DNA of 64,000 nucleotides from assembly GCF_900626135.1 (NCBI RefSeq), contig NZ_LR130786.1, positions 434,001 through 498,000 of the forward strand. The letters are read 5' to 3'. The number at the start of each line of letters is the position of its first letter. The stretch's first letter is position 1. Source of the stretch: Senegalia massiliensis. Its GTDB lineage: Bacteria > Bacillota > Clostridia > Tissierellales > SIT17. A program made the position numbers and the translations under genes. The notes below the pieces were generated by a model. The model worked only from the letters and a program-made list of their open reading frames with translations. It had not been told where the DNA came from and did not search any database. Below, piece by piece: positions 1-64,000 of the stretch.

Positions 1-342
1 TATTTGATAACCTATTTTTAGTCGAGGATTAAGAGATTTTAATGGTTCTTGGTATATCATAGATATGTCTCTTCCTCTTATATCTTGTATTTCTTCTTTG
101 CTTTTGGTTAATAAATCTTTACTTTCAAAAATTATTTTGCCACCTTTTATTTTTCCAAATGGTCTAGGTATTATATTCATTATAGATTTAGCAGTTACAG
201 ATTTCCCACTACCTGATTCACCTATTAAAGCCACTATTTCACCTTTTTTTATATTAAATGACACATCATCTACTGCATAAATAGTTTTATCTTCTAATTC
301 AAAATATGTTCTAAGATTTTCTACTTTTAATAAGTTTTCCAT
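1..342 (-). CDS. oppD: Oligopeptide ABC transporter ATP-binding protein (OppD/DppD-like), partial
   Basis: This is the N-terminal 114 codons of an ABC ATPase that runs off the left edge. It shows a Walker A (GESGSGKS) and a Q-loop segment (MIYQEPLKSLNP) that is typical of the OppD/DppD family of peptide importers; the family hydrolyses ATP on the cytoplasmic face to drive uptake through two permeases. I chose the ATG at 342 because GGGGG lies about 6 nt upstream; an in-frame ATG at 357 lacks a good ribosome site. It starts 20 nt after the second giant permease gene and is surely in the same operon. The rest of the protein, and any oppF or oppA partner, lies outside the window. Confidence 0.9.
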   Translation of the reverse strand, partial: MENLLKVENLRTYFELEDKTIYAVDDVSFNIKKGEIVALIGESGSGKSVTAKSIMNIIPRPFGKIKGGKIIFESKDLLTKSKEEIQDIRGRDISMIYQEPLKSLNPRLKIGYQI

Positions 343-361
343 TTGATTTTCCCCCATGCAA

Positions 362-2767
362 CTATTCCAGTTCATAATCCATTATTGTAATAACATCTAA
401 TATTAATTGAGTTTGATTCTTCAAATTTTCCTTACTCACGTATCTAAGATTCATTTCATTGCTTTCTATTTCATCTCTATTAGATAAATTTATTGAAGAT
501 AAAAATAACCCACTACTTCCATTTACATTTAATGTAGTTATGTCATCTTCTGGCTTTGCTATTTTGTCTAATATTATATTAACCTCTAATTCCTTAGCTC
601 TCTTAGAAAGATTTTTTACAACTTCATAATGATATTTATTATCAGGAATTAATAATGATCCATCAATATACATGTTATCAGTATTTTCATACCCTAAGTA
701 ATTTAAATAGATAAATAAATGTTCATCATGCAACGAATCATAAAAGCTACTTTTTTTAAGTGAGTCATAAGGAGTTATATTTTCTCCTTTAGAGCCATCT
801 AAAAATAAAAAATATATATTTCTCTGTGGTTTATATTCACTATCTTTTAATATATTTATTATCTCTAATAAAGAAGCAATAGATGAACCATTTTGCAACC
901 CTTTATTTAATACCTTACCTCCATTTATTCTTTCGTTATAATTAGTAGAAAATATAAGTGGAGGCTTTTCCTTATCTTCCCCTTCTATAAAAGCAAAAAT
1001 ATTATTTAAATCATTTTTTTCTGATTTATTTATTTTTACATTAAAAACTATTTCCTTGTCTGCATTTTCAATTAATTTACTAGCTGTATCATCATTTACT
1101 AAAATAATAAAATTAATTTTTCCATCTTGACTCTTTTGTTTTTCTATTTTATCTATAGGTGATATAATATTAGTTTCATTTTTTTCATTAATTTCTTTAT
1201 TAGTTCCAATATAAATAATTCCATCAATAAAATCCTTATTTGAAAGTTCTTTTTGTAATGAACTAATATCAAAGCTAAAACTATATTGATTTACAAGTAA
1301 AATATAATCATTATTACTATTATAATTGCCTTCCTTATAATTTTCTAAAGTCAATAATCTTCTTCTTAACTCACCTTCATATGTTTTTTCATCTAATTTG
1401 TTAGCATATACATTTTTAAAATTATAGGACCTTTTATAAAAAAATTTTATGTCTTCTTCTTTATCTATATAAAATTCACTATTTTCTACATCTATAGAAT
1501 GGTCTTTATCTTCATTATCTAAATATCCTGTTGAAAAAATAGATTTTGTATTATAATTCTCTAATTTATTTATTATATAATCTTGAGTGTTTTGTAAATT
1601 ATCTTCACTTATTTGATAATTATCTCTATATAATTCTTTAACATGATTAAAAACCCTATCACCACTTACTTTATATTTACTAACTTTTGAAGGAATGAAT
1701 AAGGTTATAAAAATTATTAATATTATAGATATTTTAATTAATACTTCTTTTTTAAATTTCCTAATATTTTTAAGTTGATAATAAAAAGTTATAGGAGATA
1801 AATTATATGGAATATGCTTTAAAAACACAATAAACTTAGAATTTCTTTTATTTAATTCCTGCTTTAACCCTTCTCCTAAAAGATTAAATCCAAGTACAGA
1901 TACAAATAAAGCAAGTGCAGGATATATTACTATCCATGGTTTACCAGCCGATATAGCATATCTAGCTGAAGCAAGCATTGAACCCCATTCAGGATAATAA
2001 CTTGGAGTAATAGATAGTTCTAATTCTTTTATTAAATTTGGATCTATTTTATTTACTCCAATATATATACCAAGTACTCCTAATTCTGCTATTATTATCA
2101 GCACTCTGCTTATTTCTATAAAAAAATAAATTATAATACTTGCAAATAGATGTGGTAATATATTTTCTATAGCAATACTCCATTTCTTTTTCCCTACTGT
2201 TATTTCTCCTTTTATAAAACTTTTTTCTAATATCTCTTTTATTCTATCTCTAAGAATAGTGCTTATTCTACCAAATCCTATAAATGTAAGTACTGTTATA
2301 TATGCTATAATAGCTTCATCTATTTCTAAATTTCTAATTGATTTTAAGTTTAATATAATATAAGTAATTATAAGAGCTGGTATGGCACTAAATGTAGCAT
2401 TAAATATATCAATAATTTTATTACTTAATTTATTTCCAAATGCTGCAATAAATGAAATAGGCAATGCTATTAAAAATCTTAAAATTGCAGAAAATACAGC
2501 TATTAACATAGTTATTTTTGCCCCATACATAATTCTACTAAATATATCCCTTCCAATTATATCAGTTCCCCAAATATTAGTATTATTAGGTGGATGGGGG
2601 GGATTGTTGACTATTAAATTACCATCTATCATTTTAGGTTGTGATAAATTAATTGCAAATGGATCTAATAGCATAAATCTATATCCGTGAATAGATATAA
2701 TAAATATAATAATAACTAATATTAATCCAATAAAAAGAGGAATATTTACTTTTTTAAATTTATTCAT
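362..2767 (-). CDS. OppC-like ABC permease fused to an extracellular pseudo-M28 peptidase domain (copy 2)
   Basis: 801 aa, against about 300 for ordinary OppC/DppC permeases. Residues 1-305 form the permease: a first membrane segment at 10-28, an OppC-type WGTDIIGRDIFSR motif near 66-78, and an EAA-like coupling loop around 190-240 ending GVLGIYIG. A further membrane segment (344-360) is followed by some 440 residues predicted to lie outside the cell. That tail resembles M28 aminopeptidases (GEDKEKPPLIFSTNY around 596-610, SSIASLLEI, then FLFLDGSKG at 653-661), but the metal-binding positions are not conserved: Asn replaces the first His and Ser-Lys replaces the Glu-Glu pair. It is a clear paralogue of the gene at 3707-6121. 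Its ATG overlaps the stop of the OppB-like gene (TAATG). A non-catalytic peptide-capturing role is inference. Confidence 0.8.
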   Translation of the reverse strand: MNKFKKVNIPLFIGLILVIIIFIISIHGYRFMLLDPFAINLSQPKMIDGNLIVNNPPHPPNNTNIWGTDIIGRDIFSRIMYGAKITMLIAVFSAILRFLIALPISFIAAFGNKLSNKIIDIFNATFSAIPALIITYIILNLKSIRNLEIDEAIIAYITVLTFIGFGRISTILRDRIKEILEKSFIKGEITVGKKKWSIAIENILPHLFASIIIYFFIEISRVLIIIAELGVLGIYIGVNKIDPNLIKELELSITPSYYPEWGSMLASARYAISAGKPWIVIYPALALFVSVLGFNLLGEGLKQELNKRNSKFIVFLKHIPYNLSPITFYYQLKNIRKFKKEVLIKISIILIIFITLFIPSKVSKYKVSGDRVFNHVKELYRDNYQISEDNLQNTQDYIINKLENYNTKSIFSTGYLDNEDKDHSIDVENSEFYIDKEEDIKFFYKRSYNFKNVYANKLDEKTYEGELRRRLLTLENYKEGNYNSNNDYILLVNQYSFSFDISSLQKELSNKDFIDGIIYIGTNKEINEKNETNIISPIDKIEKQKSQDGKINFIILVNDDTASKLIENADKEIVFNVKINKSEKNDLNNIFAFIEGEDKEKPPLIFSTNYNERINGGKVLNKGLQNGSSIASLLEIINILKDSEYKPQRNIYFLFLDGSKGENITPYDSLKKSSFYDSLHDEHLFIYLNYLGYENTDNMYIDGSLLIPDNKYHYEVVKNLSKRAKELEVNIILDKIAKPEDDITTLNVNGSSGLFLSSINLSNRDEIESNEMNLRYVSKENLKNQTQLILDVITIMDYELE

Positions 2768-3678
2768 TAAATATTTTCCTCCTTTAATTTAGGGTCTAGT
2801 ATATGTTTAATAATCTTAAATATTGATGTAATAAAAAAATATAATACTCCTATAATAATAGCTATAGCTATTATTATATTGTCTTCACCACTTTTTCTAA
2901 ACATCATATAAGCAATTCCTGGATATGCAAACATATATTCAACTATTAATAATGTAGAAATTATTATAGTAGTTATAGAGGAAAAGGAGTCCAATATGTC
3001 AATTATAGAATTTCTAATTATATGAATAGTTAATATCCTTCTATCATTAGCTCCTTTCCCCCTTGCAGTTTCCACGTATTCCTTAGTATAAGCTTCATCT
3101 ATTGAAAGTGAAGTTATTCTAGCTATATAGCTCATGGGAATAAGAGTTAGTGCAAGTATTGGAAGAATCATATGTCTTATTTCTCCATAACCTGCAGCAG
3201 GTACTAAGTCTATTCCATTTCTATATAATATTACAGCTAAAAATTGTAATAATAATATTAAAAATACATTTGGCATCGCTATTAATGCAAGAGTAGATAA
3301 TATTTTTATACTGGATTTATAAGGTTTATCATTTTTACTATCATATATTCCTTTTAATATACCTAAAATAATGGCCAATATTAATGATATGCTTAATAAA
3401 ACAATACTCCTATTAATTCCAGGTCTTATATATGACCATACCATTCTATTATCAGAAGTTTTTCCAAATGTTCCTGAAAAAATCATTTTATAATAATCAA
3501 ATATTTCATTTAAAATTTCTTTAAAATTTATATTTGTATTTATTGATATGTTTTTAATATCTATATTAAATTCAGAAGTAACAGGTATTTTGATTAAAAA
3601 TATTATAAAAGTTAATGCTGAAAGTACTAGTATGATATTTCGAATAAATTTCAAAATTATATTTCTATACTTTTTCAT
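2767..3678 (-). CDS. oppB: OppB-like ABC transporter permease
   Basis: 303 aa, normal for the family. An N-terminal membrane segment is followed by an extracytoplasmic stretch and a five-to-six helix permease core. The EAA loop is clear (YVETARGKGANDRR, about residues 200-213), followed by the family's VEYMFAYPGIAYMMF region. It should pair with one or both of the long OppC-like permeases that flank it to make the membrane channel of a peptide or nickel type importer. It sits 28 nt after the upstream permease gene and shares one base with the next, so it is translationally coupled in the operon. Substrate cannot be read from the sequence. Confidence 0.88.
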   Translation of the reverse strand: MKKYRNIILKFIRNIILVLSALTFIIFLIKIPVTSEFNIDIKNISINTNINFKEILNEIFDYYKMIFSGTFGKTSDNRMVWSYIRPGINRSIVLLSISLILAIILGILKGIYDSKNDKPYKSSIKILSTLALIAMPNVFLILLLQFLAVILYRNGIDLVPAAGYGEIRHMILPILALTLIPMSYIARITSLSIDEAYTKEYVETARGKGANDRRILTIHIIRNSIIDILDSFSSITTIIISTLLIVEYMFAYPGIAYMMFRKSGEDNIIIAIAIIIGVLYFFITSIFKIIKHILDPKLKEENI

Positions 3679-3706
3679 TCTAATTTCCTTTCTCTAAATT
3701 TCTATA

Positions 3707-6121
3707 TTAATCAAATTCATATTCATATAATGTTATGGCATCAATTATTAATTGAATTTGATTTTTTAACTTTTTTTCATTAATAATATTTATATTTTGC
3801 TCTATATTTTCTACTTCTTTCCTTTCATTGTCATTGATAGAGCTTATTAATACTCCACTACTTCCATTTACATGCATATCCGTTATTCCATCATTTGTAT
3901 TGGATACTTTATCAATTTTAAATTCTATTCCTAATTCTTTAGCCCTTTTAAATATTCCTTTAATAAAATTGTAGTGATTTTTATTGTCAGAATAAAGTAA
4001 AGATGTATCTATAGATAATGAATCTGAATTTTTATACCCTAAAAAATTTAATTGCATTATAAAATGATAAGGTGACAGTTTATTATAAAAATCAGTATTT
4101 CTAAATAAATCAGTACCTTTTTCTCTTGTCCCTTTAGAACCATCAAAAAAAAGAAAAATAATATCTCTTTTAAGAGTAAAATTGTTTTGTGATAATACTT
4201 TCATAATTTCTAAATTAGCAGCAATTGATGTACCATTATAAAAAACACCATTACCTAAATCATCAATGTCATTAGAAAAATAATCATAATTAGTTGCTAT
4301 TATAAGTGGTGGCTCATCTAATCCTTCCCCTTCAATATATCCCCCTATATTTTTCACTTCTACATTTTTTAAATTTTTTAATTTATATTCTATAATTAAT
4401 TCTTCTTTTGAATATTTTTTTAATTCTTGTACTGTATCTTCTGTTATATAACCCCTGAAAGCTGATCCAAATTGTTCTTTATCTTTCTTTAAATCATCGA
4501 TAGAACCTGCTATATTTACAAAAGAAACTATATCTTCTAGTGAAGTAACAGAAGATAGTAATACACCAGTTATAAATTTCTCTTTATTTATTTCTGTAGC
4601 TATCTTATTATAGCTATTCCAATTGTCTACAATTAAAAAATAATTTTCTTCTTCATTATATTTTTCATTTAAATAATCTTCATATAGTAGTAATTTACCA
4701 GAAATTTTTCCTTCATATATTGAATCTGAAGTTTCATTTAAATATATATTCTCCATAATAAAATCATCTTTATATTTAAAATTTATCTTTTCTTCTCCCT
4801 TTTTTAGATGCATTTCTGCTTTTTTAATATTATTCATTTCTACATTGATATTACCTTTATTTATATAACCATCTTCAAATAATGGGATTATATTATTTTC
4901 TTCTAATTGTTTAACAATATAAGTTGAAAACTCCTCATGACCTTCAGTTCCTATTACTCTATTATTATACTTTTGGTTAGATATTTCTTCTACTTCATTA
5001 TATATTCTATTACTATCGACTTTATATTTACTTATGCTGGGAGGATATAAAAAAACTAATCCTAATATTAGTACAAGTGATAATTTTATTAAAATACTTT
5101 TCTTATATTTTTCTTTATTCTTGATTTGATGTATGAAAGTTATTGGGGACAAATGATATGGAATATGTTTTATAAAAATTATAAACTTAGAATTTTTCTT
5201 ATTTACTTCCTCTTTTAATCCTTCTCCTAAAAGATTAAATCCAAATACAGTGACAAATAGAGCTAATGCAGGATACATTACTATCCACGGTTTCCAAGCT
5301 GATATGGCATATCTAGCTGAAGCAAGCATTGAACCCCATTCTGGATAATAACTTGGAGTAATTGTACTATCAATCCTTTCTAATAACTCTGGATTTATTT
5401 TATTTACTCCAATATATATACCAAGTACTCCTAACTCTGCTATGATTATAAGCACTCTGCTTATTTCTATAAAAAAATAGATTATAATATTTGCAAATAA
5501 ATGTGGGAATATATTCTCCACAGCAATAAGTAGACTGCTCTTCCCTATAGCAATCTCACCCTTTATAAAATCTTGTGATTTTATGTCTTCTATTTTTTCT
5601 CTTAATATAGCTCCTACTCTACCCCAACCTATAACTGAAAGCACAACTATGTAAGCTATAAAAGCAGACTCAATTTCCATATTATATATATAATAATAAT
5701 TTAATATAATATAACTAATTACAATAGCAGGAAGAGCACTAAAACTCATGTTAAAAAAATCAATTATATCTGAACTTCTTTTACTCCCAAATGCAGCTAA
5801 AAAAGAAAACGGAATTGCTATTAAAAATCTAAAAATTGATGTTATAAATGCTAAACCTATAGTTAACTTAGCTCCATAAATAACTCTACTAAATATATCT
5901 CTCCCTATAGAATCAGTTCCCCATATATTAATGTTATTAGGTGGATTAGGTGGGTTAGAAACATTTAATGTATCTCCTTCAAGTTTAGGTAATCCAAAAT
6001 TTGTAGCAAAAGGATCTAAAGGAATTATTCTATATCCAAAAATCAATATAAATACTATAAGTGAAACTATGATAATTCCTATAATTAACGGAATATTTAG
6101 TTTTTTAAGTTTATTTAGCAA
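3707..6121 (-). CDS. OppC-like ABC permease fused to an extracellular pseudo-M28 peptidase domain (copy 1)
   Basis: 804 aa and the first gene of the operon; TTG start at 6121 with GGAGGG 6-7 nt upstream. Residues 1-305 are an OppC-type permease (WGTDSIGRDIFSR at 67-79, coupling loop near 188-240). After a membrane segment at 344-360 comes an M28-like domain: RVIGTEGHEEFSTYIVKQLE (388-407) is the characteristic start of M28 exopeptidases, followed by a PA-like insert and GGYIEGEGLDEPPLIIATNY (593-612). Every expected zinc ligand is altered: N611 for His, F627/Y628 in the Asp-Asp motif, S662-K663 for Glu-Glu, N692 for Asp, M749 for the last His. The family normally cleaves N-terminal residues; this domain is therefore probably inactive and may bind peptides for the channel. 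That role is inferred. Confidence 0.82.
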   Translation of the reverse strand: MLNKLKKLNIPLIIGIIIVSLIVFILIFGYRIIPLDPFATNFGLPKLEGDTLNVSNPPNPPNNINIWGTDSIGRDIFSRVIYGAKLTIGLAFITSIFRFLIAIPFSFLAAFGSKRSSDIIDFFNMSFSALPAIVISYIILNYYYIYNMEIESAFIAYIVVLSVIGWGRVGAILREKIEDIKSQDFIKGEIAIGKSSLLIAVENIFPHLFANIIIYFFIEISRVLIIIAELGVLGIYIGVNKINPELLERIDSTITPSYYPEWGSMLASARYAISAWKPWIVMYPALALFVTVFGFNLLGEGLKEEVNKKNSKFIIFIKHIPYHLSPITFIHQIKNKEKYKKSILIKLSLVLILGLVFLYPPSISKYKVDSNRIYNEVEEISNQKYNNRVIGTEGHEEFSTYIVKQLEENNIIPLFEDGYINKGNINVEMNNIKKAEMHLKKGEEKINFKYKDDFIMENIYLNETSDSIYEGKISGKLLLYEDYLNEKYNEEENYFLIVDNWNSYNKIATEINKEKFITGVLLSSVTSLEDIVSFVNIAGSIDDLKKDKEQFGSAFRGYITEDTVQELKKYSKEELIIEYKLKNLKNVEVKNIGGYIEGEGLDEPPLIIATNYDYFSNDIDDLGNGVFYNGTSIAANLEIMKVLSQNNFTLKRDIIFLFFDGSKGTREKGTDLFRNTDFYNKLSPYHFIMQLNFLGYKNSDSLSIDTSLLYSDNKNHYNFIKGIFKRAKELGIEFKIDKVSNTNDGITDMHVNGSSGVLISSINDNERKEVENIEQNINIINEKKLKNQIQLIIDAITLYEYEFD

Positions 6122-6436
6122 TTTATCCCTCCTTTTCCTATAGTTTATATTCTATAAATTTTTTTATATTCCTTCTTTATTTTAAATATATTTTTAATCA
6201 AAAAATTTATCCCAAGTTTTTTTGTTTTATAAATATATTCTAATTTGTTTTCTATAACCATTAAATAATGTAATCACTTTTTGTTTTTTGGTGAGTTATA
6301 TCTGATTTACTATAAAATAACTTTGCTTGATTGTATTTTTCATACTTTAATAACTCATAATTTTAAATCTTTATTTTTATTTATCCTATGATATAATTAC
6401 AATATAAGGTAATTTTAGAAAAATAGAGGTGAAACG
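6122..6436. other. Divergent intergenic region between importer operon and Agr-like regulator
   Basis: 315 bp of very AT-rich sequence separate the two divergent transcription units. It contains a perfect 8-bp inverted repeat (TGAGTTAT at 6292-6299, ATAACTCA at 6350-6357) and a TATAAT at 6392-6397 upstream of the response regulator without a good -35 box. A weak -35 is what one expects of a promoter that needs an activator such as a LytTR regulator. The repeat does not match the AgrA direct-repeat consensus well. I find no convincing AgrD-type peptide gene on either strand. Confidence 0.4.
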
Positions 6437-7149
6437 ATGCTGAATATAGCTATTTGTGATGATGAAAATGCCATATGCAATCAATTAGAAAACATTATAT
6501 TAGATATTAGTCCAAAATATAATATGAAGATTGAAATAGATATATTTTATACTGCTGAAAATTTATACAAAAATTTATTAAATAAAAATAAATATGATTT
6601 AATTTTTTTAGATATTGAATTAAAATATATGAGTGGAGTCCAATTAGGAAAAAAATAAGAGAAGATATAAATGACCAAATTACTCAAATAATATATATTT
6701 CAAGTAAAACTTCATATGCTATGGAGTTATTTTCTATAAGACCTTTAGATTTCTTAATTAAACCAATTAGTACCAAAAAAGTGGACAAAACATTTAGCAC
6801 AGCTATGAAATTAATAAAAAATAAAAATAACTTTTTTAATTATCAAAAAGAAAAAGAATGTCATCGTATCCCTATAACAGATATACTTTATTTTGAAAGT
6901 AATAATAGACAAATAAATATATATACTCTAAATGGAAAATATTCTTTTTACGGTACTTTAAAAGAAATTTTTAATAGATTAAATGATTATGGATTTGTAT
7001 TTATTCATAGATCTTATCTTATCAATATAAATCATGTGAAAATCTTTAAATACAATAAAGTAACTTTAACAGATAATACAATTCTAAATATTACTCAAAC
7101 TTTTAGAAAAAATTTACGAGAGTTACAGATGAAGATAGGTGAAATTTAA
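6437..7149 (+). CDS. LytTR-family response regulator (AgrA-like), interrupted by a -1 frameshift at an A7 tract
   Basis: Read as two frames, this is one AgrA-like regulator of about 237 aa, the usual family length. Frame 1 (6437-6658) gives the receiver start with acidic D8/D9 and phospho-acceptor D59 (LIFLDIEL), then stops at TAA 6656-6658. A -1 shift at the preceding A7 restores the rest: the receiver end with FLIKPI, then a LytTR DNA-binding domain (ILYFESNNRQINIYTLNGKY, IHRSYLININHV). The slip site is a perfect A-AAA-AAA heptamer with GGAG (6635-6638) exactly 10 nt upstream, a layout like the dnaX frameshift signal. It may be programmed frameshifting, polymerase slippage, a true mutation, or a one-base sequencing error. 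It overlaps the kinase start by one base (TAATG). Confidence 0.8.
6649..6658 (+). promoter_or_regulatory. Candidate -1 slippery site (A7) followed by TAA stop
   Basis: Codons GGA AAA AAA TAA contain an A-AAA-AAA slippery heptamer in the correct phase, directly before the zero-frame stop. One base of backward slippage continues into the LytTR half. A GGAG 10 nt upstream could act as an internal Shine-Dalgarno stimulator. No obvious downstream stem-loop is visible. A lost A in the genome or the assembly would look the same. Confidence 0.5.
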
Positions 7150-8423
7150 TGAGTGTTATTAATTATGTCTTATTTTATCTTATAATTAATACTTTATATG
7201 TATATACCATATTTAGATTTATGGGAGTTTTTTTTGAAAGAGAAAAAATAAAAACAATAGAAATTTTTTCTTATTTTATTTTTTACATACTAATTTCTTT
7301 TATTTTTTTAGTTTTTAATATACCTTTACTTAGTTTAGTTACAAATATAATTTCTTTTTTTATACTATCTTTTAATTATAAGTCAACTTTAAAAAGGAAA
7401 ATCATTTCTATATTTTTTATAATTTCAATAATGATGTTTTCAGAAATTATAATTACTTTACTTATAGTTAATATAAATTTATCTATTTTTAAGTCAACAT
7501 ATCTAGATATTTCTATTATAATTTTTAGTCGAATAATAAGCTATCTTATAGTATTAATATTTGAAGGAGCTAAAAATGTAAAAAATAATATAGAATTGCC
7601 TAATATTTATTGGTTCTCTGTATTTTTTATCCCTTTAAGCTCTATGTATTTAACATTATTACTTTTTCAAAATAGTAATTTAAATAAATATGAATTATTA
7701 ATCTCTATATTCATATTGTTTATAATCAATATAGTAACTTTTTATTTATATGATATGTTAAATAGAATATATAAAGAAAAAATACAAAATAAATTATTAG
7801 AAAAACAAAATGAATATTATGAAGAACAATTTAAAATTATGAATTCTTCTTATAAAAAATTAAAGGCTACAAGACATGATTTAAAAAATCACCTTATAGC
7901 TATAGAAAATTATATAATTAATAATAAAAAAGAAAAAGCATTAAAATACATAGAAAAAATTAATAATTCCTCTTATGATAAAAGAGATTTTGCTAATTCT
8001 GGTAATGTAGATATTGATAGTATATTAAATTATAAAATTCAATCTGCTAAATCAAAAGGTATCAGTATAGAGTTGAATTTAAATATACCTTACGATTTAA
8101 ATTTAGATTCTTTTGATATGATTATAGTCATTGGAAACTTAATAGATAATGCCATAGAAGCAACTTCTAAATTAGAAAATGATAAAAGGTTTATACATAT
8201 TAGCATATTTTATGATAGAAATATACTTCATATGCACTTTAAGAATACCTTTGATGGTAAAATTCTAAAAGAACAAGAAAAAATCCTAACCACAAAAAAA
8301 GATAAGTTTAATCACGGTATAGGACTTAAAAATGTTAAATATATATTAGAAAAATATGAGGGGGACTTAAATTATAGTTATGATGATAATATTTTCTATG
8401 TAAAACTATTACTTTATTTATAA
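7149..8423 (+). CDS. AgrC-like sensor histidine kinase
   Basis: 424 aa. The first 200 or so residues are a polytopic membrane sensor with about six hydrophobic segments, as in AgrC/ComD/FsrC kinases that read secreted peptides. A short coiled stretch leads to the phospho-acceptor motif RHDLKNHL (near residue 240), typical of the HPK10 class, and a HATPase domain with the N box (GNLIDNAIEA) and G box (HGIGLKNVKYILEKYEG). It is coupled to the upstream LytTR regulator by a one-base overlap, so the two are a cognate pair. The ligand is unknown and no AgrD gene is visible. Confidence 0.9.
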   Translation: MSVINYVLFYLIINTLYVYTIFRFMGVFFEREKIKTIEIFSYFIFYILISFIFLVFNIPLLSLVTNIISFFILSFNYKSTLKRKIISIFFIISIMMFSEIIITLLIVNINLSIFKSTYLDISIIIFSRIISYLIVLIFEGAKNVKNNIELPNIYWFSVFFIPLSSMYLTLLLFQNSNLNKYELLISIFILFIINIVTFYLYDMLNRIYKEKIQNKLLEKQNEYYEEQFKIMNSSYKKLKATRHDLKNHLIAIENYIINNKKEKALKYIEKINNSSYDKRDFANSGNVDIDSILNYKIQSAKSKGISIELNLNIPYDLNLDSFDMIIVIGNLIDNAIEATSKLENDKRFIHISIFYDRNILHMHFKNTFDGKILKEQEKILTTKKDKFNHGIGLKNVKYILEKYEGDLNYSYDDNIFYVKLLLYL

Positions 8424-8427
8424 ATAT

Positions 8428-8940
8428 TTATTGTACTTTTCCAAATAAAATCATTATTGAAAGTATAAATAAAGATATTGTTATTGTAAGTGCAATATTA
8501 TTAAGTTCTAATATTAATAATATTAACACTACAACTAATTCTATAATACACATCATTCTTGATATAATTTTATGTTTATATGCTTTTTCTTTATTAGAGA
8601 AATTATTACTATCTTCTACTGGAGATAGTAATAATACTATAAATGAGGATATTATACCTAAAAATAATATAGTATAATTTGATGATGGAATATATTTTAT
8701 AGATATCATTGCTATTATAGTTAAAGCCAAAGAAAATATATAGCAATTTAAATTATCACCTGCATCATATCCTCCTGTATATGCACGAATTGGTTCATAA
8801 GAAATAATAAAAATTATACTCTCTAAAACCATATCAAATAATATTCCAATTCCAATTATAGTTATAATATTTACTACTATAGGTATAATTCTTTTTATTA
8901 TAAGTGTATTAGGACTATTAATGCTATTCTCCATTTTCAT
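8428..8940 (-). CDS. AgrB-like membrane protein with catalytic His replaced by Asp
   Basis: 170 aa, somewhat shorter than AgrB (about 190), with four or more hydrophobic helices. AgrB is the membrane cysteine endopeptidase that processes AgrD to a cyclic autoinducer; its active site is a His in R-x-x-x-GGYHA and a Cys seven residues later. Here the motif reads IRAYTGGYDAGDNLNC: Arg52, the GGY and Cys66 are kept but residue 59 is Asp, not His (codon GAT). The ATG at 8940 has AAGGA upstream. The gene is convergent with the kinase, leaving only 4 nt between them, and no AgrD reading frame lies upstream on its strand. It may be inactive or use altered chemistry. Confidence 0.72.
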   Translation of the reverse strand: MKMENSINSPNTLIIKRIIPIVVNIITIIGIGILFDMVLESIIFIISYEPIRAYTGGYDAGDNLNCYIFSLALTIIAMISIKYIPSSNYTILFLGIISSFIVLLLSPVEDSNNFSNKEKAYKHKIISRMMCIIELVVVLILLILELNNIALTITISLFILSIMILFGKVQ

Positions 8941-9042
8941 ATTTTAATTCCTTTTTAAAAGTTATTTTTAATTTAATTAATATAATTATATGATAAAAAT
9001 AACCATTATATTTTCAAAATGTAGTAACTCGTAGTCTCCATG

Positions 9043-10335
9043 TCATAACTCATACTTATTTATCTTTCTATGCAAAGTATTCCTACCTATACCTAGTATT
9101 TTAGCAACTTTAGTTATATTCCTATCATTTTTTCTAAGCATATCTGTTATATAATTCTTTTCTAACTCTTCTAATGTCATATTTTTTTCTATTATAAAAT
9201 CTTTCTTTGTTTTTTCTATTTTATTCTCAAAATATTTGTTAGGTATATATTCTAAGTTTATTATAAGTTCTACAAAGTTTTCTAATTCTCGTATATTTCC
9301 AGGCCAGTTATAGTTAATTAAATAATCCATTTGAAATTTTGTGATTTTAACCTTTTTCTTATTTAATCTTCTTGAAATCTTGTCCATAAAATAGTCTATT
9401 AAAATTGGTATATCATCTTTTCTCTCTCTTAATGGTAAAATAGAAAGTGGTAATACATTTAGTCTATAAAATAAATCTTTTCTAAAATTACCTTTTTCTA
9501 CTTCTTTTTTTAAATCTTTATTACTTGCTGCTATTATTCTTACATCAACATATTCTTGATCTATAGATCCTATTCTAGTTACTATACCTTCTTCTATTAC
9601 TCTAAGTAATCTTGTTTGTAAATTAAAAGGCATTTCTCCTATTTCATCTAAAAAAATTGTACCTTTATCTGCTGACTTAAACTTGCCGATTTGTCCTGTT
9701 TTTTTAGCTCCTGTAAAAGCTCCTTCTACATAACCAAAAAGTTCTGATTCTATTAAGTTATCTGGTATTGCTGCTGAATTTATAGCTATAAAAGGTTTGT
9801 TTTTTCTATCGCTCATATTATGAATACTTTGAGCAAAAACTTCTTTTCCAGTACCTGTTTCTCCTGTTATAAGTATTGTGGATTTTGAATCAGAAATTTT
9901 CTTTGCAAATTCTATTTGACATTTAAATCTTTTATTGTTTCCAATTATTTTATCAAAAGTATATATTGCTTTATTTTCTTTTATTTTTTTATTTAATTTT
10001 CTCTTCTTTTTTATATCTTCAAATTTAAATAAAAAATCTTTGTTATCTAATTTATATATGGAAACCATGAAATGTATTTTATTTTTATCTGCATTTATTA
10101 ATACTTCTTCTCTTTCTATATTTTCTTTTTTATTTAATAAATCTCTAAAACTATAAAAACCTTCAAAAATATCATAAACTTTTTTTGAATTTAATTTTTC
10201 TTTGCTAAATCCAAATAAATTAAGTAATTCATCATTAAAAAACTTTATATTTCCGTCATCATCAGATATTATAATTGCATCTATAATGTTTTTTATAATA
10301 TTTTCAATATAATTATCATAGTACAATTTATTCAC
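9043..10335 (-). CDS. Sigma-54-dependent transcriptional activator with PAS sensor domain
   Basis: 430 aa in the usual order: an N-terminal PAS domain (about 10-110), an AAA+ domain with Walker A GETGTGKE (158-165), the sigma-54 contact loop GAFTGA (205-210) and Walker B GTIFLDEIGE (225-234), then a Fis-type helix-turn-helix at the C terminus (ITKVAKILGIGRNTLHRKI). GTG start with AAAGGG upstream. It lies 6 nt after the ThiF-like gene and may be the last gene of the molybdenum/formate dehydrogenase cluster. The fdh operon itself has a sigma-A promoter and I found no convincing -24/-12 element nearby, so its targets are unknown. Confidence 0.93.
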   Translation of the reverse strand: MNKLYYDNYIENIIKNIIDAIIISDDDGNIKFFNDELLNLFGFSKEKLNSKKVYDIFEGFYSFRDLLNKKENIEREEVLINADKNKIHFMVSIYKLDNKDFLFKFEDIKKKRKLNKKIKENKAIYTFDKIIGNNKRFKCQIEFAKKISDSKSTILITGETGTGKEVFAQSIHNMSDRKNKPFIAINSAAIPDNLIESELFGYVEGAFTGAKKTGQIGKFKSADKGTIFLDEIGEMPFNLQTRLLRVIEEGIVTRIGSIDQEYVDVRIIAASNKDLKKEVEKGNFRKDLFYRLNVLPLSILPLRERKDDIPILIDYFMDKISRRLNKKKVKITKFQMDYLINYNWPGNIRELENFVELIINLEYIPNKYFENKIEKTKKDFIIEKNMTLEELEKNYITDMLRKNDRNITKVAKILGIGRNTLHRKINKYEL

Positions 10336-10341
10336 TACCCT

Positions 10342-11007
10342 TTATAATATTTTTATTTTTTCTATATCCATTTCATTTGAATCTATTAATATTAATTCAT
10401 TTTCTCTATAATTATCAAATAAATATTTAAGTGATAAATTCACTTGAATGCTTGCTGTTATCATGCAAGTCATAGGTAAGTTTCCCAGTGATTCATTTTC
10501 CTTTGTATTATCTTTATATATTTTCTTAAATATTCTATTATCTTCTCTTGATAATGCTACTTGACCATAATATCCTCTTATTGCTCCATGTACTAATGGT
10601 AACTCTAATTTTTCACATATATATTCTAAATCAAACCTTGATTCTATAGAATCAAGACAATCAAATACTATATCTACCTCTTTGATTAAATTTATACTCT
10701 CTTTATCTAATTTGGTGCTATATGTTTTTAATACTACATCTTTCTCTATAGATATTGCTCTTTTTTCTGCAACTAAAGTCTTGTATTCACCTATATTTTC
10801 TTCTGTAGATAATACTTGCCTATTTAAATTAGATTCCTCAAATTTTCCTTTATCAATCAATATAAATTTTTTGACTCCAATTCTTAATAGATTTTCTAAT
10901 ACATATCCTCCAAGACCTCCAAGTCCAATTATAGCAACATTTAAATTATTTATTTGTGATTGTTCTTTATGACTTATTGATGAATGATTTCTAACATATC
11001 TTTCCAT
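10342..11007 (-). CDS. ThiF/MoeB-family sulfur-carrier adenylyltransferase
   Basis: 221 aa E1-like enzyme. The nucleotide-binding glycine motif (AIIGLGGLGGYVLENLLRIG, from about residue 29), the Asp that binds ribose (ILIDKGKFEESNLNRQ) and the DCLDS segment are typical of MoeB/ThiF/HesA proteins, which adenylate the C-terminal Gly-Gly of ThiS or MoaD. Its place between tupA and the end of the formate dehydrogenase cluster suggests molybdopterin synthesis (MoeB role), but thiamine or another sulfur carrier cannot be excluded because no moaD or thiS is in the window. It is shorter than MoeB (about 250) and the C-terminal CxxC zinc pair is not evident. Confidence 0.82.
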   Translation of the reverse strand: MERYVRNHSSISHKEQSQINNLNVAIIGLGGLGGYVLENLLRIGVKKFILIDKGKFEESNLNRQVLSTEENIGEYKTLVAEKRAISIEKDVVLKTYSTKLDKESINLIKEVDIVFDCLDSIESRFDLEYICEKLELPLVHGAIRGYYGQVALSREDNRIFKKIYKDNTKENESLGNLPMTCMITASIQVNLSLKYLFDNYRENELILIDSNEMDIEKIKIL

Positions 11008-11028
11008 ATAGTCACCTCAATTTGTATA

Positions 11029-11061
11029 ACTATAGGCTGATTAATTTAATCAGCCTATAGT
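11029..11061. repeat. 15-bp perfect inverted repeat between tupA and thiF/moeB-like gene
   Basis: Arms 11029-11043 and 11047-11061 are perfectly complementary with a 3-nt loop. On the minus strand, where both genes lie, the hairpin follows tupA but has no U-run, so it may be a weak terminator or mRNA-stabilising end rather than a strict stop. Confidence 0.5.
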
Positions 11062-11067
11062 GTATTA

Positions 11068-11949
11068 TTAATTAGCATTTGGCACAAATAAAGCCTGGCC
11101 ATATTCTTCTTTTCCATAATCTTTTATTAATTCTTGTGCTTCATCTGATAATATCCAATTAACAAACTCCATGGCACTTTCACTATCTATTTGATTATTC
11201 TTATCTGGATTTACTGGTATCACTCCATACTGATTGAAAAGATTAGAATCTCCTTCTACTATTATATCTAAATCAAGTGAATCTTTCATAGATAGATATG
11301 TGGCTCTATCAGTTAATGTGTAAGCTTGTTTTTCATCTGCTATTTTAAGTACATCTGCCATACCTGCCCCTGCTTCAATATACCAATTTCCTGCAGGATC
11401 AATCCCTGCATTCTCCCATATTTTCAGTTCTTTTTTATGAGTACCTGAATCATCACCTCGAGATACAAATTCAGATTCAGTTTCTTTTAATTTTTCAAGA
11501 GCTTTAGAGATATCTTCTGGATACTCTTCTTTTATGCCTGCTGGATCATCTTGAGAGCCAACAAGAATAAAGTCATTATACATTACATCATATCTTTCAG
11601 TACCATGTCCTTCTGCTACAAATTCTTCTTCTGAATCTTTAGCATGTACTAAAAGTACATCAGCTTCACCATCTTTTCCCATTTGTAAGGCTTTACCTGT
11701 TCCTACTGCAATTACATTTACTTCTATATTATTTGTATCAGTAAAATTTGGTAAAATATAATCTAATAGCCCTGAATCTCTTGTTGATGTCGTAGTTGCT
11801 AACTTAATAGGATCATTTTCCTTGCTAGATAATTCATCAGTTGCTTCATCTGTTGAAGCTTCTTCTTCTTGATTTTCAGTATTTGAACATCCAACTACTA
11901 ATGAAATACTCATAATCAAAACTAAAAATAACACTAATATTTTTTTCAA
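11068..11949 (-). CDS. tupA: Tungstate ABC transporter substrate-binding lipoprotein TupA
   Basis: 293 aa. A lipoprotein signal ends at LVVGC (Cys21), followed by an acidic linker and the TupA signature: TTTSTRDSGLLDYILPNF, VGTGKALQMGKDGEADVLLVH and MYNDFILVGSQDDPAG. TupA binds tungstate with high affinity and delivers it to TupB/TupC. It lies downstream of the formate dehydrogenase genes, which points to tungsten rather than molybdenum in that enzyme (inference). The permease and ATPase genes tupB and tupC are not in this window, so either they lie elsewhere or the binding protein uses another transporter. Confidence 0.93.
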   Translation of the reverse strand: MKKILVLFLVLIMSISLVVGCSNTENQEEEASTDEATDELSSKENDPIKLATTTSTRDSGLLDYILPNFTDTNNIEVNVIAVGTGKALQMGKDGEADVLLVHAKDSEEEFVAEGHGTERYDVMYNDFILVGSQDDPAGIKEEYPEDISKALEKLKETESEFVSRGDDSGTHKKELKIWENAGIDPAGNWYIEAGAGMADVLKIADEKQAYTLTDRATYLSMKDSLDLDIIVEGDSNLFNQYGVIPVNPDKNNQIDSESAMEFVNWILSDEAQELIKDYGKEEYGQALFVPNAN

Positions 11950-11968
11950 TTAAAACATCCCCTTTATC

Positions 11969-12754
11969 TTATTTTAAATTAAATATATCAAAATTAGAAT
12001 ATACATTTAATTTTTCTCCTCTTGCAAACCCTATTAATGTTATATTTAATTTATTTGCCATTTCTACTGAAAGACTTGTGGGAGCAGATCGAGATATTAT
12101 TGTAGAAATACCACCTTTTGCTACTTTTATTAATATTTCAGATGATATTCTTCCTGAGGTCAAGACAATTTTATTATTTAAATTAATATTTTCCATCATA
12201 GATCTACCAAGTATTTTGTCTAATGCATTATGCCTTCCTATATCTTCTTCAAAAAACAATATGTCATTTTTATCACATAAAGCTACACTATGCACTCCTC
12301 CAGTTTTTAAAAATAATTCTGATTTATGATTAAATTTTTTCACTAACTTTTTTATTTGATCTATTTTTATATCCATTTGTTTTTCAATTTTTTTTGACTT
12401 AAAACTATCTAATACATTATAAAATATAGTTCCTTTTCCACAACCTGATGTAATAGTTCTTTTTCCTCTAAGTTTTTCTATTAGCTCACTTCTATTTTCT
12501 ATATCTATATATATTAACCCATATTTTGAATTAAAACTTATATTTAATATATTCGACGTATCCTTTAAAATACCTTCTGAAAATAAAAATCCTATAGCTA
12601 ATTCTTTTACAGATTTCGGTGTACATAAAAGGGTTACAACTTCTTCGTAATTCACAAATATTGTAAGAGGATATTCTGTTATTAGAATATCCTCTTCTTT
12701 AGTTGTTTCTTCTCCTCTTATTTTCATTATGTTTATTTTTTTTATAACATTCAT
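11969..12754 (-). CDS. fdhD: Formate dehydrogenase accessory sulfurtransferase FdhD
   Basis: 261 aa. FdhD moves sulfur from a cysteine desulfurase to the molybdo/tungsto-bis-MGD cofactor before it is inserted in formate dehydrogenase. The sequence shows the family's SGCGKG loop, whose Cys is the likely sulfur carrier (many Firmicutes have a single Cys here instead of CxxC), the FLKTGGVHSVALC segment and EDIGRHNALDKILG. I chose the ATG at 12754, which has GGAG upstream, over an in-frame codon at 12775 that would overlap mobA. It begins just after mobA in the same operon. Confidence 0.93.
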   Translation of the reverse strand: MNVIKKINIMKIRGEETTKEEDILITEYPLTIFVNYEEVVTLLCTPKSVKELAIGFLFSEGILKDTSNILNISFNSKYGLIYIDIENRSELIEKLRGKRTITSGCGKGTIFYNVLDSFKSKKIEKQMDIKIDQIKKLVKKFNHKSELFLKTGGVHSVALCDKNDILFFEEDIGRHNALDKILGRSMMENINLNNKIVLTSGRISSEILIKVAKGGISTIISRSAPTSLSVEMANKLNITLIGFARGEKLNVYSNFDIFNLK

Positions 12755-12755
12755 A

Positions 12756-13355
12756 TTAAACACTCCATTTTTCATTTTCTAAATATAAATTCAAATCTTC
12801 TTTTGTATTTATATTTAAAAACATATCCCAATTTGGACTAAATTTTCTTGCTTCTTTTTCTTTTATATATAATATATTTAATTTCTTAGCTAATGAATTA
12901 ATTGAACGCATTTTTGTCTGTAAATGCTTTTCTATATCACTAATTATTTCTTTAGAATAAAAACTACTAAATGGTTCTATATGATTGTCATACTCTGTTA
13001 TACAACCTATTTCATTTGTTATTTTTTCTCTCATATATGTGATATATTTTATATTTATATTTGGCATATCACAGGCTACTACAAAACTATATTTAGAACT
13101 TGCTTCTATTAATCCTACATGAATTCCTGCAAGTGGTCCAACATTTTTAATTTTATCTGTAGTTACTTTAGCCTTAAACCCTATATAATCTTTAGGTTTA
13201 TTTGTAACTATAATTATTTCATCAAATTCATTTTTAAGCTTTGATATTAAGGAATTCATAAGCCTTCTATTGTCAATTTTTAAAAATTGTTTATCAAAAC
13301 CCATTCTAGAACTTTTTCCCCCTGCAAGTATTATAGCAGTACCAAATTTTTTCAT
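12756..13355 (-). CDS. mobA: Molybdenum cofactor guanylyltransferase MobA
   Basis: 199 aa nucleotidyltransferase. The N-terminal signature LAGGKSSRMGFDKQFLKI binds GTP, and VVACDMPNI provides the metal-binding Asp. MobA adds GMP to molybdopterin to make the bis-MGD cofactor that formate dehydrogenases need. Its ATG overlaps the fdhA stop by 4 nt (ATGA), so it is translationally coupled to the enzyme whose cofactor it completes, and fdhD follows at once. Confidence 0.93.
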   Translation of the reverse strand: MKKFGTAIILAGGKSSRMGFDKQFLKIDNRRLMNSLISKLKNEFDEIIIVTNKPKDYIGFKAKVTTDKIKNVGPLAGIHVGLIEASSKYSFVVACDMPNINIKYITYMREKITNEIGCITEYDNHIEPFSSFYSKEIISDIEKHLQTKMRSINSLAKKLNILYIKEKEARKFSPNWDMFLNINTKEDLNLYLENEKWSV

Positions 13356-16051
13356 GAAATCACCTTTTCTTCATTACTAGCCTTTTCTAAATTTACTGCT
13401 GCTACTTTTAATTCTGGTATTTTTGCAATATCATCATATACTGGATTTGTAAGATAATTTACGGCTCCATCTGCAAAATGAAAAGGCATAAATAATATAT
13501 CTTCTCCTACTATATTTGTAACTTTTGTAGTAGTGAAAATTTCTCCACGTCTTGAAGTGAGTTTTACTCTATCTCCATCAGAAAGATTTAATTTTTTAGC
13601 TGTAACTTCATTTATTTCTACATAAGATGAAGGGGCTATTTTGTTAAGTCCTTCTACACGTCCTGTCATTGTCCTAGTATGATAATGATATAATATTCTA
13701 CCTGTTGTAAGTGTAAAGGGATAATTACTATCAGCTACTTCATCACTTTCTACATATTCTACTGGAATGAACAATCCTTTACCACGAGCTATAGATTTTT
13801 CATGTAAGAATTTAGTACCTGGATGATTTTCATCTAAACATGGCCATTGTAAATTTTCTTTTTCAAGCCTCTTATAACTTATCCCTCCATATTGTGGTGT
13901 AACTTTAGCTATTTCATCCATTATATCTGATGTATTCTTATACCAAGTATCATATCCTAAGATATTCATAATTTCCATTAGTATCTTCCAATCTGGTTTT
14001 GAATCACCAACTGAATCTATTGCTTTTCTTACTCTTTGTACTTTTCTTTCTGTATTTGTAAATGTACCTTCTTTTTCTGCAAATGATGCTGCAGGAAGAA
14101 CTACATCTGCATATTCTGCTGTTTCTGTAAAAAATATATCCTGAACTACTAAAAAATCTAATTTGCCCAATGCTTTTTTAATATGATTTATATCTGGGTC
14201 TGATACCATAGGATTCTCTCCCATTATATACATGAATTTAACTTTGCCTTCTTCAGCACCATGCATCATTTCTGGAATTGTAAGTCCTACTTCTTTAGAT
14301 AATTTAACTCCCCAAGCTTCTTCAAACTTTTCATTTACTGTATCTTTAAATACTTTTTGATATCCTGGTAAATCAGCTGGAAGTCCTCCCATATCGCAAG
14401 CACCTTGAACGTTATTTTGCCCTCTTAGAGGATTTACTCCTGCAAATTCCTTTCCTACATTTCCACACATTAAAGCAAGGTTTGATACACTCATTACACC
14501 ATTTGTTCCAGTAGAATGTTGAGTTATGCCCATTGCATAATATATTCCTGCTCTATTAGATTTCGCATAAATTCTAGCTGCCTTTATTATATCTTCTTTA
14601 TTTACTCCACAAATTTTAGCTACTTTTTCTGGAGTATAATTTTTGACTACTTCTTTTACTAATTCAAATTTTTCTGTTCTTTCTTCTATATATTCTCTAT
14701 CATATAATTTTTCTTTTACTATTACATTCATCATTCCATTTAATATAGCTATATTTGTACCAGGTTTTATTTGTAAAAACACATCTGCATCTTTTGCAAG
14801 AGGTATTTCTCTTGGATCAGCTACTATTAATTTAGCACCTTTTCTTTTATTTTGTCTCATCATAGCTCCTATTACTGGATGATTTTCTGTAGTATTTGAA
14901 CCTATTACAAACATACAATCTGTATTTTTTACTTCCTGAACTGAATTTGTCATAGCTCCACTTCCAAGTGTAGTTGCAAGACCTGCAACTGTTGAAGAAT
15001 GTCAGAGACGTGCACAATGATCGACATTATTTGTACCTATTACTGCACGAAATAATTTTTGAAAAAGATAATTCTCTTCGTTTGTACACCTTGCTGATGT
15101 AAGTCCTGCGAAGGAATCACTACCAAATTCATCTTTTATCTTATTTGCTTTTTCTCTTATAAGTTTATAGGCTTCATTCCAACTTGCTTCTCTAAACTCC
15201 CCATTTTCTTTTATAAGTGGAGTTTTAAGTCTATCTTTATGATTTATAAATTTATATGCAAATTTCCCCTTTACACATAAAAGGCCATCATTTGGCCCAT
15301 TATCAAATACAGGATTGGCACCAAGTACTTTGTTATCCTTTACAGTTAAATCTAATTGACAACCTACTCCACAATATGAACAAGTAGTTCTTACTTTTTT
15401 AGTTTCCCAATGTCTAAACTTTTCAAGCTTTTTAGGTAAAAGTGCCCCTACTGGACATACTGATACACAATTACCACAAGATACACATGATGATTTATCA
15501 AGTTTCTTATCAAATGGTGCTACTATCTTTGTAGAAAACCCTCTGTTTTCATATCCTATTGCGTCAGTACATTGAAGTTCATTACACACTCTTACACATT
15601 TTCCACAGAGAATACATTTATTTGGGTCATAAGTATAAAAAGGATTACTGCTATCTAATTTTTCATTACTTTTTTCTCCTATATATGATCCGTCTTCTAA
15701 GTCATACTCATAGGCAAGATTTTGTAAGTTACAATCACCTGATTTTTCACAATTCAAACATTCCATAGGGTGGTTTGAAAGTAATAAATCTAATACTTCA
15801 CGTCTTGCATCCATTACCTTCTCGTTAGAAGTAGATATTTCCATTCCACTTCTAACTTTAGTAGAACAAGCAGTTTGTAAGTTTTTCTTTCCCTTTATTT
15901 CAACAAGACACATCCTACACGCAGCATGAGGTTCTAACCTTTGATCATGACATAATGTAGGTATATTTATGTCTATATTTTTACATATTTCTAAAATAGT
16001 TTTCCCTTCCTCTACTTCATAGGTGTTACCATCAACTAAAATATTAATCAT
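13352..16051 (-). CDS. fdhA: Selenocysteine-containing formate dehydrogenase catalytic subunit FdhA (read through TGA)
   Basis: One 899-residue selenoprotein with Sec350 encoded by TGA at 15002-15004, in the conserved context NVDHCARL-U-HSSTVAGLA. From the N terminus: a [2Fe-2S] domain (Cys34, 45, 48, 62), a His-Cys cluster (H94, C98, C101, C107), two ferredoxin [4Fe-4S] motifs, the [4Fe-4S] motif leading the molybdopterin part (C224, C227, C231, C259), the bis-MGD oxidoreductase core and a C-terminal cofactor-binding domain. It oxidises formate or reduces CO2. The start at 16051 (AAAGGTG upstream) is preferred to 16069; it overlaps the previous gene by 8 nt. Automated callers would split it into two genes at the TGA. 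Confidence 0.95.
14972..14990 (-). promoter_or_regulatory. Bacterial SECIS element for fdhA
   Basis: Perfect 7-bp stem (AGTTGCA / TGCAACT) with a GGTCT loop, beginning 11 nt after the TGA. The apical part GCAGGTCT and the 11-nt spacing match the well-studied E. coli fdhF SECIS, which binds SelB through the loop G and U. Confidence 0.92.
15002..15004 (-). other. In-frame TGA selenocysteine codon of fdhA
   Basis: TGA lies where homologues have Cys or Sec in the formate dehydrogenase active site, flanked on both sides by conserved sequence in one frame and followed by the SECIS hairpin. Sec coordinates the molybdenum or tungsten. Confidence 0.95.
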
Positions 16052-17003
16052 TTTTATCACCTTTAACATTTTTTTCTTCTAATTTATTTATTTTATCTAT
16101 TACACTATTAAGTCCTAGTGCACTTATCCAATTGGATTCAACAAATTTTCCATCTATTTTTCTATAAGGAATTTCAGGGTTTTCCAAATATTTAAGTTCA
16201 GTCATAAGCCTTCCTGTTAAACATAAAGGTCTATCATTTGATGATGATTTAGCTCTCACTGCAATATTTTTTCCTTTTGTAGATAAAACATCATATTCAC
16301 AACCATATGAGCATGATTTACATACAACAGTTCTAACTTCTGAATCCCATACTCTTACTTTCCCTTTTAACCTTTTATCTATTAATGCTCCTGTAGGACA
16401 AACAGTTACACATCTATTACATGATACACATTTTGATTCTTCAAATGTTTGATTTAAGTCTGCTACAATCTTAGTATCATATCCTCTATCTGCGAATGCC
16501 AAAACTTGTCTCTCTTCTTTTATTTGATTACATGTTCTAACACATTTCCCACAAAGTATACATTTACTATTATCTTTAAATATATATGGACTAGAAATGT
16601 CATATAATTTTGGTCTCATTTCTCCATCATGTTGTCTAAATTTAACATCATACCTATATGAATATTCTTGAAGCAAACATTCACCTGCTTTTTGACATGT
16701 TAAACAATCATTTGGATGACTATCTAATAATAATTGTAATATCTCTCTTCGTATCTTTGTTAATTTTTCGGTTTCTGTATAAACTACCATCCCTTCCTTT
16801 ATTTTTGTAGAACATGAAGTTTTAAGTTTATTTGTTCCTTCAATTTCCACCAAACATAATCTACATGCTGATACTATTTCTAAATTAGGATCATAACATA
16901 ATGCTGGTATTTTTATGCCTACCTTTTTAGCTGCATCCATTATTGTAAAATTTGAAGGAACAGTTATGTTATTTCCATCTATTGTAAGTGTAACTTTTTT
17001 CAT
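16044..17003 (-). CDS. NuoG-like iron-sulfur subunit of bifurcating-type formate dehydrogenase
   Basis: 319 aa with the same N-terminal cluster set as FdhA: [2Fe-2S] (C36, C47, C50, C64), His-Cys cluster (H97, C100, C103, C109), two ferredoxin motifs (C148-158 and C192-202), and a further four-Cys motif (C228, C231, C235, C261) that normally opens the molybdopterin domain. The protein then stops, so it looks like an FdhA paralogue that kept only the electron-transfer part. It should wire electrons between FdhA and the NuoF/NuoE-like subunits. AGGGGGAGC precedes the ATG; 11 nt separate it from the NuoF-like gene. The exact complex nomenclature is uncertain. Confidence 0.85.
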   Translation of the reverse strand: MKKVTLTIDGNNITVPSNFTIMDAAKKVGIKIPALCYDPNLEIVSACRLCLVEIEGTNKLKTSCSTKIKEGMVVYTETEKLTKIRREILQLLLDSHPNDCLTCQKAGECLLQEYSYRYDVKFRQHDGEMRPKLYDISSPYIFKDNSKCILCGKCVRTCNQIKEERQVLAFADRGYDTKIVADLNQTFEESKCVSCNRCVTVCPTGALIDKRLKGKVRVWDSEVRTVVCKSCSYGCEYDVLSTKGKNIAVRAKSSSNDRPLCLTGRLMTELKYLENPEIPYRKIDGKFVESNWISALGLNSVIDKINKLEEKNVKGDKND

Positions 17004-17014
17004 TTAAGCTCCCC

Positions 17015-18595
17015 CTAACCTTTAACTACTGCATTTACTGGACACACTTCATAACATGAACCACATTTTATACATAGATCTTGATCTATTTCATGTATTT
17101 CTTTTCTTTCTCCACTTATACAATTAACAGGACATTTTCTAGCACATGAAGTACATCCTATACATTTATCTGTTATAGTGTACTTCATTAATTCACTACA
17201 CCTTCCTGCTGGACACCTTTTATCCATTATATGGGATAAATATTCATCTCTAAAAAATTTCAAAGTACTTACAACTGGATTCCCAGCAGTTTGTCCTAAT
17301 CCACATAATGAAGCTGCACTCATTGTATTTGCTAAACTTTCTAACCTTTCAATATCTTCTCTTGTACCTTTTCCCTTAGTTATTCTATCTAATATTTCAT
17401 ACATTCTCTTTGTTCCTTCTCTACAAGGAACACACTTTCCACATGATTCATCTACTGTGAAATCTAAGAAAAATTTAGCTATATCAACCATACAGTCATC
17501 TTCATCCATTACAACCATTCCACCAGACCCCATTATAGACCCAATCATTGCAAGTGATTCAAAATCTACTGAAGTATCAAATAAATGTTCGGGTATACAA
17601 CCTCCTGATGGACCACCTGTTTGAATAGCTTTTATTTTTTTATCATCTATAGTACCACCTGATAACTCATCTATAATTTCATTTAATGTTGTACCCATAG
17701 CCACTTCAATAAGACCTGCATTCTTTACTTTACCTACAAGTGCAAAAACTTTTGTGCCAGGTGATTTTTCAGTTCCTATATTTTTGAACCAATCTACACC
17801 TTTTCTAAATATTACAGGAATATTTGCAAACGTTTCTACGTTGTTTATAATTGTAGGTTTTTGCCATAATCCTTTATGAGCTGTTCTATATACTTTAGTT
17901 CTAGGCATACCTCTTTTTCCTTCAATTGATTCCATAAGTGCAGTACCCTCTCCACATACAAATGCACCTGAACCAAGTCGTAATTCAATATCAAAATCAA
18001 ATTCTGTTCCTAATATATTTTTTCCTAATAGTCCATATTCTTTTGCTTGAGATATAGCTTTTTTTAACATATCAACTGCCTTTGGATATTCAGCTCGTAC
18101 ATATATAAATCCTTGATCTGATCCTATAGAATAGCCAGCTATAGCCATGGCTTCTAATACAGAATGAGGATCTTTTTCTAATATACTTCTATCCATAAAA
18201 GCCCCTGGATCCCCTTCATCAGCATTACAAATTATATATTTTTTGTCAGAGTCATATTTATATGCTGTTTCCCATTTTATACCTGTAGGAAAACCTGCTC
18301 CTCCACGACCTCTAAGACCTGATTTTTTCAATTCTTCTATAACATCTAAAGGCCTCATATTATGTAATATTTCTGATAATGCAAAATATCCTTCTAACGC
18401 AATATATTCATCAATATTATTTGGATCAATAATATCGCAATTTTTAAGAGCAATCCTTATTTGCTTTTCATAATAATCTCCTTTTAACTTTATTTCTTGA
18501 TTATTTATTATATAATTATTTGTTTTTTCTAATCTGTCTACAAGTTTAGATCTTATATTATCTTTAATATCTTTTAATTTTTCCATAGTAATCAT
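17015..18595 (-). CDS. nuoF: NuoF-like NADH-binding flavoprotein subunit (HydB/HndC type)
   Basis: 526 aa. The NADH/FMN fold has RGRGGAGFPTG and GEGTALMESIEGKRGMPR, the soluble-ligand-binding domain follows, then the [4Fe-4S] motif ESCGKCVPCREGTKRM. A C-terminal pair of ferredoxin motifs (CIGCTSCARKCPVNC and CIKCGSCYEVCP) is the extended form found in bifurcating hydrogenases and NAD-dependent formate dehydrogenases, not in complex I. It passes electrons between NAD(H), ferredoxin and the Fe-S chain to FdhA. The ATG at 18595 has GGGGGG 7 nt upstream; an upstream in-frame TTG at 18610 does not. It is 16 nt from the NuoE-like gene. Confidence 0.92.
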   Translation of the reverse strand: MITMEKLKDIKDNIRSKLVDRLEKTNNYIINNQEIKLKGDYYEKQIRIALKNCDIIDPNNIDEYIALEGYFALSEILHNMRPLDVIEELKKSGLRGRGGAGFPTGIKWETAYKYDSDKKYIICNADEGDPGAFMDRSILEKDPHSVLEAMAIAGYSIGSDQGFIYVRAEYPKAVDMLKKAISQAKEYGLLGKNILGTEFDFDIELRLGSGAFVCGEGTALMESIEGKRGMPRTKVYRTAHKGLWQKPTIINNVETFANIPVIFRKGVDWFKNIGTEKSPGTKVFALVGKVKNAGLIEVAMGTTLNEIIDELSGGTIDDKKIKAIQTGGPSGGCIPEHLFDTSVDFESLAMIGSIMGSGGMVVMDEDDCMVDIAKFFLDFTVDESCGKCVPCREGTKRMYEILDRITKGKGTREDIERLESLANTMSAASLCGLGQTAGNPVVSTLKFFRDEYLSHIMDKRCPAGRCSELMKYTITDKCIGCTSCARKCPVNCISGERKEIHEIDQDLCIKCGSCYEVCPVNAVVKG

Positions 18596-18611
18596 ATTTG
18601 TTCCCCCCAAT

Positions 18612-19097
18612 TTATCTATATTTGTCTAAAATTGATGAAATCTCCTCTTTTTTCACCATAGGATATACATCATCATTGATTGTGATTACTGGTGCTTTAC
18701 TGCAATCACCTAAACATCTAGCAGCTACAATAGAAAATTTCATATCTTTTGTAGTCTCTCCATATTTTATTTGAAGAATTTCTTCTATTTCATCTAATAT
18801 CTCTTGAGCACCTTTAACATAACAAGCAGTTCCTATGCAAACGTTTATCTTGTTTTCACCTTCAGGAATAAATGTAAATTGAGAATAAAAAGTTGCAACA
18901 CCATATATCTCTGATATAGGAATATTTAACTTATTGGATATAAGTTCTAATATTTCTTTAGGTAAATAGCCAAATATATTTTGTGCTTCTTGCATAACTG
19001 GCATCAAAACTCCTAGCTTGTCTTTATTTTTCTCTATAAAATTTTCAAGCTTAATTATTTTGTCATTATTTTTATCTTTATCAAAAACAAAATTCAT
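18612..19097 (-). CDS. nuoE: NuoE-like [2Fe-2S] thioredoxin-fold subunit
   Basis: 161 aa, the family's usual size. The four ligand cysteines of the NuoE/HydC cluster are present in two pairs (CIGTACYVKGA and ARCLGDCSKAP). This is the first gene of the formate dehydrogenase operon and should associate with the NuoF-like subunit for electron transfer with NAD(H). The ATG at 19097 is chosen because GGGGG lies 7 nt upstream, whereas extending to 19130 would overlap the leader right behind the -10 box. Confidence 0.92.
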   Translation of the reverse strand: MNFVFDKDKNNDKIIKLENFIEKNKDKLGVLMPVMQEAQNIFGYLPKEILELISNKLNIPISEIYGVATFYSQFTFIPEGENKINVCIGTACYVKGAQEILDEIEEILQIKYGETTKDMKFSIVAARCLGDCSKAPVITINDDVYPMVKKEEISSILDKYR

Positions 19098-19130
19098 ATA
19101 TAAACCCCCATTATCTTTTATTCTTTTCAC

Positions 19131-19159
19131 ATTATAATATTTTTTCAGAAAATTATCAA
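19131..19159 (-). promoter_or_regulatory. Sigma-A promoter of the formate dehydrogenase operon
   Basis: Minus strand TTGATA (19159-19154), 17-bp spacer, TATAAT (19136-19131), leaving a leader of about 27 nt before the nuoE-like ribosome site. It indicates housekeeping transcription rather than sigma-54 control. Confidence 0.75.
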
Positions 19160-19186
19160 TTTTGTGTAAGTTAATTAATTAACTAG

Positions 19187-19219
19187 AAAAGCTTGAGCTA
19201 TTTGATAGCTCAAGCTTTT
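19187..19219 (-). terminator. Hairpin after the GGDEF gene
   Basis: 14-bp perfect stem (19187-19200 and 19206-19219) with a 5-nt loop downstream of the diguanylate cyclase gene and upstream of the fdh promoter. The U-run is short. Confidence 0.65.
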
Positions 19220-19242
19220 AATCTAAAAATATAGTCGAAAGT

Positions 19243-20556
19243 TTAATTTTTAACTTTTAAAATAAGGTGTTTTTTTCTTTTGTTTTTAGATTTATCTGCA
19301 TACATATTTTCATCAGCAGTTTTCAAAACTTTTTCTATAGGCTTTTCTCCATTTTTTATTAAATCCCAACCAATAGAAATGCTCATAACAAATTCATCAT
19401 GATTTCTATTGTATTCTCTAACAGAATTTTTAATTCTATTTATTAAACTATTTATATCCTCTTTTTTTATATCATATAATATAATGGCAAATTCATCTCC
19501 ACCTATTCTTGCTACTGTATCATCTTCCCTAAGATTACTTTTTAATATTTTTGCAGCATCTTTAAGATATTTATCTCCTATTAAATGTCCTTTATTATCA
19601 TTAACTTTTTTCATATTATCAAGATCAGCAATTACAATTCCAAGAGTTTCATATCCTAATTTATTCATTAACCTCATTTCTTCTTCAAAATAAAATCTGT
19701 TATACAATCCTGTTAATGAATCTTTTAAGCTAAGTATGGAAAGTTTTTTATTAACTTTTTCAAGCTCTATTGTTTTTTCTTTTAACTGTTTGTTATACTT
19801 ATTTAATTTATAAAAAAGAGTTTTATATGGCTCTTTTAAATTTATAAAATTTAAAGCTTTATATAAAAGATAATAAGAAATTATTTTAAATATATATCCT
19901 AATGAAATATATATATTTTCTTGTCCTAAAAAGTTAATAAAAAAAATATTAGAAATTAAAAGTGAAAACATAGAGCTAATAAGCATATAATACATTTCTT
20001 TATGAAAATACTTTTTATATTTCAACATAGTTATAATACTTAAAGATATCAATATTATTGCAAAAAACATTATAACAAAAGTAGAAGGGTTAAAAATATT
20101 AGTCATAAATATCATAAGTAAGGAAAACATACTTACACTTAAATATATTAAAAAAAATAAATGTAATCTAAATTTAAAATGAAAATTTAGAAATGATACA
20201 AAAAGAGATATTGATTGAATTATTCTTGATATAAGCCATAAATTTATATGAATAGACATAGAATAATTAAATATTCCTATATTAGGATTAATTAAAATAT
20301 GTAATATATCAAAGAAGGCTACAAAACCATAAGAAAGTCCTAAAAAAGTAAAATAGTGAGTTTGTGAAATTTCATAAGTATTTAATGCAATTATAGCCAT
20401 TGACATTCCAATTATTATAGCAAAAATATTTGATATAACTTGAAAAAAAATAAAATTTTGAAAAGATATATATACATATGTAATTATTAATAAAACTAAA
20501 ATTAATATAGAAAAAATTCTGTTATTTTGTTTTAATATTATATTTTTAGTTGTCAT
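19243..20556 (-). CDS. Membrane diguanylate cyclase (MASE3-like sensor plus GGDEF)
   Basis: 437 aa. About 250 residues with seven or eight hydrophobic helices resemble the MASE3 membrane sensor domain; a coiled-coil linker (near 250-280) leads to a complete GGDEF domain with SLTGLYNRFYFEEE and ARIGGDEFAIIL. The active-site GGDEF and the product-inhibition RxxD (REDD, five residues upstream) are both intact, so it should make cyclic di-GMP and be feedback regulated. The signal sensed is unknown. It is a single-gene unit flanked by hairpins. Confidence 0.9.
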   Translation of the reverse strand: MTTKNIILKQNNRIFSILILVLLIITYVYISFQNFIFFQVISNIFAIIIGMSMAIIALNTYEISQTHYFTFLGLSYGFVAFFDILHILINPNIGIFNYSMSIHINLWLISRIIQSISLFVSFLNFHFKFRLHLFFLIYLSVSMFSLLMIFMTNIFNPSTFVIMFFAIILISLSIITMLKYKKYFHKEMYYMLISSMFSLLISNIFFINFLGQENIYISLGYIFKIISYYLLYKALNFINLKEPYKTLFYKLNKYNKQLKEKTIELEKVNKKLSILSLKDSLTGLYNRFYFEEEMRLMNKLGYETLGIVIADLDNMKKVNDNKGHLIGDKYLKDAAKILKSNLREDDTVARIGGDEFAIILYDIKKEDINSLINRIKNSVREYNRNHDEFVMSISIGWDLIKNGEKPIEKVLKTADENMYADKSKNKRKKHLILKVKN

Positions 20557-20629
20557 AAAATCACTCCATATAGGTCTAAAGTCCTATTAATCTTTAGTGA
20601 TTTATACCCATATAATGTTCTGTATAACA

Positions 20630-20664
20630 AAAAACAAGAGCATTTTAAAAATGCTCTTGTTTTT
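20630..20664 (-). terminator. Terminator of the sulfur-transfer fusion gene
   Basis: 14-bp perfect stem (20630-20643, 20651-20664), 7-nt loop, followed on the minus strand by a run of six U residues, just after the stop of the CoA-disulfide reductase fusion. Confidence 0.85.
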
Positions 20665-20669
20665 AATAA

Positions 20670-23153
20670 CTAAATAAATAGATTAACATCTGAATTTTCT
20701 GCTGCACCTAAATAATTTGCAACTCCACCTATTTCTACTCCATCTATAAGTTCTTCTCTTTTTATTCCCATAACATCCATACTCATTGCACAAGCTACTA
20801 TTCTTACACCATTCTCTTGTGCTTTTTTTATTAATTCTTCCAATGAATCAATATTTTTATCATTCATTACTTTTCTAATCATTTTTGATCCCATACCAGC
20901 CATATTCATACGAGACAGACCTAATCTTTTACTTCCCCTAGGCATCATTTTTGCAAACATTTTATCCATAAAACTTTTATCTGTTTCTACCTTCTCATCT
21001 TTTCTTAAAATATTTAATCCCCAGAATGTAAAGAACATAGTAACTTCTCTACCCATAGATGCTGCACCATTTGCAATTATAAAGGAAGCTATAGCTTTAT
21101 CTAAATCTCCACTAAATACAACCATACTTTTATCTTCTCTAGGATTAATTACTTCTTTATTTTGAGTTTTTACAGCTGTACTACCCTTTTTTAAAATAGC
21201 TAAAAATGAGTTTTCTTCTTTTTTAGTAGATAGTAAAGTATTACCTGTTCTTTCTGCCCATGTTTTTATATCACTCATAAATCCAGGGTCAGTAGCTTTT
21301 ACTTCTAATATATCTCCGTCTTCTAATTCTTTCATTTTATTAAAAACTTGCATAATAGGTCCAGGACACTGAAGACCACAAGCATTCAATTTTACAGTTT
21401 TTCTTTCTGTATCCTCTGTACTTTCTAAATTTCCAGCTTCATCATAATTAACATCTGTACTACATGCTTCAGCTGAACAATTATCGTCATTACAATCCAT
21501 GCAACTAAAAGTAGAATATCCTCCATTTAGATTCATTACATTTTTAAATCCATTCTGCTTTAATATTCTAGTTGCAATATATCCTCTTACTCCTATAGCA
21601 CAATAGACTACTATTGTTTTATCTTTATCTAATTCATTTAATCTGTTTCTTAATTCATCTACAGGTATATTAATAGAGTCATTTATAAAACCAAGCTGTC
21701 TCTCAATATCTTCTCTAACATCAAGAATTATAGTATTACTCATGTCTAAAGTTTCTATTTCATCATAATTTATAACATCTACATCACCTTTTAGTATGTT
21801 TTCAGCTGTAAAGCCTGCCATATTTACAGGGTCCTTTGCTGATGAATAAGGTGGTGCATAAGCAAGCTCTAATTTTTTCAAATCATAAATTGTACCATTA
21901 AATCTAATAGCTGTTGCAATTACATCTATTCTCTTATCTACTCCATTATATCCTACAATTTGAGAACCTAATACTTTTCCATTTCTATCAAATATCAACT
22001 TTATTGTCATTGGTATTGCCCCTGGGTAATATCCTGCATTTGATTTTGAATGTATTAGTGCAACAAAATAATCCTCTTTATATTTCAAATCATTTTTCTT
22101 TAAAGTTTTCTCATTTATACCAGTACTAGCTATTGTTAAATCAAATACTTTTGCAATTGAAGTTCCCTGAGTCCCCTCATATTTCTCATATCTACCTGCA
22201 ATATTATTTGCAACAATCCTACCTTGTTTATTAGCAGGTCCTGCAAGAGGTACCATTGTCTTGGTTTTTGTATTAAAATCAATTATTTCTACAACATCTC
22301 CTAATGCATATATGTTATCATCAGAAGTTTTTAAGTATTCATCAACTATTATTCCACCACGTTTATTCGTTTCAAGTTCTGCGCTTTTTGCAAGCTCTGA
22401 ATTAGGTCTTATACCAATTGAAAGAATTATCATATCCGTTTCAATTTTATCACCACTTTGTAAAACTACAGTTGTACTTCCATCATTATTATTTATAAAT
22501 TCTTTAACTCCATCTTCTAATACTAAATTAACATTTTTACTCCTTATATGATTATGAGCTATTTGAGCCATTTCATAATCTACAGGAGCCATAACTTGAT
22601 CTGCCATTTCTATAATAGAAACCTCTAGTCCTTTATCGTGAAGATTTTCTGCCATCTCAAGTCCTATAAACCCTCCACCAATAACAGCTGCTCTTTTTGG
22701 TTTTTTTGTATCCATATATGACTTTATTTTATCTGTATCTGGTATATTCCATAATGAAAAAATATTCTCTGCATCTATTCCTTTTATTGGTGGTCGTAAA
22801 GGTGTAGATCCTGGTGAAAGAACTAAAACATCATAACTTTCTTTATACTCTTCATTGCTATTTAAATTTTTTATACTAATTTCTTGTTTCTCTTTGTCTA
22901 TACTTATTACTTCATTTTTAACTCTTACATCAATATTAAATCTAGCATTCATATCCTCTGGAGTTTGAAGCAATAAGTTATCTCTTTCTTCTATAGTACC
23001 TCCAATATAATAAGGAAGTCCACAATTTGCAAAAGAAATATATTCTCCTCTTTCTATCATGATTATTTCTGAATCTTCATCCATTCTTCTAAGTCTGGCA
23101 GCAGTACTTGCACCACCTGCTACTCCTCCTACTATAACTATTTTTTTTGACAT
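20670..23153 (-). CDS. CoA-disulfide reductase / rhodanese / TusA / DsrE four-domain fusion
   Basis: 827 aa. Residues 1-450 are an FAD/NAD(P)H-dependent CoA-disulfide reductase-like oxidoreductase with the redox Cys44 in SFANCGLPYYIGG and dinucleotide motifs GGVAGGAS and VIGGGFIGLE. A rhodanese domain (460-548) has active-site C518 (VVYCAIGVRG). After a short Cys-rich linker (551-564) comes a TusA/SirA domain with LNACGLQCPGPI (C592, C596), then a DsrE-like domain (675-827; C788). Each of these modules handles CoA persulfide or protein persulfides, so the chain looks like a relay that reduces or transfers sulfane sulfur. An ArsR regulator lies 80 nt upstream on the same strand. Substrate is inferred from the family only. 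Confidence 0.92.
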   Translation of the reverse strand: MSKKIVIVGGVAGGASTAARLRRMDEDSEIIMIERGEYISFANCGLPYYIGGTIEERDNLLLQTPEDMNARFNIDVRVKNEVISIDKEKQEISIKNLNSNEEYKESYDVLVLSPGSTPLRPPIKGIDAENIFSLWNIPDTDKIKSYMDTKKPKRAAVIGGGFIGLEMAENLHDKGLEVSIIEMADQVMAPVDYEMAQIAHNHIRSKNVNLVLEDGVKEFINNNDGSTTVVLQSGDKIETDMIILSIGIRPNSELAKSAELETNKRGGIIVDEYLKTSDDNIYALGDVVEIIDFNTKTKTMVPLAGPANKQGRIVANNIAGRYEKYEGTQGTSIAKVFDLTIASTGINEKTLKKNDLKYKEDYFVALIHSKSNAGYYPGAIPMTIKLIFDRNGKVLGSQIVGYNGVDKRIDVIATAIRFNGTIYDLKKLELAYAPPYSSAKDPVNMAGFTAENILKGDVDVINYDEIETLDMSNTIILDVREDIERQLGFINDSINIPVDELRNRLNELDKDKTIVVYCAIGVRGYIATRILKQNGFKNVMNLNGGYSTFSCMDCNDDNCSAEACSTDVNYDEAGNLESTEDTERKTVKLNACGLQCPGPIMQVFNKMKELEDGDILEVKATDPGFMSDIKTWAERTGNTLLSTKKEENSFLAILKKGSTAVKTQNKEVINPREDKSMVVFSGDLDKAIASFIIANGAASMGREVTMFFTFWGLNILRKDEKVETDKSFMDKMFAKMMPRGSKRLGLSRMNMAGMGSKMIRKVMNDKNIDSLEELIKKAQENGVRIVACAMSMDVMGIKREELIDGVEIGGVANYLGAAENSDVNLFI

Positions 23154-23232
23154 TTATATTACCCCCTATAATGTAATATTCGCATATTTGAATAATACGA
23201 TTTTATTGTTAAAAATAATGCATTCATAAGCA

Positions 23233-23514
23233 TTATTTTATAATTGAACTTATTATTTGTTTTGCATCTTCATCTATAACATAATAATTTATTTCAGTAC
23301 CATTTCTCTTTCCTTCAATAATACCTGCAGCTTTAAGTTTTGCTAAATGCTGAGATATTGTGGATTGAGGAGCATTTAAACAGCTTTGAATTGTAGAAAC
23401 ATTCCTACCCTCTTGTTCTATGAGTCCATGTACAATACATAATCTTATAGGATGTGCTAGTGATTTTAATATTTCTGATTTTTTATCAAATATATCTTTT
23501 TTATATAAATCCAT
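23233..23514 (-). CDS. ArsR-family transcriptional repressor, candidate thiol or metal sensor
   Basis: 93 aa winged helix protein: SLAHPIRLCIVHGL opens the fold, and APQSTISQHLAKLKAAGIIE is the recognition helix. It lacks the classic ArsR CxCxxC box but has Cys26 in helix 1 region and Cys45 just before the recognition helix. Because the next gene downstream is a persulfide-handling fusion, sensing of reactive sulfur, as in the SqrR/BigR branch of ArsR proteins, is plausible; metals are the alternative. It likely regulates itself and the fusion gene as one transcript. Confidence 0.85.
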   Translation of the reverse strand: MDLYKKDIFDKKSEILKSLAHPIRLCIVHGLIEQEGRNVSTIQSCLNAPQSTISQHLAKLKAAGIIEGKRNGTEINYYVIDEDAKQIISSIIK

Positions 23515-23705
23515 ATTTATCTCTCCTAATATTAATATATTCTAATTTTATGATATAACAATAAATTTTGCAAGTATTTATTTAAATTTCTTTCCATTTA
23601 TGATAAAATTAAAAAAGTAATTATGTTAAAAACTTCTCTAAGAAAACCTTTCTATGTTTTTTTCCAATATATATATCCATGATTTTTCAATATTTGGAGG
23701 TGCTT

Positions 23706-24971
23706 ATGAACAGAAATTTATCTATACAAATTGACAAAACCGAAAATTCTATAATAAAATATGTACTTTTAATTTTACCTATATCATTTACAATCTCGGC
23801 ATTTTTTTTAGATGATATTGATACAATAATAAAAGGATTATATAGTATTATGTGGAGCGAAGACATACTCTTAACTGACTATTTAGAAATAGCTGGTATT
23901 GGCGCCACTTTAATAAATTCCGCAATAATAACATTTTTTAATTTATTTCTTCTACATAAATTAAAAGTACCTATAAATGGTACAGCTATTGCTGGTGTAT
24001 TTATTGTTGCAGGATTCTCGTTTTTTGGCAAAAACATATTTAATGTTTGGCCAATATATATAGGAACTTTTATTTATTCAGTTTATCAAGGTAGAAAATA
24101 TCGCTCTGTTATATATATATCAATGTTTGCTACAGCTCTTTCTCCAATTGTAAGTCAATTATCCTTTGGCCTTGGTCTCCCTCTCATAGAGGGAATTGTT
24201 TTAGGATGGCTTTTTGGAATAGGCATTGGTTTTATAATAACTCCACTTTCTGCCCATTTAGTTCGTGCACATGATGGTTACAATATTTATAATGTAGGCT
24301 TCACAGCAGGATTTATTGCTACCGTTCTTATAGCAGTACTTAGAAGTTATGGTTTAGATATCAGTAGCCAATCTATATTATCTTCAAAATATGATATTTT
24401 CTTGAAAGTTTTTTTACTTTCATTTTCTATAATACTAATATTAATAGGTTATTTATTAAATAAGAAAACGTTCAAAGGATATAGAGAAATATTCGAGTAT
24501 TCAGGAAGACTAGTTACAGATTTTATTTTACTAATAGGAATAGGAAATACTTTTGTAAATATGGGACTTATGGGTGTAATTGCAATTATTTATGTTATAA
24601 TATCTGGAGGAGCAATTAACGGTCCAATTGTAGGAGGAATTTTAACAATAATAGGTTTTTCTGCATTTGGTAAACATCCGAAAAATACTATACCAATATT
24701 ACTTGGAGTATTTGCTGCAGGACTTCTAAATATTTGGCATATAAATTCAACAGTTGTTATAATTGCTGGGTTATTTAGTACAACACTTGCACCTATTGCT
24801 GGTGAATATGGTCCTTTTGCTGGATTCATAAGTGGATTTCTTCATCTAGCTGTAGTAATGAATGTTGGGGTAGTTCATGGGGGAGTAAATCTATATAACA
24901 ATGGATTCTCTGGAGGAATTGTTGCATCTGTTCTTGTTCCTATATTAGATACATTTTCGAAAGGAGATTGA
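23706..24971 (+). CDS. DUF1576-type polytopic membrane protein
   Basis: 421 aa with about ten to twelve membrane helices. Two internally similar halves are visible: glycine-rich segments such as NGTAIAGVFIVAGFSFFGKN in the first and NGPIVGGILTIIGFSAFGKH in the second, which suggests an inverted or tandem repeat fold as in transporters. I recognise it as the uncharacterised DUF1576 family. ATG at 23706 has GGAGG 6 nt upstream. A 113-codon partner overlaps its end. Function and substrate unknown. Confidence 0.75.
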   Translation: MNRNLSIQIDKTENSIIKYVLLILPISFTISAFFLDDIDTIIKGLYSIMWSEDILLTDYLEIAGIGATLINSAIITFFNLFLLHKLKVPINGTAIAGVFIVAGFSFFGKNIFNVWPIYIGTFIYSVYQGRKYRSVIYISMFATALSPIVSQLSFGLGLPLIEGIVLGWLFGIGIGFIITPLSAHLVRAHDGYNIYNVGFTAGFIATVLIAVLRSYGLDISSQSILSSKYDIFLKVFLLSFSIILILIGYLLNKKTFKGYREIFEYSGRLVTDFILLIGIGNTFVNMGLMGVIAIIYVIISGGAINGPIVGGILTIIGFSAFGKHPKNTIPILLGVFAAGLLNIWHINSTVVIIAGLFSTTLAPIAGEYGPFAGFISGFLHLAVVMNVGVVHGGVNLYNNGFSGGIVASVLVPILDTFSKGD

Positions 24972-24973
24972 AA

Positions 24974-25315
24974 TTGAAGCATGATATTAAGAAAATAAGT
25001 AAAATAATTGACGAATTAACCACATTTTGTCTTATACATGGAGCAAATAACATTAATATGAATGTAGAAAACAGTAAAGAATATTTCAAAATATCTTTTT
25101 ATGTAGATTGTTTGGATTATAAAGACAAAAGAGTTTCTCGACTTGAAAGGTTATTAAATGTACCAAGACAAACAGAAATGGAAGAATTTTATTGGGAACT
25201 TACAGGTGAATCAGACCATGATTCAGAACTGAGTATAGTAGGGATGATGATTGATAAAGTTGAATTTATACATGAAAATGAGTCGCTTAAAATAATTTTA
25301 TACAGATATAAATAA
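24974..25315 (+). CDS. Small conserved-looking partner of the DUF1576 protein, function unknown
   Basis: 113 aa, mixed alpha/beta with no signal or membrane segment. It begins with TTG at 24974, placed 8 nt after AAAGGAG that lies inside the end of the DUF1576 gene; an earlier TTG at 24968 is too close to that site. The start lies 3 nt past the stop of the membrane protein gene, so the pair is co-translated and the product may be its cytosolic partner. I do not recognise the family. Confidence 0.65.
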   Translation: MKHDIKKISKIIDELTTFCLIHGANNINMNVENSKEYFKISFYVDCLDYKDKRVSRLERLLNVPRQTEMEEFYWELTGESDHDSELSIVGMMIDKVEFIHENESLKIILYRYK

Positions 25316-25339
25316 CTCTCTATATGCAGGAGAGTTATT
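25311..25339 (+). terminator. Terminator after the DUF1576 pair
   Basis: 10-bp perfect stem (25311-25320 and 25330-25339) with a 9-nt loop followed by TTTTTT, overlapping the stop codon of the small gene. Confidence 0.8.
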
Positions 25340-25423
25340 TTTTATGCCTTTTTTTGGTCACAAATATATATCAATAAGAGTATTATATATAGAAACAAGT
25401 TTAGCATAAGGAGTTGAATTTGT

Positions 25424-25603
25424 ATGGACGATAAGAAATATAATGAAGAATATGAGAGACCAAATTATAGGTTAGCTCGTGCTTATGTGCCTTACCAGAA
25501 GATGTGTAAAGTATATGATTTAAAAGAGGCATTATGTAAAGGAACATTATTTCCTGAACTATATATGCCATATGAAATCCATAATAAAAAGAAAAGATGC
25601 TAA
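25424..25603 (+). CDS. cotJA: Spore coat-associated protein CotJA
   Basis: 59 aa reading frame. RAYVPYQKM near the middle and the C-terminal GTLFPELYMPYE are the CotJA signature. Preceded by AAGGAG 8-9 nt before the ATG, and followed by cotJB and cotJC with short gaps. In Bacillus the cotJ operon is made in the mother cell under sigma-E and the proteins go to the inner coat. Confidence 0.92.
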   Translation: MDDKKYNEEYERPNYRLARAYVPYQKMCKVYDLKEALCKGTLFPELYMPYEIHNKKKRC

Positions 25604-25618
25604 TAGGAGGTGCAATTT

Positions 25619-25888
25619 ATGGATTCTAGACAATTAGAATTATTAGAAGAGATTATGCAAGTAAGCTTTGGTTTAGTTGAAACAAATCTTTATCTTGATA
25701 CTCACCCTGCAGATGAAAAGGCTTTAATGCTTCATAATACATTTTCAAAAAAATATCGTGATTTAATGAAAGTTTATTCTAGAGAATATGGACCATTAAT
25801 GTATACGGGTATGAGTATGTGTCCTTGGCAATATATAGATTCACCTTGGCCTTGGGATATTGAATACAAAAAATGCAAATGGGAATAA
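25619..25888 (+). CDS. cotJB: Spore coat protein CotJB
   Basis: 89 aa, typical size. An N-terminal helical region (LELLEEIMQVSFGLVETNLYL) and a Trp/Pro-rich C terminus (CPWQYIDSPWPWD) match CotJB. The ATG at 25619 follows AGGAGG by 8 nt; the in-frame GTG at 25610 lies inside the ribosome site. Middle gene of cotJABC. Confidence 0.93.
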   Translation: MDSRQLELLEEIMQVSFGLVETNLYLDTHPADEKALMLHNTFSKKYRDLMKVYSREYGPLMYTGMSMCPWQYIDSPWPWDIEYKKCKWE

Positions 25889-25900
25889 GGAGGTAATTGT

Positions 25901-26473
25901 ATGTGGATTTATGAAAAAAAGATACAATATCCTGTAAGAGTAGACTCCTGTAACCCTGCACTTGCAGCTATGATATTAGAACAGTTTGGTGGAGCAGATG
26001 GAGAACTCTCAGCAGGTGTAAGATATTTAACTCAAAGATGGACTATGCCTACAAATCAGGCAAAAGGAATACTTACAGATATTGGGACTGAAGAACTTGC
26101 TCACTGGGAGATCATTGGTACAATTGTCTATAAGTTAGTAAAGGATGCTCCTATAGAAAAAATTAAAGGAACACCTTTTGAAGCACATTATGCAAATCAT
26201 GGTAAAAGCCCATTTCCTCACAATGCAGCAGGAGTACCATGGACTGCTACATTCTTAAATTCAAAAGACGATCCTATAGCAGATCTTCATGACGATATGG
26301 CAGCAGAAGAAAAGGCTCGTGCAACATATGAGCATCTTATAAATTTAAGTGATGATCCTGGTGTCAGAGATACCCTAAGATTTTTAAGAGAAAGAGAAGT
26401 TGTACATTTCCAAAGATTTGGAGAAACTTTAAGAATAGTTGAAGATCATAAAAATAGCAAAAAATATTATTAA
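25901..26473 (+). CDS. cotJC: Spore coat protein CotJC, manganese-catalase family
   Basis: 190 aa, matching the Mn-catalase-like CotJC family. Carboxylate/His ligands of the di-manganese site are visible in helices with EELAHWEIIG and in DMAAEEKARATYEHL and LREREVVHFQRFGE. It probably detoxifies peroxide or helps cross-link the coat. AAGGAGG precedes the ATG. Last gene of the cotJ operon, followed by a very strong terminator. Confidence 0.94.
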   Translation: MWIYEKKIQYPVRVDSCNPALAAMILEQFGGADGELSAGVRYLTQRWTMPTNQAKGILTDIGTEELAHWEIIGTIVYKLVKDAPIEKIKGTPFEAHYANHGKSPFPHNAAGVPWTATFLNSKDDPIADLHDDMAAEEKARATYEHLINLSDDPGVRDTLRFLREREVVHFQRFGETLRIVEDHKNSKKYY

Positions 26474-26503
26474 ATTTAAATAAAATCTAATATCTAAAAC
26501 ATT

Positions 26504-26557
26504 AAAAATCTCTCTTAACAAACAATAATTGTGGCTTATTTGTTAAGAGAGATTTTT
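26504..26557. terminator. Bidirectional terminator between cotJC and the HAD phosphatase
   Basis: 19-bp perfect stem (26504-26522, 26539-26557) with A/T tracts on both sides, serving the two convergent operons. Confidence 0.92.
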
Positions 26558-27209
26558 ATAATATATATTTTAGTTGTTTTATACTATCTATTCTAATATC
26601 AGCTTCATCTAATTCACCAAGTTTATGAAATCCATAATTACAACCTATAGTTAAAATATTATTTTTCTTTCCTGCTTCTATATCCTGAAATCTATCTCCT
26701 ATCATAACCATATCTATAGGATATTTCTTCTTTAATTTAGCTAAAATTTCATGTTTAGAAATGTAATCATATTCTTCAGAACAAGCCATTTCTACAAAGT
26801 AACTATTTAATCCAAATATTTCTTTTGCCTTATCTCTATAACCTATACTACAGTTACTAAGAAATACTAAATTATATCCCTTAGCTTTTAAATACCTAAG
26901 AGTTTCTATTGCATGTGGATATAATACTGCTTTTCTAGAATTTATTTGACTAACCATTTCTCTACCTATTATTTTACTTGCTTTATCTCTAATATCTGTA
27001 TCAATATCTGGCATAAATTCTTCCCACATTGCTTTGCTACTAAATCCTAGCCAATATGAAATTTCTTCATCATTCCATTTTTTCTCCGGAGCTTCACCTA
27101 TATTAACTAGATAATTATAAGCTTTTCTAAAGGCAGGTCCATAAATCTTTATACTATTATGAATAGTTCCATCATAATCTAAAAATATTGTTTTTATATT
27201 TTCAAACAT
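26556..27209 (-). CDS. HAD-family phosphatase at the end of the riboflavin operon
   Basis: 217 aa. HAD motif I is FLDYDGT (D11, D13), motif II FLSNCS, and motif IV GDRFQDIEAGK, with an alpha-helical cap between, as in phosphoglycolate-phosphatase-like enzymes. It follows ribH by 11 nt on the same strand and ends the operon. Riboflavin synthesis needs a HAD phosphatase to dephosphorylate the ribitylamino-pyrimidinedione phosphate (done by YcsE/YbjI-type enzymes elsewhere), so it is a good candidate for that step. The assignment to that reaction is inferred from position; the HAD call is firm. Confidence 0.85.
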   Translation of the reverse strand: MFENIKTIFLDYDGTIHNSIKIYGPAFRKAYNYLVNIGEAPEKKWNDEEISYWLGFSSKAMWEEFMPDIDTDIRDKASKIIGREMVSQINSRKAVLYPHAIETLRYLKAKGYNLVFLSNCSIGYRDKAKEIFGLNSYFVEMACSEEYDYISKHEILAKLKKKYPIDMVMIGDRFQDIEAGKKNNILTIGCNYGFHKLGELDEADIRIDSIKQLKYIL

Positions 27210-27220
27210 ATTGATTTTAC

Positions 27221-27682
27221 CTATATTTCTCTTAATAAATTTGCCATCTCTATTGCTGTAATAGCTGCTTCAGCCCCTTTATTTCCTGCTTTTGTCCCTG
27301 CCCTTTCTATAGCTTGCTCAATAGTATCAGTTGTAAGTACTCCAAATATAACTGGAAGTTCTGTTTCTAAAGATACATTTGCAATTCCTTTTGAAACTTC
27401 ACTTGATACATAATCAAAATGTGGTGTAGCTCCTCTAATAACAGCACCTATACATATTACACCATCATATTTTTCTGACTTAGTCAATTTTTTAGCCACT
27501 AAAGGCATTTCAAATGCTCCAGGTACCCAAATAATTTCAATATCTTCTTCTTCAACCCCATGACGTTTAAAAGCATCTATAGCTCCAGACAATAATTTAC
27601 TTCCTATAAACTCATTAAATCTTCCTACTACTATAGAGAATTTTAACCCTTTAGCAATTAAATTTCCTTCGTATGTTTTCAT
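27221..27682 (-). CDS. ribH: 6,7-dimethyl-8-ribityllumazine synthase
   Basis: 153 aa, full length. The [43 protein letters not shown] and [11 protein letters not shown] segments are those of RibH, which condenses the ribityl pyrimidine with the four-carbon phosphate made by RibB. It begins directly at the end of ribBA and precedes the HAD phosphatase. Confidence 0.97.
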
Positions 27683-28894
27683 TTACTTTTCCTCCTTAAA
27701 ATTTAGCATGTGCCCCATTTTTTTCTTTTTAGTTTTTAAATAATATTCATTTCTTTCATTATGATTCATCTGAATAGGTACTCTTTCTACAACTTCTATT
27801 CCATATCCTGAAATTCCTGATAATTTTTTAGGATTATTAGTCATAAGCTTTACCTTTCTTACACCTAAATCAGATAATATTTGAGCACCAATACCATAAT
27901 CTCTCATATCTTCTGGAAAACCAAGAGCTATATTAGCTTCTACTGTATCCATTCCTTTATCTTGTAGAGCATAAGCTTTAATCTTATTTATCAGACCAAT
28001 TCCTCTTCCTTCTTGACGCATATAAAGTAATATTCCTCTTCCTTCTTGTTCAATATTTTTCATAGCTGCAGCAAATTGATCTCCACAGTCACATCTAAGA
28101 GAACCAAAGGCATCTCCTGTTAAACATTCTGAATGTACTCTTACTAATACTGGCTTTTCATCAGATACATCTCCTTTAACTAGAGCTACATGATGTTCTC
28201 TATTTAATTTGTTAACATATCCTACTATTTTAAATTCTCCATATTTAGTAGGCATAAAAGCCTCTGATGCTCTTTCTATTAAAGATTCATTTTTTCTTCT
28301 ATATTTAATTAAGTCTGCTATAGTTATTATTTTTAAATTATGTTCTTTTACATATTCCATAAGTTCAGGTACCCTAGCCATTGTTCCATCTTCATTCATA
28401 ATTTCACATATAACACCTGCAGGATATAAATTAGCTAACTTTGCTAAATCTACTGCTGCTTCTGTATGACCTGCTCTTTTTAATACACCACCTTCTTTTG
28501 CTACTAAAGGGAATATATGTCCTGGCCTATTAAAATCATTTGATATTGCAGTAGTATCTATTAATTTTTGAACTGTCATGGCTCTTTCTTCTGCTGAAAT
28601 ACCAGTGGTAGTTTCTGTAGAGTCAACAGATACTGTAAAAGCTGTTTCCTTTGGATCCGTATTTACAGATACCATTGGATAAATATCTAACTCATTAACT
28701 CTTTCTTTTGTCATAGGAGTACATATAAGCCCTCTACCATATTTAGCCATGAAGTTTATCTCCTCAGCAGTTGCTTTTTCAGCTGCCATTAATAAGTCCC
28801 CTTCATTTTCCCTATTTTCATCATCTACTACTACAATCATTTTCCCAGCTTTAATATCTTCAATTGCTTCTTCTATTGTATTAAATTTATACAT
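27683..28894 (-). CDS. ribBA: Bifunctional 3,4-dihydroxy-2-butanone-4-phosphate synthase / GTP cyclohydrolase II
   Basis: 403 aa. The RibB half has [19 protein letters not shown] and the RPGHIFPL and [11 protein letters not shown] segments; the RibA half (from about 205) has the zinc site [17 protein letters not shown] and [11 protein letters not shown]. It supplies both precursors of riboflavin. Third gene of the rib operon, 14 nt after ribE. Confidence 0.97.
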
Positions 28895-28908
28895 TGTGTC
28901 ACCTTCCT

Positions 28909-29559
28909 TTATACAAATCCATTTTCTTTTAAAAAATTTATATCTATTAAACTTTTTGGTTGATCCAATTTTTCAAATGTCATAAATCTTTCAATATATT
29001 TTCCAACCATATCAAATTCTAAATTTACTTCGTTTCCCACTTTTTTACTTAATAATATAGTTTCCTCTTTAGTTAATGGTATAATTGAAACTTTGAAAAT
29101 ATTATCATCTACTAAAGCTACTGTTAAACTAGTTCCATCAATAGCTATAGAACCTTTATTAATGATATACTTCATAACTTCATAAGTAGATTCTATAGAT
29201 ACCCAAGTAGCATTATCTTCTTCTTCTATACCTTTAATAATACCTACTCCATCTATATGTCCAGATACAATATGTCCTCCAAATCTATCTCCTAATTTCA
29301 TTGCTCTTTCAAGATTAACTCTACTTCCAGAATTTAAATCTTTTAAATTACTACGTCTCATTGTTTCAGGCATAACATCTATAGTGAAGGTGTTTTTACC
29401 AAAATCTACAACTGTAAGACATACTCCATTAGTACTTATGCTATCACCTAGATGTATTCCCTCTAAAACTTTCTGTGCTTTAACAGTTATTTGAGATGAA
29501 TTAATACCCTTTACAATCTTATCAACTATTCCTATTTCTTCTATAAGTCCTGTAAACAT
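28909..29559 (-). CDS. ribE: Riboflavin synthase, alpha subunit type
   Basis: 216 aa with two homologous lumazine-binding barrels; the N terminus [10 protein letters not shown] and the repeats beginning [11 protein letters not shown] and [11 protein letters not shown] are diagnostic. It dismutates two lumazines into riboflavin. It follows ribD with no gap. Confidence 0.97.
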
Positions 29560-30660
29560 TTATCTATCTTCCTTCCTTAAATAACCTTCAATTAAAATAT
29601 CTCCATTGAATTTTGACATAGTCATATCTTTTAGAATAAATGCATCATCTATATAGGATCTACCTTGTCCTCCAACTGGAGTTTTAGCATTATTTCCTCC
29701 TATTATTTTAGGTGCTATGAAGGATAATACTTTATCTACAATCCCTTGTTCTAATGCACTATAGTTTAGAGTAGATCCTCCCTCTAATAAAATACTGTCT
29801 ATTTTCATTCTAGCTAATTGACTCATTAAATTAGCTAAATCTACCTTCCCATTTTTTAATGGAGTAATTATAACTTCTCCACCTTTTTCTTTAATTAATT
29901 GTATTTTTTTATTATCAATTTTTTCAGTTGTAGCTATAATTGTTTTTGATTTTGACTTTATTTTTAATACATTAGCATCTAAAGGAACTCTTCCATTTGT
30001 ATCTACAATTATTCTAATAGGATCTAAATATCTATCACCAAGTCTTGTTGTAAGTCTAGGGTTATCCTTTAACACAGTACCTATACCTACCATAATTGCA
30101 GATACTTTATGTCGTATTTGATGTACATATTTTCTAGAAAATTCATTAGTAATCCACTTTGAATCTCCAGTATATGATGAAATTTTACCATCTAAAGTCA
30201 TTGCTGTTTTAAGTATGCAAAATGGCTTATTCTGAGTTATATACTTTATAAAAATTTCATTTACTTTTTTTATTTCTTCTTGTAAAACTCCTACTTTAAC
30301 CTCTATACCATTAGCTCTTAAAATTTCAATACCTTTTCCTGATACTAAAGGATTAGGATCTTTCATGCCAATAATTACTTTTGAAATACCCTTCTCAACA
30401 ATGTTATTTACACAAGGAGGAGTTTTTCCAAAGTGAGAACAAGGCTCTAATGTAACATACATTGTAGCTCCCTTCACATCTTCTGTAGCATTATTAAAAG
30501 CATTAACTTCAGCATGAGGTCCACCATAAAATTCATGATAACCTTCTCCAATTATTTTTTCATCTTTTATTATTACTGCACCTACTAAAGGATTTGGGTT
30601 AGTATATCCTTCACCCTTTTTAGAAATTTCTATGGCTCTTTTCATATATTTTATCTCCAT
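29560..30660 (-). CDS. ribD: Bifunctional diaminohydroxyphosphoribosylaminopyrimidine deaminase / reductase
   Basis: 366 aa. The deaminase half carries the zinc motif GGPHAEVNAF and LEPCSHFGKTPPC; the reductase half (from about 145) has KTAMTLDGKISS, MVGIGTVLKDNPRLT and the LLEGGSTLN segment. It catalyses the second and third steps from GTP to riboflavin. First gene of the operon, downstream of the FMN riboswitch. Confidence 0.97.
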   Translation of the reverse strand: MEIKYMKRAIEISKKGEGYTNPNPLVGAVIIKDEKIIGEGYHEFYGGPHAEVNAFNNATEDVKGATMYVTLEPCSHFGKTPPCVNNIVEKGISKVIIGMKDPNPLVSGKGIEILRANGIEVKVGVLQEEIKKVNEIFIKYITQNKPFCILKTAMTLDGKISSYTGDSKWITNEFSRKYVHQIRHKVSAIMVGIGTVLKDNPRLTTRLGDRYLDPIRIIVDTNGRVPLDANVLKIKSKSKTIIATTEKIDNKKIQLIKEKGGEVIITPLKNGKVDLANLMSQLARMKIDSILLEGGSTLNYSALEQGIVDKVLSFIAPKIIGGNNAKTPVGGQGRSYIDDAFILKDMTMSKFNGDILIEGYLRKEDR

Positions 30661-30750
30661 TTACTCCCTCCCAACTCTTATAATAAAAATATTCTTTTTT
30701 TATTATGTCCTTTATTAAAACTATTAATTATTATATTATTTGACCAAAAA

Positions 30751-30784
30751 ATAAAGCTCTGAAGGTTTAACTTCAGAGCTTTAT
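30751..30784 (-). terminator. Intrinsic terminator of the FMN riboswitch expression platform
   Basis: 14-bp perfect stem (30751-30764, 30771-30784), 6-nt loop, followed on the minus strand by six U residues, 66 nt downstream of the aptamer. FMN binding would be expected to favour this hairpin and stop transcription before ribD. Confidence 0.88.
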
Positions 30785-30850
30785 AAATATGTCATATTAT
30801 ATATAAATACATCAAAATAATATATAAACTTATATTTATTAATTAATTAT

Positions 30851-30967
30851 ATCTTCTTCCATCCAGACTTTACTGTCGGTCTTGGAATTTCACCAAATCA
30901 ACCATATTTTCATATGGGTCGCGGACTTTACCGCCGGTCGGGAATTTCACCCTGCCCTGAAGATCTT
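30851..30967 (-). promoter_or_regulatory. FMN riboswitch (RFN element)
   Basis: Reading the minus strand, conserved RFN segments appear in order: GATCTTCAGGGCAGGGTGA, AATTCCCGACCGGCGGTAAA, GTCCGCGACCC, then GGTGAAATTCC, GACCGACAGTAAAGTCTGGA and a closing GAAGAAGAT that pairs with the start. These are the six-stem aptamer blocks that bind FMN. It precedes ribDEBAH. Confidence 0.96.
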
Positions 30968-30985
30968 ATTCAATTTTATGTTTAA

Positions 30986-31015
30986 AATATATCATTGTTA
31001 ATTAGTTTTTGTCAA
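30986..31015 (-). promoter_or_regulatory. Sigma-A promoter of the rib operon
   Basis: Minus strand TTGACA (31015-31010), 18-bp spacer, TATATT (30991-30986), about 20 nt before the riboswitch. Confidence 0.75.
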
Positions 31016-31039
31016 GAAAAATCTTAAAAAAGTTAAATA

Positions 31040-31435
31040 TTACATATTAGTCAATTCTTTTTCTATGCTTTTTAGTCTAGGAGTTTCCCTTGTCCATATA
31101 TATATGCTTACTGTACTTGCTATGGTAAGTAACATAATCCTAAGTATCAGTTTATCCAAAACAAATATCACAGAAAATCCTATTGTAAGCCAGATTAAAA
31201 GTATTGCTCTTTTTTTAGCTTTTAAAGGTATCCCATTACCTTTTATATAGTCAGATACATATGGAGCTAAATATTTGTTATTTAATATAAACTTATATAA
31301 TCTATCACTACTTTTTACAAAACAAGCTAAAGATAATAGTAAAAAAGGAGTAGTAGGAAGTACTGGTAATATTATTCCTATTGTTCCAAATATCAAACTT
31401 AAGCTTCCTATTATAATTAAAATTATTTTTTTCAT
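31040..31435 (-). CDS. YbaN/DUF454-family inner-membrane protein
   Basis: 131 aa with an N-terminal membrane hairpin and one or two later helices. The GTIGIILPVLPTTPFLLL segment and ACFVKSSDRLYKFI are characteristic of the DUF454 (YbaN) family, whose function is unknown. Single gene; it ends about 25 nt before the rib promoter region. Confidence 0.85.
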   Translation of the reverse strand: MKKIILIIIGSLSLIFGTIGIILPVLPTTPFLLLSLACFVKSSDRLYKFILNNKYLAPYVSDYIKGNGIPLKAKKRAILLIWLTIGFSVIFVLDKLILRIMLLTIASTVSIYIWTRETPRLKSIEKELTNM

Positions 31436-31530
31436 CTTATTTTCCTTTATATTTTTTGGCTAAGCTATTACACTTTCATTATATTTATAACATTTTTTAT
31501 ATTTATTGTATCATATTTTCTTAAATATTT

Positions 31531-31576
31531 AATTATAAAAAACCACTTTTCAATTGAAAAGTGGTTTTTTATAATT
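31531..31576. terminator. 46-bp perfect palindrome, terminator after rubrerythrin
   Basis: 23-bp arms (31531-31553 and 31554-31576) with A/T tracts at each edge. It overlaps the rubrerythrin stop codon and terminates that gene on the minus strand. Confidence 0.88.
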
Positions 31577-32150
31577 AATAATTTGATTGTTTTATTTCAA
31601 AATATGCTTCTTCATGTTTACAAACTGGACACATTTTTGGAGATTTTTCTCCTACATGTACATGCCCACATTTACGACAATACCAGCTTTGCTCATTTTC
31701 TTTTTTGAAAACTAATTCTTCTTTAACATTATCGTAAAGTTTTAAATAACGTTCTTCATGATCTTTTTCTATTTCTGCTATTGATTTAAATGCAATTGCT
31801 ATCTTTTTAAACCCTTCTTCTTCAGCTATTTTTGCAAATTCAGGATATATAGCAATAAACTCTTCATGTTCTCCATCTGCAGCAGATTTTAAGTTTTCAG
31901 CAGTAGTACCTACCTTACCTGCTGGATATGTAGCAGTGATTTCAACATCTCCACCTTCTAAAAATCCAAAGAATATTTTTGCATGTTGATATTCATTTTC
32001 TGCTGTTTGTAAAAAGAAGTCTGATATTTGTTCATACCCTTCTTTTTTTGCTTGTTTTGCAAACATTGTGTAACGATTTCTTGCTTGAGATTCTCCAGCA
32101 AATGCTTTTAGTAAATTTTGTTCTGTTTTAGTTCCTTTTAAACTTGACAT
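31575..32150 (-). CDS. rbr: Rubrerythrin
   Basis: 191 aa. The di-iron four-helix domain has FAGESQARNRYTMFA, ENEYQHAKIFFG, DGEHEEF and EKDHEERY; the C-terminal rubredoxin domain has two CxxC knots (CRKCGHVHVG and CPVCKHEEAYF). It reduces hydrogen peroxide with electrons from rubredoxin or NADH oxidoreductases. It lies 36 nt after perR and is probably in the same unit. Confidence 0.97.
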   Translation of the reverse strand: MSSLKGTKTEQNLLKAFAGESQARNRYTMFAKQAKKEGYEQISDFFLQTAENEYQHAKIFFGFLEGGDVEITATYPAGKVGTTAENLKSAADGEHEEFIAIYPEFAKIAEEEGFKKIAIAFKSIAEIEKDHEERYLKLYDNVKEELVFKKENEQSWYCRKCGHVHVGEKSPKMCPVCKHEEAYFEIKQSNY

Positions 32151-32186
32151 TTTAATAAATTCCCCCTTAATTATATATATTTAACT

Positions 32187-32588
32187 TTAAAGACAACTTT
32201 TACATTTACCTTTAAAGTATAAATGCTTTTCATCAATTTGAAACCCTTTTAAAGTCCCGTCTTGTAATTTTATATCTTCTATTTCAAAGTCATACACTTC
32301 TCCACAATCAGTACATTTAAAATGTCCATGAAATTTAGTATCAGCATCATATCTTGTTTCATTCTCTTCTATTGTAATCATTGTAGCAATATTATTTTTC
32401 ATAAATAAACTAAATGTATTATATACTGTTGTTTTAGATAATGTAGGCATTTCTTTTATCAAATCATTATATATCTTTTCTACAGTTGGATGGTTTTTAT
32501 TTTTTGATAAATATTCATATATTTTTATGCGTTGTAGTGAAGGTTTTATACCGTGTTCTTTTAAATAATCACTTGTACTAATCTCCAT
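32187..32588 (-). CDS. perR: Fur-family peroxide-sensing repressor (PerR-like)
   Basis: 133 aa. Winged-helix part with TPxx-type LKEHGIKPSLQRIKIYEYL and TLSKTTVYNTFSLF; the metal region has RYDADTKFHGHFKC, a CTDCG pair and a C-terminal CKSC, the Zn(Cys)4 site of the family. PerR senses peroxide by metal-catalysed oxidation of His. It is read together with rubrerythrin and has a perfect 7-1-7 operator at its own promoter, so autoregulation is likely. Confidence 0.9.
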   Translation of the reverse strand: MEISTSDYLKEHGIKPSLQRIKIYEYLSKNKNHPTVEKIYNDLIKEMPTLSKTTVYNTFSLFMKNNIATMITIEENETRYDADTKFHGHFKCTDCGEVYDFEIEDIKLQDGTLKGFQIDEKHLYFKGKCKSCL

Positions 32589-32639
32589 AATCTTTCCTTC
32601 ATCTCCTTACATCGCTCTTTATTTGTAATAGTTTTAAAT

Positions 32640-32654
32640 TTGTAATGATTACAA
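32640..32654. promoter_or_regulatory. Per box operator upstream of perR
   Basis: TTGTAATGATTACAA is a perfect 7-1-7 inverted repeat close to the Per box consensus TTATAATNATTATAA. It lies right after the -10 box of the perR promoter, positioned to block transcription. Confidence 0.8.
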
Positions 32655-32658
32655 TATA

Positions 32659-32687
32659 ATCATAATAGATTCTCATTAGTTTGTCAA
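32659..32687 (-). promoter_or_regulatory. Sigma-A promoter of perR-rubrerythrin
   Basis: Minus strand TTGACA (32687-32682), 17-bp spacer, TATGAT (32664-32659), directly followed by the Per box. Confidence 0.78.
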
Positions 32688-32824
32688 GTATTTATTATAA
32701 ATTATAATGAAGTTATATATATCAAATTCCCTAACTACTATAGTGACTTAATCTTATAATAACACATATTATATAAAAAGATATAAATTAAAACTAAAAT
32801 AATATTATCCAGGAGGTATGTGCT

Positions 32825-33313
32825 ATGGAATCTTTCAAATCCTTCTCTGGAATTGTTGTTATGATTGATCACTTTTGGAGAGGTAACTCTGATAGAATAG
32901 GATGTAATAAATTAATTTCTGTACAAAATCCAAATAGACAATTAGTAAATTTTGTAGTATCACCAGATACTTACTTTGTAAATAGAGTAATGGTGAATAT
33001 AGGAGATAGAGTAAATGTGTTTTATGATGCAAATCAGCCTACTCCTCTAATTTTCCCACCACAATTACAAGCAGTGGTTATTAGTAAACCTTCACAACTT
33101 CAAAATGTAAAAGTAGATTATTTTGATAGAAATTTAATAAGTAGTGATGGGACATTACAATTAAATATTTCTCCTTCTACTCAAATAATGTTAGAAAATG
33201 GGCAGGTATTTTTAGGCGATATTAAAAACCGAAATCTAATTGTTGTATATGGTCCCAAAACAAAAAGTATCCCACCCCAAACTACACCATATAAAGTTAT
33301 TGTCATGTGTTAA
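32825..33313 (+). CDS. Two-repeat beta-rich protein of unknown function
   Basis: 162 aa, no signal peptide or membrane segment. Two tandem units are visible: NFVVSPDTYF...GDRVNVFYDA...PPQLQAVVI (about 42-88) and LNISPSTQIM...RNLIVVYGP...PPQTTPYKVIV (about 116-161), suggesting duplicated small beta barrels of a kind seen in spore or envelope proteins. It ends in Met-Cys. AGGAGG precedes the ATG by 8 nt, so it is well translated. I do not recognise the family; the neighbours are a peroxide regulon and galE and give no clear clue. Confidence 0.7.
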   Translation: MESFKSFSGIVVMIDHFWRGNSDRIGCNKLISVQNPNRQLVNFVVSPDTYFVNRVMVNIGDRVNVFYDANQPTPLIFPPQLQAVVISKPSQLQNVKVDYFDRNLISSDGTLQLNISPSTQIMLENGQVFLGDIKNRNLIVVYGPKTKSIPPQTTPYKVIVMC

Positions 33314-33355
33314 TATATAAGATAAGAACTGACATGTCAGTTCTTATCTTATATA
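33314..33355. terminator. Bidirectional terminator between the unknown gene and galE
   Basis: 42-bp perfect palindrome (arms 33314-33334 and 33335-33355) between two convergent genes. Confidence 0.85.
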
Positions 33356-33361
33356 TATTAT

Positions 33362-34393
<1,032 letters not shown>

Positions 34394-34435
34394 TTATTAT
34401 CTATATATATAATACCATAATTTTAATATATAATT

Positions 34436-34474
34436 AAAAAAAGATAGTTAGAAAAATTATAACTATCTTTTTTT
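34436..34474 (-). terminator. Terminator of the activator ATPase gene
   Basis: 15-bp perfect stem (34436-34450 and 34460-34474) with a 9-nt loop and flanking A/T runs, overlapping the last codons of the BadF/HgdC-type gene. Confidence 0.82.
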
Positions 34475-35236
34475 ATGTAAATTCCAACCTATAACTGCTG
34501 CTCCTAAAGCTCCAATTATTTGTGTATCTTCTGTTGAAAATATTCTTTGTTTTAATTTAGTTTCTAATATATTTTTAAGATTTTTACTTTTTGCAACTCC
34601 ACCAGTAAATGCAATTTTCTCATTAATATTAACTCTATTTAATAAAGAACATGCTTTATCAGCAATAGAATAAAGTATTCCAGTGGCTATTTGTTCTTTT
34701 GGTTTACCTTGAGCTAAAAGACTTATTATTTCTGATTCAGCAAAAACAGTACACATACTACTTATATTGACAGGTTTTTCATTTCTACAAAAGTCATCAA
34801 TATCATCTACATCTATTCCCAAATTATTCAAAGTCACTTCAAGAAATTTCCCTGTACCTGCTGCACATTTATCATTCATTATGAAATTTACTACGTTTCC
34901 ATTGGAGTCTAAACTTATAACTTTACTATCTTGTCCTCCAATATCCAATATTGTTCTGATATTAGAATTTAAACTATATGCTCCTTTAGCATGACAGCTT
35001 ATTTCAGTTATAGTTTTGTCAGCAAAATCCATGGAAATTCTACCATAGCCTGTCCCGATTATTTTAGAAATATCATCTTTACAAAGATTATTTCTATCAA
35101 TCAGTATTTCAAATGCATTTTTTGATGATGATTTAGGACTCCATCCAGTAGGTATTATTAATGTATCTATTATATTGCCATTATATAATACAGCCTTTGT
35201 AGCCACAGAACCAGTATCTATCCCTATACTATACAA
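34463..35236 (-). CDS. BadF/BadG/BcrA/HgdC-type activator ATPase (reductase of a double-cubane protein)
   Basis: 257 aa ASKHA-fold ATPase. GIDTGSVATKAVLY is the phosphate loop, ILDIGGQDSKVI the second motif, and the two Cys that share a [4Fe-4S] cluster between monomers are in NDKCAAGTGKFLE and SSMCTVFAESE. Such proteins use ATP to push single electrons to very low potential onto a dehydratase or a double-cubane-cluster protein. The partner two genes upstream (35509-36801) is the likely acceptor. Transcribed after the DUF3343 gene with a 10-nt gap. Confidence 0.92.
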   Translation of the reverse strand: MYSIGIDTGSVATKAVLYNGNIIDTLIIPTGWSPKSSSKNAFEILIDRNNLCKDDISKIIGTGYGRISMDFADKTITEISCHAKGAYSLNSNIRTILDIGGQDSKVISLDSNGNVVNFIMNDKCAAGTGKFLEVTLNNLGIDVDDIDDFCRNEKPVNISSMCTVFAESEIISLLAQGKPKEQIATGILYSIADKACSLLNRVNINEKIAFTGGVAKSKNLKNILETKLKQRIFSTEDTQIIGALGAAVIGWNLHKKR

Positions 35237-35246
35237 ATAACCACCT

Positions 35247-35498
35247 CTATTTAAACCAATTTCTAGACTTTTTCTCTATAGTATGAATCCCACTTACTTC
35301 TATATCCTTATTTTCTTCTATAATTTCTTCTATTAAATGTCGTAATTCTGGATCTATAATTATAGATATACCACAACATTTACTTAAACTTCTAGGAGTA
35401 GGTGAAATAATATATTTTATAGATTTCTCTTTTAATTTTTTCTCGAGTGCTAAACCATCACTATGTGAAGGAAAAAGTATATAAGTTTGTTTTCTCAA
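35247..35498 (-). CDS. DUF3343 small protein
   Basis: 83 aa. The segment SPTPRSLSKCCGISIII is typical of DUF3343 proteins, which often lie by selenium, sulfur or radical-activation genes; function unknown. It sits between the double-cubane-type protein (10 nt) and its activator ATPase (10 nt), so it is an integral third member of this operon. The Cys-Cys pair might carry sulfur or a metal, which is speculation. Confidence 0.8.
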   Translation of the reverse strand: MRKQTYILFPSHSDGLALEKKLKEKSIKYIISPTPRSLSKCCGISIIIDPELRHLIEEIIEENKDIEVSGIHTIEKKSRNWFK

Positions 35499-35508
35499 AA
35501 CATCACCT

Positions 35509-36801
35509 TTATATCGCTAACTCTTTATTCATACTTATCATTTCAAAGAAAGCCTCAAGTCTAGTATTAATCTGACCTGCATCTTGCATACTATAGTCAC
35601 TTTCTATCATCATTACTGGTATACCTTCTTTATCTAATGCATCTTTAACCTTTTTATATTCAATAGCATAAGTATGACAGAAAGGAAGAGAATTATATAT
35701 TACTCCATCTGCATTATATTCTTTATATAATCTAATAATATCTTCTATTCTGCCTTCATTTGGGCTAAAACATGCACAATTTATCCCCATATATCTATCT
35801 GAAAGTGCTTTAAGTCCACTATCTAAATCTGTTATATTCTCATCTACAAGTCTTTCAAAATATTTTGTACCAGTACATGCCTCTTCACAAACTACTGCTC
35901 CCCCACTAGTTTCAATTAAATGATGCATCTTCCAGTTTGGTATAGCCATTGGTGTACCTGTAAGTAATATTCTTGGAGTATCATCTTTAAATACTGATAT
36001 ATTTTTCTCTATTCTTTCTTCTAATTCATCACAAAGTTCATTTGTTTTTTCTATGAATCTATTTGGATCATCATAAAAAGCTACTTGAGTTATTAAAAGA
36101 GCATCCTTACCACTAATAGGTAGTTTTTCTGACTTTCTTGCATCATATAATCTTTGTAATACTCTTCTTTTATCATTAACAAGTTTTATTTTTTCTTTTA
36201 AACTTTCCAAAGTAACTTTATTTCCAGTTAAATCCTCAACTTTTTCCTTAAAAATATTTATTTCTTCTTTAAAATGGTCATAATCTTTTTCTCTTTTCAT
36301 TTGTGGTAAATCCATGACATGCATTGGTGTATATTCACCTAGTATTTCCCAAGCTTTTTTCTTGCCATCACAAGTAGTCTCACCTACAAGCATATCAGCA
36401 GATTGAAAATATGGACATGTTCCACTTAATTTAGCACCTACTGAAGCTTTTATAAGAGGACACATATTTCTTGGTAAAACCTTTTCACCATCAGGAACCC
36501 AAAAATCAGACCCACCACATAATCCAACTCCTATCCCATCTGCAGCCATTATAACCTCATCTGGAACAAACACACAAAAACTTCCGAAAACTTTTCCTCC
36601 ATCTTTTCTATGCTCATTCAACTCTTTTATTCTTAGACCATGAATTTCAGATACTACAAAATTAAAATAATTCATACCTTCTGCTCTATTTTCTTGTGTC
36701 ATGTAAATATCCCCATAAAATTCTGGCAATACTTCACATAATTGATCATGCTTTTCTAAATCCATATCTAATGAATCCCATAGTTCTCTGTAATCTGCCA
36801 T
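35509..36801 (-). CDS. Double-cubane-cluster protein / 2-hydroxyacyl-CoA dehydratase family (YjiM-like)
   Basis: 430 aa single-subunit member of the HgdB-like family. Cys residues in GVGLCGGSDF (C95), NMCPLIKASVG (C114), SGTCPYFQ (C129) and TTCDGKKK (C144), plus CEEAC, NCACF and PFCHTYA later, can hold Fe-S clusters. There is one such gene, not the alpha/beta pair of real dehydratases, and it is followed by its own activator, the arrangement of the double-cubane-cluster protein and reductase (DCCP/YjiM-YjiL). Those proteins reduce small molecules such as acetylene or hydrazine in vitro; the natural substrate is unknown. DCCP is preferred; dehydratase is the alternative. Confidence 0.82.
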   Translation of the reverse strand: MADYRELWDSLDMDLEKHDQLCEVLPEFYGDIYMTQENRAEGMNYFNFVVSEIHGLRIKELNEHRKDGGKVFGSFCVFVPDEVIMAADGIGVGLCGGSDFWVPDGEKVLPRNMCPLIKASVGAKLSGTCPYFQSADMLVGETTCDGKKKAWEILGEYTPMHVMDLPQMKREKDYDHFKEEINIFKEKVEDLTGNKVTLESLKEKIKLVNDKRRVLQRLYDARKSEKLPISGKDALLITQVAFYDDPNRFIEKTNELCDELEERIEKNISVFKDDTPRILLTGTPMAIPNWKMHHLIETSGGAVVCEEACTGTKYFERLVDENITDLDSGLKALSDRYMGINCACFSPNEGRIEDIIRLYKEYNADGVIYNSLPFCHTYAIEYKKVKDALDKEGIPVMMIESDYSMQDAGQINTRLEAFFEMISMNKELAI

Positions 36802-36906
36802 TTCATTTCCCCCTATATTATATAATCTATTCAGATTATATAATATTTAAGAAAATTAATTAACAATTATTCATAACTTTGATACTTAAAATACAAAGTA
36901 TTTATT

Positions 36907-37347
36907 TTATCTATACTCTAAATCATCTTCATCCAAAATACTACTAACATTATAGATATTGAATTTTTCTCTTATTTCTGGATATGTCATAAAAAAACTA
37001 ACTAATTTTTCTATTGATCTTATTGTATCAATACACAAGTAATGCTCCATTGCTTCTGCTTCTGCTTTTTCATCACATGAAGAACCTATAATATCCACAA
37101 ATTCTCTTAGAATTCTATTTCTTTCAACTAAAAATTTTCCTTTTCTCTCTCCTTTTTCTAATACTTCAATTTTTTCATAAGGTTCATATTTTATATAATT
37201 TAGCTCTTTTAGTTTTTTCAGTCCCTTAACAACTGAAGGCATAGATACATTTAATGTATCAGCAATATCCTTATTTCTAATATCTTTTTCTTTTAATGAT
37301 AATCTATACACTTCTTCTAAATAGTCCTCTAAACTAGGTGACAACAT
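36907..37347 (-). CDS. mntR: DtxR/MntR-family metal-dependent repressor
   Basis: 146 aa. Winged helix SLEDYLEEVYRLSLKEKDIR with RNKDIADTLNVSMPSVVKGL, and the dimerisation domain with EAEAMEHYLCIDTI. No SH3 domain, as in MntR. The gene is divergent from a MntP-like manganese exporter, which supports manganese as the co-regulator, though iron cannot be ruled out. Confidence 0.88.
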   Translation of the reverse strand: MLSPSLEDYLEEVYRLSLKEKDIRNKDIADTLNVSMPSVVKGLKKLKELNYIKYEPYEKIEVLEKGERKGKFLVERNRILREFVDIIGSSCDEKAEAEAMEHYLCIDTIRSIEKLVSFFMTYPEIREKFNIYNVSSILDEDDLEYR

Positions 37348-37445
37348 ATAATCATTCCTTTACTATAAATTAATTTAAATATCATTAATATTTATTATAC
37401 CCATTTTAATATGATTATTATATAAAGAAATTAGGGGGTTAAATC

Positions 37446-37997
37446 TTGCAAGTATTAAATATTATAATAATCTCTATAGCATTGGCACTTGATGCATCTG
37501 GTATAGCTTTTTCTATAGGTATAGATAGAAGACTAAAGAGATATGATAAACTTTTCTTTATATTTAGTTTTGGTTTTTTTCAATTTCTTTTAGCATTTTT
37601 AGGAGGTTATTTTGGATGTCTATTTAATATTTATGTATTTAAACTTTCTTCTATGATGGGAGGAATAATTATAATATTAGTGGGAATTTTTATGATAAAA
37701 GAAAGTTTAGATAACAATACTAAATTAGTAAAGTTTACTTTTATAATAAAAATTGCTCTAAGTATTTCTGTAAGTATAGATGCTTTTGTTGTAGGGTTTT
37801 CAACTTTTAACTCTATAAATTCTATGTTTATTATATTTGATTATTCAATAATTATTGGTTTAATTACAACTTTAATGACTAGTATAGCTTTTAATATTAG
37901 TAAAAAATTATCTAAAATAAATTTTATTAAAAAATATGCTGACCTATCTTCAGGAACAATTTTAATATTATTTGGACTTAAAATGATTTTATTTTAA
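37446..37997 (+). CDS. mntP: MntP-like manganese efflux pump
   Basis: 183 aa with six membrane helices in two repeats. The paired acidic motifs ALDASGIAFSIGI (helix 1) and SVSIDAFVVGF (helix 4) are those of the MntP family; the sporulation protein YtaF is a close relative and the main alternative. TTG start with AGGGGG 7-8 nt upstream. Divergent from the mntR-like repressor. I see no yybP-ykoY riboswitch in front of it. Confidence 0.82.
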   Translation: MQVLNIIIISIALALDASGIAFSIGIDRRLKRYDKLFFIFSFGFFQFLLAFLGGYFGCLFNIYVFKLSSMMGGIIIILVGIFMIKESLDNNTKLVKFTFIIKIALSISVSIDAFVVGFSTFNSINSMFIIFDYSIIIGLITTLMTSIAFNISKKLSKINFIKKYADLSSGTILILFGLKMILF

Positions 37998-38085
37998 ATA
38001 TGGTTAAAATTACCTCGTTTAAAAATGTATTCATTACATAAAATATTATTGCAACATAAAAACATATGAAGGTGAGGGAAAACAC

Positions 38086-38295
38086 ATGGCTAGAAACACT
38101 TCAAACAAATTAGTAGTACCTGAAGCTCGTCAAGCTCTTAATCAAATGAAAGCTGAGATAGCTAGTGAATTAGGTATGGCTAACTATGAATCTATGGATA
38201 AAGGTAACTTAACAGCTAGAGATAATGGTTATGTTGGCGGATATATGACTAAGAAATTAGTTGAGCAAGCTCAAAGAAACATGAGTGGAAAATAA
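38086..38295 (+). CDS. Small acid-soluble spore protein, alpha/beta type
   Basis: 69 aa. KAEIASELGM carries the cleavage site of germination protease GPR (after Glu in EIASE) and the second conserved block GGYMTKKLVEQAQR is complete. These proteins coat spore DNA and protect it from UV and heat. AGGTGAGGG upstream. Expected to be under the forespore sigma-G; I could not place the promoter with confidence. Confidence 0.96.
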   Translation: MARNTSNKLVVPEARQALNQMKAEIASELGMANYESMDKGNLTARDNGYVGGYMTKKLVEQAQRNMSGK

Positions 38296-38312
38296 TAACT
38301 TATAAACATACT

Positions 38313-38342
38313 AAAAGATAGGTGAATATTCACCTATCTTTT
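38313..38342. terminator. Bidirectional terminator between SASP and ferritin genes
   Basis: 30-bp perfect palindrome (arms 38313-38327, 38328-38342) followed by T residues, between convergent genes. Confidence 0.87.
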
Positions 38343-38345
38343 TTA

Positions 38346-38849
38346 TTATTCACCAGGAGTAAATGTTCTTGATCCTAGTTCTTTATTTAACATAAATAAT
38401 CCTTGTGGACTATCTCCTATTCTTTCTAATTTTGCTATTATAGTTTTCATAGTAGCTTCTTCTTCTACTTGTTCATCTACAAACCAATTTAGAAAACTTA
38501 TAGTAGCATAATCATTTTCTTCATGAGCTAATTTCATTAAATTATTAATTCTTTCTGTAACTTTTTTTTCATGTGCAAGTGCAGTTTCAAATGCGTCTTT
38601 TATTGATGAAAATTCATTTTTAGGTTCTTCCATTGAGCTTATTTTTACTCTACCATCTCTATCATTGATATAATCATAGAACTTTCTTGCATGGAATCTT
38701 TCTTCATCTGCTTGAACCATAAAGAAGTTTTCAATTCCTTCAAAATCTTCGTCTGCACAATATGCACCCATTGCTAAATAATAATTTGCTGATTCATATT
38801 CAAAATTCAATTGTTCATTTAAAGCTTTTAACATTTTTTCTGATGCCAT
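38346..38849 (-). CDS. ftnA: Non-heme ferritin
   Basis: 167 aa. Ferroxidase-centre residues lie in NFEYESANYYL, ADEERFHARKFYDY and WFVDEQVEEE. It oxidises and stores iron, limiting Fenton chemistry. AAGGAGG upstream of the ATG. Single gene near other oxygen-defence functions. Confidence 0.95.
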   Translation of the reverse strand: MASEKMLKALNEQLNFEYESANYYLAMGAYCADEDFEGIENFFMVQADEERFHARKFYDYINDRDGRVKISSMEEPKNEFSSIKDAFETALAHEKKVTERINNLMKLAHEENDYATISFLNWFVDEQVEEEATMKTIIAKLERIGDSPQGLFMLNKELGSRTFTPGE

Positions 38850-38960
38850 TTGTAATTCCTCCTTGAAATAATTTTTTTATTATTACCAATTATATGTATA
38901 CCCAAAATATTGGGTGTAACTCTAGATATTAGTATAACATATTATTTGAAAAACATTAAG

Positions 38961-39686
38961 TTATTCCATTAATATTATATTTAGCTTTCTATACATTTCA
39001 TAATTTATAAAATGTGTGGACTCAAGATTATTATCTTTTTTAAAATTAAGTACAGCAATTTTCATTGTTTCACCATATATTCCATCATTTGTTCCCTTGT
39101 AATAGCCTTTTAATTTTAATCTTTTTTGTACTTCCAATACATCTCTTCCTCTATCTCCTGGTTTTAAAATTCTAAAACCGTCTCCAAAAATTCCATATTG
39201 TCCTTTATTTATAGTTACTCTAGTATTGTAATTTACTATATCATACAATTCCTCTATATCTCTATTATTCATCCTAATACACCCATGAGATGAATCTAGT
39301 CCAATAGATTTTGGTTTATTTGTTCCATGAATTCCATAAATACCCCATGGTACGTTTAGTCTCATCCAACGAGAGCCAAAACCACCACTCCATACTGCTT
39401 TTTCTACTATTCTAAAATTACCTAAAGGTGTGGGAGTATTTTCTTTGCCTGTAGCTACTGTATATTTTTTCAATACATCTTTAGTGTCTAAATCTATAAC
39501 TTTTAGTTCTTTACTATCTATGTTAATAAGTATCCATAAATTATCATAGTCGGTATTATTATGATTATACACTTGATAATTTTCTATAATTTCCATCCCT
39601 ACCTTATATGTAATTTTATTTCCTAATATTATTACAATAAGCAGACAAAAAATAGCTACTATGATATGGTATCCACCTTTAAACAA
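38961..39686 (-). CDS. L,D-transpeptidase (YkuD) with C-terminal peptidoglycan-binding domain
   Basis: 241 aa. N-terminal membrane anchor (7-24), YkuD domain with IHGTNKPKSIG and the catalytic SHGCIRMNN (Cys136), then a PG_binding_1 repeat (about 175-240; DRGRDVLEVQKRLKLKGYY). It forms 3-3 crosslinks or attaches proteins to the cell wall. TTG start at 39686, 6 nt after GGAGGGA. That ribosome site lies in the 3' arm of a hairpin that begins just upstream. Confidence 0.93.
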   Translation of the reverse strand: MFKGGYHIIVAIFCLLIVIILGNKITYKVGMEIIENYQVYNHNNTDYDNLWILINIDSKELKVIDLDTKDVLKKYTVATGKENTPTPLGNFRIVEKAVWSGGFGSRWMRLNVPWGIYGIHGTNKPKSIGLDSSHGCIRMNNRDIEELYDIVNYNTRVTINKGQYGIFGDGFRILKPGDRGRDVLEVQKRLKLKGYYKGTNDGIYGETMKIAVLNFKKDNNLESTHFINYEMYRKLNIILME

Positions 39687-39691
39687 TAAAA

Positions 39692-39724
39692 TCCCTCCCG
39701 TATATAAAATATATGCAAGAGGGA
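39692..39724 (-). promoter_or_regulatory. Hairpin that buries the ribosome-binding site of the L,D-transpeptidase
   Basis: On the minus strand TCCCTC (39724-39719) pairs with GAGGGA (39697-39692), the ribosome site of the downstream gene. G-U and A-T pairs extend the stem to about 13 pairs with one mismatch and a 5-nt loop. A short U-rich stretch follows, so it could also act as a terminator for the gene before it. Confidence 0.6.
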
Positions 39725-39787
39725 AATATTTTATTTTATCCTGAATAATTTATTTGAATTTTTAAGAGTTTTGTCATAATAAACAAT

Positions 39788-41779
39788 TTAATTGAATCCA
39801 AACAGCTTAAGCAATTTCTCCCAAAAATTCAAAGTCTCTTTTGGTTCTTCATCAGCTTTATCTATTTCTTCTATTTTAATAGGCTCTGTTTTAATTACAA
39901 ATTGTACAGATTTTATATTATCATTCTTTTTTGAAACAAATGAAGTTGTTTTACTTTTATTACTAGTAATTTTTGATTGTATATTATCAATTTGATCATT
40001 AACTTCATTATCCATATTAGATGTCTCTTCTTTAAGTTCATTTGTGCCTTTTGATAACTCTACTGTACCATTATATACATCATTTACTCCATTCATTAAA
40101 TCTCTTGTCTTATCATAAAACTTATTAGTACCATTTGTTAAATCTCTACTTCCAGATGATAGTCTATTTACACCCTTAACAATTTCAGAATACCCATTAA
40201 CTATTTCTGAAAGTCCATTTGTGTATTCATTAATACCACTATCAAAAACTGTATATTTTTCTACTAGAGTATCTATTCCATCTGATAGTTTTGTCATGTC
40301 AACTAACATACTATTAAGTCTATGACTTAGTTCTATAATTGCTCCATCAAATTCTTCATATTGAGATTTTAAAATTTTAGATCCATCAGATATCTCAGAT
40401 ATAGATTCAGAAACTCCATTTAGATAATTTTCTGTTCCATAAATAGCTGAATTATTTCCATTAAGTAAATTAACAATGTTAGTAAGCTGATCAATTTGAT
40501 TCTTGAGCTGTTTTGCTTGTTCACCATATTCTGGATTGACTTTAATGTTATTATAAGATTTTCTTAGTGACTCAATTTGTGTATTCAATTTATTAATTGT
40601 TTCTGTATTACTTGACTTCAATACATCTATATTTAACCCATTACTTTTCATAACACCTTTATATTGATTATAATTGACACCAGATTTGAGTGACTGTATA
40701 CCTGAATTAATATCATTTATACCTTTTTTTATACTTGATGAAGCATTTATCAAGTCTTCAATATCTTCAGTGCTAGTTGATACTTTAGACAATTTTTCTT
40801 GAATATCTAAAAGTGCATATTTTACCTGTTCAGAACCTTTTACAAGAGAAGATGATTTATCATTTAATTTGTTAAGTCCTCCTTGAACTTGAATAATTCC
40901 ATTTTTAAGTGAGTTAACACCATTATCCAAATCATATGAACCTTTTTTCAAATCTTTAGTAGCAGATTCTAGCTTGTCAGTACCATCATTTACATTCGAA
41001 GATCCATCTCTTAAATGATCTGCACCATTATTAAGTTTTTCTATTGCTTCTGTTAGTTCATTAATATTATCCATTATTTCACTATCATCTATATCAGTGT
41101 TAATATTTAATTGAATACCATTTATATTTATAGCATCCATTTCAAAATCAGTAACATCTGCAGCTACAGAAATATCTGCCCCTTGTCCTGGAAGAATTGT
41201 ATATGTTAATTTTTTATCCTTCCCTATATTAGCAATTGTTGCTCCTTTTGCTTTGATATTACTATATTTTGATGTATCTAATGTCAACTCAGTCTGTAAA
41301 GCATAATTCTCATAAAATATTTTATTAAACTCTTTATTTTGTCTGATAACCATATCTATCTTAAGATAACCTGATTTACCAGCAAGTTTCTCTGCAGTAT
41401 ATTCTTTACCATCTAAATAATATTTAATAGAAATATTCCATGGCAGTGTATTTCTTTTAAGCTTCCCCTCGTAATAAAGCTTTTTATTATTATTTAATAC
41501 AGTAATTTTATTATCTTCCATATTAATTTTTTCTTTAGAAGTCATATTACGAATACTAGAGTAATCTCCATAATCAACAATTTTACCTTTTTGATCAAAT
41601 ATATTCACAACATAAACCCCATCAATTTCACCATTAGTATCAAGCATGGCATAAACTACTTCCTCTTTACCTTTATAATCTACTGCTAAAGAAGTAGAAA
41701 CCATAGAAAAAATTAAAATAACAACAATTAACAAGATAAATGAAGGTTTTTTCATAGAAAAATATAAATTTAATTTCAT
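39788..41779 (-). CDS. Secreted YhgE/Pip-like coiled-coil repeat protein, partner of MMPL exporter
   Basis: 663 aa. A signal peptide (about 12-32) is followed by a beta-rich region (40-230) and a long region (240-610) of degenerate repeats of the type LNNGADHLRDGSSNVNDGTD, the glycine-rich heptads known from YhgE/Pip and related phage-infection proteins. Unlike YhgE it has no C-terminal membrane bundle; it ends with an amphipathic stretch (FWEKLLKLFGF). It starts 4 nt after the MMPL gene and probably acts as its extracellular partner. The precise role is unknown. Confidence 0.72.
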   Translation of the reverse strand: MKLNLYFSMKKPSFILLIVVILIFSMVSTSLAVDYKGKEEVVYAMLDTNGEIDGVYVVNIFDQKGKIVDYGDYSSIRNMTSKEKINMEDNKITVLNNNKKLYYEGKLKRNTLPWNISIKYYLDGKEYTAEKLAGKSGYLKIDMVIRQNKEFNKIFYENYALQTELTLDTSKYSNIKAKGATIANIGKDKKLTYTILPGQGADISVAADVTDFEMDAININGIQLNINTDIDDSEIMDNINELTEAIEKLNNGADHLRDGSSNVNDGTDKLESATKDLKKGSYDLDNGVNSLKNGIIQVQGGLNKLNDKSSSLVKGSEQVKYALLDIQEKLSKVSTSTEDIEDLINASSSIKKGINDINSGIQSLKSGVNYNQYKGVMKSNGLNIDVLKSSNTETINKLNTQIESLRKSYNNIKVNPEYGEQAKQLKNQIDQLTNIVNLLNGNNSAIYGTENYLNGVSESISEISDGSKILKSQYEEFDGAIIELSHRLNSMLVDMTKLSDGIDTLVEKYTVFDSGINEYTNGLSEIVNGYSEIVKGVNRLSSGSRDLTNGTNKFYDKTRDLMNGVNDVYNGTVELSKGTNELKEETSNMDNEVNDQIDNIQSKITSNKSKTTSFVSKKNDNIKSVQFVIKTEPIKIEEIDKADEEPKETLNFWEKLLKLFGFN

Positions 41780-41783
41780 TTTT

Positions 41784-43844
41784 TTACTCCTTTCTAAAAA
41801 ACTTAACTCCTATAGTAGTTCTTTCAATAAATGTATCTAATAAATATAACAAACCTGGCAATACAAAAAATACTACAGTCATGGACATAAGTGTTCCACG
41901 TCCTATTAATAACCCAAGTTCTTGTAAAACTCCATGTGATGTAATATAAGCAAGTAAATAACCAACAATTACTAAAGCAGTACCAGATGTAAGTATTGAT
42001 ACTGTAACTGAGGATATAGTTTGTTGTATAGCTTTTTGTTTTACAATTTCGGATCTAAATTCAAGGTAACGATTAGTCATTAATATTGCATAGTCTACTG
42101 TAGAACCTAATTGTATAGAACCTACAATTAGATAAGCAAGATAAAACAGTATAGAATTTGAAAAATATGAAATAGATAAATTTATCCATATTGCTGTTTC
42201 AATTCCAAGAACAAGGATAATTGGTATTGCTAAAGACCTAAAAGTTAATAGTAATACAAAGAATATAGCTACAATTGCAATTAAATTTACACGGATATTA
42301 TCATCTGTTATTGTATCTTTCAAATCATAAGTACTTACACTTTCTCCAGCAAGATACCATTCATTAGGATAATAGTCTTCTGCTGTCTTTCGGATTTCTT
42401 TAACTACTTTAAATGCTTTTTCACCTTCATACTGAGTTCCAACTTTCAATATCATGCGACTATATTTTTCAGAAACAAAATTTTCAAGGGTATTTTCATC
42501 TAAATACTCATAAGGAACCTCAGCTCCGACATTATCAACATAAGATATGATATTATTTACTTTTGTAATATCTTTTAAATCATCACTAAGATTTTTCTCA
42601 TTAGCTGTATCTCCACGTGGTACCATTAACACCATTGTATTAGCCTTTCCAAAAATATCATTTATTTTTTCTGTATCTTTACCTAATTGAGTTGATTTAT
42701 CAAATATATGCTCAGAGCCATAATAAAAACTATTATGTGTTTGTGCAAGATATGCTGGAACAACTATCATACAAAAAATAATCACCATAGGAATCATGAC
42801 TTTTCTAACTAATATTCCAAATTTATTAAATTCAGGTAATAAAGGACGATGTCTTGTTTTTTCAAATACCTTATAAGTCAATAAAACCAAAACAGGTAGT
42901 AATGTGAATACAGTCAATATACTAAAACCAATCCCTTTAGCAAGAGATAATCCCAAATCAGGTCCAATTTTAAACCTCATTAAAATTAATGCTGCAAATC
43001 CTATTATAGTAGTAATACCACTGGATAAAATAGATCCAATAGATTTATATAAGGCTTGTAACATAGCTTCTTCAGCACTTAATCCTTGTTTGCGAAATTC
43101 CTCAAAACGATGCAATAAAAATACAGAATAATCAAGAGATATAGCTAACTGTAATATATTACCTGCACCATTTGTTATAAAAGATATTGTGCCAAATATA
43201 AGATTTGATCCTGAGTTAAGTAAAATAGCTACACCTATTGTAGCTAACAAAATAACAGGCTCAAACCAAGACGTAGTAGTTATAATTAAAATTAAAAAAA
43301 GTAAAGGAATAGCAATTTTTACTATTCTAGAAATCTCATTGACAGTAGATTCAGTGGCAACTGCATCATTAACTGCAGATCCTGTCATTGCATTGTCACT
43401 ACCTATTAAATTACGAATAGAGTTAACTGATTCAACTCTATTCTTTTCATCAATAGTGACTGTATATAATGCATTATTATCTTTATAATAAGTCTCTATG
43501 ATTTCTGAGTCTTGAGTTATAAGAGGTTTTCTAATATTTATAGAGTCATTTAGCCAAATTACATTACTGACACCATCTATATCAAGTAATTTTTCTTTAT
43601 AATCTAGTGCTTCAGCAATAGTGACATTTGATATCATAACTCTAGCATTTGGAATTCCTCCTTCAAATTCATCTTCCATCACATTAATGGCCTGAGTAGA
43701 TGGACTATTCTCTGGAAGATAATCATTAATATTATAATTAACCTTTACCTGCCTACTAAAAAAAATACAAAGAATGCTAAAAACTAAAAATATAAATACT
43801 ATAAACTTTTTGTGATTTAACATTCTTCTAAAAAATACTTCCAT
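41784..43844 (-). CDS. MMPL/RND-family exporter
   Basis: 686 aa with twelve membrane helices in two six-helix repeats and two large external loops (about 35-160 and 390-520). SLDYSVFLLHRFEEFRKQG in the first half and TVDYAILMTNRYLEFR in the second are the Asp-Tyr motifs of the MMPL proton relay. Such proteins export lipids or hydrophobic compounds. It is divergent from a TetR regulator that probably controls it, and is followed by the YhgE-like gene. Confidence 0.92.
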   Translation of the reverse strand: MEVFFRRMLNHKKFIVFIFLVFSILCIFFSRQVKVNYNINDYLPENSPSTQAINVMEDEFEGGIPNARVMISNVTIAEALDYKEKLLDIDGVSNVIWLNDSINIRKPLITQDSEIIETYYKDNNALYTVTIDEKNRVESVNSIRNLIGSDNAMTGSAVNDAVATESTVNEISRIVKIAIPLLFLILIITTTSWFEPVILLATIGVAILLNSGSNLIFGTISFITNGAGNILQLAISLDYSVFLLHRFEEFRKQGLSAEEAMLQALYKSIGSILSSGITTIIGFAALILMRFKIGPDLGLSLAKGIGFSILTVFTLLPVLVLLTYKVFEKTRHRPLLPEFNKFGILVRKVMIPMVIIFCMIVVPAYLAQTHNSFYYGSEHIFDKSTQLGKDTEKINDIFGKANTMVLMVPRGDTANEKNLSDDLKDITKVNNIISYVDNVGAEVPYEYLDENTLENFVSEKYSRMILKVGTQYEGEKAFKVVKEIRKTAEDYYPNEWYLAGESVSTYDLKDTITDDNIRVNLIAIVAIFFVLLLTFRSLAIPIILVLGIETAIWINLSISYFSNSILFYLAYLIVGSIQLGSTVDYAILMTNRYLEFRSEIVKQKAIQQTISSVTVSILTSGTALVIVGYLLAYITSHGVLQELGLLIGRGTLMSMTVVFFVLPGLLYLLDTFIERTTIGVKFFRKE

Positions 43845-44049
43845 ATTAACACCTCACCTAATAAATCACGAATTTAAAAACATTCCTTATCTAAATTAAT
43901 ATTGTCTTATTAATTTTCAGATTTAATATTTAATAAACTATGCTACCTTATAATAGATTATATATACTGTTTTAAATGCTGAAAATGGATAATTCAATTG
44001 ACTTTGTATAAAAACCGGACAATTATTACTTAATTGATGGTCAAATTAA

Positions 44050-44078
44050 TTGATAAAATAACTGTTCAGTTGTATAAT
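44050..44078 (+). promoter_or_regulatory. Promoter of the tetR-like gene with operator in the spacer
   Basis: TTGATA (44050-44055), 17-bp spacer, TATAAT (44073-44078). Inside the spacer AACTG-TT-CAGTT (44060-44071) is a perfect 5-2-5 inverted repeat, a natural spot for a repressor to bind. Confidence 0.65.
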
Positions 44079-44101
44079 AAATACAAATGAGGTGATACAT
44101 A

Positions 44102-44677
44102 TTGAAGTATAAAACAACAAGTCTAATGACCAAAAGAGCCCTTGCCTCTTCACTTAAAAAATTTATGGAAAAACGACCTTTAAATAAAATTTCTGTCCGT
44201 GAAATAGTTGAAGATTGCGGTGTAAATCGAAAAACTTTTTATTATCATTTTTCAAATATATATGATTTAGTAAGATGGATGTTTGAAGAAGAAGCAATTG
44301 AAGTAGTAAAACAATATGATCTAATTACTGACTATAAAGATGCCATTCTATTTGTTATGAATTATGTAGAAAAAAATAATCATATATGTAATTGTGCTTT
44401 AGATGGGCTTGGACGGAATGAACTAAAACATTTTTTCCAAAAAGATTTTCTTTCAATTGTAGGTAATATTGTTGAACAGCTTTCTGAAAACATGGATGTT
44501 CCTTCTGATTATAAAATATTCATTATAAACTTTTATACTGAGGCACTAGCAGCTCTTTTGATTAGCTGGATTCAAGATAAAGATCACAAAGATAAAGAAG
44601 ATATGGTTAAATATATTTCCATTACACTATATGAAACTATCAAGCAGGCTCTTAAAACAGCAGAAAGAGAATTATAG
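44102..44677 (+). CDS. TetR-family regulator (DhaS-like)
   Basis: 191 aa. Helix-turn-helix at about 10-58 (KISVREIVEDCGVNRKTFYYHFSNIYDL), then an all-helical ligand domain of the type often called TetR_C_8 as in DhaS. TTG start with GAGGTGAT 5-6 nt upstream. Divergent from the MMPL operon and most likely its repressor. Confidence 0.88.
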   Translation: MKYKTTSLMTKRALASSLKKFMEKRPLNKISVREIVEDCGVNRKTFYYHFSNIYDLVRWMFEEEAIEVVKQYDLITDYKDAILFVMNYVEKNNHICNCALDGLGRNELKHFFQKDFLSIVGNIVEQLSENMDVPSDYKIFIINFYTEALAALLISWIQDKDHKDKEDMVKYISITLYETIKQALKTAEREL

Positions 44678-44718
44678 CTACAACATAATAGTAAAAATAT
44701 TGATATTAAAATTAGTAA

Positions 44719-44760
44719 AAAATAAGTCTAATATAGAATATTCTATATTAGACTTATTTT
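44719..44760 (+). terminator. Terminator after the tetR-like gene
   Basis: 42-bp perfect palindrome (arms 44719-44739 and 44740-44760) ending in T residues, about 40 nt after the stop. Confidence 0.85.
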
Positions 44761-44920
44761 CCTTTATTGTTATATATATAAGATATGTGGCATTACTCCT
44801 TGTAACTAAAAATATTTTTTTACATATTATATATTAGCTTATAAAAGAGCTATATAACTATTAAAAATAGTATACTATTTTAATTTATAAATTGAGTTCC
44901 TACGAAAGGAGATAATTGAA

Positions 44921-45325
44921 ATGCCTCATAACTTTGGATATATGTTTAATAGAATTCTTTATGATGACTATGTTTTAGATGAATTAGAAAAGCATTCAAA
45001 AAAATATGAGAATATATCTGATAGAGACCTTATTTATGAAATAGAAAGGGTACAAAAAGAAGTTCCCAATGAAGTTAAATTGCATCATATGAAAAACTTA
45101 GAAGCATTATCCCAAATGAATACATTTTCTCAACAAAGTTCATCAGATAATCTTCCTTATCTAAAAGATTTAATAAAAGTAGATGAGAATGTTCCTAGTT
45201 CATCAAGATTAAGTAGAAGCCAATATGTTAGTGGTTCAAGTCTATTACTTTGGTTTTTATTAGTAGTTGCTCTCTATAGAAGACCTTTTGGTAGAAGAGG
45301 TTTCGGTAGAAGAAAATACTATTAA
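44921..45325 (+). CDS. Unknown protein with C-terminal membrane segment and Arg/Phe-rich tail
   Basis: 134 aa with a strong ribosome site (AAAGGAG). The N-terminal 100 residues are hydrophilic and mostly helical; residues 106-117 (SSLLLWFLLVVAL) could cross the membrane, followed by a basic tail rich in RRPFGRRGFGRR. The shape suggests a tail-anchored protein with an Arg-rich end, possibly spore-related given the YjcZ-like gene next door. I do not recognise the family. Confidence 0.65.
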   Translation: MPHNFGYMFNRILYDDYVLDELEKHSKKYENISDRDLIYEIERVQKEVPNEVKLHHMKNLEALSQMNTFSQQSSSDNLPYLKDLIKVDENVPSSSRLSRSQYVSGSSLLLWFLLVVALYRRPFGRRGFGRRKYY

Positions 45326-45348
45326 TTATAATAAAATGTAAAAAAAGA

Positions 45349-45366
45349 AGAAGCTTAAAAGCTTCT
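45349..45366. terminator. Bidirectional terminator
   Basis: 8-bp perfect stem (45349-45356, 45359-45366) with a 2-nt gap and A/T runs on both sides, between the convergent 134-aa gene and the mini-protein gene. Confidence 0.78.
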
Positions 45367-45383
45367 CCTTTTTTTATAGTAAA

Positions 45384-45491
45384 TTAACAGTCTCCATACC
45401 CTCCATAGCATTGACTAAATAATACTACAAGTAATAGGAAAAAGAATAATAATTCACTATCAACTCCACAACCTCTATTATATCCAGACAT
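45384..45491 (-). CDS. YjcZ-like sporulation mini-protein
   Basis: 35 aa. MSGYNRGCG at the start, a single hydrophobic helix (LLFFFLLLVVLFSQ) and a Gly/Tyr/Cys end (CYGGYGDC) match the YjcZ/YmcE family of tiny spore membrane proteins. GGAGG lies 8 nt before the ATG. Too short for most gene callers. Confidence 0.8.
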   Translation of the reverse strand: MSGYNRGCGVDSELLFFFLLLVVLFSQCYGGYGDC

Positions 45492-45590
45492 TAATAATCC
45501 TCCTTTTATAGTATCTTATATTAGCTTATAAATTTATAAGCTTAATAATAATATATGAGGATTATACCTTAAAAGTTACTATTATACTTT

Positions 45591-46832
45591 CTATTGACTT
45601 CTCATTATTTTAAATATATCTTTTAATTTTACTCTATTACCATACATTAACGTACCCATTCTATATATTTTAGCTGCAATATATCCTACTAATAAAGTAG
45701 AAAGTGCCAATAATGTTAAAGACATTATAACTGAAATATTTGAAACACTACCCATAGAAACTCTTACAAACATAGCCATAAATGAACTAAGTGGTACAAA
45801 TGAAGCTACCTTTAAAAGCATACCTTCAGTATTCTGCATTCCAAACATTGAAATCATAAATACAGCTACAAATATTATTGTAATTGGAGTTGAACTTGCA
45901 CTTATATCTTCTGTACGAGATACAAGAGCTCCAAGTGCTCCATATATGAATGAATAAAAAAGATATCCTAATATACCAAAAACAGAAAATAGTAACAACA
46001 CATCTGAAGGTATATCAAAGATGAAATCTAATGCACCATTCCATGATTCACTATTTAACTTATATACACCAATTGCTGTACCAAGTATTATTCCAAATTG
46101 TAATACACCTGCTATAGCACCAGCCATAACTTTTCCAAATATAAGATACGTTGTATTTGTACTTGTTACTAAAATTTCCATTGTTCTATTACTTTTTTCA
46201 CTTGCAACTGATGTTGCTATAACTTGACCATAGAATATTATCATAAAATATATTCCAAATACTAATATATATGTATAAAGATAATTACTTGCACTATCTT
46301 TACCAAGTATAGTAGTATCTGATTTTATTTGAGGATTTATTAATCCTTCAACTTCATTATATTCTATATCTTTTTCATTAAATCCATTTATCCTATATGC
46401 TGTAATCAAGGCCTGCTCAAACATAGCTGAATCAGGTGTTCCTAAAAGTTCATTGTTTTTTATAACTCTTATATATTCGTTAGGAGATTTTATTATATAG
46501 CCAGATTCAATTTCTCCAGAATTTACTTTTTCTTTAAGTTGATCTTCCGATTCAATTTTTTTCAATTCCCCAGCAAAGAAATTCTCTTCTAGTATTGTAC
46601 TTTTTTGAAACTCTCCGCTATTATCTACATATCCAAATTTAGCATCCTTTGTTATATCTCCACCTCCATCTCCATCTACCTCTCCTTCATCAGATGAAAA
46701 TAAATCTTTGATAGTGGGTACTGATAGCCCAATAGCTAATATTAAGAGTATTATTATTGTTGAAATTATAAAAGTTTTCTTTTTTATAAGTCCTAATAAT
46801 TCAAATTTAAGTACTGTAAAAAAGTTTTTCAT
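45591..46832 (-). CDS. ABC-2 type permease (NatB/YhaP-like)
   Basis: 413 aa. One N-terminal membrane helix (near 20-40), a long external loop (50-180) and a bundle of five or six helices in the C-terminal half, the NatB/YhaP layout. With the ATPase encoded just before it (overlap of one base) it makes an exporter; sodium, drugs or peptides are family possibilities that the sequence cannot separate. Confidence 0.9.
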   Translation of the reverse strand: MKNFFTVLKFELLGLIKKKTFIISTIIILLILAIGLSVPTIKDLFSSDEGEVDGDGGGDITKDAKFGYVDNSGEFQKSTILEENFFAGELKKIESEDQLKEKVNSGEIESGYIIKSPNEYIRVIKNNELLGTPDSAMFEQALITAYRINGFNEKDIEYNEVEGLINPQIKSDTTILGKDSASNYLYTYILVFGIYFMIIFYGQVIATSVASEKSNRTMEILVTSTNTTYLIFGKVMAGAIAGVLQFGIILGTAIGVYKLNSESWNGALDFIFDIPSDVLLLFSVFGILGYLFYSFIYGALGALVSRTEDISASSTPITIIFVAVFMISMFGMQNTEGMLLKVASFVPLSSFMAMFVRVSMGSVSNISVIMSLTLLALSTLLVGYIAAKIYRMGTLMYGNRVKLKDIFKIMRSQ

Positions 46833-47746
46833 TATTTTTCACCTACTTTCTCAACAAATATATCTTCTAATTTAGGTTTGTATGATGAAAATTCTTCTAT
46901 ATCAATACCTTTTTCTATAATTCTTTTCAAGAAATCATTTTTTGAACTATTATGTACAAGTTCTAATAATAAATATTTATTTCTCTTTTCAATTACTCTA
47001 ACTACATCATTTATTTCTCTACTTATTACTTTATTTAATTCTTCTAATGTTAAATTACTTGCACTTATGGTAAGTCTATTATTTCCATATTCTTTTTTTA
47101 TATCATCTAAATTTCCTGTAAGTACTATATTCCCCTTATCAATAAGGGCTATTTCTTTACAAAATTCTTCTACATAACCCATTTGATGTGATGAAAATAT
47201 AAGTAATTTTTCACCTCTTATAAGTTCATTTATAATATCTTTTAATATTTGTGAATTAACAGGGTCAAGCCCACTAAAAGGTTCATCTAATATAATTATA
47301 TCTGGATTTGTAAGAAATGTTTCTGCAAGTTGTACCTTTTGCTGATTTCCTTTTGATAATGTTTCTAAATTTTTGTTTTTATATTCGTCTACCCCTAGTC
47401 TCTTTAACCAATAAAGAGTATTTTCTTTAGCTTTAGCTTTTGTAAGACCTCTAAGTTCCCCTAAATAAACTAATTGTTCAAATACTTTTTGCTTTGGATA
47501 AAGTCCTCTTTCTTCTGGTAAATATCCAATACTTTGTTTTCTAGGGTTAAATTTATTTCCATTTAGAATTATTTCTCCTTTATTGGGATCAAATAAATTC
47601 ATAATAATTCTTATTGTAGTAGTTTTTCCTGCACCATTTCTCCCAAGTAATCCTAATGCCTTCCCTTGCTCTACATTAAATGATATTCCATGTAATACTT
47701 CTTTCTTGCCAAAAGTTTTATAAATATCTTTTACTTGTAATTTCAT
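46832..47746 (-). CDS. ABC transporter ATP-binding protein (NatA/YhaQ-like)
   Basis: 304 aa. Walker A GRNGAGKTTTIRI, signature LSKGNQQKVQLAE, Walker B IIILDEPFSGLDP and a C-terminal regulatory domain as in the NatA/EcsA group. Forms the exporter with the next gene. The LiaF-like gene ends 17 nt before it, so all three may be one operon responding to cell-envelope stress. Confidence 0.94.
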   Translation of the reverse strand: MKLQVKDIYKTFGKKEVLHGISFNVEQGKALGLLGRNGAGKTTTIRIIMNLFDPNKGEIILNGNKFNPRKQSIGYLPEERGLYPKQKVFEQLVYLGELRGLTKAKAKENTLYWLKRLGVDEYKNKNLETLSKGNQQKVQLAETFLTNPDIIILDEPFSGLDPVNSQILKDIINELIRGEKLLIFSSHQMGYVEEFCKEIALIDKGNIVLTGNLDDIKKEYGNNRLTISASNLTLEELNKVISREINDVVRVIEKRNKYLLLELVHNSSKNDFLKRIIEKGIDIEEFSSYKPKLEDIFVEKVGEK

Positions 47747-47763
47747 ATACTCACTTCCTTTAA

Positions 47764-48438
47764 TTAACTTTTTCTATAATCTTTTATATCAAAACCACCA
47801 AAAAGTACAATACAGTTAACTCTCAATTTTGGTAAGTTTTTATTTCCTTTGTTTCTAGTTTCATTATCCCATCCACCAAAAAGTGGCAATCCTTTAACTT
47901 CTACATTCCAACCTTCTGGCACAAATATATCTAATCCACCAAAGGCAATAAACAAATCTATTGTCGCTAACTTATCATTATTTATAGCAGCTTCTCTTAA
48001 ATCTAAATCTATTCCACCAAATAATACAGTTGCAGAACCTCCTTTAAAATTATTTGAAGTATTTTTTAAATTTAATCCAGAAAATATCGCAATCGGTCTT
48101 ACAATATCTTGATCCTCTTTGTTCCATTTATCTTTAGGTGAAATTATTAAACTTATACCAATAATTATAATGATAACTGGCCAGAATTCCAAATAATTAA
48201 ATACATCAAACAAATCTAAATTTTTAAGTTGAAATAATATACCTATAGTTAAGACTATAGCTCCCCCTACCTTTGAGGATTTATTAGTAATTAAACTAAA
48301 TAATCCTGACCCTATTAAAACTATAGGCCAATAAGTAAAAATAAAATTACCTATATCTAAGTCTAAAATATCATTAGAGTTTAGAAATAATACTATTCCT
48401 ATTAAAATAATTATAACACCTATTATCTTTCTATTCAT
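47764..48438 (-). CDS. LiaF-like envelope stress protein
   Basis: 224 aa. Four membrane helices in two hairpins (about 4-95; DUF5668 type) lead to a cytosolic or external beta domain with repeated FGGxD segments (VLFGGIDLDL, AFGGLDIFVPEGWNV, LFGGFDIKD), characteristic of LiaF/YvqF C-terminal domains. LiaF normally inhibits a LiaRS system, but no liaRS is present here; it precedes the ABC exporter. GAGGTGAGG upstream. Confidence 0.85.
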   Translation of the reverse strand: MNRKIIGVIIILIGIVLFLNSNDILDLDIGNFIFTYWPIVLIGSGLFSLITNKSSKVGGAIVLTIGILFQLKNLDLFDVFNYLEFWPVIIIIIGISLIISPKDKWNKEDQDIVRPIAIFSGLNLKNTSNNFKGGSATVLFGGIDLDLREAAINNDKLATIDLFIAFGGLDIFVPEGWNVEVKGLPLFGGWDNETRNKGNKNLPKLRVNCIVLFGGFDIKDYRKS

Positions 48439-48477
48439 ACCCTCACCTCTTAATTTTATTTTTAATTTTAATTAATA

Positions 48478-50040
48478 CTATTCTATTTTCTCTAATCTTT
48501 TATCAATATTTTCTAAAAGATCTTTTGGGTAACCAATAAATTTTAATATTTTAACAGCATTTCTTGTGGGAGATATACCTTTTCTAAGTTTATAATCAAA
48601 TTCCATTCCTTCATCTGTCATATTTTCCATGAAATAATATCTTATGTAATTATGTATAAGTGGAATTAAATTTAAATCATGTGTTGCAACAACAGTAAAT
48701 GCATTTTGTTTGTCAATATAGTTCAATATTTCAGCTGCTGCATTTATCCTTTCAACTGGATTTGTACCTTTAAATATTTCATCAATCAAAGCAAGTGTTG
48801 TAACTTCACTTTCAGTTGAATTTATCATCCTTAATATTGCTTCTGCTTCAGCAAAGTAATAGCTTTTTCCTTCCCCAATATTATCTTGTAGACTAATAGA
48901 ACTAACTACCCTATAAAATGATGATATATATTCTTTAGCTAAAACTGTATATATGGTCTGTGATAATATAACGTTTACACCTATTATTCTTAAAAATGTT
49001 GATTTACCACTCATATTTGAACCTGTTAAAACCATTCCTCCTTTTTCAAAGTTCAAATCATTTGGTATAGCATCTTCAAGAAGTGGATGAATTACATCCT
49101 TTGATTTCATTACCCTTTTTTCATCAGTAAATTCAGGTATGGTATAATACTCTAAATTATCTCTATATAATGATATTGAAACATATGCATCTATTTCACC
49201 TATCAAATTATATAATTCTATTATTTCTTTATTATATTTTTCTACCTGATCTACAATTGAAAAATAGTTTCTTTCTTTTACTAAAAATAGTATATTTATA
49301 TAATCTGCAAATACATCTAAACCTTCAACAGTTGTAATCATTTTTGATTTCTTACCTATCTTTCGAGTAATTTTATATAATTCACTAATTTTTTCACAAT
49401 AATCAGGAAGTCTATTCTCTAATATATTTAATAAATCACCACTTACCTTTATCATATTGCCTGTATATTCAATAGTTTCTATTTTATCTCCTATTTTTCT
49501 ACCTGCACTGTAATGTAAAAACATATTGAGTGAAGATATAACTCCAAGAATTAAAATAGCATTACTTCTAAAGTTTGGAATTAAAAATATGGATACTATG
49601 CTTAAAACAGAAAATAAAGTAAATAAATTATAAATTATTTTCATTATAAAATTAGTTTCTAAACCTTCTTTTAATATATAAATAATATCATCATCTGTTC
49701 TTTCAATTCTATTTAATTGTTCGTGAACATCTCTTCTAAAATCATTATATCTATCAAATATAGATATAACCTCTCCTCTTTTCTCTAATTTTTCTTTATC
49801 ATATAAAGGTTCCCTCAGAATAGAATACAATTTTTGCTCTCCTGGGGTTGTAAGGGTTCTATCAATATTTGAATATACTTTATTCATATTTAAGTCTGCC
49901 CAAGTACTATGATCTACAAAGTCATTTTCTTTTTTAATGCTATTAAACATTAATTCAATAGTTTTAAAATTTCTTTTTCTATTTATATTATATGTTAATT
50001 TCTTTTTCTTTTTAAATATATTTTTAATCTTTTTTATCAT
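48478..50040 (-). CDS. MutS-family ATPase with two membrane segments, not a mismatch-repair MutS
   Basis: 520 aa. The C-terminal 190 residues are a MutS ATPase: TGSNMSGKSTFLRIIG (Walker A), SSISLQDNIGEGKSYYFAE, LALIDEIFKGTNPVER (Walker B and signature) and VVATHDL. Mismatch-recognition domain I is missing; instead there is an N-terminal helical region with a hydrophobic pair near 140-180 that looks like a membrane hairpin. Such membrane-bound MutS-like proteins are common in Firmicutes, function unknown. The start overlaps no other gene. Confidence 0.88.
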   Translation of the reverse strand: MIKKIKNIFKKKKKLTYNINRKRNFKTIELMFNSIKKENDFVDHSTWADLNMNKVYSNIDRTLTTPGEQKLYSILREPLYDKEKLEKRGEVISIFDRYNDFRRDVHEQLNRIERTDDDIIYILKEGLETNFIMKIIYNLFTLFSVLSIVSIFLIPNFRSNAILILGVISSLNMFLHYSAGRKIGDKIETIEYTGNMIKVSGDLLNILENRLPDYCEKISELYKITRKIGKKSKMITTVEGLDVFADYINILFLVKERNYFSIVDQVEKYNKEIIELYNLIGEIDAYVSISLYRDNLEYYTIPEFTDEKRVMKSKDVIHPLLEDAIPNDLNFEKGGMVLTGSNMSGKSTFLRIIGVNVILSQTIYTVLAKEYISSFYRVVSSISLQDNIGEGKSYYFAEAEAILRMINSTESEVTTLALIDEIFKGTNPVERINAAAEILNYIDKQNAFTVVATHDLNLIPLIHNYIRYYFMENMTDEGMEFDYKLRKGISPTRNAVKILKFIGYPKDLLENIDKRLEKIE

Positions 50041-50145
50041 TAATTCAACTCCAATATCCCTGTTAATTATATACTTCTACATAAATATCTATTTTCCTTC
50101 TAAACTATGATATTATATTTTATTACAAAATATCAATACTCTATA

Positions 50146-50177
50146 AAAAAATGACAAGCATATGCTTGTCATTTTTT
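50146..50177 (-). terminator. Terminator of the M23 hydrolase gene
   Basis: 32-bp perfect palindrome (arms 50146-50161 and 50162-50177) with terminal T run on the minus strand. Confidence 0.88.
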
Positions 50178-50181
50178 ACAT

Positions 50182-51435
50182 TTATCTTACATAACTTAAC
50201 GGATTTCTATAATTTCCATTTACTCTAATTTCAAAGTGTAAATGTGGTCCTGTTGAATTTCCTGTACTTCCTATTCTTGCTATTGCTTGTCCTTGTTTTA
50301 CAAATTGACCAGGACTAACTAAAAGAGAAGAGTTATGTGCATATAGAGAGGTTGTACCATTATCATGAGTTACCATAACAGTTTTTCCATATCCACCTTT
50401 CCAACCTGAGGAAAGAACTATACCATCTCTAGTTGCTACTACTGTAGCTCCACTTGGAGCTCCAATATCTATACCTGTATGCATTCTTACTGTCCCAAAA
50501 ATAGGATGAGTTCTATTACCAAAAGGTGATGTTACCCTCTTATGCCCAGGTACTGGCCACTTATAAGCTCTTGTTGATTCAACAGGAGGCTTTGAGTTAG
50601 TGTTAGATGAATTACTATTTCCTTGATTTCCTTGGTTTTCTTTATTTGCTTGTTCTTGCTCTGCTTTTTTTCTTGCCTCTTCTTCAGCTTTTTTCTTAGC
50701 TTCTAATTTTCTTCTTGCTTCTTCCTCTAAGCTTCTAATTTCTTGAGCTATCTTCTGAGAATCTTCTTGTAATTCTTTATATTGTTCTTCGCTTACTTGA
50801 ATGCTTTGATCTAATTCTTTTACTATTTTATTTTTACTTCTAGATGCTAATTCAAGTTCTTGTTTTTTCTCTTTTAATTTAACAGTTTGAAGCTTTAATT
50901 GTTTTTCCTGTGAAACTAATTTATCTTTTTTTGCCTCTACTATTTTTTTCTCTTTTTCCATTTCTTTTAAAAGTTCATGATCATTATCTGTTACTTTTCT
51001 TATTGTATCAAATGTTTCAATAAATTCGCCTATAGATTCAGCTGACAAAAGAATATGTAAATAACTTATATTGTTACCATTCTTGTACATTGCTCTCAAT
51101 CTTTTGTTTACTAGTTCATTTTTAGCATCTATACTTTTTTGAGATTCTTCAATTTCTTTTTTGCTTTTTTCTATATTAGTTCTAACATTAGATATATTAT
51201 TTTCTAATGCACTTATATCTGAACTTGTATTACTTATTTTAGATTCTAATTCCTGTAATTCACTTTCTACATTTTGCTTTTCTTTTTTTGTGTTATTTAA
51301 ATCGTCTTTAACCTTATTAATTTCTTGTTGAGTTTTATTTAAATCATCTTTTTTACTATCTACATCAGCATAAACAAATGATGCATTAAGTAATATAGCT
51401 GCACACAAAACAGCAGATATCTTTCTGAAATTCAC
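50182..51435 (-). CDS. Secreted coiled-coil M23 peptidoglycan hydrolase (EnvC-like)
   Basis: 417 aa. Signal peptide (to about Ala23), a long coiled coil (25-260, EnvC/PcsB-like), a low-complexity Asn/Ser/Gly linker and an M23 endopeptidase domain with zinc ligands in RMHTGIDIGAP and HLHFEIRVNG. Such proteins cut peptide crosslinks in septal or spore wall and can be held inactive by the coiled coil, often under FtsEX control; ftsEX is not in the window. GTG start with GGGGG upstream. Confidence 0.93.
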   Translation of the reverse strand: MNFRKISAVLCAAILLNASFVYADVDSKKDDLNKTQQEINKVKDDLNNTKKEKQNVESELQELESKISNTSSDISALENNISNVRTNIEKSKKEIEESQKSIDAKNELVNKRLRAMYKNGNNISYLHILLSAESIGEFIETFDTIRKVTDNDHELLKEMEKEKKIVEAKKDKLVSQEKQLKLQTVKLKEKKQELELASRSKNKIVKELDQSIQVSEEQYKELQEDSQKIAQEIRSLEEEARRKLEAKKKAEEEARKKAEQEQANKENQGNQGNSNSSNTNSKPPVESTRAYKWPVPGHKRVTSPFGNRTHPIFGTVRMHTGIDIGAPSGATVVATRDGIVLSSGWKGGYGKTVMVTHDNGTTSLYAHNSSLLVSPGQFVKQGQAIARIGSTGNSTGPHLHFEIRVNGNYRNPLSYVR

Positions 51436-51787
51436 TGAAATTCCCCCTTAAGTAGTCTAAAATTTATATATGAAGTTTATAACGAGTATTTATATTTCAT
51501 TTTTATTACATTATATCAAATTCCGAACAAATATATAACCTCTAAGTAACAAGATTATAATATTTTCCGATAAAACTATTATATAATTAATTTATAAAAA
51601 TATCAAATTTAAATATTCTATGTCAAATAGTCACTATATCCCTCTAAATTTAGCACATTTTAGCTATTTAAAGTGATTTTAATGTTATAATTTAGCATAA
51701 AAATAATATAGGAATTTAGTCCTATATTATTACATAGGTATTACAATTTTTAAAACTATTAAGTTATATGTACATTAATTTATCATT
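51436..51787. other. Intergenic region, 352 bp, with one terminator
   Basis: It holds a minus-strand TATAAT (near 51520-51526) upstream of the M23 gene with a poor -35 box, and the terminator of nothing upstream but a hairpin at 51702-51731. Apart from these I see only AT-rich spacer, no ORF with a ribosome site. Confidence 0.5.
51702..51731 (-). terminator. Hairpin downstream on the M23 side of the DUF421 gene
   Basis: 12-bp perfect stem (51702-51713 and 51720-51731), loop of 6, followed on the minus strand by five U residues. It lies upstream of the DUF421 coding start direction-wise only if transcripts enter from the M23 side; as both genes run leftward, it would stop readthrough that comes from the M23 promoter region towards DUF421, or attenuate a DUF421 leader. 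Confidence 0.55.
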
Positions 51788-52360
51788 TTATTTTAATTTT
51801 TTATTTTTAGTGTTATTTATATGTTTATATTTTACTTCGGAAAATATATTGTTATTTGTATCTTTAATTTTATTATCTTGAGAAGAAATTATCTTTTCAA
51901 ATTCTCCTATTGTTAAAGGTTTATATTCTCTTTTAAGCTCATATCCTAATTGACCATTAGGCTCTATGGTTGCACTTTTAATATAATCTATTTGTGAGAC
52001 CCCCTGTTGCCTAAGCCTCATTTCTAATTGATCTACAGTTAACCTTAATTTCTTTAAATTATCTACATCAATATTTCCATTATCAATTACAATAAGTGAT
52101 TTACCTGTAATTAACTTTTCCATAAAGTTTAACTTAATTTGTAAAAACTCTAATATTATAGTAAATATTACAAATATACCTGCTATAATAACTGTTCTTG
52201 TTACACTTTTTTCTGCTATAGGTTGAACTATCAAAGAACCTATGGAAATCATTATAATTGTATGAGCTATAGTCATTTGAGAAATTGACTTTCTACCTGA
52301 TATTCTTAAGAAAAACACACCTGAAATTAATAATATTAATGCATTCCATATAAAATCCAT
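51788..52360 (-). CDS. DUF421 (YetF/YrbG-like) membrane protein
   Basis: 190 aa. Three N-terminal membrane helices containing FLRISGRKSISQMTIAHTII, then a cytosolic domain with LKKLRLTVDQLEMRLRQQGV typical of the DUF421/YetF family. Several members are made in sporulation and affect spore resistance or germination receptors; function here is unknown. Confidence 0.9.
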   Translation of the reverse strand: MDFIWNALILLISGVFFLRISGRKSISQMTIAHTIIMISIGSLIVQPIAEKSVTRTVIIAGIFVIFTIILEFLQIKLNFMEKLITGKSLIVIDNGNIDVDNLKKLRLTVDQLEMRLRQQGVSQIDYIKSATIEPNGQLGYELKREYKPLTIGEFEKIISSQDNKIKDTNNNIFSEVKYKHINNTKNKKLK

Positions 52361-52406
52361 AAAAACACCTCCATATACATATATAGTTTACGAAGGTTTT
52401 ATATAT

Positions 52407-53180
52407 TTATTCAATATTTTTTGCTATATTATATCCTTGATTAAAACGAAACTCACAAAATTTTTCTTCAAATCTCAATGTATCTCCTGGCTCAAACTCT
52501 GTAGTTGGTTCTATTACTGTAATATCTTCTTTATCATAATAGTCTAGTATATACTCTGGAATTTGATAATCTTTTTTAAATTGTATTATAAATAATCTAT
52601 CTACCTTATTTTTAATAAAGACTTCTAAAAAATTATTGTTTAATATTCCACCATCTAAATTATACCCATCATAGCTACCTTTTTTTAGTTCTTCTTTAAA
52701 TTGTTCAAAAATTATACTTGAGTTAAAATTTTTAATTGCTTCATTAAGATGTATATTAATTGGACCTATATATGGAAGAAGGGAACTATATTTTATAGTA
52801 TCTAAAACTTCTTTTTTAGAAATTTTTGATATGTTTTTAACTACATGATTAGGTACACCATTTTTTATATTTATATAATTTACATAAAAGTCTTTTATAT
52901 CTTCATTTCTACCTTTAAGTTTACTAAGCTTTTCTATGAATACTTTATTTTCAATCACCTTATCTTTTATCACTTGGTCATTTATTTCCTTTTGATCTAT
53001 TGAAAGCCATGTTTGTTTTAACTTTTCTATATTGTCTGTATATATGTAATATCCATTAATTGATCCTATGGAAGTTCCAGAAATTATATTAAATTTTATA
53101 CCTCTTTCTTTTAATCCATAAATTACTCCAGCTTGAAAAGCGCCTTTTGCTCCTCCGCCTTGTAAATAAACTCCATTCAT
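52407..53180 (-). CDS. Patatin-like phospholipase / lipid acyl hydrolase
   Basis: 257 aa. Oxyanion loop LQGGGAKGAFQAGVIYGL at the N terminus, nucleophile Ser in SGTSIGSI and catalytic Asp in LDGGIL. All parts of the Ser-Asp dyad are present. The ATG at 53180 has GGAGG upstream; longer starts would add an unlikely hydrophobic tail. Substrate lipid unknown. Confidence 0.92.
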   Translation of the reverse strand: MNGVYLQGGGAKGAFQAGVIYGLKERGIKFNIISGTSIGSINGYYIYTDNIEKLKQTWLSIDQKEINDQVIKDKVIENKVFIEKLSKLKGRNEDIKDFYVNYINIKNGVPNHVVKNISKISKKEVLDTIKYSSLLPYIGPINIHLNEAIKNFNSSIIFEQFKEELKKGSYDGYNLDGGILNNNFLEVFIKNKVDRLFIIQFKKDYQIPEYILDYYDKEDITVIEPTTEFEPGDTLRFEEKFCEFRFNQGYNIAKNIE

Positions 53181-53326
53181 TATATACGCCTCCACATTGA
53201 AAATATTTACAATTATAAATTTATCATATATAATCATTAAAGACAAATATTCTATTTTAAATGTGTATTAAACATAACTTAGGGTAATATTAAAATGATT
53301 ATAGTTATAACGAAAGGGTGTATTAT

Positions 53327-54040
53327 TTGCCAAATAATGATTATGAAATAAAAAGTTCAATTTTCCCAATTATACTTTTAGTAATTGGATTTTTATTAGC
53401 AGGTATGCTTTTTTTAGGATTCTCAGAAATTGCAGGTGAAGTTATTGAAAAAGAAGTAAAAAATTTTGATAGTAGAATAATAGATTTTTTCACATCAAAT
53501 TCTTCTGATTTTCTAGATAACTTCTTTACCATCGTAACTGAATTAGGCTCAGTTTGGTTTTTAGCTACTTTAACTATAATTATATCTGGGATATTTTTAT
53601 TTAGAAATAAAGATAAATTAAATATTCTATTCCTTATAATTTCTGTAGCAGGTGGAGGACTTTTAATAAAGTTACTTAAAAATATATTTAAGAGAGAAAG
53701 ACCTTCAATCATACCTGAAATAGATGCGGTAGGTTATAGTTTCCCAAGTGGACATGCAATGGGCTCAATAATTTTTTATGGTTTTTTAATTTATTTAGTT
53801 GTTAAAAGTAAATTCTCTAAAAAATTCAAATGGATTTTTTCTATAATATTTACAATTACTTTTATTATTATAGGTACTAGTCGTATTTACCTAGGAGCAC
53901 ATTTCCCTTCTGACGTAATTGCTGGTCAGCTTTCAGGGGCTTTTTGGTTAATTATATGTATAGTATCACTTGAATGGATAAAATGGCATATAAGACATAA
54001 TATAAGGCCAGTGGATAATATTCGTAAAATCTTTAAATAA
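53327..54040 (+). CDS. PAP2-superfamily membrane phosphatase
   Basis: 237 aa, six membrane helices. The three PAP2 motifs are complete: KNIFKRERP, YSFPSGHAMGS and SRIYLGAHFPSDVIAG. Such enzymes dephosphorylate undecaprenyl pyrophosphate or phosphatidylglycerol phosphate. I took TTG at 53327 as start, AAAGGGTG being about 7 nt upstream; the GTG at 53318 is within that site. Divergent from the patatin gene, which may also relate to lipid turnover. Confidence 0.92.
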   Translation: MPNNDYEIKSSIFPIILLVIGFLLAGMLFLGFSEIAGEVIEKEVKNFDSRIIDFFTSNSSDFLDNFFTIVTELGSVWFLATLTIIISGIFLFRNKDKLNILFLIISVAGGGLLIKLLKNIFKRERPSIIPEIDAVGYSFPSGHAMGSIIFYGFLIYLVVKSKFSKKFKWIFSIIFTITFIIIGTSRIYLGAHFPSDVIAGQLSGAFWLIICIVSLEWIKWHIRHNIRPVDNIRKIFK

Positions 54041-54080
54041 ATCATAAAAGGTGATCAAATATTTGATCACCTTTTATGAT
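54041..54080. terminator. Bidirectional terminator between PAP2 and SHOCT genes
   Basis: 40-bp perfect palindrome (arms 54041-54060 and 54061-54080) spanning the ends of two convergent genes. Confidence 0.87.
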
Positions 54081-54328
54081 TTTAAATTTTTCAATTTATT
54101 GTTATATTCTTCTTCACTTATTTCTCCAGATGCATATCTTTCTTTTAAAATATCTATTGCTCTATTTGAGTTATTATTTCTAGAGTTATTTATAAACATT
54201 TTTACTAAAACTAATACCACTATAACTATTATAATTAGTTTAATAATATCATAGATAATAAACCAACTACTTAATCTTGAGCCAAGATTCATCATATCAT
54301 GCAATCCAGTATCCATAAATCCATCCAT
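54074..54328 (-). CDS. Small membrane protein with SHOCT domain
   Basis: 84 aa. One membrane helix (about 22-46, IIKLIIIVIVVLVLVKMF) and a C-terminal SHOCT motif AIDILKERYASGEISEEEYN. SHOCT domains form short helical oligomerisation units in many bacterial membrane proteins. ATG at 54328 has GAGGTGGGG upstream. Convergent with the PAP2 gene. Confidence 0.85.
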   Translation of the reverse strand: MDGFMDTGLHDMMNLGSRLSSWFIIYDIIKLIIIVIVVLVLVKMFINNSRNNNSNRAIDILKERYASGEISEEEYNNKLKNLKS

Positions 54329-54405
54329 TTTATTCCCCACCTCAATCCTTTAATATTTCATCTCTACATATAATATAGTATTTAATTTTAGATGAAATAT
54401 GAGTT

Positions 54406-55032
54406 TTATTTTTGATTTCTTATTTCTATTAACTTAACTATATCACTCCATAAGTTCATATCTTCAATATGTTCTTTTTTAAAACCTGCTTTTTTTAGAT
54501 TATTTATTGTTCTTCTGTTAATATTTGCACCCCAAATATTAACAGGTATAAAATTTATTATATCCATAAATCCTCCTATAACTTTTTTATCACTTCTCAT
54601 ATGTTCAAGCATTATTATTTTTCCATTATTTTTACATACTCTTCTAATTTCTTTTAGCCCTTTTATGGGATCAGGAACAGAACAAAATACACAAGATGTA
54701 ATTACAGTATCAAAAGTGTTATCATCAAATTCCATATTTTCTGCGTCCATTTCTATTATTTTAATATTGTCTTTATTAGAATTTTTTTGTTTAGCTTTTT
54801 CTAACATCTTTTCACTAAAGTCAATACCAGTTATATTTAAATCAGATGGATAATAGTCTAAATTTTTCCCTGTGCCAATTCCTACTTCAAGTATTTTTTC
54901 ACCTTCTATTTTTTCAATTAGTAACTCTCTCCATTTACCCATAGACATGCTTTCCATAGGAGATTCTAGTATATCATATATTTTTGAAATTCTATTATAT
55001 CTGTTTTTGATTTTTTCACTTTTGTTTTTCAA
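54406..55032 (-). CDS. Class I SAM-dependent methyltransferase
   Basis: 208 aa. SAM-binding ILEVGIGTGKNLDYYP, acidic post-motif GIDFSEKMLEKAK and VITSCVFCSVPDPIKGLKEI match UbiE/COQ5-like methyltransferases. TTG start with GAGGTGA. Follows the MFS gene on the same strand with a 40-nt gap. Substrate not predictable. Confidence 0.9.
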   Translation of the reverse strand: MKNKSEKIKNRYNRISKIYDILESPMESMSMGKWRELLIEKIEGEKILEVGIGTGKNLDYYPSDLNITGIDFSEKMLEKAKQKNSNKDNIKIIEMDAENMEFDDNTFDTVITSCVFCSVPDPIKGLKEIRRVCKNNGKIIMLEHMRSDKKVIGGFMDIINFIPVNIWGANINRRTINNLKKAGFKKEHIEDMNLWSDIVKLIEIRNQK

Positions 55033-55074
55033 TTATTTCACCTCAGAATATTTATACCCAAAATTCAATATAAA

Positions 55075-56343
55075 TTAAAAATCTTTTAAGTTTTTATTTT
55101 TACTCATTATTATGGATAATATGATTATTAAACTTCCTGAAAGTATAGGTATAATGTATGGCTTAATTAAGTCTAATAATACTCCAGAAATTATTACACT
55201 TATTGGTGTCATAGCACCTCCTAATGACTCCATAGTTCCCTTCACTCTTCCCATCATTCTATCAGGAGTCATTCTTTGTATTGAAACATTAATTGGAATA
55301 TTTACTAGAATCATAACGATTGAAAAAATAACCATGATTAATATATAATATATAAAATATATTTGTTTGTTTAAATTTTTCAAAACACCAATAGAAGGTA
55401 TTCCCATAAGTATAATCATTAGACCCATTATAAAAGTACCAAACACTAATGTTTTAAATTTTTTTTCTCTTTCTGGAAGATTACCTATTATTATAGAAGT
55501 TATTAAAATACCTACTGAAAATGAACCTTGTATAATTCCAAATTGAGTAGAGGATAGTTTAAGTATGTCATTAATTATAAAAGGATTAATCACAGCTGTA
55601 GTAGAGTTTATTAAAAAGTTAAGAATTAAAGCAAATTTCATAATAGAATATATAGATTTTTTATTCTTTATAAATTGTAATCCCTCACTAACTTCTTTTG
55701 TTAAAGCTTTAAACCCTTTTTCAACTACTATTTCTTTATCTTCATTGGTATCACCCCTAATATTGTATTTAAAGTTAATAAAAAATTCAGAAATAGCAGA
55801 TAGTATAAAAGAAATACCATTAATGATTAAAAATAATTTTAAAGGGATTAACCCATATGCTACACCACCTAATACTGGTCCCATAATACCTGCCAAAGAT
55901 GTAGAAACCTGAGTGTAAGAATTTATTTTAACTAATTTTTCATCTGATACTAAATTAGGTATTGCTGCACCTATAGTTACATCAAAAAAAGTATTAACTA
56001 CTGATAATAAAAAAGTAGTAATATAAATGAACACTAATTTCAAACCATATATAGATGATATAGCAACTAAACCAAGTACAATAATACCACTTAAAACATC
56101 TAAACTTACAACTATTTTCTTCCTGTCTTTTTTATCTGCTATAGAACCAGCTATGGGACTTAGAATTATTCTTGGTATCATGCTTAATAAAATACTAAGA
56201 GCAAATGAAGTGCCTGATCCAGTTGTCCTTAAAATATATAAAGAAATTGCAAAAGTGTATATATGTGTACCTAACAGAGATACTATTTTCCCTGTTAGGT
56301 ATAAAAGAATATTAATTTGCTCTTTTGAATTTTTATTTTTCAT
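55075..56343 (-). CDS. Major facilitator superfamily exporter
   Basis: 422 aa, twelve membrane helices, with the MFS motif GSIADKKDRKKIVVSLD in the loop after helix 2 and a related loop (RMMGRVKGTMESLGG) in the second half, as in macrolide-efflux Mef-like proteins. The ATG at 56343 follows TAGGAG. A 28-codon ORF precedes it on the same strand, and an XRE-TPR regulator is divergent from it. Substrate unknown. Confidence 0.91.
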   Translation of the reverse strand: MKNKNSKEQINILLYLTGKIVSLLGTHIYTFAISLYILRTTGSGTSFALSILLSMIPRIILSPIAGSIADKKDRKKIVVSLDVLSGIIVLGLVAISSIYGLKLVFIYITTFLLSVVNTFFDVTIGAAIPNLVSDEKLVKINSYTQVSTSLAGIMGPVLGGVAYGLIPLKLFLIINGISFILSAISEFFINFKYNIRGDTNEDKEIVVEKGFKALTKEVSEGLQFIKNKKSIYSIMKFALILNFLINSTTAVINPFIINDILKLSSTQFGIIQGSFSVGILITSIIIGNLPEREKKFKTLVFGTFIMGLMIILMGIPSIGVLKNLNKQIYFIYYILIMVIFSIVMILVNIPINVSIQRMTPDRMMGRVKGTMESLGGAMTPISVIISGVLLDLIKPYIIPILSGSLIIILSIIMSKNKNLKDF

Positions 56344-56381
56344 TATATCAACTCCTATCAATACTTTTATTTTAAATTTTA

Positions 56382-56468
56382 CTAATATATTCTTAACATC
56401 TCTAATATTATGTCTTTATTATCTTTTGGGTTATATTTGTGATCATTATTCATTACATAAATTTTCAT
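56382..56468 (-). CDS. 28-residue upstream ORF before the MFS exporter
   Basis: Starts MKIYVMNNDHKYN and ends EMLRIY, with an excellent ribosome site (TAGGAGG, 7 nt before ATG). Its stop is 38 nt before the MFS start, so it is the first reading frame of that mRNA. It is hydrophilic and lacks a signal sequence. It may be a regulatory leader peptide for the pump, a small peptide exported by it, or just a chance ORF. Confidence 0.55.
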   Translation of the reverse strand: MKIYVMNNDHKYNPKDNKDIILEMLRIY

Positions 56469-56684
56469 TTTATAACCTCCTATAATATAATCAAATTATA
56501 TTTAACTTCTTTTTAAATAATTGATTATAAAGTTTAATATAGTTTAACTTATAGTAACATCATATGTGTTATTAAGCATTTTGTCAACGGTTTAGTTTAA
56601 TCTATTTAAACTTATTTTATCCACCTCTTGAAAGTTAAATATTTTTGTACTATACTATAATTAAAATATATTATGGAGGAAAAT

Positions 56685-57995
56685 ATGACTACTGGAGAAA
56701 AGATTAAATCATTGAGAAAAGAATTAAAACTCACACAATCCGAACTTGCTGGTAAGGAAATGACTAAAAGTATGTTAAGTCAAATAGAAAATAATAATGC
56801 AATGCCATCAATGAAAAATTTAAAGCATCTTGCTAATAAATTAGGTAAACCAATTTCATATTTTTTAGATGAGAATACTTTAAACGAAAACATACCAATA
56901 GAAAAAATTAAATCTAAAATAAAAATAGCTGATGAATATATGACAAACAGAGAAAGTGAAAAAGTTATAGAAGTATTAGATGATATTTTAAATAATTATG
57001 ATATAAATAAAAATAGTAAATTATATGCAGATATTTTATATAAAAATGGAGCAAGTCAAGTAAATTTAATGAATTTTGAAGTATCAGACAAGTACTTAAA
57101 AAAAGCAGTGGAAATATATAAACAACATAATTTATATTCTTATGCTGCTAAAGCTTATATGGAATTTTTTGGACGTTATTGGAACGAACAAAATTATGAT
57201 AAATGCTTAAAAATATTATCTGAAGCTTATGAGTTATATATGAATTCTACTACAGAAGATATTACTTTTCATTTAGAATATCTGTCTAATAAATCTTTGA
57301 TATTATCTTCTATGGGTAAAATAAATGAATCTTTTAAACCTATTGATGATGCAATAAATTTATCCAAAGAAACTAATGTATATTATAATACAGGTGAATT
57401 ATATAGACTAAAAGGCAATTTAAATAGAGTAATAGAAAATTATGAAAATGTATTATATTATTTTGAAAAAGCAAAATTATTTGCTCAATTTACTGATAAT
57501 GAATTAGATTTAGCTATATTAGAATTTAACTTTAGTGTTTATTATACAGATATCAATGAACCTATAAAAGCCTTAGAATATTTAAAAAGAGCTAGAGAAA
57601 TGTTTAAAAATACTCCTCACTATCCCAATCATCTATTTCATAATCAATTAGCAATTGTATATTATATGCTAGAAGAATACCAAAAAGCTTATGATGAGAT
57701 TCGTAAAACCACTTTCCGAAATTTACTCTTTCATAAAGCAGATTATGTAAATATGTGGTTAGGAAAGGTTTATGAAGGCATGATATTATCTAAACTTGGT
57801 AATATAAACCAAGCAATTGAATCAATTAATAAAGGAATAGAAATGATGAGTAAAGTGGGAATTTCTAAATATTTATCTTTTGCATACAAAGAATTAAGTA
57901 ATATATATTCTGAAATTGATGATTATAAAAATGCATTTAAGTCTTTAAAGAAATCAGAACAAATACTGAAAGAATTAAATGGAAACCCTTTCTAA
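56685..57995 (+). CDS. XRE-family regulator with TPR repeats (RRNPP-like)
   Basis: 436 aa. XRE helix-turn-helix in the first 65 residues (KIKSLRKELKLTQSELAG, MLSQIENNNAMPS) followed by about nine TPR-like helical pairs to the end. That layout belongs to the PlcR/Rgg/ComR group and to many SinR-TPR proteins, where the TPR part binds a peptide or a protein. The ATG at 56685 has GGAGG 5-6 nt upstream; the ATG at 56673 overlaps that site. Divergent from the uORF-MFS unit, so it likely controls it. Confidence 0.85.
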   Translation: MTTGEKIKSLRKELKLTQSELAGKEMTKSMLSQIENNNAMPSMKNLKHLANKLGKPISYFLDENTLNENIPIEKIKSKIKIADEYMTNRESEKVIEVLDDILNNYDINKNSKLYADILYKNGASQVNLMNFEVSDKYLKKAVEIYKQHNLYSYAAKAYMEFFGRYWNEQNYDKCLKILSEAYELYMNSTTEDITFHLEYLSNKSLILSSMGKINESFKPIDDAINLSKETNVYYNTGELYRLKGNLNRVIENYENVLYYFEKAKLFAQFTDNELDLAILEFNFSVYYTDINEPIKALEYLKRAREMFKNTPHYPNHLFHNQLAIVYYMLEEYQKAYDEIRKTTFRNLLFHKADYVNMWLGKVYEGMILSKLGNINQAIESINKGIEMMSKVGISKYLSFAYKELSNIYSEIDDYKNAFKSLKKSEQILKELNGNPF

Positions 57996-58002
57996 AATAA
58001 TA

Positions 58003-58036
58003 AAAAATCTCTTAGGTAATTACCTAAGAGATTTTT
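58003..58036. terminator. Bidirectional terminator
   Basis: 34-bp perfect palindrome (arms 58003-58019 and 58020-58036) between the convergent XRE-TPR and FMN-binding lipoprotein genes. Confidence 0.86.
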
Positions 58037-58054
58037 ATTTATATTCTCAAATTA

Positions 58055-58999
58055 TTATTTTGCACTTTCTAATGCTTTTTCAGCTAGTTCAAAGAAAGAT
58101 TTAACTTTGATTGATACTCCTGATATTGCATCAGTTGCTCCTTCATCATTTGAATATTCTATAGCTGTTGGATCTTGTTTTTCTATTAAGTACGCTTCAA
58201 CTTTATCTGCTTGCTCAACCCATGGTGCTTGTGCTCCACCTTTTTCAACCATTCCATATTCACCGTCTGCTGATACTTGGTCTTTTGTTTTGATGTTTCC
58301 ATCGTCATCTTTAGGCTCTTCTTTGCTTAAACCATCCCAATCAGCTGCAACTATATATCCATTTATTACTGTAATATCTGTTGTGTATTTCCAACCACTT
58401 TCTTCACTGAAATCTTCTTCTTCAGCTGTATAGTTTCCATCTTTATATTGTCCTTCGCCAACTGGATCACTACTTAAAGCTTTTTCTGCAAGATCAAAGA
58501 AAGATTTAACTTTAATTGATACTCCTGATATTGCATCAGTTGCTCCTTCATCATTTGAATACTCTATAGCTGTTGGATCTTGTTTTTCTATTAAGTACGC
58601 TTCAGCTTTCTCAGCTTGTTCAGCCCATGGCGCTTGTGCTCCACCATTCTCTACCATTCCATATTCACCAGATTCTGATCTAGTTACTTTGTCAGTTCCA
58701 CCATCTTTATGTGCTCCATTCCACTCAGCTTCTACTATTTTTCCATCTTCAACTTTTATTGTAGCAACATATTTCCAGCCACTTTCCTCAGAAAAACTAT
58801 CTTCTTGAGCAAAGTAAACACCATCTTCATAACTTGTATCCCCTGATGAATCTTCTTCTCCATCTTTTGTTTCTTCTTGCTCTTGTTCTGTACCTGTTGA
58901 AGTTTCTTCTTCCTCTGTATCATCACTTCCACATCCAGCTAATAAACTAGCAGATACTAATAATGCAAGACCTAGTGATAAAAATTTCTTTTTAGACAT
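58055..58999 (-). CDS. Lipoprotein with two near-identical FMN-binding domains (PplA-like)
   Basis: 314 aa. Lipobox SLLAGC (Cys23), an acidic linker, then two FMN-binding-type domains (about 57-180 and 183-314), each with SEESGWKY, EYGMVE-GGAQAPW and a C-terminal DAISGVSIKVKSFF that resembles the ApbE flavinylation motif (D-x-x-S/T-G-x-S/T). Similar twin-domain lipoproteins act in extracellular electron transfer, e.g. Listeria PplA. The two halves are almost identical even at DNA level. No apbE or NADH dehydrogenase partner is in the window. Confidence 0.85.
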   Translation of the reverse strand: MSKKKFLSLGLALLVSASLLAGCGSDDTEEEETSTGTEQEQEETKDGEEDSSGDTSYEDGVYFAQEDSFSEESGWKYVATIKVEDGKIVEAEWNGAHKDGGTDKVTRSESGEYGMVENGGAQAPWAEQAEKAEAYLIEKQDPTAIEYSNDEGATDAISGVSIKVKSFFDLAEKALSSDPVGEGQYKDGNYTAEEEDFSEESGWKYTTDITVINGYIVAADWDGLSKEEPKDDDGNIKTKDQVSADGEYGMVEKGGAQAPWVEQADKVEAYLIEKQDPTAIEYSNDEGATDAISGVSIKVKSFFELAEKALESAK

Positions 59000-59181
59000 T
59001 TTATAAGTCCCCCTTAATAATTTGTTTTGTTTATTATTTCACTTTTTATTATAGTCTATAGATAATTTATTGTCAATACCTAGTATTATTATATATTTAA
59101 TAGGATTATTTCTTTTTTGAAACATATTAATATTGATATTAATATTCTTAAAGGGTATCATAAAAGAAAGGAGGCGATTTT

Positions 59182-59655
59182 ATGAAAAAAATTGTTTTAG
59201 CTGGAGGTTGTTTTTGGGGTGTTGAAGAATATATCAGTAGAATAAATGGAGTAATTGACACTGAAGTTGGATATGCAAATGGTAGACGTAAAAATCCTAC
59301 TTATGAACAAGTATGTACAGGTACTACTGGCCATTCAGAAGCTGTTAAGGTAGAATATGATCAGAATAGTCTATCTTTATACTCTCTTTTAAAGAAATTT
59401 TTTAGTATTATTGATCCAACAATTGAAAATAGACAAGGTCCTGACAGAGGTACTCAATATAGAACTGGAATTTATTATATAAATGAAAATGATAAAGATA
59501 CTATTTTAAAAGTAGTTCAAGAGGAACAAAAAAAGTACGATAAAAAAATTGTAACGGAAATAGAACCTCTAAATTCATTTTTTGAAGCTGAAGAATATCA
59601 TCAAGATTATTTGAAAAAAAACCCTAATGGTTATTGTCATATAGATTTAAGCTAA
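59182..59655 (+). CDS. msrA: Peptide methionine sulfoxide reductase MsrA
   Basis: 157 aa. Catalytic Cys in [12 protein letters not shown], then [29 protein letters not shown] and a second Cys in GYCHIDL near the end as likely resolving Cys. It repairs methionine-S-sulfoxide. AAAGGAGG upstream. Single gene. Confidence 0.96.
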
Positions 59656-59688
59656 AATATGGCTTGTACTTAAGTACAAGCCATATTT
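59655..59688. terminator. Bidirectional terminator between msrA and wrbA
   Basis: 34-bp perfect palindrome (arms 59655-59671 and 59672-59688) between convergent genes, starting at the msrA stop codon. Confidence 0.86.
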
Positions 59689-59693
59689 AAAAT

Positions 59694-60308
59694 TTATCCT
59701 TTTAATTTTTTTGTTATTTCAGCTATATGTCTACCTTGAAACTTAGCTCCTTCTATATCTACATCTGTAGGTGATAATCCACCATCTCCTCCTGCTATAG
59801 TAGATGCTCCATAAGGAGTTCCTCCAGATAGTTTATCTACTTGGGATAAACCTTCAAAGGCATAAGGAAGTCCACTAATAAGCATTCCATGATGTAATAA
59901 AACTGTATGAAAACTAAGTATAGTAGACTCTTGACCTCCATGTTGAGTTGCTGTAGAAGTAAATACTCCACCAACTTTTCCTACTAATGCTCCTTTTGAC
60001 CAAAGACTAACTGTGCTATCTAAATATGCTTTCATTTGTGCACTCATATTACCGTATCTTGTAGGAGTTCCAAAAATTATAGCATCAGCTTCTTCCAAAT
60101 CTTCTAAGGTTGCTTCATCATATTCACTAGACATCTCTTTTACAATATCCTTGCAACCCATTTTTTCTAATATATCATCAGAAAGCGTCTCTCTAACTTT
60201 CACTATCTTTACTTCAGAACCATCAACTTCTTTTGCACCTTCTGCTACTGCTTCAGCCATTTGCTTTACGTGTCCATACATAGAATGAAATACAACTAAT
60301 ATTTTCAT
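59694..60308 (-). CDS. wrbA: NAD(P)H:quinone oxidoreductase WrbA
   Basis: 204 aa flavodoxin fold. FMN-phosphate loop FHSMYGHVKQMAEAVAEG, GTPTRYGNMSAQMKAYLD and TSTATQHGGQESTI are hallmark WrbA segments. It makes two-electron reductions of quinones, limiting radical formation. Convergent with msrA, both in oxidative defence. Confidence 0.95.
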   Translation of the reverse strand: MKILVVFHSMYGHVKQMAEAVAEGAKEVDGSEVKIVKVRETLSDDILEKMGCKDIVKEMSSEYDEATLEDLEEADAIIFGTPTRYGNMSAQMKAYLDSTVSLWSKGALVGKVGGVFTSTATQHGGQESTILSFHTVLLHHGMLISGLPYAFEGLSQVDKLSGGTPYGASTIAGGDGGLSPTDVDIEGAKFQGRHIAEITKKLKG

Positions 60309-60392
60309 ACCTATTCCTCCTTCATATTAAATAATACCCTAAAAAACTATAATTTAATCATATGAATAGATTAGCTCTATCTAGTATTATTT

Positions 60393-61763
60393 TTACTTAG
60401 GTAGTGCAATTATAAATTCTGTCCATTTCCCTTTTTCACTTTCTACTTTCACATATCCATCATGAGATTCTATAATTTCTTTTACTATAGCAAGACCAAG
60501 ACCTGTACCACCTCTATCTCTATTTCTTGATAAGTCTGTTCTATATAACCTTTCAAATACATGAACCATATCTTTTTTATCTATTCCTTCACCTGTATTT
60601 TTAATTTTAAACATTCCATAGTTATTATCATCATCTAAATATATATTAACCTTTCCATTTTGTGGAGTGAATTTTACAGCATTAGAAAACAAATTGATCA
60701 ATACTTGTTTTATTTTATTATTATCTGCTAATACACAAACACTTTCTTTTAAATTATTTTCTAATTTAATATTTTTCTTTTTAAAACTAATTTCAAAGCC
60801 ATCTATTATTTCTTCTATCATAGGATTCAAATCTATTTTACTTAATTCTAATTTCATTTTATGTTCTCTTATATTATTTAATAATTTAAGTTGTTCTACC
60901 AATAATATAAGTCTATCTATTTCCTTTTGAAAAGTATTAATTCTTTCTTTATCAAGCTCCCATATTCCATCACTTATAGCTTCCATATGACTTTTTAATA
61001 TTGCTAATGGAGTTCTAAGCTCGTGAGAAATATCAGATGTAAGTCTTTTTCTAAGCTTATTTTCAGTTTTTAAGGATTCCTTTAAATAATTTATTGAAGC
61101 TGTTAATTGATTTAACTCTTCTATTTTACTTCTGGATTCTACAGATATGTCTAAATTACCATGACTTAACTCATTAGTTGTATTTTTAACATCAATTATA
61201 GGTTTAGATATGAATTTTGAAAAATATACTCCCAGTAAAATTGCTACAATTATTGAAATTATTGCTGAATAAAGTATAGATTTATTTATTTCTTTTATAA
61301 ATTCTATTTCTCTATCTCCTACAACTAAGGAATCAGAGTAACCTATTTCTATTTCGCCTATTTTTTTATTATCTTCTTGTAAATCTATCTTTTTTACTAC
61401 ATAATTATTTCCACTGTCACTATCCATCCCCATCATATCCATCATATGTTCATGCATGTTTGAATTATTTCTTGTTATAGATAAAATTACATCTCCTTCA
61501 TTATTTTTAACTAATATATCAAATCCCTTTGCAACTGGAGAGAATTTCATATTTTTCATTTCAGATTTGTCCCAGTTATTTTCCCTATAACTATTTTTTA
61601 TTAAATCTACAACATCATCTACTCTATTTTGTTTTTGGCTTGTTAAATATTCATCAAATTTATTTGAAAGGGTAATATTTGATATTATAGCAATTGTTAT
61701 AACTGCTATAAGTGATGCTACTATCATAAGTGTTGTTATTCTACCTCTTAGATGATTCAACAT
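60393..61763 (-). CDS. Two-component sensor histidine kinase
   Basis: 456 aa. Membrane helices near 10-30 and 165-187 flank an external sensor domain that has an unusual Met/His/Asp-rich patch (SNMHEHMMDMMGMDSDSG, about 107-124), a possible metal-binding site. HAMP, HisKA with ISHELRTPLAILKSH, and HATPase with N box and DRGGTGLGLAIVKEI follow. The response regulator gene precedes it by 6 nt. The Met-rich patch suggests copper or silver sensing, which is inference. Confidence 0.92.
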   Translation of the reverse strand: MLNHLRGRITTLMIVASLIAVITIAIISNITLSNKFDEYLTSQKQNRVDDVVDLIKNSYRENNWDKSEMKNMKFSPVAKGFDILVKNNEGDVILSITRNNSNMHEHMMDMMGMDSDSGNNYVVKKIDLQEDNKKIGEIEIGYSDSLVVGDREIEFIKEINKSILYSAIISIIVAILLGVYFSKFISKPIIDVKNTTNELSHGNLDISVESRSKIEELNQLTASINYLKESLKTENKLRKRLTSDISHELRTPLAILKSHMEAISDGIWELDKERINTFQKEIDRLILLVEQLKLLNNIREHKMKLELSKIDLNPMIEEIIDGFEISFKKKNIKLENNLKESVCVLADNNKIKQVLINLFSNAVKFTPQNGKVNIYLDDDNNYGMFKIKNTGEGIDKKDMVHVFERLYRTDLSRNRDRGGTGLGLAIVKEIIESHDGYVKVESEKGKWTEFIIALPK

Positions 61764-61769
61764 GTTTTA

Positions 61770-62444
61770 TCACTCCAAAAATTTATATCCAACCCCATAT
61801 ACCGTTTTTATATATTTATTATTTTTATCTTCTATTTTGTGCCTTAAGTTTTTAACGTGTGCATCTATTGTTCTATCATAACCTTCATAATCATAGCCAA
61901 ATACTTTTACGATTAATTCATCTCTTGTAAATACTTTTTGTGTGTTTTCTACAAATAATTTAAGTAAATCAAACTCAGTTTTAGTTAGATCTATAACATT
62001 ATTTGACTTAGTAACTTCTCTACTCTCAAAATTAATATCTAAATCTCCAATAGTTAAAATATCATTTTTCACATTGTTTTTTTCTATTCTTCTAAATATT
62101 GCCCTTATTCTAGCTAAAAGCTCCTTTGGACTAAATGGCTTGACTATATAATCATCTGCACCTATATCTAGTCCATTTATTCTATCTTGTTCCATAGATT
62201 TTGCTGTAAGCATTATTGTAGGTACTTGTGATGTTTTTCTAATCTTTTGTAATATTTCTTCACCTTTTATATCCGGTAACATTAAATCTAAAATTAAAAA
62301 ATCTATATTTTCATTTTCATATATATCAAATGTTTGTTTTCCGTTGTACGCAGTATATACATTATATCCTTCTTTTTCTAAGTAAGCTTTTATAACTTCT
62401 ACTATTTCCTTTTGATCATCTACTACTAAAAAGTTTTTTTTCAT
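61770..62444 (-). CDS. OmpR-family response regulator
   Basis: 224 aa. Receiver with phospho-Asp in DFLILDLMLPDIKG and IVKPFSPKELLAR, then a winged-helix DNA-binding domain (RTIDAHVKNLRHKIED, VYGVGYKFLE). First gene of the two-component unit. Its targets are not identifiable. Confidence 0.95.
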   Translation of the reverse strand: MKKNFLVVDDQKEIVEVIKAYLEKEGYNVYTAYNGKQTFDIYENENIDFLILDLMLPDIKGEEILQKIRKTSQVPTIMLTAKSMEQDRINGLDIGADDYIVKPFSPKELLARIRAIFRRIEKNNVKNDILTIGDLDINFESREVTKSNNVIDLTKTEFDLLKLFVENTQKVFTRDELIVKVFGYDYEGYDRTIDAHVKNLRHKIEDKNNKYIKTVYGVGYKFLE

Positions 62445-62472
62445 ATTAACACCTCTACCTAATTATACTATA

Positions 62473-62504
62473 TAATAAAATCCAGCATTAGCTGGATTTT
62501 ATTA
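62473..62504 (-). terminator. Terminator after the prenyl synthase gene
   Basis: 14-bp perfect stem (62473-62486 and 62491-62504), loop of 4, just after the end of the polyprenyl synthetase gene on the minus strand and before the regulator. Confidence 0.82.
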
Positions 62505-62533
62505 TATTATAACATTTTGAAGAAAATATGAAT

Positions 62534-63511
62534 TTAATATTTCCTCTTTAATAATTTTTCTGTTATTTCATATATAATTTTTTTACTTTCGTTTTCTGGA
62601 AGTGATTCTATATTTTTAAATGCTCTATTTGTATATTTTATAGCTAGCCTCTTTGATCTTTCTATTGCATCTGAATTTTTAACTATATTTATGATTTCGA
62701 TTACATCTTCGTTATCAATATTATCTTTTTTTATTATATCTTCTAAATTATTATTGCCTTCTAAAATAGCATATATTAAAGGTAAAGTAAAAAATCCTTG
62801 TTTAAGATCATTTTTTATGCTCTTCCCCATTGTATTTTCATTCGCTGTATAATCTAATATATCATCTATTATTTGAAATGCCATACCTATATTATAACCA
62901 ATTTTCCCTAGTTTTTTTGATAGCTTTTCATCACAATCAGCTTCTTTTGCACCTATTGTAAAGCTCATTGCAAAAAGAGCTGCAGTTTTACCTGAAATTA
63001 TTTTTAAATATCTTTTTAAAGACACATTTCTATTAAATCTAAAATGATGTTGTCTTATTTCCCCAATACAAATTTTTACTATAGATTGAGATATTTTTTT
63101 TATATTTTCCATAGAATAATCTTCACTTAGCATAAGAAAACATTTGGAAAAAAGATAATCTCCCATATATACTGCTTGATCCTTGCCATACTTTGATTGT
63201 ATTGTTACATTCCCTCTTCTTAATTTTGATTCATCTATTATATCATCATGAATAAGAGTAGCCATATGAAGCATTTCTATTACTGCTGCTAAGTTTTTAT
63301 GCTTTTTATCATTATAATTACCAAATTTGGATGATAACAATAAAAATGCAGGTCTAAGCATTTTTCCACCTGAAAGAATCAAATCAGTCAAAGGTTCTTC
63401 TATATATTTCTCTGTTGTTTTTACATTTTCTATCATTATTTTGTTTACATCTTGTAACTCACTTTTAATTTGAGGATAACCATCCCAAAACATATTCATA
63501 TTATTTATCAC
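62534..63511 (-). CDS. Polyprenyl diphosphate synthase (heptaprenyl type component II)
   Basis: 325 aa trans-prenyltransferase. First Asp-rich motif LIHDDIIDESKLRRG and second FQIIDDILDYTAN bind the Mg-diphosphate; GGKMLRPAFLLL and KTAALF are also typical. Placed 22 nt after a Gx-transporter/HepI-like gene, the usual context of the quinone side-chain or undecaprenyl-related synthase in Clostridia. Confidence 0.94.
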   Translation of the reverse strand: MINNMNMFWDGYPQIKSELQDVNKIMIENVKTTEKYIEEPLTDLILSGGKMLRPAFLLLSSKFGNYNDKKHKNLAAVIEMLHMATLIHDDIIDESKLRRGNVTIQSKYGKDQAVYMGDYLFSKCFLMLSEDYSMENIKKISQSIVKICIGEIRQHHFRFNRNVSLKRYLKIISGKTAALFAMSFTIGAKEADCDEKLSKKLGKIGYNIGMAFQIIDDILDYTANENTMGKSIKNDLKQGFFTLPLIYAILEGNNNLEDIIKKDNIDNEDVIEIINIVKNSDAIERSKRLAIKYTNRAFKNIESLPENESKKIIYEITEKLLKRKY

Positions 63512-63533
63512 CCTTGATATTTACTTTTAATTT

Positions 63534-64000
63534 TTAAGTCTTAAAAAATAAACCAGTATCTTTTAAGAATTTCAATATATATTTTACTGTAATACCTACA
63601 AATAATCCTGTAATAACCGAAGATAATAATAATAGAGGTAGATATATAAATATATTTAAATTTTCTATTATTAATGCCGCCATTAAAATTTGACCTATAT
63701 TATGAAATACAGCTCCTACAATACTAATACCAATTACACTTATTTTTTCTCGTCCTATTACTTTTAATATATACATTATTAAGAAGCTTAATATTCCACC
63801 AGAAATACTAAATAGAAATCCTGATACATTTCCTCCCAGTAGACTAGCAAGTATTACTCTTAAAATTACTACAGTAAGTGTTTCTTTAAAACCAAATAAA
63901 TATAAAGACACAAGAGTAATAATATTAGCAAGTCCTAATTTAGCACCAGGAACTCCAAAATTAAATGGTATCAATCTTTCTACCAAATGAAGTACTAATG
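63534..64000 (-). CDS. Gx transporter / heptaprenyl diphosphate synthase component I family, partial
   Basis: At least 155 residues, open at the right edge. ERLIPFNFGVPGAKLGLANI is the family's signature, and five or six membrane helices follow. This family (Gx transporter, formerly called heptaprenyl diphosphate synthase component I) resembles ECF-type S components. Reading frame continues past the edge without a stop, so the true start lies outside. Confidence 0.85.
   Translation of the reverse strand, partial: LVLHLVERLIPFNFGVPGAKLGLANIITLVSLYLFGFKETLTVVILRVILASLLGGNVSGFLFSISGGILSFLIMYILKVIGREKISVIGISIVGAVFHNIGQILMAALIIENLNIFIYLPLLLLSSVITGLFVGITVKYILKFLKDTGLFFKT

Follow-up and report, generated by a model that had tools for sequence, protein, structure and literature searches.

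ABC importers of the Opp/Dpp kind are generally taken to need a Venus-flytrap binding protein. In GlnPQ and OpuA, which are also ABC importers, the receptor is fused to the permease. E. coli DppBCDF has no activity unless DppA is present, and a “scoop” motif in the region just after the first transmembrane segment (TM1) of DppB inserts into the DppA cleft and seals the cavity (PMC12136057). Outside this transporter family, nicastrin is a receptor whose ectodomain is a dead M28 peptidase fold (PMC4326451). Here, we describe an operon in which two OppC-type permeases each carry an extracellular M28 domain that has lost its active site. The original prediction knew of no described transporter of this design, and we found no description of a permease–M28 fusion in the open-licence literature either; one paper (PMC10536192) mentions signal-peptide peptidases only, not such a fusion.

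The window is the whole stretch of DNA that was analysed, 64,000 nucleotides from Senegalia massiliensis. The operon lies at its start, with the following features:

3707..6121, minus strand: OppC-M28 fusion, copy 1, 804 aa; an intact ORF, identified by Pfam and predicted structure
5192..6121, minus strand: OppC/DppC-type permease of copy 1, residues 1-310, matching DppC 8z1x_B
5027..5107, minus strand: predicted seventh membrane helix of copy 1, residues 339-365, from hydropathy and charge; the model has a helix at 340-358
3710..5029, minus strand: pseudo-M28 domain of copy 1, residues 365-804, assigned from fold matches; ligands gone
2767..3678, minus strand: OppB-type permease partner, 303 aa, without the PGDP scoop motif, between the two fusions
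362..2767, minus strand: OppC-M28 fusion, copy 2, 801 aa; an intact ORF, identified by Pfam
365..1705, minus strand: pseudo-M28 domain of copy 2 (model m9c5a8d785f13); ligands gone
1..375, minus strand: fused OppD-OppF ATPase gene, 668 aa, with only its start in the window

Beyond the window edge, the operon continues through the fused OppD-OppF gene to separate OppD and OppF genes and a second OppB gene, downstream of which lies a molybdopterin and oxidoreductase region unrelated to the transporter. The operon supplies an OppB partner as well as two ATPases, whose Walker A, Walker B and signature motifs are all intact, including those in both halves of the fused protein. There is no OppA gene in the window's operon or in its continuation outside the window. 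The separate OppD and OppF that follow the fused gene (4369-6375, minus strand, in locus L007) are ~90% identical to its two halves, which is a recent duplication within the operon. Elsewhere in the genome, a third OppC-M28 copy, 46% identical, stands alone on a different contig, and an unlinked gene encodes an M28 lipoprotein of 1014 aa with an intact active site (HDEEDH), which served as our active-site reference.

The original prediction described a complete OppC-type permease, a membrane segment and about 440 extracellular residues with M28 landmarks in both proteins. This description was borne out. Both ORFs are intact, both proteins match BPD_transp_1 and Peptidase_M28 above the curated Pfam cut-offs, and the models agree; the landmark RVIGTEGHEEFSTYIV does begin at residue 388 of copy 1. 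In both fusions, ~440 residues predicted to be extracellular follow the seventh membrane helix. In both, the helix is preceded by a lysine-rich cytoplasmic linker, and hydropathy and charge place the C-terminal domain of copy 1 outside. In a full-length AlphaFold model of copy 1 (mean pLDDT 77, pTM 0.59, shallow alignment), residues 5-308 match DppC 8z1x_B (Z 26.5, rmsd 2.4 over 266 residues), and residues 365-800 match M28 aminopeptidases and glutaminyl cyclases, with Z 26.7 and rmsd 2.5 over 253 residues for 1qq9, and Z 26.3 over 370 residues for BSAP (6hc7). Copy 2 was modelled as the domain only (pLDDT 74, pTM 0.67, shallow alignment) and matches the M28 fold with Z 25.7-25.8 (for 1qq9, Z 25.7 and rmsd 2.6 over 250 residues). 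Both copies have a PA-like insert, roughly residues 410-590 in copy 1, as do BSAP and the transferrin receptor. As judged from these models, the C-terminal domain of both copies is an M28 zinc-aminopeptidase fold, rather than an unrelated one.

When aligned to the intact paralogue (HDEEDH), copy 1 has N611, Y628, S662, K663 and N692 in place of the first five residues, and its last ligand is not His; the corresponding residues in copy 2 are N, Q, S, K and N, again with no last His. The catalytic base Glu is Ser662 in copy 1 and Ser in copy 2, and neither copy retains the zinc ligands H, D, E, D and H of an active M28 enzyme. This agrees with the original prediction, in which every ligand of copy 1, and those that could be aligned in copy 2, had been replaced. 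The ligands are gone in every Bacillota OppC-M28 homologue examined, so the strain does not merely hold a decayed copy. An active fusion that decayed in a single strain is ruled out by this clade-wide loss, and a local pseudogene by the orthologues, paralogues and purifying selection.

The former active site has acquired a conserved pattern of its own. The loops that once formed it have a mean entropy of 1.24 bits, as opposed to 1.88 bits in the remaining domain (p 4e-4). The old His position is Asn or Asp in 12/14 sequences, the old base is Ser in 12/14, and the old Asp is Asn in 12/14, while Tyr612, Ser632 and Asp660 are invariant. As a consensus, the old His loop now reads (N/D)YD, the old Asp loop NG(T/S)S and the old Glu-Glu loop F-x-D-(G/A)-S, and the former Asp is N. 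Judged by sequence, this pattern fits a reused pocket, and structural constraint alone could give the same result. For the M28 part, dN/dS is 0.285 between the third copy and its orthologue in G003, and 0.06 for a Fusibacter pair; values for the permease parts are lower, i.e., the M28 part evolves faster. These substitution rates indicate that the pseudo-M28 domain is under purifying selection.

The fusions also differ from canonical OppC genes in what surrounds them. Across 14 genomes that carry the fusion, an SBP_bac_5 gene lies within 6 kb of 0/19 OppC-M28 genes, some of which sit on short contigs, versus 30/37 canonical OppC genes, where most of those without a nearby SBP are on contigs having no SBP match. 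The OppC-M28 genes of G000, G002, G003, G012, G022, G051, G056 and G057 have kilobases of flanking sequence. Among relatives, there are compact operons that consist of the B, C-M28, D and F genes and nothing else. The OppB partners differ as well: the PGDP scoop motif just after TM1 is present in 0/30 fusion partners, as compared to 34/34 (lenient match) or 26/34 (strict match) in the comparison set, although these sequences are related rather than independent, such that Fisher tests overstate the significance of the difference. The contrast holds in both Bacillota and Chloroflexota. Lastly, in an OppC protein from a myxobacterium of the Sandaracinaceae (L127, 7905-10568, plus strand), the C-terminal slot is occupied by an SBP_bac_5 domain (230 bits), which is a precedent for a receptor in this position.

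The lack of a nearby SBP gene, the missing scoop motif and the myxobacterial precedent favour a model in which the dead M28 domain stands in for the binding protein. We give a probability of about 0.55 to this reading, i.e., that the operon encodes an Opp/Dpp-type peptide importer functioning without a separate SBP and using the dead M28 domain on OppC as its receptor. This extracellular domain, an M28 aminopeptidase fold that the seventh membrane helix tethers to OppC and that has lost both zincs and the catalytic base, would bind peptides in its reshaped former active-site cleft. Bound peptides would then be handed over to the OppB/OppC pore, with uptake presumably powered by OppD/OppF. Peptide binding, hand-over to the pore and the direction of transport are steps that we infer. 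The original prediction had likewise proposed a built-in peptide-binding domain; the same three observations support that idea, which needs one addition, since an active M28 partner is present in some relatives.

These active partners take several forms. In Geosporobacter subterraneus, OppB has an N-terminal M28 domain that retains every ligand (HDEEDH; 124 bits in Pfam), and its gene adjoins that of the OppC bearing the dead M28. In two Clostridia MAGs, OppC-M28 is immediately preceded by a separate gene for an intact M28. Five Chloroflexota loci have such a gene downstream, and the M28s that these five encode are sister to the dead OppC-fused domain. Three intact Chloroflexota M28 proteins near OppC-M28 are ~1500–1650 aa long (L066 11568-16412, L081 5357-10306 and L110 12496-16902); the one scanned, from L066, has an additional peptidase MA-like domain. 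Because partners are active in some relatives, two readings fit: the receptor evolved from an active partner, or active and dead domains work as a pair. In the latter case, which is the main rival, the dead M28 would be a pseudo-enzyme that docks or regulates a catalytically active M28 exopeptidase at the pore, with cutting and import of the products taking place on the spot. A dead domain serving as such a scaffold fits the relatives with an active M28 equally well. However, the OppB-fused M28 is also dead in G022 and in Fusibacter paucivorans, no active M28 gene is found in or beside the window (Anaeromonas) operon, and the intact paralogue is unlinked; M28 proteins of 1014–1067 aa that resemble this paralogue also occur in genomes without the fusion. 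Since Anaeromonas has no linked active M28, we put the receptor reading first for the window and consider a working pair rather unlikely.

The receptor reading must also be weighed against the unlinked binding proteins of the same genomes, since SBP_bac_5 genes occur in 14/14 fusion genomes examined (four of them in G000) and might serve the transporter. The M28 domain would then be a mere accessory, such as a gate, sensor or adhesin. This is at odds with the OppB partners, all 30 of which lack the element that inserts into the SBP cleft, and we judge it improbable. We hold it less probable still that the system carries non-peptide cargo or exports its substrate, or that the M28 domain recognises a protein ligand much as the transferrin receptor does. 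The transferrin receptor and nicastrin, whose dead M28 ectodomains are of a kind seen among the Foldseek matches, do act as receptors, and SapBCDF, a member of the same permease family, is an exporter, as its NCBIfam name also says; nevertheless, the permease models that come closest are those of peptide or nickel importers, each match scoring below the equivalog cut-off of its model, and the ATPases resemble OppD/OppF and have intact motifs. The loss of catalytic residues and the faster evolution of the domain would also be expected if it were a functionless remnant of a peptidase fusion. We give this explanation very little credence, given an open reading frame and purifying selection in many genera, the conserved new residue pattern, and a similar, apparently independent fusion in a second phylum.

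Full-length or near full-length relatives of the fusion (E ≤ 1e-30) occur in 19/249 Tissierellales genomes and 13/92 genera. Named hosts include Anaerosalibacter, Fusibacter and Geosporobacter. The fusion is also found in further Bacillota and in Chloroflexota, where a search from one single-chain protein gave M28-length matches in 4/201 genomes. A scan of viral contigs found no relative. The Bacillota fusions group as a single clade in the permease tree (100/100); two rows of this clade lack M28, one being a contig-end fragment and the other a split frame of G041. The Bacillota OppC-fused domains also form a single clade (99/97) in the M28 tree, and those of Chloroflexota are sister to active Chloroflexota M28 (joint group 100/100); this tree is midpoint-rooted and some of its branches are long. 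The latter grouping suggests that the Chloroflexota fusion apparently arose separately from that in Bacillota. Chloroflexota fused M28 domains show a graded state: those of L081 and L110 keep H, D, E and D with the base gone, while in single-chain OppB-OppC-M28 proteins of ~1200 aa most ligands are gone.

Some family members depart from this architecture. Short OppC-M28 proteins of 612–650 aa (L040 8886-10838, L043 9695-11599 and L045 7745-9583) have no PA-like insert, and their EAA coupling loop is missing. The third copy from the window's genome and the proteins of L043 and L045 lack any neighbouring gene for B, D or F; from their sequence context, the latter two may no longer be transporter subunits. 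Given these stand-alone copies and the forms without an EAA loop, not every family member need transport. Other domains also occur at the C-terminus of OppC. Chloroflexota OppC proteins of ~740 aa were rejected as M28 fusions and excluded from the M28 tree, because a PQQ/BamB-like beta-propeller occupies the M28 slot (L068 7971-10193, L077 5825-8044, L079 7980-10196 and L098 6199-8364). A Desulfobacterales OppC of 1021 aa (L126 2147-5209, plus strand) has a long C-terminal TPR region.

Next to the operon, the window contains a LytTR/AgrA-type response regulator gene (6437-7149, plus strand) that is interrupted by a frameshift within a run of A, with the receiver part ending near 6657 and the DNA-binding part spanning 6721-7149. 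It is adjoined by an AgrC-like kinase gene (7149-8423) and a gene for a 170-aa AgrB (8428-8940, minus strand); no agrD is visible by these genes (6437-8940). A link between these neighbours and the fusion operon was set aside, as the flanking genes of the A. frigoriresistens operon seem to have no relation to the agr-like ones. Further along, at 20670-23153 (minus strand), an 827-aa protein combines pyridine nucleotide-disulphide oxidoreductase, rhodanese, TusA and DsrE domains.

If the receptor reading is true, the role of the binding protein in peptide import can pass to an unrelated fold, and bacteria have a parallel to nicastrin and the transferrin receptor. Where OppB bears an active M28 and OppC a dead one, as in some lineages, the transition from enzyme to receptor is directly testable. 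A broader and more tentative proposal, to which we give somewhat less than even odds, is that of an importer class whose receptor is a repurposed dead peptidase, with at least two origins (Bacillota and Chloroflexota); in some lineages, an active sister peptidase would make cutting and import one machine.

Among known systems, the closest are the Opp/Dpp importers, such as E. coli DppABCDF and M. tuberculosis DppABCD, which share with the fusion operon the OppB and OppC folds, the two OppD/OppF ATPases and an EAA-type loop in OppC. The fusion operon differs in having no nearby SBP gene and an OppB without the scoop motif, and its OppC adds a helix and an extracellular M28 fold. As in GlnPQ and OpuA, an extracytoplasmic domain is covalently joined to the transmembrane subunit, but their receptor is a Venus-flytrap SBP whereas the fused domain here is a dead M28 fold. 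M28 aminopeptidases with a PA domain (BSAP, 6hc7; AM-1, 2ek8; PaAP, 8acg) share the fold, PA-like insert included; by contrast, the fusion domain has its zinc ligands and base replaced, and is membrane-anchored on a transporter. The transferrin receptor and nicastrin similarly display a non-enzymatic M28 fold outside the membrane, but both are eukaryotic receptors, and neither is part of an ABC transporter.
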